Positions 1 to 40,053 of a stretch of DNA of 40,053 nt are shown one piece after another; positions within the stretch are counted from its first letter, which is position 1, and each line of letters opens with the position of its first letter. The stretch is from Actinomycetes bacterium (lineage in GTDB: Bacteria; Planctomycetota; Phycisphaerae; JAACET01). The translations under genes and the position numbers were made by a program. The stretch covers positions 1 to 40,053 of the forward strand of contig JAUXAG010000020.1 of NCBI GenBank assembly GCA_030614915.1, read 5' to 3'. A model generated the notes under the pieces. It was not told where the DNA came from. It did not search any database and worked only from the letters and a program-made list of their open reading frames with translations.

Positions 1-235
1 TCTGGGCGCCGGCAAAAGCATCTGCTTCGTATGCATGTGTGATTGTTATTTGGGCCTGCCCGTCACTGACAAGGACGAGGTCCTCCGCTCTAAGGCCCTG
101 TCCGGCAACAGTCAAAAATAAGACTTGAGAAAATACCATTAGCAAGAGCATAGTTCGCAAGGGTCGCGCCAACTTCCAAGGTCGGTCCCTTAGCGTTGAT
201 ACTTGTAATGGTTCAGCGTGGATTTTCTGAAGCAT
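1..235 (-). CDS. 5' end of a secreted protein gene, cut by the window edge
   Basis: An open frame runs from ATG at 235 to the window edge without a stop (78 codons visible). The start follows a GAGGAG-type ribosome site about 8 bases upstream, and a well-formed promoter lies further back at 363-391. The peptide has a basic N-terminus, a hydrophobic stretch near residues 28-45 (MLLLMVFSQVLFLTVAG) and a possible cleavage site after GLRA, so export by Sec is likely. The mature part begins EDLVLVSDGQAQITI, which resembles the first strand of large planctomycete secreted proteins with a glycoside-hydrolase-like N-terminal domain. That resemblance is weak and no function can be assigned from so little sequence. 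Confidence 0.7.
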   Translation of the reverse strand, partial: MLQKIHAEPLQVSTLRDRPWKLARPLRTMLLLMVFSQVLFLTVAGQGLRAEDLVLVSDGQAQITITHAYEADAFAGAQ

Positions 236-362
236 GGTCTCTCTCTCCTCGCTAGCGATGTTGGACATAATGTATACCCAGTACGATTGCGCACGTAACA
301 AACCACATATTCAGAGGAAGGGGGGAATACTTCTTCTTCCCTCCTCGTTTCTCTCCTCTAAT

Positions 363-391
363 ACTATAACACAACGCGGCATGTGAGTCAA
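363..391 (-). promoter_or_regulatory. sigma70-type promoter for the partial secreted-protein gene
   Basis: On the minus strand TTGACT (391-386) and TATAGT (368-363) are separated by exactly 17 bases. Transcription would begin near 356 and give a leader of about 120 bases rich in purine runs before the GAGGAG ribosome site. Both boxes match five of six consensus positions. Confidence 0.6.
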
Positions 392-452
392 GGATTTTCT
401 GAGAGATTTTGTTTTTTATTTCTTTTATCGTGGATTGGTTGAAAATCCGGCT

Positions 453-1427
453 TTAGGGCGGTTTTTGAGCGGTTGGGCGGCTGGCTTGAAGGAGGATGCG
501 GGCCTGGGAGGCGACGGCCTCGGCAAGTACGTCAAGGTTGTAGCCGCCTTCAATGACAACGAGCAGACGATCGTCGGCGAAGGTGTGGGCCAGCAGGGAG
601 GTTTGCTGCAGCAGAAAATTGAAGCCATCGACGGTGAGACAAAGGCCGGCCCAAGGGTCGTCGGCGTGAGCATCGAAACCGGAGGAGACCAGGATGAACT
701 CAGGGTCAAAGGCCTCGACTGCCGGGACGAGCAGGTCGGTGAAGGAGGCCCGGTAATCGGCGTCGGTTGCGCCGGGCTCGAAGGGTATGTTCAAGGTTGC
801 CCCGAGGCCGGGGCCGGCGCCTTTTTCGCTGGCCCATCCTGTGCCGGGGTAACAAGAGCTGGGCGACTGATGGAAGGAGGCATAAAATACGCCGGGGTCC
901 GACTCGAAGGTGTGTTGTGTGCCGTTGCCGTGGTGGACGTCCCAGTCGATGATGAGGATCCTTTGGAGGCTGTGGAGCTGTTGAAGGCGGCGGGCGGCGA
1001 TGGCTACGTTATTAAACAGGCAAAAGCCCATGGAGCTGTCGGCCTCGGCGTGATGGCCGGGTGGACGCACAAGGCAAAGGGCGTTGGTGAGGGAACCGTC
1101 CATGAGCGCATCAGCAGCGGCCAGGACGGCGCCGACAGCTAATCGGGCCACTTCGTAGGATTCCGGGCAGATCTCGCTGTCCGGTGAATCGATGAAGGGT
1201 GCCCCGTTGCGGCAGTACTGGGCCACTCGCTCGATGTACTGGCGAGTGTGGACGCGCTCTATCTGGCTGATATCGGCGGAGGAAAAGTCAATGGGCTGCA
1301 TTCGATCGAGCAGGCCGGCTCTTGCGAGGCGGTCATATATGGCTTGGAGCCGCTGAGGCCTTTCCGGGTGGTCGGGGCCGGTGCGGTGCTTGAGAAACTC
1401 CGGCGAGTAGGCTAAGCCCGTGGGCAT
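453..1427 (-). CDS. Histone deacetylase family (acetoin utilization/AcuC-like) metal hydrolase
   Basis: The 324-residue product has the landmarks of the zinc-dependent arginase/deacetylase fold: PPGHHAEAD (about 122-130) with the active-site His pair, DWDVHHGNG (about 160-168) with metal-binding Asp and His, SSGFDAHADDP (about 247-257) with the second metal Asp, and EGGYN (about 294) with the catalytic Tyr. Such proteins remove acetyl groups from lysine or small amides; bacterial substrates are usually unknown. The frame stays open upstream to 1514, but those codons read MSLRGVKRRSN, the translation of a dispersed repeat at 1480-1513, so I place the start at the ATG at 1427 (MPTGLAYSPEFLKH), which fits the family N-terminus. 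No strong ribosome site is seen. It follows the LptC-like gene on the same strand after a 150-base gap; a functional link is not evident. Confidence 0.9.
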   Translation of the reverse strand: MPTGLAYSPEFLKHRTGPDHPERPQRLQAIYDRLARAGLLDRMQPIDFSSADISQIERVHTRQYIERVAQYCRNGAPFIDSPDSEICPESYEVARLAVGAVLAAADALMDGSLTNALCLVRPPGHHAEADSSMGFCLFNNVAIAARRLQQLHSLQRILIIDWDVHHGNGTQHTFESDPGVFYASFHQSPSSCYPGTGWASEKGAGPGLGATLNIPFEPGATDADYRASFTDLLVPAVEAFDPEFILVSSGFDAHADDPWAGLCLTVDGFNFLLQQTSLLAHTFADDRLLVVIEGGYNLDVLAEAVASQARILLQASRPTAQKPP

Positions 1428-1479
1428 GATAGTGTTCCATAATCTGGGGCGCGGCAAGCTGAAAGTGTTCAAAGGGCAG

Positions 1480-1513
1480 AGATTGCTTCGTCGTTTTACT
1501 CCTCGCAATGACA
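1480..1513. repeat. Dispersed AGATTGC...CTCGCAATGAC repeat, single copy
   Basis: The stretch begins AGATTGCTTCGTCG and ends CTCCTCGCAATGAC. Related copies occur at 21874-21911 and, as both arms of an inverted pair, at 35117-35215. Here it lies just upstream of the deacetylase gene and extends its frame artificially. Confidence 0.7.
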
Positions 1514-1577
1514 AGGGCGCAAATCATATGTTACAGAGCACTAGGGGGGGCTTGGATGCGGCGGTTGTGTCAACTGG

Positions 1578-4500
1578 TCAGCGCCAAGTGTCGAATTTTC
1601 CGCCGGGAGCATAACCGGTGTGCGTAAGGGTGTTGAAGCGGACGGTTTTACCAGTCCATCTGCCCCAGCCTTTTTCGGGGTCGATATAGTCCAGGATGGC
1701 TTTTTGCCTGCGGGTACCTTCGATGAGAATTTCGTTGGTTTTGGTGCTGTAAAATATTCTGTGGCCTTGGATATTTACGTCGCTGGAGACCAGGGTGGCA
1801 TCGCCGGCGTCGCTGACGGCCTCGACGCTTTCGATTTCAAGCTCATCCATGGCTGAGAGGTCGGCAAAGTTAGACTTCTTCTGAGAAGCTTCGTCGGCTT
1901 CGGGCTCGGCATGGGTGAGGTTTAACTCATGGCACCGTAGTTGAGTGAGGTCGCGACGGTTGGGTGCAGTGGCCAGCTCGGATGGTTTTGCGGGCAGGGT
2001 CAGGGCATAGCCGCGAGAGACCATGTGCACGTCGCCGAGCAGCACGGCGGTGCGTTTGTCTTGATAATAGTCGGCTGAATCAGTCCACCAGAAGCCAGTT
2101 TTACCGGGTCCGACGCGGTGGAGGCGCAGGGGTCTGGGTGGCTTGGGAGCTTCTGCCAGGGGGCCAGATGTGGGCTTTTCGGCCGAGACCTCCTTGTCGG
2201 TTGGGCGGTAGTCCTCCAAGAGCAATGTTCCGGGGCCTTGGCCGTGGAAGTGTTTCGCATCGGCTTGATATGTCAAGACATCTGAGGTGAGTAGTACTCG
2301 GCGCAGTATTTTTTTGGAGGTGTCGGGAGTTTGCTCGACAGATCGGACGAGAGCCTTGCCGGTAAGGATCATCTTCTCTAAACTTTTTCCGCCCATTGGC
2401 TCAAAGAAGGGCTCAGTTGACACCAGGTCCGGGGAGGCTGCGGACGAGCTGTGTTGTTTGTCCGCTTGGGCGAGTTGGTTGTCTCGTAGAAATAGCTCAA
2501 GCTGTTCGCTTTCGAGCGAGCTCCAGCGTTCCGGACTGTGCACTAGAGCCCCTTTGACCATCTCGTCGTCGGTGCCCACAAAGGAAGCTTTGTTTGTCAG
2601 GCCGTCAAAGACCATAGAGCCGGGCCAATTCAGACCGAGTATTGCGGGGGCTGAAGTCTGGTCGGAAGGGGCAAAAGAGGCCTTCATCTGGCCCGGGCCT
2701 GGTGTGCTGAGCACATAATGCTCGCCCTTCTCGACGATGCGAATGATTTTGGCTTCGAGATGATCATCGCCTCGTCTAAGCTCAGCGGGGCCGCCGTAGA
2801 GGACCGTGGTTTTGGTGACTTCATCCCGGTCGAGCTTGTGAGCCGAGAGACTGCTGCGAACCTGGCCATCGACCAGGTGACGTCCGATAACGTTCCGTTG
2901 GGCCAGCAAGTTTGAGACTAGCGAACCAACATAACCATCTGGCGTAGGTGGAGTTACATCCTTATTCTCCACTAGAGTAATAAGCATTTCCTGACATTGG
3001 AGGGTGCTTTGGGTGTGGCTGGCCGGGGGTTGCTGGATGGCTTGAACGTTATCCTCGAGCTTGATGGTCGAGGGGAACTGGCCCTTGCCTGAGCTGCGGC
3101 GAGTGAAGTGAGTTTCCATTGAGCCGGCAGAGATGCTCAGGTCATCGTCAGAGAGGACAGAAAAGAAATCGTCCTTTGCCTGGAGGAGCAGAATCTCCTG
3201 GCCGCGCGGCGTACCGTCGGAGCCCGGCGGGCCGAGCTTTATATACATGTGATTGGCCTGGGCGGTGAACTTATTGGAAAGGGCAACAACCTTATCGCTG
3301 GCAGTAGCTTCGGATAGATAATAGTCCTGGGTGGGCGTTGCGGCGGTTCGGTTGTCCGGTTGGGCGGGTGGTCGATTGTACTTGAGAAACTTCAGAGTGG
3401 CCCGGCTGTTCCAACTCAAATCGAGGCCTTTGGAGACTTGAGAAGAAGTGTCGGGCCCGGCAGCGGGTCTCTGGGCTGGGGTCTTGAGAGTGCCTTTGCC
3501 GATCATTCGAGCAGTGCTGGTGGTCGAGTCGATGTTCAGCTGGTCGGCGGTGATGGTGCTGCCATCGGTAGCATTGAGCAGGACGCCAAAATCAGGGCTG
3601 CTGAAAAGACGGACGATTCCCGAATGGTGTTCGGCTTCGAGCCTGGCGCATTGGCCAGACATGTCAGCCGAGGAGAATTCCACGGGAGCTCCGAGGGCTT
3701 CGACCTCGAATCTTCGCTGAGCGGTGAGCTGGCTATCTTCGCTCTCTTCTGGAATGATGTTCAGTTGGCCGGTCCAGGTGATTCGCACGGGGGCTTGGAG
3801 GCTGGGTTCATCCTTCCCGGTGGTGGGTTCGTCCGGCCCGGTGGTGGGTTCAGAGACTCCGGGCTGAGCAGCACTGTCCGGCGAGGGTTCGGGGACTTCG
3901 GCGGTGGAGTTTGGTTCATCGCTGGTATCGAGGTCGAAGACAACATTCAAGATGTCTACGTTTTGGAGGACCTGGTCTTTATAGGTTACTCGCACGTTGC
4001 GCTGGAAAGTGGCGAGGTAACTGTGGATTCTCTGGTCCTGGACTTGCTCTTTGGGAGGTTCCGGCAGCAGCGGGGTGGAGGTTTGGGTCTTTTGCTCTTT
4101 GGGAGGCTCCAAAGGCAGCGGGGAGCCGGTGGTTTGGGTCTTTTGCTCTTCAGGGGGCGTGAGGCTGACAAAGCCGCGTCCTGGTCCGGGATACCAGGTC
4201 ATTTCGCCGCCCTGTCTAATGATCAAGGAGTCGATATCCTTGGAGATTTCTCGCCAGCGGAGCAATAAGCCGGTACCGTAAGCATCTAAGCGTGAGCCGT
4301 GAAGCTCTACCGGTTGGTCGGTTGACAAGCGGCAAGAACGAATGTCAAAATCGAGCTGATCGGTGGTGATTATGAGTTTGTTTGCGTCGCGCTGGCCGAG
4401 GGTTCGGCGGGTCGGGTGGGCTTGAGGGCGTGTATCGTGGACAATCTGCACATTTCCGGTAAGCAGGCCGCTGGTCGGCTGAACACGTCCAAGGGCCCCA

Positions 4501-4880
4501 CGTTCAATGTGGACATCGCCGCGTTGCGATGTCAGGGTGAGGGTCTGGTTGTCCTTGAGGTGCCAGATGAGCTTTACATCCTCAAGTTCGGCTCGGTCTT
4601 CGCTCACGAGCTTAAATCGCTGGGCGTGGTATTCCCTTTCGATGCGTCCGCCGGGGCCCATGAAGAAGATTTCAAGCTTCTCGCCGCGTTGGAGAGTTCT
4701 TTCTCGCTGAGAAATCCGCTTGATGGGCTCCAGATTGGCTAGCCCGTTGGGCGGGAGGCTGTCCAGCGTTGAGCTGGGCGTGCGCTGAGTTGGGGCAAAT
4801 TGGCTATAAATTAGCACGACGGCAAAAACGAGGGCTAAACTCAAACCGAATAATATGAATTTGCGAAGGACAAATCTCAT
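1578..4880 (-). CDS. Giant LptC/OstA-like membrane-anchored periplasmic protein
   Basis: The protein is 1100 residues with one N-terminal membrane helix (about 6-25) and the rest probably periplasmic. The start at 4880 (MRFVLRKF) is 8 bases after the kdsC stop, with GAGGA upstream; a longer frame to 4988 would overlap kdsC and is unlikely. Several segments resemble the OstA/LptA/LptC beta-jellyroll strands, for example SGLLTGNVQIVHD near the N-terminus and VLLGDVHMVSRGYALTL plus SSDVNIQGHRIFYSTKTNEI near the C-terminus. LptC and LptA are normally about 190 residues each, so this would be many such units in one chain. A low-complexity linker (about residues 240-350) has tandem EPPKEQ/QKTQT and EPTTGPDEP repeats. 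Position after kdsC matches the common kdsC-lptC order, so a role in LPS export is the likely reading, but it is an inference. Confidence 0.75.
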   Translation of the reverse strand: MRFVLRKFILFGLSLALVFAVVLIYSQFAPTQRTPSSTLDSLPPNGLANLEPIKRISQRERTLQRGEKLEIFFMGPGGRIEREYHAQRFKLVSEDRAELEDVKLIWHLKDNQTLTLTSQRGDVHIERGALGRVQPTSGLLTGNVQIVHDTRPQAHPTRRTLGQRDANKLIITTDQLDFDIRSCRLSTDQPVELHGSRLDAYGTGLLLRWREISKDIDSLIIRQGGEMTWYPGPGRGFVSLTPPEEQKTQTTGSPLPLEPPKEQKTQTSTPLLPEPPKEQVQDQRIHSYLATFQRNVRVTYKDQVLQNVDILNVVFDLDTSDEPNSTAEVPEPSPDSAAQPGVSEPTTGPDEPTTGKDEPSLQAPVRITWTGQLNIIPEESEDSQLTAQRRFEVEALGAPVEFSSADMSGQCARLEAEHHSGIVRLFSSPDFGVLLNATDGSTITADQLNIDSTTSTARMIGKGTLKTPAQRPAAGPDTSSQVSKGLDLSWNSRATLKFLKYNRPPAQPDNRTAATPTQDYYLSEATASDKVVALSNKFTAQANHMYIKLGPPGSDGTPRGQEILLLQAKDDFFSVLSDDDLSISAGSMETHFTRRSSGKGQFPSTIKLEDNVQAIQQPPASHTQSTLQCQEMLITLVENKDVTPPTPDGYVGSLVSNLLAQRNVIGRHLVDGQVRSSLSAHKLDRDEVTKTTVLYGGPAELRRGDDHLEAKIIRIVEKGEHYVLSTPGPGQMKASFAPSDQTSAPAILGLNWPGSMVFDGLTNKASFVGTDDEMVKGALVHSPERWSSLESEQLELFLRDNQLAQADKQHSSSAASPDLVSTEPFFEPMGGKSLEKMILTGKALVRSVEQTPDTSKKILRRVLLTSDVLTYQADAKHFHGQGPGTLLLEDYRPTDKEVSAEKPTSGPLAEAPKPPRPLRLHRVGPGKTGFWWTDSADYYQDKRTAVLLGDVHMVSRGYALTLPAKPSELATAPNRRDLTQLRCHELNLTHAEPEADEASQKKSNFADLSAMDELEIESVEAVSDAGDATLVSSDVNIQGHRIFYSTKTNEILIEGTRRQKAILDYIDPEKGWGRWTGKTVRFNTLTHTGYAPGGKFDTWR
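4030..4165 (-). repeat. In-frame tandem repeats encoding EPPKEQ/QKTQT linker
   Basis: Within the LptC-like gene a unit of roughly 60 bases occurs about three times, encoding variations of EPPKEQKTQT. A second in-frame duplication of about 21 bases at 3820-3856 encodes EPTTGPDEPTTGKDEP. Both fall in a flexible linker, where copy number change would be tolerated. Confidence 0.7.
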
Positions 4881-4888
4881 AGCTTCAA

Positions 4889-5410
4889 TCAATCCTCTTT
4901 CGTGTATCGGGCGGTGATGGTCTGCCAATCTCCGGCGGCTTGAAGCAAGAAGCGGACAGCCTCGGCGACGGCTCCGCGCCCGCCGCATCGCTGAGTGACC
5001 AGGTCGGCCATATCGCGTATCTCAGGGGTGGCGTCGGCTACGGCTATGGCGAATCCACAGCGGTTGAGAATCGGCAAATCCATGAGGTCGTCGCCCACGT
5101 AAGCTGTATTCTTGGCAGAAAGCCCCAATTCCGCCAGAAGCTCGTCGTAGACCGGTACTTTGTCCAGAACGTGCTGGTATACGTGCTGAACGCCGAGGTC
5201 CTGGGCTCGATGGCGGACGGCGGGTGATTGACGTCCGGAAATCCAGGCCATCTTGCGACCCGAGCGGAGCCACCAACGGATGGCTGCCCCGTCCTTGGTG
5301 TTGAAACGCTTGAGCTCAGTCCCGTCGTCTGCCAGAAGCACAGAACCGTCGGTGAGCACTCCGTCAACGTCCAGGACCAGCAGTCGAATGTCGCCGGGTT
5401 TGGCAGTCAA
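4889..5410 (-). CDS. kdsC: 3-deoxy-D-manno-octulosonate 8-phosphate phosphatase (KdsC, HAD family)
   Basis: KdsC removes the phosphate from KDO-8-phosphate, giving KDO for the LPS inner core; it acts as a cytoplasmic tetramer with magnesium. The 173-residue product has HAD motif I DVDGVLTDG with nucleophile Asp14 and acid/base Asp16, motif II ISGR, a conserved Lys in the HVLDKVPVYDEL region, and motif III GDDLMDLP. Lack of a large cap domain and the short length fit the KdsC clade. I choose a TTG start at 5410 because GGAGGA lies 5 bases before it; a longer frame begins at another TTG at 5425 but would place this site inside the gene. It lies between proS (47 bases upstream) and the LptC-like gene (8 bases downstream). 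Confidence 0.92.
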   Translation of the reverse strand: MTAKPGDIRLLVLDVDGVLTDGSVLLADDGTELKRFNTKDGAAIRWWLRSGRKMAWISGRQSPAVRHRAQDLGVQHVYQHVLDKVPVYDELLAELGLSAKNTAYVGDDLMDLPILNRCGFAIAVADATPEIRDMADLVTQRCGGRGAVAEAVRFLLQAAGDWQTITARYTKED

Positions 5411-5414
5411 GGTA

Positions 5415-5420
5415 TCCTCC
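5415..5420 (-). promoter_or_regulatory. Ribosome binding site that fixes the kdsC TTG start
   Basis: GGAGGA on the minus strand, 4-5 bases before TTG at 5410. It is inside the longer alternative frame and so favours the shorter protein. Confidence 0.6.
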
Positions 5421-5450
5421 GGCAAAAAGAGGCTAAATAAAAGAATAGAG

Positions 5451-5481
5451 ACCCCCAGGATAAACCTGGGGGCTAAATATT
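5451..5481. repeat. Hairpin repeat (family R1), possible terminator overlapping the proS stop
   Basis: CCCCCAGG (5452-5459) pairs with CCTGGGGG (5465-5472) around a 5-base loop, followed by CTAAATATT. On the minus strand the hairpin comes directly after the proS stop codon and is followed by a T-rich stretch, so it could end transcription. The last two codons and stop of proS (5473-5481) lie inside the repeat. Confidence 0.75.
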
Positions 5482-7191
5482 AAAAGCTTTCAGTTCTGAC
5501 TGGATTATCTTGGCGGTCGCCTCGACGGCTCGGGAAGGTTCGAGTAGTTGGGGCTGTTTTTCGGTGCGGGGTTTGAGCTCGACGTTTCCATTGGCTAAGG
5601 CCTTTTCGCCAATGGTGATTCGCAGGGGGATGCCGATCAGGTCGGCGTCGTTGAACTTTACGCCGGGCCTGGCTGAGCGATCGTCCCAGAGGACCTCACA
5701 GCCGCGAGCGGTCAAGTCTTCGTAGAGCTTTTGGGCGGTGGTCAGGACCTGGTCTGATTGGCCCAGTTGCACCAGAATTACCTGGAAGGGGGCAATGTTC
5801 ATGGGCCAAATGATTCCCTGTTCGTCGGCTCCGGTCTCGATGGTTGCGGCCATGATGCGATTCAAACCGATACCGTAGCAGCCCATAATTAACGGCTGAG
5901 TCTTGCCCTTCTCGTCCAGCACGTCAGCCCCGAGGGCCTGGGAGTATTTGGTGCCGAGCTGGAAGACGTGGCCGATCTCGATGCCCTTGGAGAATTGCAA
6001 TTCGCCGCCGCACTTGGCGCAGCGGTCGCCCGGTTGGGCCAGGCGGATGTCAGCGACGCTGGACAGAGCAAAATCGCGCCCGGGATTTACGCCGAGCAGA
6101 TGGTAGTCTGTCTTATTCGCTCCGGTGGCAGCATTGGCCATGCCTTGGACAGCCTTATCAGTAATGATCGGCAACTTACTTAGTCCCACGGGTCCGGCAA
6201 ATCCTACGGCTGCGCCGGTGAGCTTTTCGATAGTCTGGGCGTCGGCCATTTCCACGTTGGCCACTCCAGCCGCGTGAGCGAGTTTGGCTTCGTTGAGCTC
6301 ATGATCGCCGCGGATAAGGGCTGCCAGCGGTTTGCCGTCGCCTAGCAAAACCAAAGTCTTGATTAGCTTCTCGGCTGGGACCTTCAGCAGCTTGGTCAGC
6401 TCCTCGATGGTGGTCGCGCCGGGGGTGTGCATCTCGCGAAGGTCCTTTGGACTTTCCTTTGTCTCTTTCTGCGGTGTTGCTGCGGTTGCCCGCTCGAGAT
6501 TGGCTGCGTATCCGCAAGAGCAGCGGACGAGGGTGTCTTCGCCGGCTTCAGTGGGAACCATAAACTCGTGAGAAGATTCGCCGCCGATTGGCCCAGACTC
6601 AGCCTCAACAACTATGTAGTCAAGACCGCAGCGATCGAATATTCGACAATAGGCGTCGTACATCTTCTGGTAAGTGATCTTGAGGTCGTCGAGGGTGAGG
6701 TGGAAGCTGTAGGCGTCCTTCATCAAGAACTCGCGGGTTCGCAGGACGCCGAAGCGCGGCCGATACTCGTCGCGGAACTTGGTTTGAATCTGGTAGAGGT
6801 TAAGGGGGAGCTGCTTGTAAGAGCTGATGTTGTTGGCTACTAAGGTGGTGATGACTTCCTCATGAGTGGGCCCGAGGACGACGCGGCGTCCGTGGCGGTC
6901 GGTGAAGTTCATGAGCACTGGGCCATAGGCCTTGAGCCTGCCGGAGCGCTCCCAGAGCTCGCCCGGCTGAATCACGGGCATGTGCAACTCCTGGGCGCCG
7001 GCGGCGTCCATCTCCTGGCGGATAATCTGCTCGATCTTCCGCAAGGTCCGATAACCAAGAGGGAGATAGGTATAAGCCCCGGCGGCCAATTTGCGCATCA
7101 GGCCGGCCCGGACCATCAGCTTGTGCGAGAGAACTTCCGCGTCGGAGGGGTCTTCCTTTACGGTGGGGATGAAAGCCTTAGACCATTTCAC
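5473..7191 (-). CDS. proS: Prolyl-tRNA synthetase, bacterial type
   Basis: ProS charges tRNA-Pro with proline in the cytoplasm. The 572-residue length and order fit the bacterial class II enzyme: N-terminal catalytic part (MKWSKAFIPTVKEDP, LMRKLAAGAYTYLPLGYRTLRKIE, VLGPTHEEVIT, RPRFGVLRTREFLMKDAYSF in pieces), then an insertion domain of the YbaK-like editing type (about residues 225-385, with TTIEELTKLL and LVLLGDGKPLAALIRGDHELNE), then catalytic motif 3 (MGCYGIGLNRIMAATIE) and a C-terminal anticodon-binding domain. The ATG at 7191 is preceded by GAGGTGAT, one of the best ribosome sites in the window. The extreme C-terminus ends inside a hairpin repeat. The gene is downstream of pgi but separated by a repeat-filled spacer and probably has its own promoter. 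Confidence 0.97.
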   Translation of the reverse strand: MKWSKAFIPTVKEDPSDAEVLSHKLMVRAGLMRKLAAGAYTYLPLGYRTLRKIEQIIRQEMDAAGAQELHMPVIQPGELWERSGRLKAYGPVLMNFTDRHGRRVVLGPTHEEVITTLVANNISSYKQLPLNLYQIQTKFRDEYRPRFGVLRTREFLMKDAYSFHLTLDDLKITYQKMYDAYCRIFDRCGLDYIVVEAESGPIGGESSHEFMVPTEAGEDTLVRCSCGYAANLERATAATPQKETKESPKDLREMHTPGATTIEELTKLLKVPAEKLIKTLVLLGDGKPLAALIRGDHELNEAKLAHAAGVANVEMADAQTIEKLTGAAVGFAGPVGLSKLPIITDKAVQGMANAATGANKTDYHLLGVNPGRDFALSSVADIRLAQPGDRCAKCGGELQFSKGIEIGHVFQLGTKYSQALGADVLDEKGKTQPLIMGCYGIGLNRIMAATIETGADEQGIIWPMNIAPFQVILVQLGQSDQVLTTAQKLYEDLTARGCEVLWDDRSARPGVKFNDADLIGIPLRITIGEKALANGNVELKPRTEKQPQLLEPSRAVEATAKIIQSELKAFNI

Positions 7192-7212
7192 TGAAGATCA
7201 CCTCAAAACTTA

Positions 7213-7242
7213 ATACTACAATGCCACTTAGCTTTTCGTCAC
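7213..7242 (-). promoter_or_regulatory. Possible promoter for proS
   Basis: GTGACG (7242-7237) and TAGTAT (7218-7213) on the minus strand, 18 bases apart. Each box matches four of six consensus positions, so this is a weak candidate. Confidence 0.35.
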
Positions 7243-7284
7243 TAAAAGTGCGTTCTTGTTTTAAAAGCAGTTATGCCTGATTTA

Positions 7285-7470
7285 TATCAAATATCAAAAT
7301 GCAAATATCAAAATTACATATCAAAAATCAAAATGACAAGAAAAGGCTGGAGACCGGAGGCCGGAGACTGTAGGAAATCAAGAACTGTCTTCCTCCAGCC
7401 TACAGTCCGGAGCCTTAGGCCTGTTTGATTTTTACATTGTCATTTTGCATTTTGCTCTTTGATTTTTGCC
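7285..7470. repeat. Nested inverted-repeat element between pgi and proS
   Basis: This fills most of the 313-base spacer 7192-7504, which has no gene. Outer arms CAAAATGACAA (7329-7339) and TTGTCATTTTG (7438-7448) are exact complements. Inner pairs are GGCTGGAG (7345-7352) with CTCCAGCC (7393-7400), and GACTGTAGG (7366-7374) with CCTACAGTC (7399-7407). Flanks repeat ATATCAAAAT-type motifs. It has no coding capacity and looks like a non-autonomous palindromic element. Confidence 0.65.
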
Positions 7471-7504
7471 AATACAAACTAACCTCTTACAACATAAGTA
7501 GCGT

Positions 7505-8932
7505 TTAAAGGCCCAGATTTTTTTTGGTCAGTTTTTTGTAGGCCTCCACTCCGGGCTGGCCGAAGGGGTTGACGCCGAGCAGGTTGCCCTCGATGACCGT
7601 GGCGATCATCAGCATCTGCATCAGTGCCCCCAGGCTGTAAGGGCTCAGACTGGGCAGGATAAGGTCGATGCACGGCCGATCGTCCTGCCGATACGCAAGG
7701 TTTGTGCCCTTGAGGGCGGCGGTCAATAGCTGATGCAAGCCGGCCCCGGCCAATTTCTGCAGGCCATCGGGACTGTTTTTGACCGAGGGCAGGGTGAGCT
7801 GCGGGCGGGTGGGGTTCTTCAGGACGATATTGGTGATTACTTTGTCGCGGGAGCCTTGCTGGTGCTGTTGGCCGCGGGAGTGCAGATCGCGGGTGTTCAC
7901 TGAGGTAATGGGTGTGGGGCCTCGGCCCTTTTTGCCGAGGCTCTCGGCGAGTAACTGGTCATACCAGAAGCCCAAGTTCTCCAGGGCCTTGGACCAGACG
8001 GACATGACGCGGACGGTTTTTCCCTTGCGGTAGAGCAGATGATGGATGGCTGCGTACTGGGCCGCGGGATTATTTTTGAGTGATTTACTGAGGCACTTGC
8101 GGGTCATATCGGCGGCGCCGGCGAGGAGCTGGTCGATGTCGATGCCGGCCACGGCCGCGGGCAGCAGTCCGACGGCTGTGAAAACCGAATAGCGGCCACC
8201 GACTGCATCGGGGACCTCGAGGGTGGGCATGCCTTGGGCCTCGGCTATCTGACGCAGGGCTGAGGATGATCCGCCGGTGGTGGCCACGATGTACTTGGCG
8301 TAGTTGGCTCCGTAAATCTGCCGGGCACGCTGAGCGAGAATGCGAAAGACGGCGGCGGTCTCCAGGGTGCGCCCGGATTTGGAGATGACGTTTATGGCAA
8401 AGGCCTGGCTAACGTTGGCGGGCTTGCGCTTGGGGAGCAAGTCCAGCAAGCCAGCCAAAGAGTCGTTGTCCACGGAGTCGGCTTCGAAGTAAATCCTGGG
8501 CCTGTTCCTGCGGGCTCGGCGGGGCAGCTCGTTATGGTAAGGATGAGCCAGGGCTTGGAAGAGCGTTCGGGCGCCCAGGGAAGATCCGCCGATACCAGCG
8601 ACGATGAATTTGTCAGCCAGGCGGGCCAACTGATCGGCTTGGCGTTTCAGTTTGGCCAGGGCCCGGCCATTGTCCAGCCAGCATTTGGGCTGATCGAGAA
8701 AGCCGAGGTCCAGGTCCTCGCCTCTGTCCCTGAGCTTGGCCAGTTGTTCGGCTGTGAAGCGCCGTTGGATTTTGATCTGCTCGACGGCTGTTTCCAGGGC
8801 CGGCTTGATGGAGTCGAGTTGGGCCCGGCTGATGCCGTGGCGGGGAGAGATGCCCAGCTTCTTGTCCTTGGAGTCCTTCGGGCGAGCCAGGGTGTTGGAG
8901 ATGTCCAGACGGAGTGTTGCTTTGGTTGGCAT
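7505..8932 (-). CDS. pgi: Glucose-6-phosphate isomerase
   Basis: Pgi interconverts glucose 6-phosphate and fructose 6-phosphate in glycolysis and gluconeogenesis. The 475-residue product has the sugar-isomerase (SIS) features of the family: IVAGIGGSSLGARTLF (phosphate-binding Ser/Gly loop), INVISKSGRTLETAAVF (about 195-210), GGRYSVFTAVGLLPAA, a Glu-containing WYDQLLAESLGKKG segment, and the C-terminal GVNPFGQPGVEAYKKL with the catalytic Lys near the end. It is shorter than the E. coli form and closer to the compact bacterial type. ATG at 8932 has AGGAG 8 bases upstream and a TTGACA promoter at 8960-8988. pfkA at 23897 supplies the next glycolytic step but is not linked. Confidence 0.96.
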   Translation of the reverse strand: MPTKATLRLDISNTLARPKDSKDKKLGISPRHGISRAQLDSIKPALETAVEQIKIQRRFTAEQLAKLRDRGEDLDLGFLDQPKCWLDNGRALAKLKRQADQLARLADKFIVAGIGGSSLGARTLFQALAHPYHNELPRRARRNRPRIYFEADSVDNDSLAGLLDLLPKRKPANVSQAFAINVISKSGRTLETAAVFRILAQRARQIYGANYAKYIVATTGGSSSALRQIAEAQGMPTLEVPDAVGGRYSVFTAVGLLPAAVAGIDIDQLLAGAADMTRKCLSKSLKNNPAAQYAAIHHLLYRKGKTVRVMSVWSKALENLGFWYDQLLAESLGKKGRGPTPITSVNTRDLHSRGQQHQQGSRDKVITNIVLKNPTRPQLTLPSVKNSPDGLQKLAGAGLHQLLTAALKGTNLAYRQDDRPCIDLILPSLSPYSLGALMQMLMIATVIEGNLLGVNPFGQPGVEAYKKLTKKNLGL

Positions 8933-8959
8933 TTATGTAGCTCCTGAAGTCTGGGCCAC

Positions 8960-8988
8960 ATTGTCTTGTCGAGCAGTGAATCTGTCAA
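8960..8988 (-). promoter_or_regulatory. sigma70-type promoter for pgi
   Basis: TTGACA (8988-8983, full consensus) and GACAAT (8965-8960) lie 17 bases apart on the minus strand, about 28 bases before the pgi start. Transcript leader would be short. Confidence 0.6.
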
Positions 8989-9028
8989 TTACTTTCGCGG
9001 CTCGGGGCGATGATAAAGGGTAAAAGAA

Positions 9029-9080
9029 GCAACGCATAGCGTCCTTCCCGTAGGGATATGTGGTCGGAAACCTTAATGCA
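9029..9080 (+). repeat. 52-bp structured element, copy 1 (possible RNA or DNA regulatory element)
   Basis: The element can fold as ACGC-ATA-GCGT (9032-9042), then TCCC-GTA-GGGA, then GGT...ACC, and ends CTTAATGCA. A second copy at 18653-18704 has the same length and differs at 8 of 52 positions. Two of these differences are the partners of one stem pair (G-C here, A-T there), which suggests that the stem is kept by selection. It ends 19 bases before the -35 box of the promoter for the HEAT protein. Confidence 0.55.
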
Positions 9081-9099
9081 CCCGGGCCAGTCTTTATGC

Positions 9100-9128
9100 T
9101 TGACAAGACGAGTTGGGGAGGGGATAAA
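9100..9128 (+). promoter_or_regulatory. sigma70-type promoter for the HEAT-repeat protein
   Basis: TTGACA (9100-9105, full consensus) is followed after 17 bases by GATAAA (9123-9128). Transcription would start about 55 bases before the ATG at 9190. Confidence 0.55.
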
Positions 9129-9189
9129 TAGTGGCAGACAGGGGGCGGTGGAATGGAGTGTGTCCGGCGTTCAATAGGCGGAGAATACC

Positions 9190-11361
9190 ATGCGTGCCAA
9201 ATATCTAGCCGTTTGCGGTCTTGTAGTGTCGATCCTTCTGTGCGGCTCGGTGAGTCAGGCTCAGGTGCCGGAAGCCAAGGTCAAAAAGAGCACGGCTGAG
9301 GCCTTTGAGGATGCGATCCACTATCTGCGGATAGCCAAATGGGAGCTGGCCAAGGGTAATCTGGAGTATGTGGCTATCTACGGCGATCCGATAGAGGTAT
9401 TGGCCCTGGCCCAGAAGCTGGCGGACTCGGAGAAGACGCTGCTGGGGGCCCTGGATGTCGAGGAGGTGGCAGCGGCTGGGCGGGACGTTCTGAAGGTGCT
9501 GGAACAGGGCCGAGCTGCCCAACAGCAAAACCCTGAGCTGATCGAGCAGGAGATAGAAAGGCTGGGGACTACGCCGCGCGGCAGGCTGCTAGCCCAGGAG
9601 ATACTGACCTTTATATACAAGGAATATGCCGTTCCGCAATTGCTGCGGGCACTGGCTGACGAGAAGCGGACGAACCTTCACGCGAGCATCGTGGTGGTGC
9701 TCTCGGAGATGGGCAAATCGGCTGTGGATCCGCTGGTGGTGGCCCTGGCCAGCGAAGATAACGTGCTCAAGGGGCATATCATCTGGTCGCTGGGGGAGCT
9801 GGGCTATCGGCAGGCAGGGCCGTATCTGCGGGAAATCGTGGAGGACGAGGCTTCCCGGCCGGAGATTAAAGAAGCTGCACAAGAGGCCCTGAACAAACTT
9901 CGCGGGCTCGATGCCCCAGCCGGGGTAAGTGCGGCAGAGCTGTACTATCGGCTGGCCAACTACTACTACTACGGCAGAATCAGCCAGGTAGCCGAAACCG
10001 GCGTGGAAACAGCGAAGGTGTGGTACTTCAAGGCGGATATCGGGCCGACCTTTGCCCTGGTGCCGGGGAAGGTTTATGACGAAATTATGACCATGCGGAG
10101 TTGCCAACGAGCCCTGGAACTGGATCCGAGGCTGGGCTCGGCGGTGTCCTTGTGGCTCAGTGGGGCCTTGCAAATGGAGGCGAAGCTGGGGGCGGGCGAA
10201 AAGGTGGAGCTTCTGGGTGAGAATTGGCCGGGGGCCAAGTGGTTTGTGGTTACAGCCGGGCAGAGGTATCTGCAGGAGGTGCTGGCCCGTGCGGAAAAAG
10301 ACGGCAATGGTCCGGTGGCCCTGGGAGCAGTGAAAGGGTTGGACCTTACGGCTGGGCGGGCCTGGCTGAGTGAAAAGTCGCGCGTGATTCCCCTAGCCGA
10401 TGCCCTGCGTTTTCCAGACAGGCGAGTGCGGATAGCAGCGGCTTTTGCCCTGGCCCGGGCGTTTGGCCAGGAGAAGTTTATGGGGGCCGAGGGTGTGGTG
10501 CCGACACTGTGTGAGGCCGTCCGCCAGACCGGCGGGCCCAGAGCGGTTATCACGGATGCCTCGCCGGACGTGGCCAATAAGCTCCAGGGCCAGATGCGAG
10601 AGCTGGGCTACGATACCCGGGTAGCGACGAGCTGGGATGATGCGATGGAAGTGGCTCGGGAGTTGCGTGGGCCGGACCTGCTGGTGATAGGCGTGGACGG
10701 CAACGGTGGGCAGTTGGCTGAGCTGATGGGCAAATTGCAGCAGGATTTCGCCTTGGCCAGCACGGCGGTGGTGTTGTTGGCTAACGAAAGCACGTTTGCA
10801 CCGGCCTCTGATGTGGCTGTGCAGAACGCTTACGTGGAGGTGCTGGATGCCGGGGTTTCGGGCCAGGCCGTGGCCGCCAGCCACAGAGAGATATTAATTG
10901 GGGTCAATCAAAAACCCATCGACAAAGCAGAGGCTGACAAATTGGCCCTGACAGGGGCGGAGTTGATCGTCCAGATAGCCACGCGAGACCGCAGGGTCTA
11001 TGACATCAACGTTGCCAGCGACACGCTGATCGGGGCCCTGCGCGATCCGCGGGCGGAACTGGTCAAGCTGGCCTTGCAGGGCTTGAGTCTGCTGCGGGCA
11101 TTGGAGAATCAGCAGGCTATCGCCGACTATGCCCTGGACGAGGAGATGCCCATGGAGCTGCGTTTGATCGGGTTGGAGCGGCTGGGCGAGTCGGCTAGGC
11201 TGTGGGGCAATCAGCTGAGGGAGGAGCAAATCAGCAGGCTGATGAAAGAGGTTCTGGAAGGTGCCCCGAGTGAGTTTCACAGTAAGACGGCCCGTGTAGT
11301 CGGGACGCTGAATCTGCCCAGCGAGATTATCAAAGAACTTATCCTGCGCAAAAAGCACTAA
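9190..11361 (+). CDS. Exported HEAT-repeat protein with a degenerate receiver-like domain
   Basis: The 723-residue protein has a signal peptide (1-24, SVSQA before the cut) and so acts outside the cytoplasm. Residues about 145-240 form HEAT-type helical repeats (LLRALADEKRTNLHASIVVV, VDPLVVALASEDNVLKGHII and so on). A middle helical part includes TPR-like SAAELYYRLANYYYYGR. Residues about 450-560 look like a response-regulator receiver fold: AVITDASPDVANKLQGQM, then RELGYDTRVATSWDDAMEVA and PDLLVIGVD. The acidic pair and the usual phospho-acceptor Asp position are not conserved (TDAS; Gly at the acceptor), so it is probably not phosphorylated. The C-terminus returns to HEAT-like helices. GGAG precedes the ATG. 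Function is unknown; a scaffold role is a guess from the repeats. Confidence 0.8.
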   Translation: MRAKYLAVCGLVVSILLCGSVSQAQVPEAKVKKSTAEAFEDAIHYLRIAKWELAKGNLEYVAIYGDPIEVLALAQKLADSEKTLLGALDVEEVAAAGRDVLKVLEQGRAAQQQNPELIEQEIERLGTTPRGRLLAQEILTFIYKEYAVPQLLRALADEKRTNLHASIVVVLSEMGKSAVDPLVVALASEDNVLKGHIIWSLGELGYRQAGPYLREIVEDEASRPEIKEAAQEALNKLRGLDAPAGVSAAELYYRLANYYYYGRISQVAETGVETAKVWYFKADIGPTFALVPGKVYDEIMTMRSCQRALELDPRLGSAVSLWLSGALQMEAKLGAGEKVELLGENWPGAKWFVVTAGQRYLQEVLARAEKDGNGPVALGAVKGLDLTAGRAWLSEKSRVIPLADALRFPDRRVRIAAAFALARAFGQEKFMGAEGVVPTLCEAVRQTGGPRAVITDASPDVANKLQGQMRELGYDTRVATSWDDAMEVARELRGPDLLVIGVDGNGGQLAELMGKLQQDFALASTAVVLLANESTFAPASDVAVQNAYVEVLDAGVSGQAVAASHREILIGVNQKPIDKAEADKLALTGAELIVQIATRDRRVYDINVASDTLIGALRDPRAELVKLALQGLSLLRALENQQAIADYALDEEMPMELRLIGLERLGESARLWGNQLREEQISRLMKEVLEGAPSEFHSKTARVVGTLNLPSEIIKELILRKKH

Positions 11362-11435
11362 GAACGTGTAAATAAATAATCATCCATTTCTGCCGCTAAA
11401 TAAACCCCTACGATAAAGCGGGGATAATCAAAGAG

Positions 11436-11466
11436 CCCCCCAGGATAAACCTGGGGGCTAAATATA
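11436..11466. repeat. Hairpin repeat (family R1)
   Basis: CCCCCAGG, loop ATAAA, CCTGGGGG, then CTAAATATA. It lies 75 bases after the HEAT gene stop and could act as its terminator. A degenerate CCCC...GGGG hairpin precedes it at about 11405-11423. Confidence 0.75.
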
Positions 11467-11490
11467 GCATGATCCACAGAACCTTATATA

Positions 11491-11555
11491 CAGCCACTAA
11501 AGTGTCGGCCCTCCGGGCCGATATGACAGTAGTGTGGAGGCTCTAGGCATGGTCT
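11491..11555 (+). promoter_or_regulatory. Possible structured leader before the 11600 gene
   Basis: A strong hairpin TCGGCCC-TCC-GGGCCGA (11505-11521) is enclosed by CAGCCAC upstream and GTGGAGGCT downstream, which could close an outer stem. No T-run follows, so it is not a clear terminator. No convincing promoter was found in 11467-11599. Confidence 0.3.
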
Positions 11556-11599
11556 TGATTGCCGGTCCTATAACAACAACACCCCATGGGGGATAGACG

Positions 11600-12832
11600 A
11601 TGAAGATCACGAAACTAATTCTGGTGTGTATGGTTCTGGGATTGATATCGATTCCAGGTGGAGTGCTGGATGCACAATGGCCGTATTGGGACTGGGACCC
11701 ATACTATGACAGACCGTGGTATAGACGCAGCTATCCGAGGGATAGATGGCCCAGAAGATGGACAAGAAGAGTGGCGTCGTATGGGGTGGTGACTATTTAC
11801 AATCCCAACGACCGTGACCTTATCTATGCGATACGGATGAGGCAGGGAGAGCCGTGGTATACTGCTAAAGTCAAGGCAAGGGGCTCACGCTATCACTGGG
11901 GGAGGCATCCGGTGAGTTTTCGAATCAAGTTGGATTCGAGCTCTGCGCCGGGATATCAAGAGAAGTCTTATGATCTCGATTATAATACAATCAGCTGGAG
12001 AAAACCCAAATGGAACGAGGGAAGGCAGTACGAGCTGACGATCAGTGGTGGGGATATCGGCCTGCAGCTTGCCTCGGAAAAGACGATAGTGATGTACACG
12101 ACATACGGGGTGGTTACTATCGTCAACAGTACAGATCACTCAATCAACTATCAAGTCAAGTACAGGCGATACCAATCCTGGGCGGAGGTTACAACTGCGG
12201 GGCCGCACTCAACGTACTGTCACTGGATTGAACTGCCGGCGGATTTTGAGATCAAATTCGATCGCAGCTTTTCAGAGGGTTATCAGAAAAAGACCGTCGG
12301 CCTCAAGCACAATAAGATAAAGGGCAGAAAACCGACCGCCGGCGACGGGCGAGACTACAGACTGATAATCGAAGACGAGAAGATCAAGCTGCATAAGTCG
12401 AAAGCTAAGAATCATAGACTGGCGTTGCTGACGGCGAAGGACGTGAGCCTGGTCGGCAGCGGAGAGGGGAAGACCAGCAAGAAAACATTTGGAGATGCTA
12501 CACGTGCCAAAGGGTCTTTGACGGTCAGCTATAGGCCGAGGATCGATGGAGTCATGGCAACTGAAGACGGTTCCTGGAAGGCAGAGATGATCGAGGATAA
12601 GAGCAGTCCGGCAAATTCGCTCTACAAGACGCAGGTCTGGGAGTTTAAGTCTAAAGAGTTTGGGGTTGCTACGGCGACCATGCAAGGCAGTTCCAGCGGG
12701 GCTTCGGGAACGGCAACAGGCTGGTACTCGCCAGTGCCCGGGAACCCGGATGCGGAAAGATTCAAAATTAGATTTGGGGTTCAGTTTGCCGGGCGAGAGG
12801 TGTCGTTAAAAAGCTTCGCCAAAGTTTACTAG
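11600..12832 (+). CDS. Exported protein with a duplicated beta-rich domain, family not recognised
   Basis: The 410-residue product has a signal peptide (1-25) and then a Trp/Tyr/Arg/Pro-rich segment (WPYWDWDPYYDRPWYRRSYP) of unknown role. Two homologous domains of about 90-100 residues follow: the first from about 61 (YGVVTIYNPNDRDLIYAIRM) and the second from about 169 (YGVVTIVNSTDHSINYQVKY). Each continues with an H-W motif (RYHWGRHP / YCHWIELP), F-x-I-K-x-D (FRIKLDSSSAPGYQEKSY / FEIKFDRSFSEGYQKKTV) and a Y-x-L-x-I end. A C-terminal part (about 285-410) is Ser/Gly/Ala-rich and may be another beta domain. GGGGGA precedes the ATG. It is convergent with comEC and shares CTAG with its stop codon. 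No function can be given; a surface or cell-wall role would fit export. Confidence 0.75.
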   Translation: MKITKLILVCMVLGLISIPGGVLDAQWPYWDWDPYYDRPWYRRSYPRDRWPRRWTRRVASYGVVTIYNPNDRDLIYAIRMRQGEPWYTAKVKARGSRYHWGRHPVSFRIKLDSSSAPGYQEKSYDLDYNTISWRKPKWNEGRQYELTISGGDIGLQLASEKTIVMYTTYGVVTIVNSTDHSINYQVKYRRYQSWAEVTTAGPHSTYCHWIELPADFEIKFDRSFSEGYQKKTVGLKHNKIKGRKPTAGDGRDYRLIIEDEKIKLHKSKAKNHRLALLTAKDVSLVGSGEGKTSKKTFGDATRAKGSLTVSYRPRIDGVMATEDGSWKAEMIEDKSSPANSLYKTQVWEFKSKEFGVATATMQGSSSGASGTATGWYSPVPGNPDAERFKIRFGVQFAGREVSLKSFAKVY

Positions 12833-14823
12833 AAGCCATTATGGAATGGAAGCACTTGTATGCCATCGGGCCTGAGCAAGGTTGTGAGGGTACCGCTCTG
12901 GGCGGTGGTGTAGTATTGACGCCCGCTTAGCAGGGGGCGGAGGTCTTGTTGGATGATTCGCTCGGCCCTGGCGCTGTCGCAACTGACCAGGACAATCCGG
13001 GGATTAACCGCTTGAAAAAATGATGCGGTGGTATCGACGACGGCTCCGTGGTGGGGCCAAACAAGCACGTCCGCCTGGAGGTCAATATTGCCGGCCAAGA
13101 GCAGACGCTGGGCGGTGGTGGATATGTCGCCGGTAAGCAGAATCCGCCGGCCGGCGTAAGTGATCCGCAAGACCAGCGAAGAATCGTTGGATGAGAGGCG
13201 CAGAGCTGAGGCGGACTTGGGGGGCCAAAGGATTTCTATTCGAGTCCGGCCGGTACCGAGCAGCTCAGCAGGAGAAGCAATTACCGTGGGTACAGCTTCT
13301 GTGCCGAACAACTTGGACAGGTCCTTGCGCTTGGGGTCGTCGTGCACATACGGCGAGACCATCAGGGTTGGTATTTTGGCTGCGGTGATCAGCTCGGCAG
13401 CGGCAGAATAGTGGTCCCAGTTTGGATGCGATATAACCATCCCGTCGAGCCTGCGCAGGTGGCGGGTCCGCAGAAAGGGCATGATGGTGCGGTCAGTCAA
13501 ATTCGTGGCGGTCATGGAGCCGGCGTCGTAGGTGAGGCTTGCTCCGTTGGGCAATTCCAGGATGGATACATGTCCGTTGCCCACGGAGAGCAGATGCAGG
13601 GCCAAGGTATCGGCTGGTTTGACCGGCCCGGACCACCAGAAGTATCCGGCCAGTATGGCGAGCAAGGGCGGGAGCATCCAGGCCCGGCTCAAGGTGAACC
13701 GTTCGAATCTCCAGCGCCATCTTGGGCGCATGGCCACGAGGATCAGCCAGGCGTAGAAGGCTATCAGCAATAGTACATGCGGGGCGGGAAGATGCTGGAC
13801 CATGCCGGGTATCCTGGCTAACTGCGTGGCTGCCCAGTAGAAATAGTCGGCTAAACTCAAGGAAATTGCCCGCAAGCCCTCGGCCAGGATGGGAAACACT
13901 GAACCGAGGACCGTGGTAAGGTATCCGCTGAGAAGAGTAGCCACGGCCAGCGGGGCCAGCAGCACTGAATAGAGCGGGGACCAGGGGTTGAACCAGCCGA
14001 AGTAATAGACCAGCAGCGGGGCACAAACAAACCAGGCAATCAGACAGGTGCTGCACAAGCGGACAAACAACAGCCAAAAGTATAGCCCGACATGGTGGAC
14101 CCGTGGGCGGGGGTACATCCCTGGGTCTCTGGTCCAGGCTATCATTGTTTCGCCCAGGAATAATTGCACCAAGCGAGAACACAGCAACATCAGGGCGGCC
14201 ACGATGATAAACGATAGTTGAAATCCGATATTGAAGATTTCCGCCGGCCGCCAGAGCAACACGACCAGCGCTGCCAGGGCCAAGGTGTGCAGCCTTGGGG
14301 GCCGTCTGCCGGTGATTTCGGCCAGGCAGAGTAAGCAGACGGCCACGGTTGCCCGGATAATCGGGGCCCGGGCGGGGACGAGCAGGGCATAAAGAAGGAT
14401 CGCAAACATTACCAGCAGGGCAGTAGTCCGGCGGGGCAGTCTCACAAGTAAGCCGAGCAGCCAGAGGAAGCCAGCCAAGATGCCCAAGTGCAGGCCGGAC
14501 ACGCAGAGGAAATGGAATAGACCGGTCTTTTGAAAGGCCTGGTTCAGCCGGCGAAAGGCGGGATCGCGCTCGCCCAGGACCATGGCCTTGAGCAGTGAGT
14601 TGCTCTGGATGGAGAAGTCCTCATCGCTCAAAACAGTCGAGAAGTGGCCGCGAAGTCTGGCTAGCAGTCCCGGCCCCGACGAGGGGGCAGGGGCCAACAG
14701 GCGACTCGTCGCGCCGCTTTGGACGCTCAGGCGGCAGAGTTGGCCTCGGAAGCGCTGGTAGCGTTGCCAATCGAATTCGCCGGGATTCTGGGCGGCACGA
14801 TAACGGCCAAGCCAGCCGAGCAA
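12829..14823 (-). pseudogene. comEC: comEC downstream part (channel and metallo-beta-lactamase-like domain), cut off by an amber codon
   Basis: ComEC forms the inner-membrane channel that takes up single-stranded DNA during transformation. This part holds the end of the OB-like region (NPGEFDWQRYQRF), the polytopic Competence domain (FLCVSGLHLGILAGFLWLL onward, about eight membrane segments) and a C-terminal metallo-beta-lactamase-like domain (LSVGNGHVSILEL, MVISHPNWDHYSAA, ILLTGDIS, VWPHHGAV). The coding frame is uninterrupted upstream to 14943, where a TAG codon separates it from the N-terminal part at 14944-15306 in the same frame. The first start codon after the stop is the TTG at 14823, without a clear ribosome site. 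Whether this piece is made alone, by read-through or not at all cannot be told. A sequencing or assembly error is also possible. Confidence 0.8.
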
Positions 14824-14943
14824 TTCGAGTTGTTCGCCGCGGAGATGCGATCTGAAGGGCTGCTTGATGCGGACTCTGAGAATTCCGCCGGCAGTAGTCC
14901 AGCCCTGGCGGGTGTATATCCGGCTGACTCTGATGGGAAAATA

Positions 14944-14946
14944 CTA
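14944..14946 (-). other. In-frame TAG stop inside comEC
   Basis: The minus strand reads ...GAC CCG AGC TAG TAT TTT CCC ATC. The codons on both sides continue one frame (15306 minus 14823 is divisible by three), and the residues after the stop (YFPIRVSRIYTRQGW) are the expected next beta strands of the DUF4131 domain. A single change from CAG (Gln) or TGG (Trp) would explain it. Confidence 0.85.
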
Positions 14947-15306
14947 GCTCGGGTCGCTGGGCCAAGGTCTGCTCGATTGGGCCCAGTGTGAATCGTCCAG
15001 GACTTGGCCCTGCAGGCGGACCAGGATGGGCTGGTCGGATGAGTAGCGGACGATGTCATCCTGGGGGCAGCGCTGGTAGCGGACGTGGTAGCTAAGCAGG
15101 CCCAAGCTGGTCCACAACAGCAGTATCAGGAGCACGGGAATAATCTTTGTGCGCCGGCGGAGGGTAACTACGATGCCGGCCAAACTCAGGAGCGAAACAA
15201 TAAGTACGGTAATGTCGGGCAGAGCTAGATAGTGCCCGAGCAATATCCCGGCCATGAAGGCCACGGCCACAGCTATGATTGGTGATGATAGAAGCCTTTT
15301 TGTCAC
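14944..15306 (-). pseudogene. comEC: comEC N-terminal part, ended by the amber codon
   Basis: The 120-residue piece starts with GTG at 15306, which overlaps the methyltransferase stop (GTGA), so the two are translationally coupled. It contains the N-terminal ComEC membrane helices (about 9-27, 31-47, 54-71) and the beginning of DUF4131 (ILVRLQGQVLDDSHWAQ). It then meets TAG at 14946-14944. On its own it cannot form a DNA channel. Everything else about the locus, including the overlap and the well-kept downstream frame, looks like a recently active gene. Confidence 0.8.
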
Positions 15307-16181
15307 TTGGCTTGCCGTTTGCTAGCTCGGATGGTCTGTGGGTCAAAGCCGATCCACTCGATGGCGGGGACATCCTCGAATCTGCGAGCCATGACCTGGA
15401 GGGCTTGGGGGTTGTTGTCGATCAGAATGAATCTGCGATCCAATTCCAAACAAACTTGGCCGAGTGTTCCGCTGCCGGCAAAAAAGTCCAGCGCCAGATC
15501 GCCGACATTAGATGAGGCCTGGACGATCCGCCTAATAACTCCCAGCGGTTTCTGCGTGGGGTATCCGGTCTTTTCCTTACTGTTGGTGGGGACGATGCTG
15601 TGCCACCAAGTGTCGGTGGGGAGCTTTCCGCGAGCGGCCTTTTCCTTGCCCACGAGGCCCGGAGCCATGTAAGGGATGCGCCCGACGGCGTCGGCGTTGA
15701 AGGTGTAGTTTTTGGGGTCCTTGACGTAGAGCATAATGTTGTCGTGTTTGGGGGGCCACTTCTTGCTGCTCCTGCCGCCGTAGTCGTAAGCCCAGATGAT
15801 CTCGTTGAGGAAGCAGTCGCGGCCAAAGATGCCGTCGAGCAGGATTTTGCAGTAATGAGCCTCGCGGTAGTCGATGTGTAAGTAAAGGCTGCCTGTAGAA
15901 GAGAGGACTCTGTAAGCCTGGAGGAGGCGGGGCTCCAGAAAGGCCAGATAGTCGTCGAAGAGGTCCGCAAAGTTTTTAGTGCCCAGCTTGAGGGTTCTGT
16001 AGCGTTGGCCGGCAAAGCCGGTTCTGTCGCCACGTTCGCTGCGAAGGGTCCGAATCTGGGTGCGCTTTTGCTGCTTGCCGGTGTTAAAGGGCGGATCAAT
16101 ATAGATCAAATCCACACAGCCGTCGTCCATAGCCTTTAAGATTTCAAGATTGTCGGCGAAATAGATGCGGTTGGCGGTCAT
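15303..16181 (-). CDS. Site-specific DNA methyltransferase, beta class (adenine-N6 or cytosine-N4), no restriction partner
   Basis: The 292-residue enzyme has catalytic motif IV DPPFNTG (29-35) near the N-terminus and the AdoMet-binding motif FFAGSGTLG (about 232) near the C-terminus, the order that defines the beta class. Between them lies a variable part that would contact the target (LHIDYREAHYCKILLD is the usual conserved helix there). TQKPLGVIRRI (about 208) is also typical of this family. It methylates an exocyclic amino group of A or C in a sequence not predictable from here. It starts with ATGA overlapping the hflX stop and ends with GTGA overlapping comEC, so it is built into a housekeeping cluster rather than a restriction-modification locus. 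No endonuclease gene is nearby. A CcrM-like regulatory role is possible. Confidence 0.88.
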   Translation of the reverse strand: MTANRIYFADNLEILKAMDDGCVDLIYIDPPFNTGKQQKRTQIRTLRSERGDRTGFAGQRYRTLKLGTKNFADLFDDYLAFLEPRLLQAYRVLSSTGSLYLHIDYREAHYCKILLDGIFGRDCFLNEIIWAYDYGGRSSKKWPPKHDNIMLYVKDPKNYTFNADAVGRIPYMAPGLVGKEKAARGKLPTDTWWHSIVPTNSKEKTGYPTQKPLGVIRRIVQASSNVGDLALDFFAGSGTLGQVCLELDRRFILIDNNPQALQVMARRFEDVPAIEWIGFDPQTIRASKRQAK

Positions 16182-17515
16182 GGGTTTTTACTTTTTGATT
16201 TGGAAGGCGTTTTCGAGGGACGAATAAGTTCAACGCTGGCTCCCATTTGGCGAACCCTCTCGATGAGTCGGGCGGGCAGCTGGGCTCGGACTTCGACCAT
16301 TCCGTCTGAATAGTTGGTCTTGAGGATATTTCCCTGAGCTTTGAGCATGTTGAGCAATTTGCCATTGGCGCTGGCTGCGCGAATCGAAACCGACATCTCC
16401 TGGCCCAGAGCTAAGCGGGAAACCTCTTCGACCAGACGATCCAGACCCTTCCCGGTGGACGCTGATATGGGCAGGGCCTGAGGAAACAAGGTGCGAGCGG
16501 TCTGCAAAGGAGTCATGTCCTGGAGCTTGTCCACTTTGTTCAGTAAGGTAATGGCCCGGGCGGGGTCGAGGCCGAGTTCCTCGAGCACGGCCAGGCAGGA
16601 GCGGGTCTGGGCCATGGCCAAGGGATTGGATACATCGACCACGTGCAGCAAGAGGTCGGCCTGGCGGGTGTGCTCCAGGGTAGCTCTAAAAGAAGCGACC
16701 AGGTGGTGCGGCAAATCGCGGATGAATCCCACGGTATCCGACAAGAGCACCCATAAACCCGGGCGCAACTTCCAGCGACGAGTCTTGGTGTCGAGTGTGG
16801 AAAACAATCGGCCTTCGACCAGGACGTTGGCGCCGGTGAGGGTGTTGAGCAGAGTGCTCTTGCCGGCATTGGTATAGCCTACCAGGGCTACGGTAAAATT
16901 GCTGGTTCGCGAGGAGACCTCGCGTTCTCGGCGGGCCTGAATCTTCTTCAGCGATGATCGCAGGGTAGTAACGCGGCGGCGGACCAGTCGGCGGTCGGTC
17001 TCCAACTGCTTCTCACCAGGCCCGCGAGCGCCCAGGCCGGTCGGGGCGCCGGCGCCGATGCGGTGGAGGTGCTCCCACATGCGGGCCAGCCGAGGATAAG
17101 TGTACTCCAGCTGGGCCAGCTCGACCTGCAGCCTGGCCTGGCGGGTCTGGGCCCGACTGGCAAAGATGTCCAGGATCAGCTCGGAGCGGTCTATGATTTT
17201 GACGGAGAGTATTTGTTCGAGCCCGCGAATTTGGCCGGGGGTCAGGTCGTTGTCGAAGATGACCACATCGGCCTTGACGGCTCGGGCGCGTTGGGCAATC
17301 TCCTGGGCCTTGCCCTTGCCGATGTAAGTGCCGGGGTTTATCTGACGCAGGCGGACCAGCAGCTCATCTGCGGACTCGGCCCCAGCGGTGCGGGTGAGCG
17401 ATTTGAGCTCGGCCAGGGGCTCATCGGGATCGACATATTGGCCCTTGAGAGTAACGCCCACGAGCAGGGCCCGCTCTGCCTTGACCGATAGTTGTTCTCG
17501 TAGCTGTTTTCCCAA
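16178..17515 (-). CDS. hflX: Ribosome-associated GTPase HflX
   Basis: HflX is a GTPase that binds 50S and rescues or splits stalled ribosomes under stress. The product shows an N-terminal HflX domain (LVGVTLKGQYVDPDEPLAEL; NPGTYIGKGKAQEI; VIFDNDLTPGQIRGLEQI), a coiled linker (GPGEKQLETDRRLVRRRV) and the G domain: G1 GYTNAGKSTLLN (about 212), G3 DTVGFIRDLPHHLVASFRAT, G4 NKVDK, then a C-terminal domain. The start is uncertain. The frame reaches a TTG at 17566 that overlaps pcm, but a TTG at 17515, 13 bases after the pcm stop with AAGG and GGTGAG upstream, looks better and gives 445 residues. The stop overlaps the methyltransferase start. Confidence 0.94.
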   Translation of the reverse strand: MGKQLREQLSVKAERALLVGVTLKGQYVDPDEPLAELKSLTRTAGAESADELLVRLRQINPGTYIGKGKAQEIAQRARAVKADVVIFDNDLTPGQIRGLEQILSVKIIDRSELILDIFASRAQTRQARLQVELAQLEYTYPRLARMWEHLHRIGAGAPTGLGARGPGEKQLETDRRLVRRRVTTLRSSLKKIQARREREVSSRTSNFTVALVGYTNAGKSTLLNTLTGANVLVEGRLFSTLDTKTRRWKLRPGLWVLLSDTVGFIRDLPHHLVASFRATLEHTRQADLLLHVVDVSNPLAMAQTRSCLAVLEELGLDPARAITLLNKVDKLQDMTPLQTARTLFPQALPISASTGKGLDRLVEEVSRLALGQEMSVSIRAASANGKLLNMLKAQGNILKTNYSDGMVEVRAQLPARLIERVRQMGASVELIRPSKTPSKSKSKNP

Positions 17516-17528
17516 AAGCTCACCAGCC

Positions 17529-18185
17529 TTACTGCTCGAAGGCGTATTCTCCGAGCAAAGGGACAAAGCGACAGGGACAAATGCTTTGGCGGATCGTGCG
17601 CCCGCTTGCGCGCTTCAGCAGTATCAGGTCCTGGGTATGCCGTGAGCCGACGGGGGCGACCAGCCGGCCGTTCTCATCCAACTGTTCGATCAGCGGGGCA
17701 GGCACTTCGGGGCAGGCTGCGGTAACCAGAATAGCGTCAAAGGGTGCAGCCTGGCTGTAGCCTTTCGAACCGTCAGCAACGACATAGTGAACATTGTCGA
17801 TGCTCAACGAATCGAGGAGCTTCCGGGCTGCACAAGAGAGCTGCTCCCAACGCTCAAGGGTGTAAACTTCTCGACAGAGCCGAGCCAACATGGCTGTCTG
17901 ATAACCAGAGCCGGTGCCGATTTCCAGGGCCTTTTCCCCGCCTGTAAGTGCCAGGTGCTGGGTCATGAGGGCCTGAATGTAGGGCTGGGAAATTGTCTGG
18001 GCCTGGCCGATGGGCAACGGCCCGTCGCTGTAGGCCTGGCTGCGCAGGGGTTTGTCCAGAAACAACTCTCGGGGCAGCTCGGCCATTACCGCCAGGACCC
18101 GCTGGTCGGTGATATCGCGGGAGCGAAGCTGGGTGGATATCATGGTTTGGCGAAGTCGGCTGAAATCAGCGGCCTTGTTGGGCAT
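17529..18185 (-). CDS. pcm: Protein-L-isoaspartate O-methyltransferase
   Basis: Pcm uses AdoMet to methylate isoaspartyl residues in aged proteins and so starts their repair. The 218-residue protein has the family order: R-x-x-M-I-x-x-Q-L near the N-terminus (LRQTMISTQLRSRDI), YSDGPLPIGQAQTISQPYIQALM (in two pieces, with the substrate-site Ser), AdoMet motif I ALEIGTGSGYQTAMLA (about 86-101), YTLER, then DAILVTAACPEVP and LIEQLDENGRLVAPVG. Length and motifs are normal. No clear ribosome site precedes the ATG at 18185; M15 would be an alternative start. First gene of the overlapping cluster pcm-hflX-methyltransferase-comEC. Confidence 0.95.
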   Translation of the reverse strand: MPNKAADFSRLRQTMISTQLRSRDITDQRVLAVMAELPRELFLDKPLRSQAYSDGPLPIGQAQTISQPYIQALMTQHLALTGGEKALEIGTGSGYQTAMLARLCREVYTLERWEQLSCAARKLLDSLSIDNVHYVVADGSKGYSQAAPFDAILVTAACPEVPAPLIEQLDENGRLVAPVGSRHTQDLILLKRASGRTIRQSICPCRFVPLLGEYAFEQ

Positions 18186-18652
18186 ACGCTGATTTTACCA
18201 AGTCGGCAGTTCAAAGGGAAGCTCCGGCGTAAAGAAGGCTTGCTCGTGCTACGTAGCGAGCTACTTCGCAGAGTAGTAAGACCTGAGGAGGATAAATACA
18301 GAAAGAAATACAGAAAAACAATTAGCCACAGATTACACAGATGAACACTGATTCAAAGAAAGAAATACAGAAATTAGACGCTGATTCCGCTGATTCCGCT
18401 GATTCACAGAAAGAAATACAGAGGATTTACCACGAAGGAGGGAAACCCCACAGAGGCACAGAGTAAGACCCCCGGTGAAACCGGGGGCTAAATATAGAAA
18501 ACAGGGGCAAAGGCACAGAGGCACAAAGGCAGATAAAGAAAAGAAACCCCCGGTAAAACCGGGGGCTAAATATAAGATGGATCCCTGCCTGCGCAGGGAT
18601 GACAGCAAGGATAAACCTGGGGGCTAAACAAAGGCCTTGGTATCCTGATTCG
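18186..18652. repeat. Gene-free spacer built from several dispersed repeats
   Basis: No gene is visible here. Contents in order: a GCTACGTAGC palindrome (18248-18257); AAAGAAATACAGA three times (about 18302, 18359 and 18410); a CACAGATTACACAGATGAAC segment of the widespread 'CACAGATTACACAGAT' type; a 9-base tandem CTGATTCCG (about 18381-18406); R1 hairpin repeats at 18468-18496 and 18546-18574; the ATCCCTGC-CTGC-GCAGGGAT palindrome (18581-18600) followed by GACAG; and a truncated R1 copy lacking its left arm (about 18608-18628). Reading frames here, including a long minus-strand one reaching 19432, are accidental. Confidence 0.75.
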
Positions 18653-18704
18653 GCGACACGAAGTGTCCTTCCCGTAGGGACCTGTGGTTGGAAACCTTAA
18701 TGCA
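18653..18704 (+). repeat. 52-bp structured element, copy 2
   Basis: Same length as the copy at 9029-9080 with no insertion or deletion. Stem 1 is ACAC-GAA-GTGT (18656-18666), where copy 1 has ACGC-ATA-GCGT, so one base pair changed on both sides. TCCC-GTA-GGGA and GGTT-GGA-AACC follow. It lies 39 bases before the -35 box of the lipoprotein promoter. Confidence 0.55.
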
Positions 18705-18743
18705 GCTCCAGGTGAACCGCAGCTGGGGCAGGGGAGATTTTGC

Positions 18744-18772
18744 TTGAAAGGTCGAGCTTTGGGGCTTACATT
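18744..18772 (+). promoter_or_regulatory. sigma70-type promoter for the Pro/Glu-rich lipoprotein
   Basis: TTGAAA (18744-18749), 17 bases, then TACATT (18767-18772). The leader to the ATG at 18893 would be about 115 bases. Confidence 0.45.
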
Positions 18773-18892
18773 TAGTTGGCGGGCATGGCAATTTGAGCCG
18801 ATAAAAGATTGGGTTATGCTCCCGGTCAGTCTGGGATGCAGGCTGTGGCAGGGAATCTGACGATCAATCACCGGCAGCGTGGAGGAAAAGGG

Positions 18893-20611
18893 ATGAAATA
18901 CCGATTGTTTGTGGGTGTGGTGGTTTGTTGGTTGATCCTTCTGGCCGGCTGCGCAACTGAACGGGAATTTCGGCCGGGTACGGATTATCCGGAATGGGCC
19001 TTTGACAGGCCGACCTATCAACGGCCGGCCAAAGAGCCGGTACCTTTCATCGAGGGTCGCGAAGGGCTGCCAGATATTTACTACAATAAGCAGTCCATAG
19101 TCTTTATTAAACGTCCCGAACGTCCGGACCCGCGCAAGGCACCTCGGCCGGCGGTATTTTCCACCAAAGACAATGGGCAAAGCTGGAAGAAAGAGGGTCA
19201 TTTCGGTATAGGTGTGCCTTATTTTGTGTTTCAGGTGCCGGAAGACGGTACTTACGGAATCTGTATAATCGGGGCGCATCGGCCTGATCTGGCACCGGCT
19301 AATCTGCAGATTCAGCACGTGCAGGTCGTCGACAGCACGGATCCACAAGTCGAAGTAAGCATCAGTCCCGAAGAAGCGCCCTACTGGGTGGGCCAACGGA
19401 TCTGGCTCAGCTGGAAGATAACCGACGCTCATCTGGTCAAGGCGCCGGGGAAGCTGTATTCGAAAGTGGTGGACTCCGACAAACCGACGCCCTGGGAGCT
19501 GCTCAAAACGGGGATGGCCAACAGCGGGACGGCCAGGGTTGTCATCGAGCAGATGCCCCAGCGGGCTGAGGGGGTGCTCTTTAGAATCGAAGCCACGGAC
19601 AAGATGGGTAATATTGGCGTGGGTTACAGTAAGAGGCTGGAGGTACTGCCGTCTGTTCCGGGAACGGAGGTGAAGGAGCCGAGCAGCACGACTTTTGTCA
19701 TACCTGGGGGCGAAGAGCAGCCGAGGTCAGCTGAGCCGGCGATTATTGGTCCGGATCCCGGAGAACGCGGCGTCGAGCCGGACACAGAAACAGCCCCGAA
19801 GACGGAACCCGAAAACGTTCCTCCCTTGTCCAGGCGGTTCGCAGCCCCGGCTGAGCCGACTGTCGGGCCGACTGCCATGGAGGTTTTGAGCGAAGGACAG
19901 GCCCGAGCCCCAGCTGTGCCGGCAAGGTCCGAGGTTCAGCCCAGAGCCGAGAATCAAACGGATGCGGAGATGGTCGAACTGGAAAAGTTGCTTACCGGGA
20001 TTTCCGGTCCGGTGTTTCAGGGCAAAGTTCACCGTGGGCCCGAGGCAAAAGCGGCGCCGTCCGAGCCGACAATCGTAATAGCACCAACACCATTGCCAAA
20101 AGTCGCGCCGCCGGTTGAGCCTGCAGTGAAGATCGTCAAAATTGAGCGGGTCGAAAAAGAATCCGTCGAAGCACCAGGCGAGCGGATCGTAATCAGGCCT
20201 GTGAAAGAACAGCCGGACGAAGCAATCATAAAAATTGGTCCCGTCGAAGAGGAAGCTGGCGAAGGCGTCGTGGCCAAGGAGGCCGCTGAAGGGGTTGAGC
20301 TTCTTGTTCCGCCGCTTATCGAGGAGTCTGCCGCGGGGCCGACTGAGCCCATCGTAACGGTAAGGCCGCCGGCTGAGACGGAGCCCGTGCCTGAACCTGA
20401 GCCGGTGGTCGAGATAGTCCCCCCTGCCGAAGCGGCAGGCCCGGTTGTTGAGCCTACGCCGATTGTTAGCGCCGCGCCCGCTCCGCCGGCAACAACTGCG
20501 GGCCCATCCGGCGGCAAAGAGCGGATGGCCAAGCCCTGGGAGCGTCTGGGCGACCAGGCTGCTGCCGCCCGCGACTTCTACAAATACGCTCCGAGCCTGA
20601 GCAATTACTGA
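18893..20611 (+). CDS. Lipoprotein with beta-rich head and long Pro/Glu-rich tail, function unknown
   Basis: The 572-residue product has a lipoprotein signal with lipobox LLAGC and acylated Cys20. The start at 18893 follows GGAGG; a longer frame to 18809 has no ribosome site and would bury the signal. Residues about 45-245 look like beta-sandwich domains: YYNKQSIVFIKRPERP, VFSTKDNGQSWKKEGHFGIG (resembling neuraminidase/BNR-like 'S-x-D-x-G-x-x-W' boxes), FVFQVPEDGTYGICIIGAH, and LSWKITDAHL. From about 250 to 540 the chain is low-complexity, rich in P, E, A and V (repeated EPxxxIxPxxE patterns), probably an extended spacer. The end reads KPWERLGDQAAAARDFYKYA. This could reach across the periplasm or present the head at the surface, which is inference. 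The stop is followed at once by a stem-loop. Confidence 0.78.
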   Translation: MKYRLFVGVVVCWLILLAGCATEREFRPGTDYPEWAFDRPTYQRPAKEPVPFIEGREGLPDIYYNKQSIVFIKRPERPDPRKAPRPAVFSTKDNGQSWKKEGHFGIGVPYFVFQVPEDGTYGICIIGAHRPDLAPANLQIQHVQVVDSTDPQVEVSISPEEAPYWVGQRIWLSWKITDAHLVKAPGKLYSKVVDSDKPTPWELLKTGMANSGTARVVIEQMPQRAEGVLFRIEATDKMGNIGVGYSKRLEVLPSVPGTEVKEPSSTTFVIPGGEEQPRSAEPAIIGPDPGERGVEPDTETAPKTEPENVPPLSRRFAAPAEPTVGPTAMEVLSEGQARAPAVPARSEVQPRAENQTDAEMVELEKLLTGISGPVFQGKVHRGPEAKAAPSEPTIVIAPTPLPKVAPPVEPAVKIVKIERVEKESVEAPGERIVIRPVKEQPDEAIIKIGPVEEEAGEGVVAKEAAEGVELLVPPLIEESAAGPTEPIVTVRPPAETEPVPEPEPVVEIVPPAEAAGPVVEPTPIVSAAPAPPATTAGPSGGKERMAKPWERLGDQAAAARDFYKYAPSLSNY

Positions 20612-20660
20612 GCTGCCTGCAACTCTTATCAGCGCTTCGCTAATGTTTGTTGCAGACAGC
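20612..20660 (+). terminator. Stem-loop directly after the lipoprotein stop
   Basis: GCTGCCTGCAAC (20612-20623) pairs with GTTGCAGACAGC (20649-20660) over 12 positions with one mismatch; the loop contains AGCG-CTT-CGCT. No T-run follows, so it may protect the transcript end or act with Rho rather than being a classic intrinsic terminator. Confidence 0.5.
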
Positions 20661-20693
20661 TAGAGCAGTAGAGCAGTTGAAAGTAGTGAGTAG

Positions 20694-20918
20694 AAACATT
20701 CGCGGGTTCAACTTAGCTACCTCTATTTACATCCAACCTATCTCCGTGGGGCTACTACCGATAGGTTCTTGCGGTACGCAGATCCAACGCATGCGCGGTT
20801 GAAATGGCTTTTGCTGGCCAGCCGTTGGTGGTATAGTGCCCACAGTATCCACAGGCCGAAGGGTAAGTCCAGCCCGAATAAGCAGGAGGATCTGTTCGAC
20901 GAAGAAATAGAACTTTAG
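20694..20918 (+). pseudogene. Possible remnant of a protein C-terminus in the spacer before the coiled-coil lipoprotein
   Basis: A start-less frame is open for 74 codons to TAG at 20916. Its second half reads like real protein: DRFLRYADPTHARLKW, LLLASRWWYSA, RPKGKSSPNK and QEDLF before the end. QEDLF is close to the QL(S/D)LF peptide by which repair and replication proteins hold the beta clamp. No upstream partner exists, since the lipoprotein ends at 20611. I cannot name the parent protein. The same DNA contains an inverted repeat, AACCTATC (20735-20742) and GATAGGTT (20760-20767). The rest of the spacer 20612-20936 holds the stem-loop and a possible promoter. Confidence 0.3.
20829..20837 (+). 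promoter_or_regulatory. Extended -10 promoter candidate for the coiled-coil lipoprotein
   Basis: TGGTATAGT contains TATAGT with the TG of an extended -10 box. TTGCTG lies 15 bases upstream as a poor -35. The ATG is about 100 bases downstream. Confidence 0.35.
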
Positions 20919-20936
20919 AAAAGGAAGGAATAGATC

Positions 20937-21701
20937 ATGATGGTTTTGAAAAGTGCCACAACAATACTTTTTGCTTTTGCTGCAATCTTGTTGCTTGGTT
21001 GTCGTGATAGTGATGAATTACGTTCTGCTAGATTAGCCGAAGCCAGAGCAGATGAGGCAATAGCTCTATTCAAAGAAGATATTGCTGAGCTGGAGATACA
21101 GGTTGGAAAACTTGTCAAGGAAAACGAAATATTAGCTCAGACGAATAAGAAACTGAGGCAAGAAAACATGAAGCTTGCTAAGGAACTAGAGGATGTGAAG
21201 AAAGAGACTTTAGCAAACAAAGCTAAAAGTAAGGAAAACGAAATATTAGTTCAGGCGAATAAGAAATTGAGGCAATACAATTTCAAGCTTGCTAAACAAT
21301 TAGAGGATGTGAGAAAAGAGATCTTAGCAAACGAATCTAAAAAAGCTGTGGTGCCAAAAAAGCAAAGTGTTCCTAAAAGACTTGTGCAGAAATGGTATGA
21401 AGGCGGCACACTTCACAACAAGTCCGCCCTTGAATGGCAAATGGCTAGCGCTGAGGATAAGCTGGCAACCTGCTCGGATTTTGTCGCTATTACGTGGAAA
21501 GAGCAGAAATTTATTTCGAGGATTCAAAACTCGATTGATTCCGTAGACTCCATGAAAATACACGCGGCACAACTTGTAATCTATCTTGATGCTGCAACAG
21601 AAAGATTCGCGGATCCTGAACAAAACAGAAGGGTGTATGCTAATCAAACTGTTTCAGGTCTGACAATGTTCGGCATGGTAGCGATGGGATGGCTCAAATA
21701 G
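20937..21701 (+). CDS. Coiled-coil lipoprotein with internal duplication, AT-rich
   Basis: The 254-residue product has lipobox LLLGC with Cys22. Residues about 30-140 are a coiled coil containing two tandem 38-residue units starting at 61 and 99 (KENEILAQTNKKLRQENM... and KENEILVQANKKLRQYNF...). The DNA of the two units (21117-21230 and 21231-21344) is also very similar, so the duplication is recent. The C-terminal 90 residues form a separate domain (WYEGGTLHNKSALEWQMASA, then DKLATCSDFVAITW, then DAATERFADPEQNRRVYANQ, ending MGWLK) that I cannot name. AAGGAAGGA precedes the ATG by 7 bases. Codon third positions are visibly richer in A/T than in neighbours, suggesting acquisition from elsewhere. 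Its head may reach toward peptidoglycan or the outer membrane; this is speculation. Confidence 0.78.
   Translation: MMVLKSATTILFAFAAILLLGCRDSDELRSARLAEARADEAIALFKEDIAELEIQVGKLVKENEILAQTNKKLRQENMKLAKELEDVKKETLANKAKSKENEILVQANKKLRQYNFKLAKQLEDVRKEILANESKKAVVPKKQSVPKRLVQKWYEGGTLHNKSALEWQMASAEDKLATCSDFVAITWKEQKFISRIQNSIDSVDSMKIHAAQLVIYLDAATERFADPEQNRRVYANQTVSGLTMFGMVAMGWLK
21117..21344 (+). repeat. Tandem 114-bp in-frame duplication
   Basis: Two adjacent 114-base units within the coiled-coil lipoprotein, both starting AAGGAAAACGAAATATTAG. They are clearly similar along their full length at DNA and protein level. Confidence 0.85.
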
Positions 21702-21774
21702 ATAATCATAGGAAGCATAGAAGGCGGATCAATGATTTTTTTTGCATAATTACCGAGGATGCGGAATCCAGGCC

Positions 21775-21911
21775 GTGAAAAAGTCTGGATTATCGCTAAA
21801 GCGATGATAAGCCCGCCTGCGCGGGAATGACAGATAAAGAGACCCCCGGTGAAACCGGGGGCTAAATATAAGAGAGATTGCCGCGGTCGCCTTCGGCTCC
21901 CTCGCAATGAC
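21775..21911. repeat. Stack of three dispersed repeats between convergent genes
   Basis: Spacer 21702-21925 has no gene. It contains TCGC-TAAA-GCGA (21793-21804) and CCCGC-CTGC-GCGGG followed by AATGACAG (21812-21833), an R1 hairpin repeat (21842-21870), and a GAGATTGC...CTCGCAATGAC repeat (21874-21911). The same families occur together at 18468-18628. The position between two convergent genes fits a role as two-way terminator. Confidence 0.7.
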
Positions 21912-21925
21912 ATGTACGGTCGAAG

Positions 21926-23710
21926 CTAGGCGCTGGCGAGGGCTTGGTCGCGTCGGCAGGCGCGGTCGAGGGCGGGTAAAACATAACGGCTGACAACCTG
22001 GTCCCAACTCATTTTTTTGGCGAGTTCGTAGCCGCTGGCTATGAGCTTGGCTGATTCGGCGTCTGAAGCGGGTAGGCGTTTGAGAATCTCCTGGGCTACG
22101 CCGGCGGCGATGCGCTCTTCGATAAGTTCGCGCTTGGCACGGTCGATAGCTAAGATGTCGGGCAGGTCAACGCGGCCGGGGCCGAGATCGGTGTAGTCGG
22201 CGATAATGACGTTGGGCACGGGCGTTTTGCCGTTTGTGGCCCTGACGAAGCCGACGCAGCCGCAAACATTCGAGACTACGCAAAGAGTGCCGAAACTCAA
22301 GGGCTCGAGCTGCGAGATGCCGAAGGGCTCATAAGTCGATTGGCCGAACTCCAGGTCTGAGCCGCGGCGAAGGTCCACAAAGCTCATATCCTTGGGCATC
22401 CGCTTGCCGCAGGTGGCCCGGTCCCAGCCGAACTGGTTGACGAAGACGACCTTCACGGCTCGGCTCTGGGCGTTGACCTCCTGAACGCCGCTGTAGAACA
22501 GGGCCTCGCCGGCAGTCAAGTCGCCGTGGCCTTCGCGGTGGACCACAGGCCAATGCCACCATTGCTCCATGTTGTAGATGTCCTGGGGATCGCGGTAGGG
22601 CAGCTCGCAGCTCAATACAAAAAGCAGAGCGGTTTGGCCCTTCTCGAGCAGGTCGGGCTCGAGGTTTTTCATCACTCGCAAATCTCGCCACAAACCCTTG
22701 CTGGTTACCATGCGGGTTACGTGAGTGAAGATATAATCGGGGCGAAGGCCGAGGAGGGTCTGGGCGTAATCCTGAAGCTTTTTCTTGGAGGCGATTTTTT
22801 CCTCGAGGCTAATCTGCCAGGCGGGCAGGCCGTTGTAAACCACGTCAATATCCACGGTGTCAAAGTCGGGCGAGAGGAAGTGCAGCTCTTGAGCTACGTA
22901 ATCGCCGACGGCCAGGATGTTGTCGCACCATTTGGCGGCTTTTACGAGGGGGTACTTGAAGAAGTCGCAGATCTGGGGGAATATTTCGTGGAGGTAGTGC
23001 TGGTGGTCGCGGGCATGAGCGAGCAGGTTGTAAAACATGGTGTCGTGGCCGGGGTAATCCTCGACGATTTTTCTGACCGGTGCGGTCTCGTGGGCATAGA
23101 AGACGGTTCGGAAGGTGCCCGGCGAATAGAGCATGGCCGCCAGGGCTGTGGGTATGCCCATAAACTCGTGAGCAATGACCAGGCAGTCGGTATTGGGGCG
23201 GCGTACGCCCAGGGCCTGGACGGCTTCGAGGGCGGGCTGAGCCAAACGGACGTATTGCTCGAAATCCCAGTACTGCTCGTAACGATCGGAACAGATGCCG
23301 AATTTTTCGTAGAGCAGGCCCTTGAATCGGTTCAACTTTTGCTGGTTGGACCGGCTGATATCGATCAGCAAGACCTCGACAGAGGTCTTCAGACGCGACC
23401 AGGGGCAGCGGAGCGTCCGCCGGCCATAAACGATGTTCACCCGGTATTCCTGCTCGACCTTTGCCAGGCTGGCGGCGTATTGGTTTTTAATCAGCCCATC
23501 AAGGGAGGAATAGAGCACGTCGCCGTCGGGGCCGAGCCTTTTACTGAGGCCGTCTTCGGTGCTGAACAGCGGGGCTACGAGGATGCTGCGGCTGACGGCC
23601 TGGCGATACGGGCCCGATGTGAGCATGCCCTCCAGGACAGTACCGATGCCGCCGACTTTTCGGGCTGCTTCGTGGGTTACGTGAATGAGAGTCTTGCTTG
23701 GCTGGGACAC
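21926..23710 (-). CDS. Glycogen/starch synthase-like glycosyltransferase
   Basis: The 594-residue protein has the GT-B layout of glycogen synthases: N-terminal HVTHEAARKVGGIGTVLEGM with the K-x-G-G motif that binds ADP-glucose, a middle DCLVIAHEFMGIPTALAAML and TVFYAHETAPVRKIVEDYPG, IDVVYNGLP at the domain joint, THVTRMVTSKGLWRDLRVM, and the C-terminal E-x7-E motif YEPFGISQLEPLSFGTL. It should transfer glucose to an alpha-glucan, but the donor and product are not proven and the protein also resembles eukaryotic-type (GYS) forms in its HETAPVRKIVE segment. I use the GTG at 23710 because GGAG sits 7 bases upstream; the frame extends to 23776 without support. It is divergent from pfkA, which uses fructose 6-phosphate, so the pair may balance storage and glycolysis. 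Confidence 0.82.
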   Translation of the reverse strand: MSQPSKTLIHVTHEAARKVGGIGTVLEGMLTSGPYRQAVSRSILVAPLFSTEDGLSKRLGPDGDVLYSSLDGLIKNQYAASLAKVEQEYRVNIVYGRRTLRCPWSRLKTSVEVLLIDISRSNQQKLNRFKGLLYEKFGICSDRYEQYWDFEQYVRLAQPALEAVQALGVRRPNTDCLVIAHEFMGIPTALAAMLYSPGTFRTVFYAHETAPVRKIVEDYPGHDTMFYNLLAHARDHQHYLHEIFPQICDFFKYPLVKAAKWCDNILAVGDYVAQELHFLSPDFDTVDIDVVYNGLPAWQISLEEKIASKKKLQDYAQTLLGLRPDYIFTHVTRMVTSKGLWRDLRVMKNLEPDLLEKGQTALLFVLSCELPYRDPQDIYNMEQWWHWPVVHREGHGDLTAGEALFYSGVQEVNAQSRAVKVVFVNQFGWDRATCGKRMPKDMSFVDLRRGSDLEFGQSTYEPFGISQLEPLSFGTLCVVSNVCGCVGFVRATNGKTPVPNVIIADYTDLGPGRVDLPDILAIDRAKRELIEERIAAGVAQEILKRLPASDAESAKLIASGYELAKKMSWDQVVSRYVLPALDRACRRDQALASA

Positions 23711-23808
23711 GAAAGGTCTCCGTGAATAACAGGCAGAATTTATTGTCCGACAGGCGCACCTATATAAATCGGCCATCCCCGTAGAGTTCTTTAGTCGCTC
23801 TTGGGGTC

Positions 23809-23837
23809 TTGACTCGATGTTGGGCCGAGAGTAAGGT
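23809..23837 (+). promoter_or_regulatory. Possible promoter for pfkA-polX
   Basis: TTGACT (23809-23814) and TAAGGT (23832-23837), 17 bases apart. The -10 box is poor. Confidence 0.3.
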
Positions 23838-23896
23838 GCCTGTGAGATTATATCGGTCAGGTTGTGGTCTTTTCAGACGACAAGGGAGAATTGTCC

Positions 23897-25003
23897 ATGA
23901 GCAAAAGCAGCAAAGCTGTTCGCACCATCGGGGTACTGACCAACGGCGGGGATTGCCCGGGTCTAAACGCAGTAATCCGAGCCGTAGCCAAGACGGCTAT
24001 CATGCAGCATGGGCTGACGGTCTTCGGCATCGAAGACGGGTATCTGGGGCTGATCCAGAATCGTATGCGCCCGCTGGATACGTCCGATGTTTCCAATATT
24101 CTCACGCAGGGGGGGACGATAATCGGCACGTCCAACACGGCCAATCCCTTCGGTTTCAAACTGATCGTTGACGGGCAGAGCAAGATAGCGGACGTTTCGG
24201 AGATGGCTATCGGCAATGCCCGGAAGCGCGGGCTGGACGCCTTGGTCTGCATCGGCGGCGATGGCACGCAGACCATAGCTGCTGGCTTGGCCAAAAAGGG
24301 ACTGGCGGTTGTAGGTGTGCCCAAGACCATCGACAACGATCTTTACGGCACGGACCAGACCTTCGGTTTCGACACGGCGGTGGCGATTGCCACTGAAGCT
24401 ATCGACCGGGTTCACAGCACGGCCTCGAGCCACCACCGGGTAATGATCGTGGAGGTCATGGGCCGAAACGCCGGTTGGATTGCCCTGCATGCAGGCGCTG
24501 CCAGCGGGGCTGACGTTATCCTGATACCGGAAATACCCTACAATCTAAAGGCTGTTTGCCAATGTATCCGGCGGCGATCGCAGCACGGTAAGCGCTTCAG
24601 TATTATCGTGGTCTCCGAGGGGGCTCGGCCGCGCGGCAGGGCGCAAACGGTGAGCCGTCGCGACGAGAACGATCCCAACTTTCCGGTGCGCCTGGGGGGA
24701 ATATCACACAAGCTGCTGGCGGACATTTCCGAGGCGACCAAGCTGGAGTGCCGAGCGACAATATTGGGGCACGTCCAGCGCGGGGGCACGCCGACGGCCT
24801 TGGACCGCACCTTGGCCACCAGCTTCGGTTACGAGGCGGTGTGCCTGCTGACCAACGGGCGGGCAGGACGCATGGTCGCCCTGCGAGGCGGTAAAATCAG
24901 CTCGGTCACCTTGGCGTCGGTGGCCGGCAAGCAGCGAACCATCCCAGCCGACAACGCCCTTATGGCTGCGGCCAAGGCGGTCGGAACCAGCTTCGGCGTC
25001 TGA
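23897..25003 (+). CDS. pfkA: 6-phosphofructokinase, group III type, probably ATP-dependent
   Basis: The enzyme phosphorylates fructose 6-phosphate to the 1,6-bisphosphate in glycolysis. The 368-residue protein starts at ATG 23897 with GGGAG upstream. Motifs: GVLTNGGDCPGLNAVIRAV (N-terminal phosphate loop), CIGGDGTQT, GVPKTIDNDL with the catalytic TIDND Asp, GRNAGWIALHAG, IPEIPY and ILGHVQRGGTPTALDR. At the position that separates phosphate donors it has Gly (GGDG), whereas pyrophosphate enzymes have Asp (GGDD). The second marker position is Lys (PKTIDND). The Gly/Lys pair is known from ATP-using members of group III, so ATP is the likely donor. The stop is 9 bases before polX. Confidence 0.95.
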   Translation: MSKSSKAVRTIGVLTNGGDCPGLNAVIRAVAKTAIMQHGLTVFGIEDGYLGLIQNRMRPLDTSDVSNILTQGGTIIGTSNTANPFGFKLIVDGQSKIADVSEMAIGNARKRGLDALVCIGGDGTQTIAAGLAKKGLAVVGVPKTIDNDLYGTDQTFGFDTAVAIATEAIDRVHSTASSHHRVMIVEVMGRNAGWIALHAGAASGADVILIPEIPYNLKAVCQCIRRRSQHGKRFSIIVVSEGARPRGRAQTVSRRDENDPNFPVRLGGISHKLLADISEATKLECRATILGHVQRGGTPTALDRTLATSFGYEAVCLLTNGRAGRMVALRGGKISSVTLASVAGKQRTIPADNALMAAAKAVGTSFGV

Positions 25004-25012
25004 TCGAAAGCG

Positions 25013-26740
25013 ATGAAAAACAGAGAGCTCTCCAATATCTTCGAGGAGATGGCTGACCTGCTGGAGATCCTGGGGCAGGACCCTTTTCGCATCAACTCGT
25101 ATCGGCGGGTTTCGCGGGTGATCTCCGACTTGCCCCAAGACGTCGAAGGGTTGTGGAAGCAGGGGAGCCTGGGCAAATTGCCGGGGGTGGGCAAAAATAC
25201 CGAAGCCCGCATCGATGAGTATCTTAGAACCGGCAAAATCAGTGCCCATCAAGAGCTTATTGAACAAGTGCCGGCGGGTCTGCCGGAACTGCTGGAGATT
25301 TCCGGGCTGGGACCGAAGACCATTGCCAAGGCCTGGCGAGAACTGGGGGTAAGCTGCACGGAGGAACTGCAGGAAGTAATAGAGGACGGTCGCTTGGCTG
25401 GGCTTGCCGGGCTGGGCGAGAAGAAGGCTCAGCAGATAGCACGCGGTATTGCCTTTCGTCAGCGAGCTGCCGGGCGGACAGCGCTGGGTATTGCCTTGCC
25501 GATTGCAGAGGCGTTGGCTGAGCGGCTTGGTGAAATAGGCGGTGTTAGTCGGGTGGAAATTGCCGGCTCGACCAGGCGACGCTGCGAGACCATCGGGGAC
25601 GTGGACCTGCTGGTCCAGGCGAGCCGGGGCAAGAAGGTAATCGAGGCCTTTACCAGTTTCGAGGGCATCAGCGAGGTGCTGGCGGCCGGGGTTACTAAGG
25701 CTTCGGTGGTTCTTGAGCAGGGCTTTCAGATGGATTTGCGGGTGGTGCCCAAAAAGTCCTTCGGTGCGGCGCTGGCTTACTTTACCGGTTCCAAGGCCCA
25801 CAACGTTGCCCTGCGGGGTATGGCTGTGGACAAGAAGCTCAAGCTCAATGAGTACGGCTTGTTCAAGGGCGATCGCGCTGTAGCCGGGGCCGATGAGAAG
25901 GGCATCTACGCCAAATTGGGTTTGGCCTACGTCGAGCCGGAGCTGCGGGAGGATCGCGGCGAGGTCGAGGCTTCCAGAGATGGTACTTTGCCAAAGTTGC
26001 TGCAAGCCGATGACCTTCGGGGCGACTTGCACATGCACAGCACGGCCTCGGACGGCAGCACGAGTATAGAAGAGCTGGCCCGGGCGGCCAAGGTTAGGGG
26101 TTATCAATACATTGCCATGACCGAGCACTCGTCGAGCTCGGCGATTGCCCACGGTTTGAACGCCGAGCGACTGGTCAAGCAGATCGAGAAAGTCCGCCGG
26201 GCGGACGCGAAGATCAAGGGTATAAAAATCCTGGCCAGTGCCGAGGTGGACATCCTGGCAGACGGTAGCCTGGATTATCCCGATAAGGTTCTGGCCAAGC
26301 TGGACCTAGTGACGGCCTCGGTGCACTCGGGGCTGGCCAGCTCGGCCGAGAAGGTTACCAGGCGATTGCTGCGGGCCATGGAGAATCCACACGTGGATAT
26401 CATCGGTCATCCAACGGGGCGACTGCTCGGTGAGCGGGAGGCAATGGAGCTGGACATGGAGCGGATCATCGCGGCGGCGGCCAAGCGAAAGATAGCCATG
26501 GAACTGAACAGCCACTGGGCCCGGTTGGACCTCAAAGACGTGCACTTGCGGATGGCCAAGCAGGCCGGGGTGAAGATTGCCATCTGCACGGACGCTCACG
26601 GCATCGAGGACCTGGATAACATTCGCTACGGGGTGTGGACGGGGCGGCGGGGTTGGCTCGAAGCAGACGACGTGCTCAATAGCAAGACGGTGTCCCAACT
26701 GCTCAAGTGGGTGAGCTGGCGCCGCAAGCGGGGGGAATAA
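25013..26740 (+). CDS. polX: DNA polymerase X family protein with PHP nuclease domain
   Basis: PolX enzymes fill short gaps in base-excision repair, and the PHP part removes 3' ends. The 575-residue protein has an N-terminal helix-hairpin-helix domain (LGKLPGVGKNTEARIDEYL, LLEISGLGPKTIAKAW, LAGLAGLGEKKAQQI), the nucleotidyltransferase palm with IAGSTRRRCETIGDVDLLV (GS-x-RR and the first metal Asp pair) and MDLRVVP (third Asp), FTGSKAHNVALR in the thumb, and a C-terminal PHP domain with DLHMHSTASDGS, TEHSS, SAEVDIL, SVHSG, IGHPTGR, ELNSHWARLDL and CTDAHG. All PHP metal motifs are present, so the nuclease should be active. It follows pfkA closely and probably shares its transcript, though the two functions are unrelated. 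Its stop directly abuts the stop of the convergent PiT gene. Confidence 0.96.
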   Translation: MKNRELSNIFEEMADLLEILGQDPFRINSYRRVSRVISDLPQDVEGLWKQGSLGKLPGVGKNTEARIDEYLRTGKISAHQELIEQVPAGLPELLEISGLGPKTIAKAWRELGVSCTEELQEVIEDGRLAGLAGLGEKKAQQIARGIAFRQRAAGRTALGIALPIAEALAERLGEIGGVSRVEIAGSTRRRCETIGDVDLLVQASRGKKVIEAFTSFEGISEVLAAGVTKASVVLEQGFQMDLRVVPKKSFGAALAYFTGSKAHNVALRGMAVDKKLKLNEYGLFKGDRAVAGADEKGIYAKLGLAYVEPELREDRGEVEASRDGTLPKLLQADDLRGDLHMHSTASDGSTSIEELARAAKVRGYQYIAMTEHSSSSAIAHGLNAERLVKQIEKVRRADAKIKGIKILASAEVDILADGSLDYPDKVLAKLDLVTASVHSGLASSAEKVTRRLLRAMENPHVDIIGHPTGRLLGEREAMELDMERIIAAAAKRKIAMELNSHWARLDLKDVHLRMAKQAGVKIAICTDAHGIEDLDNIRYGVWTGRRGWLEADDVLNSKTVSQLLKWVSWRRKRGE

Positions 26741-27673
26741 TCATAAGAATATTCTGGCGGCGGTCCAGCAGACGAGGCCGGCTATGAGGGGTGTACACAA
26801 CCAGCCGAAGAATATGCTAACCACGATGCGGCGGTTGATGGTTTTGACGCCTTTGAAGAGTCCTATGCCCAAGACTGCCCCGACAATGGCCTGGGAGGTG
26901 CTGACGGGCACGCCGATCTGGGCGTAGAAGTGGACGGTAACGGCCATGGCCATGACCGCGACCAGGGCGGAGAAGGCGTCGAGCTGGACGAGGCGGGAGC
27001 CCACGGTGAACATGACATTCCTGCTGTAGGTCAGGACGCCCAGAGCGATGGCGGCCCCGCCAATAAGCATGAGTATGTGTACATTGTCTATTATCCCGGT
27101 TTGATAATAAACGCCGGTAACGTTGCCCAGATTGTTGGCGCCCAAGGCGTAGGCTCCGTAGCAGCCGCTGATAAGCAAGGCAATCTTGAGAAAAATAGAC
27201 CTGGCCAGCAGATTCAGCTGCAACTTATCCAGCAGCAAACTCAGAATTGGATAAAATATAAACGCCAGTGCAGCCGCTCCGATGGGTGTGCCCAGCCAGC
27301 AGAGCACCATTCGCCAGAGCTTGTACCATTCGATTTTGGCGGGATCGACAAAGAAGCCCATGCCTACAATCGCTCCGATCACTGCCTGGGTGGCGGAGAC
27401 GGGGAGCCTGAAAGTTGTCATTATGGTTACAGTCAGGGCTGCGGCGATGCTGACAACAAAAGCGCTTCTCGGTGTCTGCGAGCTGAGTTCACTAACCCCC
27501 TGGACACCGTTGCTGCCTTCGGCCAGGGCCCCGATGATAATGAATATGGCTGCCAGAATTACGGCCCTGCGATAGCGGACGATTCCCGAGGCCACGGCGG
27601 TTCCAAAGACGTTGGCGGCGTCATTGGAACCCAATGCCCAGCCTAGAAATATGCCGCCTGAGATCTCGAACAT
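26741..27673 (-). CDS. PiT-family inorganic phosphate transporter
   Basis: PiT proteins import phosphate with a coupled ion through the inner membrane. The 310-residue, Ala/Gly/Ile-rich chain has about ten membrane segments and both family signatures: GWALGSNDAANVFGTAVASG near the N-terminus and ALGANNLGNVTGVYYQTG in the second half, each next to a P-V-S-x-T/S-Q motif (RLPVSATQAVIGAIVG and GVPVSTSQAIVGAVLG). The two halves are therefore inverted-topology repeats, as expected. ATG at 27673 is the best start; a TTG at 27691 would add six residues. The PhoU-like gene is 38 bases upstream and probably cotranscribed. No Pho box was recognised. Confidence 0.93.
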   Translation of the reverse strand: MFEISGGIFLGWALGSNDAANVFGTAVASGIVRYRRAVILAAIFIIIGALAEGSNGVQGVSELSSQTPRSAFVVSIAAALTVTIMTTFRLPVSATQAVIGAIVGMGFFVDPAKIEWYKLWRMVLCWLGTPIGAAALAFIFYPILSLLLDKLQLNLLARSIFLKIALLISGCYGAYALGANNLGNVTGVYYQTGIIDNVHILMLIGGAAIALGVLTYSRNVMFTVGSRLVQLDAFSALVAVMAMAVTVHFYAQIGVPVSTSQAIVGAVLGIGLFKGVKTINRRIVVSIFFGWLCTPLIAGLVCWTAARIFL

Positions 27674-27711
27674 GCAAAAAGATCCCCGCAAAGAAGCCGG
27701 AGCCTGCCGGA

Positions 27712-28356
27712 TCAGGTCTGTCGTTTTACGGCTACGATGCGCACGCGGTCGGCGGCATTTTCAGCACGGTCGGAAATGGCCCCAATCTCCAGGACGACCT
27801 CTTTGAGAAGAATCTTATCCGCTTTGTCTCCAGGGGCATCAAAGACAGATTTGATCAGGCCACGCTCTATCCTGTCTGAATCGCTTTCCTTCTCGACGAC
27901 CTGGTCCACTGCGGGCAGGACCTGCTGGATATCGCTGAAGAAGTATCTGACGGCCTGGCAGAGCAGGGTATAAGACTGCTGATTTACCTGAACCAGCTTT
28001 CTCAACTGCTGGCTGTATTGGCCGGGAATGGACATATTCTGACACCAAATCTGGTAGAGAACCGATTCGCATTTGTTGGGGACCAAGTCGAGGGATTCGA
28101 GGATGCCCAGGATATCTCCCCTGGATTCGGGAATCAGGGCCCGGTCATACATGGCGTACTCGATCTCGCGGCGCTCATCGTCGGCCTTGGATTCATGGAC
28201 GTGTGTTTTGTCGATTTGCTGCTTGAAGTTATCGCTGAGCCCTTCGGCAAAATAGACTTCAAAAGCCCGGCCGAAGGCCTCCAGACAGTTTTCAGTTTCG
28301 AGGAGGTATTGCTCGATGGCCTTTTCGATTTCTTTCTGCTTTTTCCAGAGTATCAT
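27712..28356 (-). CDS. PhoU-like (DUF47 / TIGR00153 type) phosphate transport accessory protein
   Basis: The 214-residue all-helical protein has the Glu/Asp-rich helices of PhoU relatives: KTHVHESKADDERREIEYAM (first metal-binding repeat, E-x3-D-x2-R-R) and VVEKESDSDRIERGLIKSVF (second repeat), ending in a GAISDRAENAADRVRI helix. DUF47 proteins are found next to PiT transporters and are thought to control them, as seen here with the transporter gene immediately downstream. Length is typical. Upstream AGAGG/AGGG may serve as ribosome site. The metallo-beta-lactamase gene ends 41 bases upstream. Confidence 0.92.
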   Translation of the reverse strand: MILWKKQKEIEKAIEQYLLETENCLEAFGRAFEVYFAEGLSDNFKQQIDKTHVHESKADDERREIEYAMYDRALIPESRGDILGILESLDLVPNKCESVLYQIWCQNMSIPGQYSQQLRKLVQVNQQSYTLLCQAVRYFFSDIQQVLPAVDQVVEKESDSDRIERGLIKSVFDAPGDKADKILLKEVVLEIGAISDRAENAADRVRIVAVKRQT

Positions 28357-28397
28357 AGCCCTGCCTCTTTAGGGGTAAGAGAACAAGCCTGGGGCTG

Positions 28398-29156
28398 TTA
28401 TGCAATCTCTATGAGCTGGCCCTGGCGAAGGTAGTTCATTTGCGATGTGCGGGTATCGTGGCTGTCGGGGTGATGTACCAGATACATTTTCTTGCGGATT
28501 TCGGGGTCCAGAGCCATCAGTTCGTCAAGGGCGGTGTGGGGATAGTCTCCGACTTCGTGAAAGATGCAATTCGCGGGGCTGACGAAGTCGATTACCTGCG
28601 GATCAAAGGGGGTGTCCGAGGAGTAAGCGAAGGACCGTCCCGCGAAATCAATTTTGACCGCATAGGTGGGGACCATGTGCTGGGTACGGAGAATCCGGAC
28701 CTGGTAATTGGCCAAACTGTTGGCTTGTCCGGGTTGGAGGACTTGGCCGGTAAAATAGTCCTCGAACTTGGCGAGGCGGACGCGGCCCAGTTCGTTGTCC
28801 AGGATGGCATCCATTCCGGCGGCCATGAAGTCCGGCCAAATGCGTTCCATGATCTCCGGCCCGCCGGCGATGCGGGCCTTGCGCTTGGCTTCGAATTTGC
28901 TGTAGAGGCCTATAACGGGCACGCCGGAGCAGTGGTCGGCGTGCAGATGAGTTATAATCGTAACCGCAAAATCTTTTATGTCCAGGTTCAGCTGGTGCCC
29001 GGCGCAGGCCTCGCGTATTACCTTGCGAATGGGAAAAGGTGCTTCGAGCAGGGTCCAGGTTTGGCCGGTCTGGACGGCAAAGCCGACGGTGTAGTTGCGG
29101 TCGCTAAAGGCCCAGCCGGTGCCCAAGACCAGTACGCGAAAAAGCTCGCTGGGCAT
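28398..29156 (-). CDS. Metallo-beta-lactamase fold hydrolase, RNase Z-like
   Basis: The 252-residue protein begins MPSELFRVLVLGTGWAFSDR and has the metal-binding motif THLHADHCSG (H-x-H-x-D-H), a later His in RTQHMVPTYAVKI, SSDTPFDP with the bridging Asp, and a final VHHPDSHDT His. This order fits the ribonuclease Z/arylsulfatase-like branch, but key tRNase Z features cannot be confirmed, so the substrate is open. ATG at 29156 follows AAGGA by 8 bases; an upstream frame to 29345 runs through the divergent promoter region and into pdxJ and is rejected. It may be transcribed with the downstream phosphate genes. Confidence 0.85.
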   Translation of the reverse strand: MPSELFRVLVLGTGWAFSDRNYTVGFAVQTGQTWTLLEAPFPIRKVIREACAGHQLNLDIKDFAVTIITHLHADHCSGVPVIGLYSKFEAKRKARIAGGPEIMERIWPDFMAAGMDAILDNELGRVRLAKFEDYFTGQVLQPGQANSLANYQVRILRTQHMVPTYAVKIDFAGRSFAYSSDTPFDPQVIDFVSPANCIFHEVGDYPHTALDELMALDPEIRKKMYLVHHPDSHDTRTSQMNYLRQGQLIEIA

Positions 29157-29193
29157 GTCGAATCCTTTCATCAAGAACTTCCGGACGCCAATG

Positions 29194-29222
29194 ATTATCG
29201 CCAGCAGCCGCCTGATAAGCAA
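29194..29222 (-). promoter_or_regulatory. Possible promoter for the metallo-beta-lactamase/phosphate gene group
   Basis: TTGCTT (29222-29217), 17 bases, GATAAT (29199-29194) on the minus strand. The -10 matches five of six positions, the -35 three of six. Confidence 0.4.
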
Positions 29223-29242
29223 GGGCAAATACGGATAGGACC

Positions 29243-29271
29243 TTGACAGAAACATTCTCATCCGCGAGTAT
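29243..29271 (+). promoter_or_regulatory. Possible promoter for pdxJ
   Basis: TTGACA (29243-29248, full consensus), 17 bases, GAGTAT (29266-29271). The -10 is weak. It lies about 50 bases before the pdxJ start and diverges from the promoter candidate on the other strand. Confidence 0.4.
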
Positions 29272-29322
29272 CTGATGAGATTTTGGTGCTTGGGTTCTGC
29301 CTGGATTAGTGGAGGAATTATA

Positions 29323-30054
29323 ATGGTGCGACTTGGTGTGAACATTGATCACGTGGCTACGGTGCGTCAGGCCCGGCGAACGTTCGAGCCGGACCCCGTT
29401 TGGGCGGCAGTGGAAGCTGATTTGGGCGGGGCAGACGGCATTACTTTTCACCTGCGGGAAGATCGTCGTCATATTCAGGACCGTGACGCGGTCTTGCTGG
29501 CTGAGACGGTCAATGCCAAACTGAACATGGAAATGGCCATGGCTGCGCCCATCGTGCGTGTGGCTATACAGCTAAAGCCAGACCAGGTCTGCCTGGTCCC
29601 GGAAAAGCGGCAGGAGGTTACCACTGAAGGCGGACTGGACGTAGTCAAGGGCAAGCGAAGGGCCCGGGAGATTGTCAAGAAGATGCATGCAGCGGGTATC
29701 GAAGTGTCGATGTTCATCGATCCAGACGTCGATCAGATAAAGGCCAGTGCCGATATCGGCGCTGATTCGGTGGAGCTGCACACCGGTACGTATGCCAACG
29801 CCCGGACTAAGCGCCAATCCGCCAGGAGTCTGCGAGCATTGGAGAAGGGGTTGATAGCCGGCCTGGAGCTTGATCTGGATGTACATGCCGGGCATGGCCT
29901 GACCTATCATAACGTGCTGCCCTTGGCATCCATGGCCGGTTTTAGCGAATTCAACATTGGCCACTCTATTATCGCTCGGGCCATGTTCGTGGGATTGCGC
30001 CAAGCGGTTAGAGAAATGAAGGAGATCTTAATAGGCTTGAGGCCTGAGGCTTGA
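29323..30054 (+). CDS. pdxJ: Pyridoxine 5'-phosphate synthase
   Basis: PdxJ condenses 1-deoxy-xylulose 5-phosphate with 3-amino-2-oxopropyl phosphate to give pyridoxine 5'-phosphate in vitamin B6 synthesis. The 243-residue TIM-barrel protein shows VRLGVNIDHVATVRQAR (N-terminal active-site loop), GADGITFHLREDRRHI, NAKLNMEMA, PDQVCLVPEKRQEVTTEGGL, SMFIDPD, VELHTGTYANA, VHAGHGLTYHNV and EFNIGHSIIARA, all in order. ATG at 29323 has GGAGGAA just upstream. The last six residues and stop lie within a CTTGAG/GCCTGAGG-type repeat (30033-30058), so the C-terminus may have been remodelled by it. Confidence 0.97.
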   Translation: MVRLGVNIDHVATVRQARRTFEPDPVWAAVEADLGGADGITFHLREDRRHIQDRDAVLLAETVNAKLNMEMAMAAPIVRVAIQLKPDQVCLVPEKRQEVTTEGGLDVVKGKRRAREIVKKMHAAGIEVSMFIDPDVDQIKASADIGADSVELHTGTYANARTKRQSARSLRALEKGLIAGLELDLDVHAGHGLTYHNVLPLASMAGFSEFNIGHSIIARAMFVGLRQAVREMKEILIGLRPEA

Positions 30055-30058
30055 GTCC
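30033..30058. repeat. CTTGAG-type repeat spanning the pdxJ stop codon
   Basis: GGCTTGAGGCC and GAGGCTTGAGTCC in tandem. It supplies the final codons (GLRPEA) and the TGA of pdxJ. A related CCTCAAGTCTCAAGTCT stretch is at 32777-32795 between convergent genes. Confidence 0.5.
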
Positions 30059-30097
30059 TGGCGGCGCTGATAAGTAGCGATGCAAAGAGGTAGTGGC

Positions 30098-32086
30098 ATG
30101 CGCGAGGAAGTGCGGGAAAGCTGGGGGTCTCGGCCAGCGTTTGTGTTGGCGGCCATCGGCTCGGCGGTGGGGCTGGGCAACCTCTGGGGATTTCCCTATA
30201 AGCTTTACAGTCATGGCGGGGGGGCGTTTCTGATTCCCTACGTTATCGCTATGCTGCTGATAGGGCTGCCCCTGCTGATTGCGGAGTTCTCGCTGGGGCA
30301 TCTGACTCAAAGGGCGACTCCGGAGGCCTTCGGCCGAGCAGACCGCCGATTCTCCTTCGTGGGCTGGTGGCAGATTATCCTGAGCTTTGTGATCATTACA
30401 TATTACGCGGTGATTCTAGCCTGGTGCCTGAGCTTCTTGTATTACTCGGTGGTGGGCATCTTCCAGGGGGCACTGCCCTGGGCAGGTGAAGGTGTGGAAG
30501 GTGTAGAAAAGGCTAAGGATTTCTTCTTCAAGGACTACCTGGACACAACGGAAGGTTTTTCTCTGGGGGGTATGCGGTGGCACATTGTGGGGGCTCTGGT
30601 GATTACGTGGCTGGCGATGTATTTTTGCATATTTCGCGGCGTAAGGCTGGTCAGCAAAGTGGTGATGTGGACGGTACCGCTGCCCTGGCTGATGCTGCTG
30701 ATTCTGACCGTCCGCGGGCTGACGCTGGATGGGGCTGTGCAGGGATTGGAATACTACCTCGAGCCCAACTGGGATCGGCTGGCCAATCCGGCGACCTGGC
30801 GATGGGCGTTTGGGCAGATGTTTTTCTCGATGAGCCTGGCCTTCGGGGTGATGATCACCTATGCGAGCTTTCTGCATCGCAAGAGCGATCTGAACAACAA
30901 CGCGGCGGTGATCGGCCTGGCGGATATGGGGACGAGCTTTATAGCGGGCCTGGCGGTCTTCGCCACGCTGGGAGGGATGGCCTATGCCAGCAGGATGGCC
31001 GGGAATGCCGTGCCGGTCGAAGCCGTAGCTGACAAAGGTCCAGGTCTGGCCTTTGTGGCCTTTCCCTATGCCCTGGCCCAGTTGCCGCACGCGGCGTGGT
31101 TTAGCCTGGTGTTCTTCAGCAGCCTCTTGCTTTTGGGGATAGACTCGGCCTTCAGTATCAGCGAGAGCGTGCTGGCCAGCATCGTGGACAAGACCGGCTG
31201 GCACCGCGGCAAAACATTGATTGCTATGAGTATAGTCGGGCTGGTGATCGGCCTGGTGTTCTGCACGCAGGGGGGGCTGAGCTGGCTGGGTACATTCGAT
31301 GATTTTATCAACGGCACATGGGGCATTACTTTGACAGCCCTGCTGGAATGCTTGGTGCTGGGTTGGCTTTTCAGGCTGCGGCGTCTGCGTGACCATGCCA
31401 ACGAGCGCAGCGATTGGAAGATTGGCTGGTGGTGGGATTGGAGCATTCGCCTGGTTATTCCGGTGGTGCTGGCGGCGCTGTTCGCCTGGAGCTTGTTTGA
31501 CAGCTTGTCGGATCCGGCGGGCTATGTCTTTACTTATGAATCTAAGGAAATAAGCACAGGGCTGGGCCAGACAACAACCGAGAGTATCAGAACCGGCGTC
31601 AACGTGGGTAACGTTGCTGGCTTATGTTTGATGGCCGTGGCTCCGATTCTGGCGATTGTCATTGCTTCGGTGCGAATGCGCGGCAGTCAGAATAACAATC
31701 AAATCCAAGAGACAGATACCCGCCAAGCCAGTCAAGGCAAGGCGAGCGGGGTATTGGCCATTTTACTGGGTGTGCTGGGATTGATTCTGCTGGGGGTGGC
31801 TTTTGGGCGGATGCTCTGGACTTCGGCCGCCATCAGGGCTGGGACAGATATCGACCAGCCGGCGATTGTGGAGTATCTGGCGTTGGCTCTTCTGGCGGGA
31901 GTGTTGGCCCTGTTGCTGGGCGGCTGGCGAGTGTTACGCTCCGAGAGTTCCGGGGCCAAGCCCAGTATGGCTTCGCGATTGGGCTCAGGACTGGGCGTGC
32001 TGGTTCTGGGTCTGAGTGGCGGGCTGACTCTGGCTTGCAGCATGTTGGGCAAGAGCTTCCCGGACAGGGCCTATCGTCTACGATAA
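30098..32086 (+). CDS. Sodium:neurotransmitter (NSS/SNF) family symporter with extra C-terminal membrane segment
   Basis: NSS proteins bring in amino acids or related solutes with sodium through the inner membrane. The 662-residue product starts MREEVRESWGSRPAFVLAAI with GAGGT upstream (a start at 30080 lacks one). The first helix holds the family signature GSAVGLGNLWGFPY, with the unwound Na/substrate site, followed by GGGAFLIPYVIAML. Further landmarks are AEFSLGHLTQ, the MSLAFGVMITYASFL helix, and FFSSLLLLGIDSAFSISES. After the usual core of 11-12 helices there is an additional hydrophobic C-terminal region of roughly 110 residues with about three membrane segments (VLAILLGVLGLILLGVAFG; YLALALLAGVLALLLG; LGVLVLGLSGGLTLACSML). 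The substrate is unknown. A 36-residue membrane peptide follows 13 bases later. Confidence 0.92.
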   Translation: MREEVRESWGSRPAFVLAAIGSAVGLGNLWGFPYKLYSHGGGAFLIPYVIAMLLIGLPLLIAEFSLGHLTQRATPEAFGRADRRFSFVGWWQIILSFVIITYYAVILAWCLSFLYYSVVGIFQGALPWAGEGVEGVEKAKDFFFKDYLDTTEGFSLGGMRWHIVGALVITWLAMYFCIFRGVRLVSKVVMWTVPLPWLMLLILTVRGLTLDGAVQGLEYYLEPNWDRLANPATWRWAFGQMFFSMSLAFGVMITYASFLHRKSDLNNNAAVIGLADMGTSFIAGLAVFATLGGMAYASRMAGNAVPVEAVADKGPGLAFVAFPYALAQLPHAAWFSLVFFSSLLLLGIDSAFSISESVLASIVDKTGWHRGKTLIAMSIVGLVIGLVFCTQGGLSWLGTFDDFINGTWGITLTALLECLVLGWLFRLRRLRDHANERSDWKIGWWWDWSIRLVIPVVLAALFAWSLFDSLSDPAGYVFTYESKEISTGLGQTTTESIRTGVNVGNVAGLCLMAVAPILAIVIASVRMRGSQNNNQIQETDTRQASQGKASGVLAILLGVLGLILLGVAFGRMLWTSAAIRAGTDIDQPAIVEYLALALLAGVLALLLGGWRVLRSESSGAKPSMASRLGSGLGVLVLGLSGGLTLACSMLGKSFPDRAYRLR

Positions 32087-32099
32087 CCAGTTGTCCGGA

Positions 32100-32210
32100 G
32101 TGAGCTATCTTATCCTCGGCAGTATGCTGGGGCTGATAGTGGTTGGGCTGTGCTTGTGTTTCTATCGGGCGATGAAAGCGCCGGAGGTATTGGAGACTAA
32201 GGTACCCTAA
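32100..32210 (+). CDS. Small single-helix membrane protein, candidate NSS transporter small subunit
   Basis: A GTG-started frame of 36 residues encodes one membrane helix (YLILGSMLGLIVVGLCLCFY) and a short charged tail (RAMKAPEVLETKVP). It begins 13 bases after the symporter stop, and its TAA is directly followed by the ATG of the next gene, so it fills the space exactly. Small one-helix subunits of the MetS type accompany some bacterial NSS transporters, such as MetP. Its position and size fit, though the sequence itself is too short for firm homology. The start is uncertain: GGAG touches the GTG, and an ATG at 32124 is the alternative. Too short for standard gene calling. Confidence 0.55.
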   Translation: MSYLILGSMLGLIVVGLCLCFYRAMKAPEVLETKVP

Positions 32211-32774
32211 ATGAGCGAGCAAGGCCAGCTACTATCTTCGCGCAGCACTCAGGAGGAGGGTTTGTATCTGCTGGTTCGGCCCTGCGATAAATGCCAGGCC
32301 GGCCCACTGGAGGAGATATCACGAGAGGAATCGCAGATCCCCGGCGGCATACAGGATCGGGTCAAGGCCCGCTGCAACAGTTGCGGCCAAGAGTGCGTTC
32401 TGGCCTTTACACGAGCGAGCGGGGGGGCACGTGCAGGGCAAAGCGAGCTGATTGACGTGGCTGAATGGCTGGAGCTTTGCCATCACTTTATGGATTTGGC
32501 CCAGACCAATCCGCAAGAAGAGCAATCGCACGAGCAGATCGTATCAGCCCGCTACTGCCTCAACGAGGCCCTGAAGTTTTATCCCGAGGAGAGCCATTTG
32601 CCGCCACCGTCGGCCTTCTTCGGACGGCTGGGCGACCAGCGCTACAAGGAACATCCGGCGGTGTTTCTCAAGACCAAGCTTCTGGAGCTTCGCCGCCGGC
32701 TGGGGGTCCTTGCCGGGAAAGGGCCCGAGCAGAGCAACAGCGGTAAGAAACGCAAATGGTGGCGGACAGAATGA
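32211..32774 (+). CDS. Zinc-ribbon protein of unknown function
   Basis: The 187-residue soluble protein has two Cys pairs, CDKC (about 25-28) and CNSC (about 55-58, with a further Cys in GQEC), spaced as in a zinc ribbon. A helical C-terminal half follows (VAEWLELCHHFMDLAQTN; ARYCLNEALKFYPEES; VFLKTKLLELRRRLGVL) and a basic tail (GKKRKWW). The ATG follows the stop of the small membrane protein without a gap, so it is likely in the same transcript as the symporter. No signal peptide. I do not recognise the family; nucleic acid or protein binding is only a guess from the ribbon. Confidence 0.75.
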   Translation: MSEQGQLLSSRSTQEEGLYLLVRPCDKCQAGPLEEISREESQIPGGIQDRVKARCNSCGQECVLAFTRASGGARAGQSELIDVAEWLELCHHFMDLAQTNPQEEQSHEQIVSARYCLNEALKFYPEESHLPPPSAFFGRLGDQRYKEHPAVFLKTKLLELRRRLGVLAGKGPEQSNSGKKRKWWRTE

Positions 32775-32805
32775 CAGGCCTCAAGTCTCAAGTCTAATTC
32801 GAGGG

Positions 32806-33333
32806 TCAAGGTGCGGATTTTTGGAAGACGGCTCCGAGGCCCAACTGCTGGAGCAATTCGTCCTCGCGGTCGTGCATCCGGCGAGCATCCGCGGGTTTGG
32901 CATCATTGTATCCAAGCACGTGGAGCAGGCCGTGTACGGTGTAAAGGGCCAATTCCTTGTTGATGCTGGTGCAGTTCAGCCGGGCCTGGGTGCGGGCCAC
33001 TTGGCCTCCCAGGGCCAGGCTCACTAAAAACCCCCCGGCATGCAGGCCGGGGGCGTTAGAACCCCCGGTAAAACCCGGGGCTAAATCAAAGCAGATAACG
33101 TCAGTGACTTTGGGCCTGCCCAGATACTCCTTGTGCAGCCGGGCCATGTCCTTGTCGTCAAAGACGGCCAATTCGACCTGGCCTGCGGTTACGCCGTGCT
33201 GGGCTGCGGTGAACTTGACCACTTTGGCCAATAACTTGCGGTCAAGCCGCAAAGAGCGACAGTGATTGAGCACACTGACATTCAAACGAGCAGAGCTGGA
33301 TTTGCGTCGGGGATGACTGCGTGCTTTAGGCAT
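32806..33333 (-). CDS. ybeY: Endoribonuclease YbeY carrying an in-frame repeat insertion
   Basis: YbeY is a metal-dependent RNase needed for 16S rRNA 3' maturation and ribosome quality control. The 175-residue product has the family parts LNVSVLNHCRSLRLD, VELAVFDDKDMARLHKEYLG, KVTDVICFDL and HGLLHVLGYN with two metal His residues. The usual third His directly after GY(D) is replaced (GYNDAKPADARRMH), so the third ligand is unclear. Between DVICFDL and GGQVARTQA lie about 20 residues (APGFTGGSNAPGLHAGGFLV) encoded by two adjacent hairpin repeats, in a loop where other YbeY proteins have a short, variable connection. I place the start at ATG 33333, 10 bases after the HDIG gene stop; the longer frame to 33489 only reads through that gene's 3' end. 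Confidence 0.85.
   Translation of the reverse strand: MPKARSHPRRKSSSARLNVSVLNHCRSLRLDRKLLAKVVKFTAAQHGVTAGQVELAVFDDKDMARLHKEYLGRPKVTDVICFDLAPGFTGGSNAPGLHAGGFLVSLALGGQVARTQARLNCTSINKELALYTVHGLLHVLGYNDAKPADARRMHDREDELLQQLGLGAVFQKSAP
33031..33086. repeat. Two adjacent hairpin repeats inside ybeY
   Basis: CCCCCGGC (33032-33039) pairs with GCCGGGGG (33046-33053), followed by CGTTAG; then an R1 copy at 33061-33086 with CCCCCGG, loop and CCCGGGG-CTAAAT. Both have the composition of the intergenic repeats, yet the ybeY frame passes through both without stop or shift. Confidence 0.8.
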
Positions 33334-33343
33334 GCTGTAATAT

Positions 33344-34990
33344 CTAGGTCTTTTCCTGGAGCTTTGCCGGCCCAGCGGTCTGGCTGGAAGGTTTGCCGGC
33401 AGAGGCAGCGGCGTTGTTCTTTGACTGGAGCTTATTGGCCTTGTCGGGGGCTTTGGATTCCGGGTAGGCCACCCGGGCGTGGTAAACACTGCAAAGACTC
33501 TTGATAAGCTTCTCCTCGATGATGTGCAGTTGGCGCAGAGTCAAGTCGCACTCGTCAAACTGTCCGTCCATCAGCCGCTTCATCAGCAAATTGTGAACGG
33601 TCAACTCGATGCGATTGGCGTTGGGCTCAGGCAGGGCCCTGACGGCAGACTCTACGCTGTCGGCCAACATGACAATGCCGGCCTCGGGAGTCTGGGGCTT
33701 GGGACCGGCGTGGCGAAACTCGGTGTCGCGGATATCGCGGTCGGGCTCGCGTTTGCGGGCCTCGTGATAGAAATATTCGACCAGGGTAGTTCCGTGGTGC
33801 TGCTCGATAAACTGATGGAGCACCCTCGGCAAGCCGTACTCCCTGGCGATGGCTAGGCCGTCCTTGACGTGGCCGAGGATCACCAGCGAGCTCATAGTCG
33901 GCGAGAGCTTCTCGTGCTTGCTGAATTGTGGGCCGCGATTCTCCACAAAGTAGTCGGGCTTGGAGATTTTGCCCACGTCGTGGTAGTAAGAGCCAACTCG
34001 GCAAAGCAAGCCGTTGGCCCCGATGGCCTCGGCGGCCATCTCGGCGATGGTTCCTACCTGGAGGCTGTGGTTATAGGTTCCCGGGGCTTCCAGGGCCAGG
34101 CGTTTGAGCAGCGGCCGGTTGGCGTCGCAGCACTCGAGCAGGGTCATGCTGGTAGCCACCCGAAAGACCCGCTCAATTAGCGGCAAAATCCCCTGGATCA
34201 CCAGGCCGACGATTATGGCTGCAAACATGGCCCAAAGACTGTCGATCAAAATCGCTTTGGCCGGTGCCTGCGAACTGGCTGCAGAGGCCGGTTGGCCGTA
34301 CTTGATAATCAGCCCCATAACCCAGACAGCCACCGCAGCCGCTATGCCGGTAACGATGCCCACTTCGATAAGCTTTGAACGCGATCTAATGTCTCCCAGT
34401 AAAAAGACGGCGACGGTAGTAGCGGTTACCAGAACCACGAATACGGAAAATAATCCGGCAAAGCTCGCTCCGGCTCGCAGAGCTCCTGTGGTTGTCAAGA
34501 TCAGCAGGATGGCAAAAAACCAGCTTAGCCCCAGGGCAATGCGTTGATCGTAGGTGATGGTCAGAATGATGGGGACAATCAAACCGGGTATTAGCAGGAG
34601 CATAACCGGCCAGCGCAGGGTGCCGAAAAGTATGCCCAGGGCCAGAGCCAAGAGCAACAAGATGCCGACGGCGGCGGTGCGGACGTGGTTGCTCAAGATC
34701 CGCGGTTTGTAACGGGTCAGATAGACGCCCATAGCCCCGGTTGCGAATAGGACCACCAGGACTACGGCAAAGCAATAGAGGCCCTTCCAGGGTCCGCTCA
34801 GTTTGGGCTGGCCCCAACCGAATTGGCCGAAGAGCACGGCGGCCGAGGCCAGAACTGTAAAAGCCAAACCCATCAAGAAAGTGGCCGGCCCTCCGGGTAC
34901 GGCCAATCGCTGCCAAAAAGGCGGCTGAGCCTGGACGCGTGAGCGGCGGGCTTCTGCTCTTCGCGGCTGTTTCTTGGCAAAAGGCCACAT
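33344..34990 (-). CDS. 7TM-HDIG phosphohydrolase (PgpH-like), lacking the extracellular sensor domain
   Basis: PgpH-type proteins degrade cyclic di-AMP. The 548-residue protein has about eight membrane helices (from FLMGLAFTVLASAAVLFG to AMFAAIIVGLVIQGILPLIE, residues about 38-290) and a cytoplasmic HD domain with YNHSLQ (about 306), SYYHDVGKIS (His-Asp about 336), EKLSPTMSSLVILGHVKDG and QHHGTTLVEYFYHEA, then ADSVESAVRAL. Helices 1 and 2 are joined by only a short loop, whereas Listeria PgpH (about 720 residues) has a large extracellular 7TMR-HDED domain there. The C-terminus is Lys/Ser/Ala-rich and disordered. phoH upstream and ybeY downstream give the common phoH-pgpH-ybeY order. The c-di-AMP substrate is inferred from the family. 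Confidence 0.92.
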   Translation of the reverse strand: MWPFAKKQPRRAEARRSRVQAQPPFWQRLAVPGGPATFLMGLAFTVLASAAVLFGQFGWGQPKLSGPWKGLYCFAVVLVVLFATGAMGVYLTRYKPRILSNHVRTAAVGILLLLALALGILFGTLRWPVMLLLIPGLIVPIILTITYDQRIALGLSWFFAILLILTTTGALRAGASFAGLFSVFVVLVTATTVAVFLLGDIRSRSKLIEVGIVTGIAAAVAVWVMGLIIKYGQPASAASSQAPAKAILIDSLWAMFAAIIVGLVIQGILPLIERVFRVATSMTLLECCDANRPLLKRLALEAPGTYNHSLQVGTIAEMAAEAIGANGLLCRVGSYYHDVGKISKPDYFVENRGPQFSKHEKLSPTMSSLVILGHVKDGLAIAREYGLPRVLHQFIEQHHGTTLVEYFYHEARKREPDRDIRDTEFRHAGPKPQTPEAGIVMLADSVESAVRALPEPNANRIELTVHNLLMKRLMDGQFDECDLTLRQLHIIEEKLIKSLCSVYHARVAYPESKAPDKANKLQSKNNAAASAGKPSSQTAGPAKLQEKT

Positions 34991-35082
34991 ACTCGCTTAC
35001 TCCGCAGACGGTCGTTGAAGCACTTATCCGTGGCCCCCAGAGCTAATTCGGCAAATACGACCCGCAAGGTGAGCACTTACTC

Positions 35083-35258
35083 GTAACCGTTCAGGGCCTA
35101 TAAAGTGCGTTTTTCTGTCATTGCGAGGCCTTTTTTTGAGGCTGTGGCAATCTCAAACGCTCAAGAATCGAGATTGCTTCGTCGTCCCATATTTATCGGG
35201 ACTCCTCGCAATGACGAAAAACAGCCATAATCCCGCATATTACCCCGTGAACGGTTAC
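35083..35258. repeat. Nested inverted-repeat (MITE-like) element between phoH and the HDIG gene
   Basis: Outer arms GTAACCGTTCA (35083-35093) and TGAACGGTTAC (35248-35258) are exact complements. A second pair GTCATTGCGAGG (35117-35128) and CCTCGCAATGAC (35204-35215) lies within, and a third GCAATCTC (35147-35154) and GAGATTGC (35170-35177). The right arm ends at the base before the phoH stop codon complement. The 268-base spacer 34991-35258 has no gene and is mostly this element. It has no transposase and would have been moved in trans, if at all. Confidence 0.75.
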
Positions 35259-36272
35259 TTACTGTTTATCGCTGGTTTTGGGGGCTTTTTCCGGAGCCGT
35301 CCTGGTCGAGCCGTCCGGCCCGTAGGCCTTGACCACCGCGTGAACCAGTCGATGACGGACGATATCTTGAGCGGTCAGGTCGATAAAAGCAATACCCTTG
35401 ATGCCCCTCAGCCGGCGGCGGGCATCGATCATTCCGCTGAGCTGGTCCTGTGGCAAATCTATCTGGGAGATGTCCCCGGTGACGATCATCTTGGAATTGT
35501 GTCCCAGGCGGGTGAGAAACATCAGCATCTGGGCTACGGTGGTGTTTTGCGATTCATCCAGGATGACCAACGAGTCGTTCAGTGTTCGCCCGCGCATAAA
35601 GGCCAGAGGGATGACTTCGATAACGTCGTTGACCATGAGCCGCTTGGTCTGGTCGAACTCCATCATGTCGTGCAGGGCATCGAACAAAGGGCGGAGATAG
35701 GGGTTGACCTTGGCCTGCATGTCGCCGGGGAGGAAACCGAGGCGTTCGCCAGCCTCGACGGCGGGGCGGACCAGGATGATGCGTTTGATCCGTCCCTGCT
35801 TCAGAGCGGCCACGGCCATGGCCACGGCCAAGTAGGTCTTTCCCGTCCCGGCTGGGCCCACACAAAAGACCAGGTCCTTCTCGGCGATGGCCTTGACGTA
35901 TTGGGCCTGTCCGGTGGTCCTGGGCGATACATAGCGGCCGCGAGGATATACCTCTATCATCTCCTCTGCCTTGGGCGCCTTGGTTTTGCTTTTGCTGGGC
36001 TTTTGGGGGGAAGCGGACTCTGCGGCGGCGGCAATAGCCTCCAGTACAGCGGTCTTGTCCACAAAGACTCCGGAGCGGGCCTTTTTGCGGAGCAGCTCGA
36101 TGGCCGCAGCGGCTTTGGAGACGGCCGTGGGTCGGCCGGAAATGCGCAAGTCCTGCTCGCGAGCTACCAGCGAGACCTTTAGCTGGTCGCGCAAGATCCG
36201 CAAGGTCCGGTTGGCCGGGCCGAACAGAGCTTCACGCTCAGGGGCATTGGCAATGGTTATGGTTAACTCCAC
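35259..36272 (-). CDS. phoH: PhoH family ATPase
   Basis: PhoH-like proteins are cytoplasmic ATPases linked to RNA metabolism, often next to ybeY. The 337-residue protein has an N-terminal KH-like part (residues about 1-65, [20 protein letters not shown]), a linker rich in K, P and A (about 85-105), then the P-loop core: [20 protein letters not shown] (Walker A about 138), [40 protein letters not shown] (Walker B), [20 protein letters not shown] and a C-terminal [15 protein letters not shown]. Length and motif order are normal for the family. Transcribed with cdsA upstream (61-base gap) and the HDIG gene downstream, although the repeat element in the spacer may affect the message. Confidence 0.95.
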
Positions 36273-36333
36273 AGCGAGGCAATCCTTTTAGGGCAGATGC
36301 TATCCGCTAGGGGCCAGCCGGTGAATTATTTTG

Positions 36334-37251
36334 CTAGCGGCTGGGCAACAGGGCAAAGATGAGATAGGCCAAAGGCGCCGCCAGCAGAAGTGAGTCGATT
36401 ACATCCAGGAATCCACCGAAGCCTGGCACCGAGTCCGAGGAGTCCTTCTCCCGGGCATCGCGTTTGAAAATTGATTCAGCCAAATCTCCGAGCTGTCCCA
36501 TTCCGGCCAAGACTATTCCCAGCAGTAGGGCCAACCATATATTACTGAGTATAGCAGTAAAGCGGCACAAAATCACGCAGGTAATCACCCCACCGGCGAG
36601 CCCGCCGATAAGGCCTTCGACGGTCTTGCCGGGACTGACGGAGGCGATCAGCTTGTGCTGTCCGCCATACTTGCCGGCAAAGTAAGCGCATATGTCGGTC
36701 ATTTTTATGGTGCCCACGAAGACGGCCAAGTGCCAGGCCCCCAGGGTGGCCCTGTAGGTTTGCTCGGGCTCCCAGGTCATTTGGCGGATCCGAATTACGA
36801 ATGAGCCGAGCAGACCAATGTAGATGGCCCCCAATAAGGTAACGCCGATATTGCCGAAAGCTCCCTTGGTTCCCCACCGAACAACCTGGAGGACAAAAGC
36901 GGCAGCGAGTCCTGCGGCCAGGACCGGGAGGGTGAAATCAATCTGATGCGACTTTAGCCAGAATCCCCAGCCGGACAGGCTGTGGGCGCAGTTTTCCAGA
37001 ATGAGGAAAATCGAGAGAATTATCCCGATGAGCCTGAAGGGCTGTAAGCCGGCCGCCCGTGCCAGCCCATAGAACTCCCGGATGGCCACGATGGCCAGGC
37101 CCGTGGCCAACAGAGTGGTCAGCAGAGCTCGGGGTCGCCAGCCGAGCCAAAGGAAATAGTAGTCGCCCGTCTCGAGGAAAATATCCAGCAGGACTATGGC
37201 CACTCCGGCCAAGCCCAATGCGAATCCCGATAACAATCGCTGCTTAAGCAT
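36334..37251 (-). CDS. cdsA: Phosphatidate cytidylyltransferase
   Basis: CdsA makes CDP-diacylglycerol from phosphatidate and CTP in the inner membrane, the branch point to all phospholipids. The 305-residue protein starts MLKQRLLSGFALGLAG at 37251, one base overlapping the uppS stop (TGATG). It has about eight membrane helices and the signature region SIFKRDAREKDSSDSVPGFG followed by GFLDVIDSLL. The consensus H-G-G-x-x-D-R appears as F-G-G-F-L-D-V, a variation also seen in other bacterial groups; the catalytic K-D and final Asp are kept. KMTDICAYFAGKYGGQHKL and SPGKTVEGLIGGLAGG are further family motifs. The neighbouring uppS gene supplies the other lipid step. Confidence 0.94.
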   Translation of the reverse strand: MLKQRLLSGFALGLAGVAIVLLDIFLETGDYYFLWLGWRPRALLTTLLATGLAIVAIREFYGLARAAGLQPFRLIGIILSIFLILENCAHSLSGWGFWLKSHQIDFTLPVLAAGLAAAFVLQVVRWGTKGAFGNIGVTLLGAIYIGLLGSFVIRIRQMTWEPEQTYRATLGAWHLAVFVGTIKMTDICAYFAGKYGGQHKLIASVSPGKTVEGLIGGLAGGVITCVILCRFTAILSNIWLALLLGIVLAGMGQLGDLAESIFKRDAREKDSSDSVPGFGGFLDVIDSLLLAAPLAYLIFALLPSR

Positions 37252-38006
37252 CAGCTGCGATTCAAGCCTCCGAAACGGCGTTTGCGTGAGGCGAAATCTT
37301 TCAAGGCCTGGTGCAACTCTTTGGGGGAGAAGTCCGGCCAGTAAACATCGCTGATATACAGCTCCGCGTAGGATATCTGCCATAACAGGAAATCGCTTAT
37401 TCGCCGTTCGCCGGCGGTGCGAATCAGCAGATCCGGATCAGGCAGGCCGGCGGTGTCCAAGTGCTGGGCAAAGAGTTCCCGGGAGATCTGATCGGGGCGG
37501 ATTTGGCCGGCCACGGACTGCTGAGCAAGTCCGCGACAGGCCCGGAGCATTTCCTCTCGGCCGGAATAGTTCAGGGCCAAAGCCAGCACCATCCCGGTGT
37601 TGTTCTTGCTGGCTTCCATTGAGTTATCGAGCTCCCTGCGCATATGGCCGGGCAACTGCTCCTTTACGCCGAGATGAATCAGGCGAACATTGTTTTCCAT
37701 CAGTATGGGCCGCTCACTGACGAGGTACTCGGTATAGAGCTTCATCAGACCTTTGATCTCCGTTGGGGGTCTCTTCCAGTTGTCCATGGAGAAGGAATAG
37801 AGAGTCAAACAGTCGATGCCCAGGCGGGAGCACTCGGTGACGATTGGGCGGACCATTCCCGCCCCGGCTTCATGGCCTTTGAGGCGGTGCAGCCCGCGCT
37901 GCTGAGCCCAGCGCCCGTTGCCATCCATAATGATAGCGATATGACGAGGCAGGGGCTCAAGGGAGCTGTGCAGCTCAACTGAGTCTGGCTGCTCTTTAGC
38001 GGTCAT
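37251..38006 (-). CDS. uppS: Undecaprenyl diphosphate synthase (isoprenyl transferase)
   Basis: UppS adds isopentenyl units to farnesyl diphosphate to give the C55 lipid carrier for peptidoglycan and O-antigen. The 251-residue cis-prenyltransferase has HIAIIMDGNGRWAQQRG with catalytic Asp28, GHEAGAGMVRPIV, LTLYSFSMDNWKRPPTEI (usual S-E-N-W is M-D-N-W here), LALNYSGREEM, PDPDLLIRTAGERRISDFLL with the RTxGxxRxS motif, and DVYWPDFSPKELHQAL. All binding residues appear to be present. It starts 14 bases after purA and its stop overlaps the cdsA start. Confidence 0.96.
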   Translation of the reverse strand: MTAKEQPDSVELHSSLEPLPRHIAIIMDGNGRWAQQRGLHRLKGHEAGAGMVRPIVTECSRLGIDCLTLYSFSMDNWKRPPTEIKGLMKLYTEYLVSERPILMENNVRLIHLGVKEQLPGHMRRELDNSMEASKNNTGMVLALALNYSGREEMLRACRGLAQQSVAGQIRPDQISRELFAQHLDTAGLPDPDLLIRTAGERRISDFLLWQISYAELYISDVYWPDFSPKELHQALKDFASRKRRFGGLNRS

Positions 38007-38020
38007 GGAAATATGGTTCC

Positions 38021-39301
38021 TCAGATGTAAATGGTGGCCTCGCGGTCTGGTCCGACACTGACGATCTTTACCGGGCGAGACAATAACTGCTCGATGCGGG
38101 CCAAGTACTTTTGAGCATTGGCCGGAAGCTCAGAGATGCTTCGGCAGTGGTCGATTTCTTCGGCCCAGCCGGGTAAGGTCTCGCAGACCGGCTCGACTTG
38201 GGCCAAGACCTCACTGTCGGCGGGAAAAGATTCCAGTTGGCGGCCTTTGTAGCGGTAAGCGGTAACGATATTGATTTCGTCCAGGCCGCTGAGCACGTCA
38301 AGGAGCATGATGGCCAAGGAGTCCACGGCGTTTATGCGGCAGGCATAGCGCCCGGCGACGGCGTCGAACCAGCCGCACCTTCGCGGCCGTCCTGTAGTCG
38401 TCCCGTACTCATGTCCGCGCTCACGAATATACTCCGCGGTTGAATCGTGCAGCTCGCTGGGAAAGGGCCCCTCGCCTACTCGCGTACAATAGGCCTTGAG
38501 CACGCCGATGACATTGTCCAGGGCCCGAAAGGATACGCCCGCGCCGGCCGGGGCGCCCAGTGCAGAGCAGTTCGAGCTGGTTACATACGGATATGTTCCG
38601 TGGTCCAAATCCAGCAGGCAGCCCTGGGCCCCTTCAAAAAGGATGCTTCGGCCCTGTTCGAGGGCATCATTGAGCAGGGCAGTGCTGTCAACCACATGAG
38701 GACGCAGTCGCTGGGCCAATTTCTGGACCGACTGGAAGATTTGGTCGGCGTCGAGGCCTTGGTTTGCGTAGAGGGCCTGGAATATCTTATTCTTCTGCTC
38801 GACTATTTGGCCGAGCTTTTCGCGGAAGCTGTCGGGCTGATAGACTTGTCCGAATCTTATTCCCATGCGTCTGGAAGCCCTGTCGCTGTAGCAGGGGCCG
38901 ATGCCCCGCTTTGTGGTGCCGAGCTTTGTTGGGCCGCTGGAGCTCTGCTCGGCCAGCTCGTCCTCGAGCTTGTGGTAGGGCAGGACCAGGTGGGCCCGGT
39001 CGGAGATTTTGAGGTTTTGGTCCACCTTTACGCCGCGGGCCTGGAGGGCGTCGATCTCTGCGGTGAGGACCTCCAGGTCCAGGGCTACGCCGGTGCCGAT
39101 TACGCAGAGCACCTGCTCGAAGAGTATGCCCGAGGGGATCAGGTGCAGGGCGAAGCGCTCCGGGCCGACCGTAACCGAGTGGCCGGCGTTGGCCCCGCCA
39201 CAGTAACGGACGACAATGTCGTGAGCAGAGGCCAAGGCATCGACGATCTTGCCTTTGCCCTCGTCGCCCCACTGAAGGCCTATGACGCAATTGTTGGCCA
39301 A
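38021..39301 (-). CDS. purA: Adenylosuccinate synthetase
   Basis: PurA joins aspartate to IMP with GTP, the first committed step to AMP. The 426-residue protein begins at a TTG (39301) reading ANNCVIGLQWGDEGKGKIVD with catalytic Asp13 and the P-loop; GGAG lies 8 bases upstream. The frame stays open to 39352, but those 17 codons lack family similarity. Other motifs are NAGHSVTVG with the catalytic His, GTTKRGIGPCYSDRASR, LFEGAQGCLLDLDHGTYPYV, TTGRPRRCGWFDAVAGRYAC and a C-terminal base-binding region. First gene of the run purA-uppS-cdsA-phoH-HDIG-ybeY, behind a TTGACA promoter. Confidence 0.97.
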   Translation of the reverse strand: MANNCVIGLQWGDEGKGKIVDALASAHDIVVRYCGGANAGHSVTVGPERFALHLIPSGILFEQVLCVIGTGVALDLEVLTAEIDALQARGVKVDQNLKISDRAHLVLPYHKLEDELAEQSSSGPTKLGTTKRGIGPCYSDRASRRMGIRFGQVYQPDSFREKLGQIVEQKNKIFQALYANQGLDADQIFQSVQKLAQRLRPHVVDSTALLNDALEQGRSILFEGAQGCLLDLDHGTYPYVTSSNCSALGAPAGAGVSFRALDNVIGVLKAYCTRVGEGPFPSELHDSTAEYIRERGHEYGTTTGRPRRCGWFDAVAGRYACRINAVDSLAIMLLDVLSGLDEINIVTAYRYKGRQLESFPADSEVLAQVEPVCETLPGWAEEIDHCRSISELPANAQKYLARIEQLLSRPVKIVSVGPDREATIYI

Positions 39302-39309
39302 GGATAATT

Positions 39310-39313
39310 CTCC
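39310..39313 (-). promoter_or_regulatory. Ribosome binding site supporting the purA TTG start
   Basis: GGAG on the minus strand, 8 bases before TTG at 39301. The alternative start at 39352 would put this inside the gene. Confidence 0.55.
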
Positions 39314-39381
39314 AACTTTCGTGGCATTACAAGGGCCCAACTGCCGCAGCAACTCGCAGACAGAGGGACCATCAGAAGCAT

Positions 39382-39410
39382 TTTCTAAGGCTTTAGGGAT
39401 AAGATGTCAA
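39382..39410 (-). promoter_or_regulatory. sigma70-type promoter for purA and the genes downstream
   Basis: TTGACA (39410-39405, full consensus), 17 bases, TAGAAA (39387-39382) on the minus strand. It lies about 80 bases before the TTG start and after the stop of the PEP-CTERM gene. Confidence 0.6.
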
Positions 39411-39427
39411 GAGGAAGTTATTAGCTA

Positions 39428-40053
39428 TTAGTGATCAGCTATTTGGCATTTATCACTAGAAAACCGGCGGCGGCGAGCGGCCAGGACCAATGCTCCAGAA
39501 ACTAACAGGGCCAGGACAGTTGGCTCCGGAACCATCACCAGGACCAACTGCGAGTCAAAGGGGTCGACGTACCACTCGTCAAAGGCTGAGTCGTTCAGGC
39601 GGTCCGGCCAAAGAATCCCCCCCGAAATTAGGTCGAAAACCTCGTCGCCTATTACGTCATCGACGGATTTGTTCAAGAGATTCATGCCAAATATGCCGTC
39701 GAGGCCAAGATCTGTTATGTCCGCGGAGTCGTTCCAGTCAATCACGTAGACGACGGGATTGGTAAAGGTCAATGTAGTCTCGTTAGTGGAAGGCAGTATC
39801 AATTGGTCAATCTTATAGCCGTTGAGGATGATGTCATCCTCACCTATTCCGCCAATCAGGGCTGTAGAGTATACCAGGCTGTTTTCATCCAGGCCCACCC
39901 CACCGGCCACGGGCTTGGACATAATAGTCACCATGGCCGCGGAGTCAAACAACCAATTGTAAGGCGAGCCTGTCAATCCGCCGTCCGCAACTCTTACGCC
40001 AGGTATTCCTGGGTTAGGAGCCACGCTTACTGGCGGGTCGCCCGAGGTGAACT
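39428..40053 (-). CDS. C-terminal part of a PEP-CTERM protein with retropepsin-like aspartic protease fold
   Basis: The frame is open to the window edge, so the N-terminus is missing; a GTG at 40024 is probably not the start. The visible 208 residues hold an arrangement typical of retroviral-type aspartic proteases: WLFDSAAMVTIMS (hydrophobic-D-S/T-G/A-A then V-T-I-x-S), a flap-like segment ALIGGIGEDDIILNGYKIDQ, a strand with FTNPVVYVID, and GLDGIFGMNLLN, comparable to the family's G-x-L-G-M-D/N-x-L. The catalytic triplet is D-S-A rather than D-T/S-G. The C-terminus is a PEP-CTERM tail: VPEP, hydrophobic helix TVLALLVSGALVLAA and RRRR, sorted and cut by an exosortase. It would thus be a surface or exported protease candidate. 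Activity cannot be judged. The last codons and stop lie in a TAGTGATCAGCTATT-like repeat. Confidence 0.75.
   Translation of the reverse strand, partial: FTSGDPPVSVAPNPGIPGVRVADGGLTGSPYNWLFDSAAMVTIMSKPVAGGVGLDENSLVYSTALIGGIGEDDIILNGYKIDQLILPSTNETTLTFTNPVVYVIDWNDSADITDLGLDGIFGMNLLNKSVDDVIGDEVFDLISGGILWPDRLNDSAFDEWYVDPFDSQLVLVMVPEPTVLALLVSGALVLAARRRRFSSDKCQIADH

Follow-up and report, generated by a model that had tools for sequence, protein, structure and literature searches.

The gene ybeY encodes an rRNA maturation RNase, and in the genome analysed here (G000) part of its coding sequence resembles palindromic repeats of the kind found between genes. The question is what these elements are, how they came to lie in this gene and why they persist there. 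The window, that is, the whole stretch of 40,053 nucleotides that was analysed, carries the ybeY coding sequence on the minus strand at 32806..33333. Its 175-residue product matched PF02130 (E 1.3e-21) and TIGR00043 (E 5.2e-26, above cut-off) in profile searches, and a structure model of it matched the solved YbeY structures 7y7o, 1xm5 and 1oz9 in a fold search (E ≤ 1e-8).

Two REP-like hairpins lie within the gene on the plus strand: a family B element at 33026..33063 (stem-loop 33032-33053, tail CGTTAGAA) and a family A element at 33056..33090 (stem-loop 33063-33080, foot CTAAAT, which is TTTAG on the ybeY coding strand). Hairpin B reads CCCCCCGGCATGCAGGCCGGGGGCGTTAGAA (33032-33059), with hairpin A directly after it as CCCCCGGTAAAACCCGGGGCTAAAT (33062-33086). 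Covariance models built without the ybeY copies gave hairpin B 46.2 bits (model R2, E 8.7e-13, rank 3 in the genome) and hairpin A 35.2 bits (model R1, E 2.1e-5 genome-wide); Rfam gave nothing at the gathering threshold within the window. Neither hairpin is a chance palindrome, and the two are members of different repeat families. Several other sites also have a B element with an A element behind it in like orientation, so that ybeY carries the standard B+A composite.

A sequence-only reading of the window had proposed that palindromic repeats of intergenic type sit in frame within ybeY, and this was borne out: the frame is open through both hairpins and each matches its family model. The insert had been put at about 20 residues; the two hairpins jointly encode 17, APGFTGGSNAPGLHAGG, between VICFDL and FLVSLALGG, with hairpin B read as NAPGLHAGG and hairpin A as LAPGFTGG. 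That reading had also placed the same hairpin family at six other sites in the window, which holds for hairpin A but not for hairpin B, the second family. The family A copies, all intergenic and on the plus strand, are at 5447..5489 (the CCCCCAGG subtype), 11432..11474, 18462..18504, 18540..18582 and 21836..21878, with a partial copy comprising only the right arm and foot at 18601..18628. A repeat of another kind, a 112-nt direct repeat with 85% identity, was noted at 21117-21342 within an ORF (20937-21701) for a charged, repeat-rich protein.

The structural check suggested with the sequence-only reading placed the insert in a loop of low confidence that joins two strands of the YbeY fold: in the AlphaFold2 model (four-sequence alignment, mean pLDDT 77.5), residues 86-99, between strands 79-83 and 102-109, had pLDDT values below 50. 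In 28 homologues from the class, the loop that leads from TDVxxFDL to the following strand varied in length and was unrelated in sequence. The suggested alignment with related genomes succeeded in part. The ybeY gene of the sister genome G002 is 70% identical and has hairpin B in the same codons (27.9 bits), indicating that B predates the split between G000 and G002; the A part of the G002 gene is shorter by 12 nt and is no longer recognised as a hairpin of its own. An exact empty site that would fix the insertion boundaries was not found, the G002 gene differing by 12 nt and not by a full element. The family A part may have been gained in G000 or lost or eroded in G002. No ybeY was found in G001, and a search of contigs for more ybeY sequences returned only the G002 record and two distant proteins. 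The best reading of the insertion is a plain one, in which the model points to a flexible loop that tolerates it, probably neutrally. The sister-genome record JAACET010000009.1 is titled Actinomycetota bacterium OTbin.97, yet it belongs to the same genus as G000, and the title may be wrong.

Family A is abundant in G000. The 9-mer GGGGCTAAA occurred 137 times in the genome versus 26 times for its reversed control, and about 114 of the examined sites had the family A right arm and foot. The stem varied in a manner matched on both arms (CCCCCGG/CCGGGGG, CCCCGGG/CCCGGGG, CCCCCAGG/CCTGGGGG and CCCCCGGC/GCCGGGGG), and the constant parts were a TRAAA-type loop and a CTAAA foot. CTAAA (or TTTAG) adjoins the hairpin in the family A copies listed, the pattern by which they were collected itself including the foot. 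In some family A hairpins of G000 (L015, L017, L030, L101 and L125), nested palindromic inserts, ACGCGTAGCGTCCTTCCCGTAGGGACCTGTGGTCGGAA or CCCCAATCGCGAAATATCGCGATTGGGG, were seen in the loop. At one contig end (G000:C7:1-250; L024, L028) units of 58-59 bp are arrayed in tandem, and every unit has the right half of an A element.

Only one of the approximately 114 family A copies was within a recognised gene, and the sampled G000 DNA was about 83% coding. Other candidates for intragenic copies were rejected: those in long ORFs were in ORFs without a family match or were chance 9-mers without a hairpin, and the copy at an Fe-S protein gene (L099) lies upstream of the likely start. Family A thus agrees with REP sequences in being a short palindrome, mostly extragenic and present in more than 50-100 copies per genome. 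The copies were closer to the 3' ends of genes than to their starts. Their orientation to genes was mixed, and a terminator role for the elements was therefore rejected. Orientation along the DNA was nearly uniform within contigs, with 112 of 114 copies agreeing there and 111 of 114 matching the sign of the GC skew (binomial P about 2e-29, tandem copies not being independent), where the skew per contig serves as a proxy only for fork direction. Comparison of G000 with G001 showed at least one site that differs by a whole 37-nt family A unit. Outside the genus, with its three genomes, a search of 295 class genomes found the family A core in five, which all belong to one other family.

In the work of Nunvar et al. 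(2010; PMC2817692), the REP/RAYT system is defined by a RAYT gene with an inverted REP on either side. Genome searches found no RAYT or Y1 transposase gene in G000 or G001, and no PF01797 match in G000, so that the flanked arrangement was not seen there; this result counts against claiming present mobility in these two genomes. In G002, a Y1 transposase gene (L171, 151 aa; PF01797 22.8 bits, or 23.2 bits with its in-frame neighbours) sits precisely between two inverted A elements. Its match to the NCBIfam model REP_Tyr_transpos reached 26.4 bits, below the 80-bit cut-off. Relatives of this transposase were present in all five other genomes with the A core (best per genome, 46-58% identity), and most of them are enclosed by inverted hairpins with a GCTAA foot, whose end is GGGGCTAA or a close variant of it. 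The arrangement of a RAYT gene between inverted copies is thus found in G002 and, with related hairpins, for most relatives in the five genomes. The RAYT relatives, too, have TTAG or TTAGC at their flanks. By sequence and gene arrangement, family A can be assigned to the REP sequences with a RAYT arrangement.

The likeness to the system of Nunvar et al. extends to hairpin size (about 20-25 nt), the conserved foot, a copy number above 100, a position near gene 3' ends, the occurrence of dimers and composites and the transposase gene between two inverted copies. The two differ in that the present elements have the foot TTAG (GCTAA on the opposite strand) and not GT(A/G)G, the copies here are almost all on one strand per contig, and the composites here are direct (B then A) and there inverted. 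GT(A/G)G and CGTC are the tags named in PMC2817692 and in Di Nocera et al. (2013; PMC3733652). Family A carries neither a GTAG/GTGG nor a CGTC tetranucleotide; its tag is TTAG, and it is therefore filed as a REP variant and not as a GTAG or CGTC REP. A second comparison is with the IS200/IS605 family, whose subterminal hairpins were described by Quentin et al. (2018; PMC6006769) along with REPs lying in frame within tnpA genes of subclass 2.4. Here too there is a foot tetranucleotide 5' of the hairpin, a Y1 enzyme and in-frame insertion in a loop, although no Y1 transposase gene was found in G000. Insertion through single-stranded DNA of the replication fork, with a lagging-strand bias, is known for the IS200/IS605 family (PMC6006769).

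The explanation that we consider quite probable as a whole is that families A and B are non-autonomous REP sequences and that a B+A pair landed in the length-variable loop of YbeY. The insertion would have persisted because the frame was kept and the loop tolerates extra residues. Family A would be spread, now or formerly, by a small HUH/Y1 tyrosine transposase (RAYT) that may act on single-stranded DNA at the replication fork and recognise the hairpin with its TTAG foot; the RAYT gene has apparently been lost from G000. Fork polarity would then be the cause of the orientation. The one-way orientation fits insertion via single-stranded DNA of the fork, and selection on strand composition would fit it too.

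Family B follows the pattern CCCCCGGC-ACGTAG-GCCGGGGG-CRTTA, with a loop ACGYAG and a foot CRTT. The covariance model found about a dozen good copies in G000, and matches numbering 147 in G002 and 22 in G001. In the stem alignment, 97.9% of cells were paired, three pairs had changed on both sides and the covariation score exceeded those of all 500 shuffles, so that family B combines stem covariation with a fixed foot. One strand per contig was used in all 36 G002 contigs with at least two B copies among those listed. A second Y1 gene of G002 (L169) matched REP_Tyr_transpos with E 3.8e-18, and no flanking B copies were seen.

Further elements lie in frame in other genes. A gene for a B12-binding radical SAM protein (TIGR03960) contains a B element in frame in G000 (C35:194509-194546) and, at the corresponding position, in G002 (C50:11581-11618). 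In 18 homologues from the class, residues that would match the middle of this segment are absent, six in most of them and four in two. In G002, a DUF4340 gene (926 aa) contains an in-frame B+A pair; the G000 orthologue is without it, having unrelated sequence there and an 8-residue alignment gap. The three internal insertions (ybeY, TIGR03960 and DUF4340) are read on different strands and in different frames, giving NAPGLHAGG, PRHVGRG and PPARRPGAL, which argues against selection for a peptide.

A role of the hairpins in the mRNA had also been suggested. The coding-strand RNA of the ybeY hairpins is strong (-34.6 kcal/mol), folding only moderately better than shuffles (z -2.1). On the coding strand, hairpin B is followed by GTTTTTAG, which resembles a terminator, but such matches were as frequent as in shuffled sequences (1 versus 1.1 expected), and G002 has TTCTCAG in place of the T run; an effect on translation or transcription thus gained no support. 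Among same-residue codons of fourfold type, 9 of 10 were identical within the B elements that lie in ybeY and in the radical SAM gene versus 133 of 309 elsewhere (Fisher P 0.006). This contrast is weakened by the selection of the G000 copies for similarity to the consensus, and recombination between copies, which may even them out, could also cause it. These data bear on two readings. According to one, the TTAG-tagged REP/RAYT branch spreads in one orientation relative to the fork, and the nucleotide sequence of in-frame copies is conserved between species because their mRNA hairpins are useful in ybeY and in the radical SAM gene; we regard this as improbable. According to the other, the ybeY hairpins are kept for an mRNA function, slowing or partly terminating transcription or pacing translation and so tuning YbeY output. 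The fold, the terminator-like tail and the codon conservation speak for it, and the shuffle result, the lost T run and the biased choice of copies against it, making it a possible but unsupported role to which we give a slightly lower probability.

Like Rickettsia palindromic elements (RPE), the elements described here are palindromic inserts translated in frame in several unrelated conserved genes. The sequence-only reading had drawn this parallel, and protein tolerance to a palindromic element holds in principle, though REP/RAYT fits the family better than RPE. If the elements were of the Rickettsia type, entering genes preferentially and coding for a fixed peptide, a preference for genes and a single reading frame would be seen. 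Instead, nearly all copies are extragenic, the three gene insertions differ in strand and frame, and RAYT genes flanked by the same hairpins exist, which makes this reading very unlikely. The foot also differs from that of RPE as described in PMC3733652, in which R. conorii RPE-4/6 are equated with repeats of the REP kind; the two are set apart here by description and not by sequence. That the ybeY segment is normal coding DNA for a variable loop, resembling the repeats by chance or convergence, agrees with the variable loop length across the class and with a Pro/Gly-rich peptide such as loops often have, but the genome-wide scores (46.2 and 35.2 bits) for two independent families in their usual B-then-A order refute it for all practical purposes.

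With the non-autonomous REP pair as the preferred reading, ybeY offers a seldom observed instance of elements of a known type, and the position in a gene is not itself new. Intragenic in-frame REPs are already known: Di Nocera et al. found GTAG- and CGTC-tagged REPs within annotated genes with the frame unbroken and reported REPs in Planctomycetes (PMC3733652), and PMC6006769 gives a further case. The main text of PMC3733652 mentions neither ybeY nor TTAG, that of PMC6006769 does not contain TTAG either, and the term was absent from the papers listed in a search confined to open-licence PMC papers. Within that literature, the tag TTAG appears to be new, and so does the orientation in one direction. 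Together with the direct B+A composites and the two intragenic sites common to orthologues, they describe a new variant. Two in-gene sites common to two species and one present in a single species amount to dated REP insertions; one relative still has the transposase, which was not found in the other. With the copies lying almost without exception on one strand, the long-held idea of REP spread via single-stranded DNA of the fork can be put to a direct test. There is also a warning in these cases, in that in-gene REPs may appear as odd Pro/Gly loops in conserved proteins.

Di Nocera et al. also described REPs at gene ends that supply stop codons (PMC3733652). The present elements share this property along with the in-frame intragenic position, and differ in having two sites common to orthologues of two species. 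The C-terminus is encoded by a B element in two genes of G000, flhB and ddl, and in a PTPS-family gene of G002. B copies near the starts of TGT, glycosyltransferase, enolase-like and HMGL-like genes (G002 and G001) were left out of account, the predicted N-termini probably being too long. At the flhB end, a B+A REP pair (G000:C13:140773-140837; L199) encodes the last residues, KTPPGCVRGAI, and provides the TAG stop. The C-terminus of the D-Ala-D-Ala ligase in G000 is a B element (G000:C2:59462-59499; L206, L353). In G001 (L262), the same B element lies past the stop codon of the ligase gene, and a deletion seems to have fused the two in G000.
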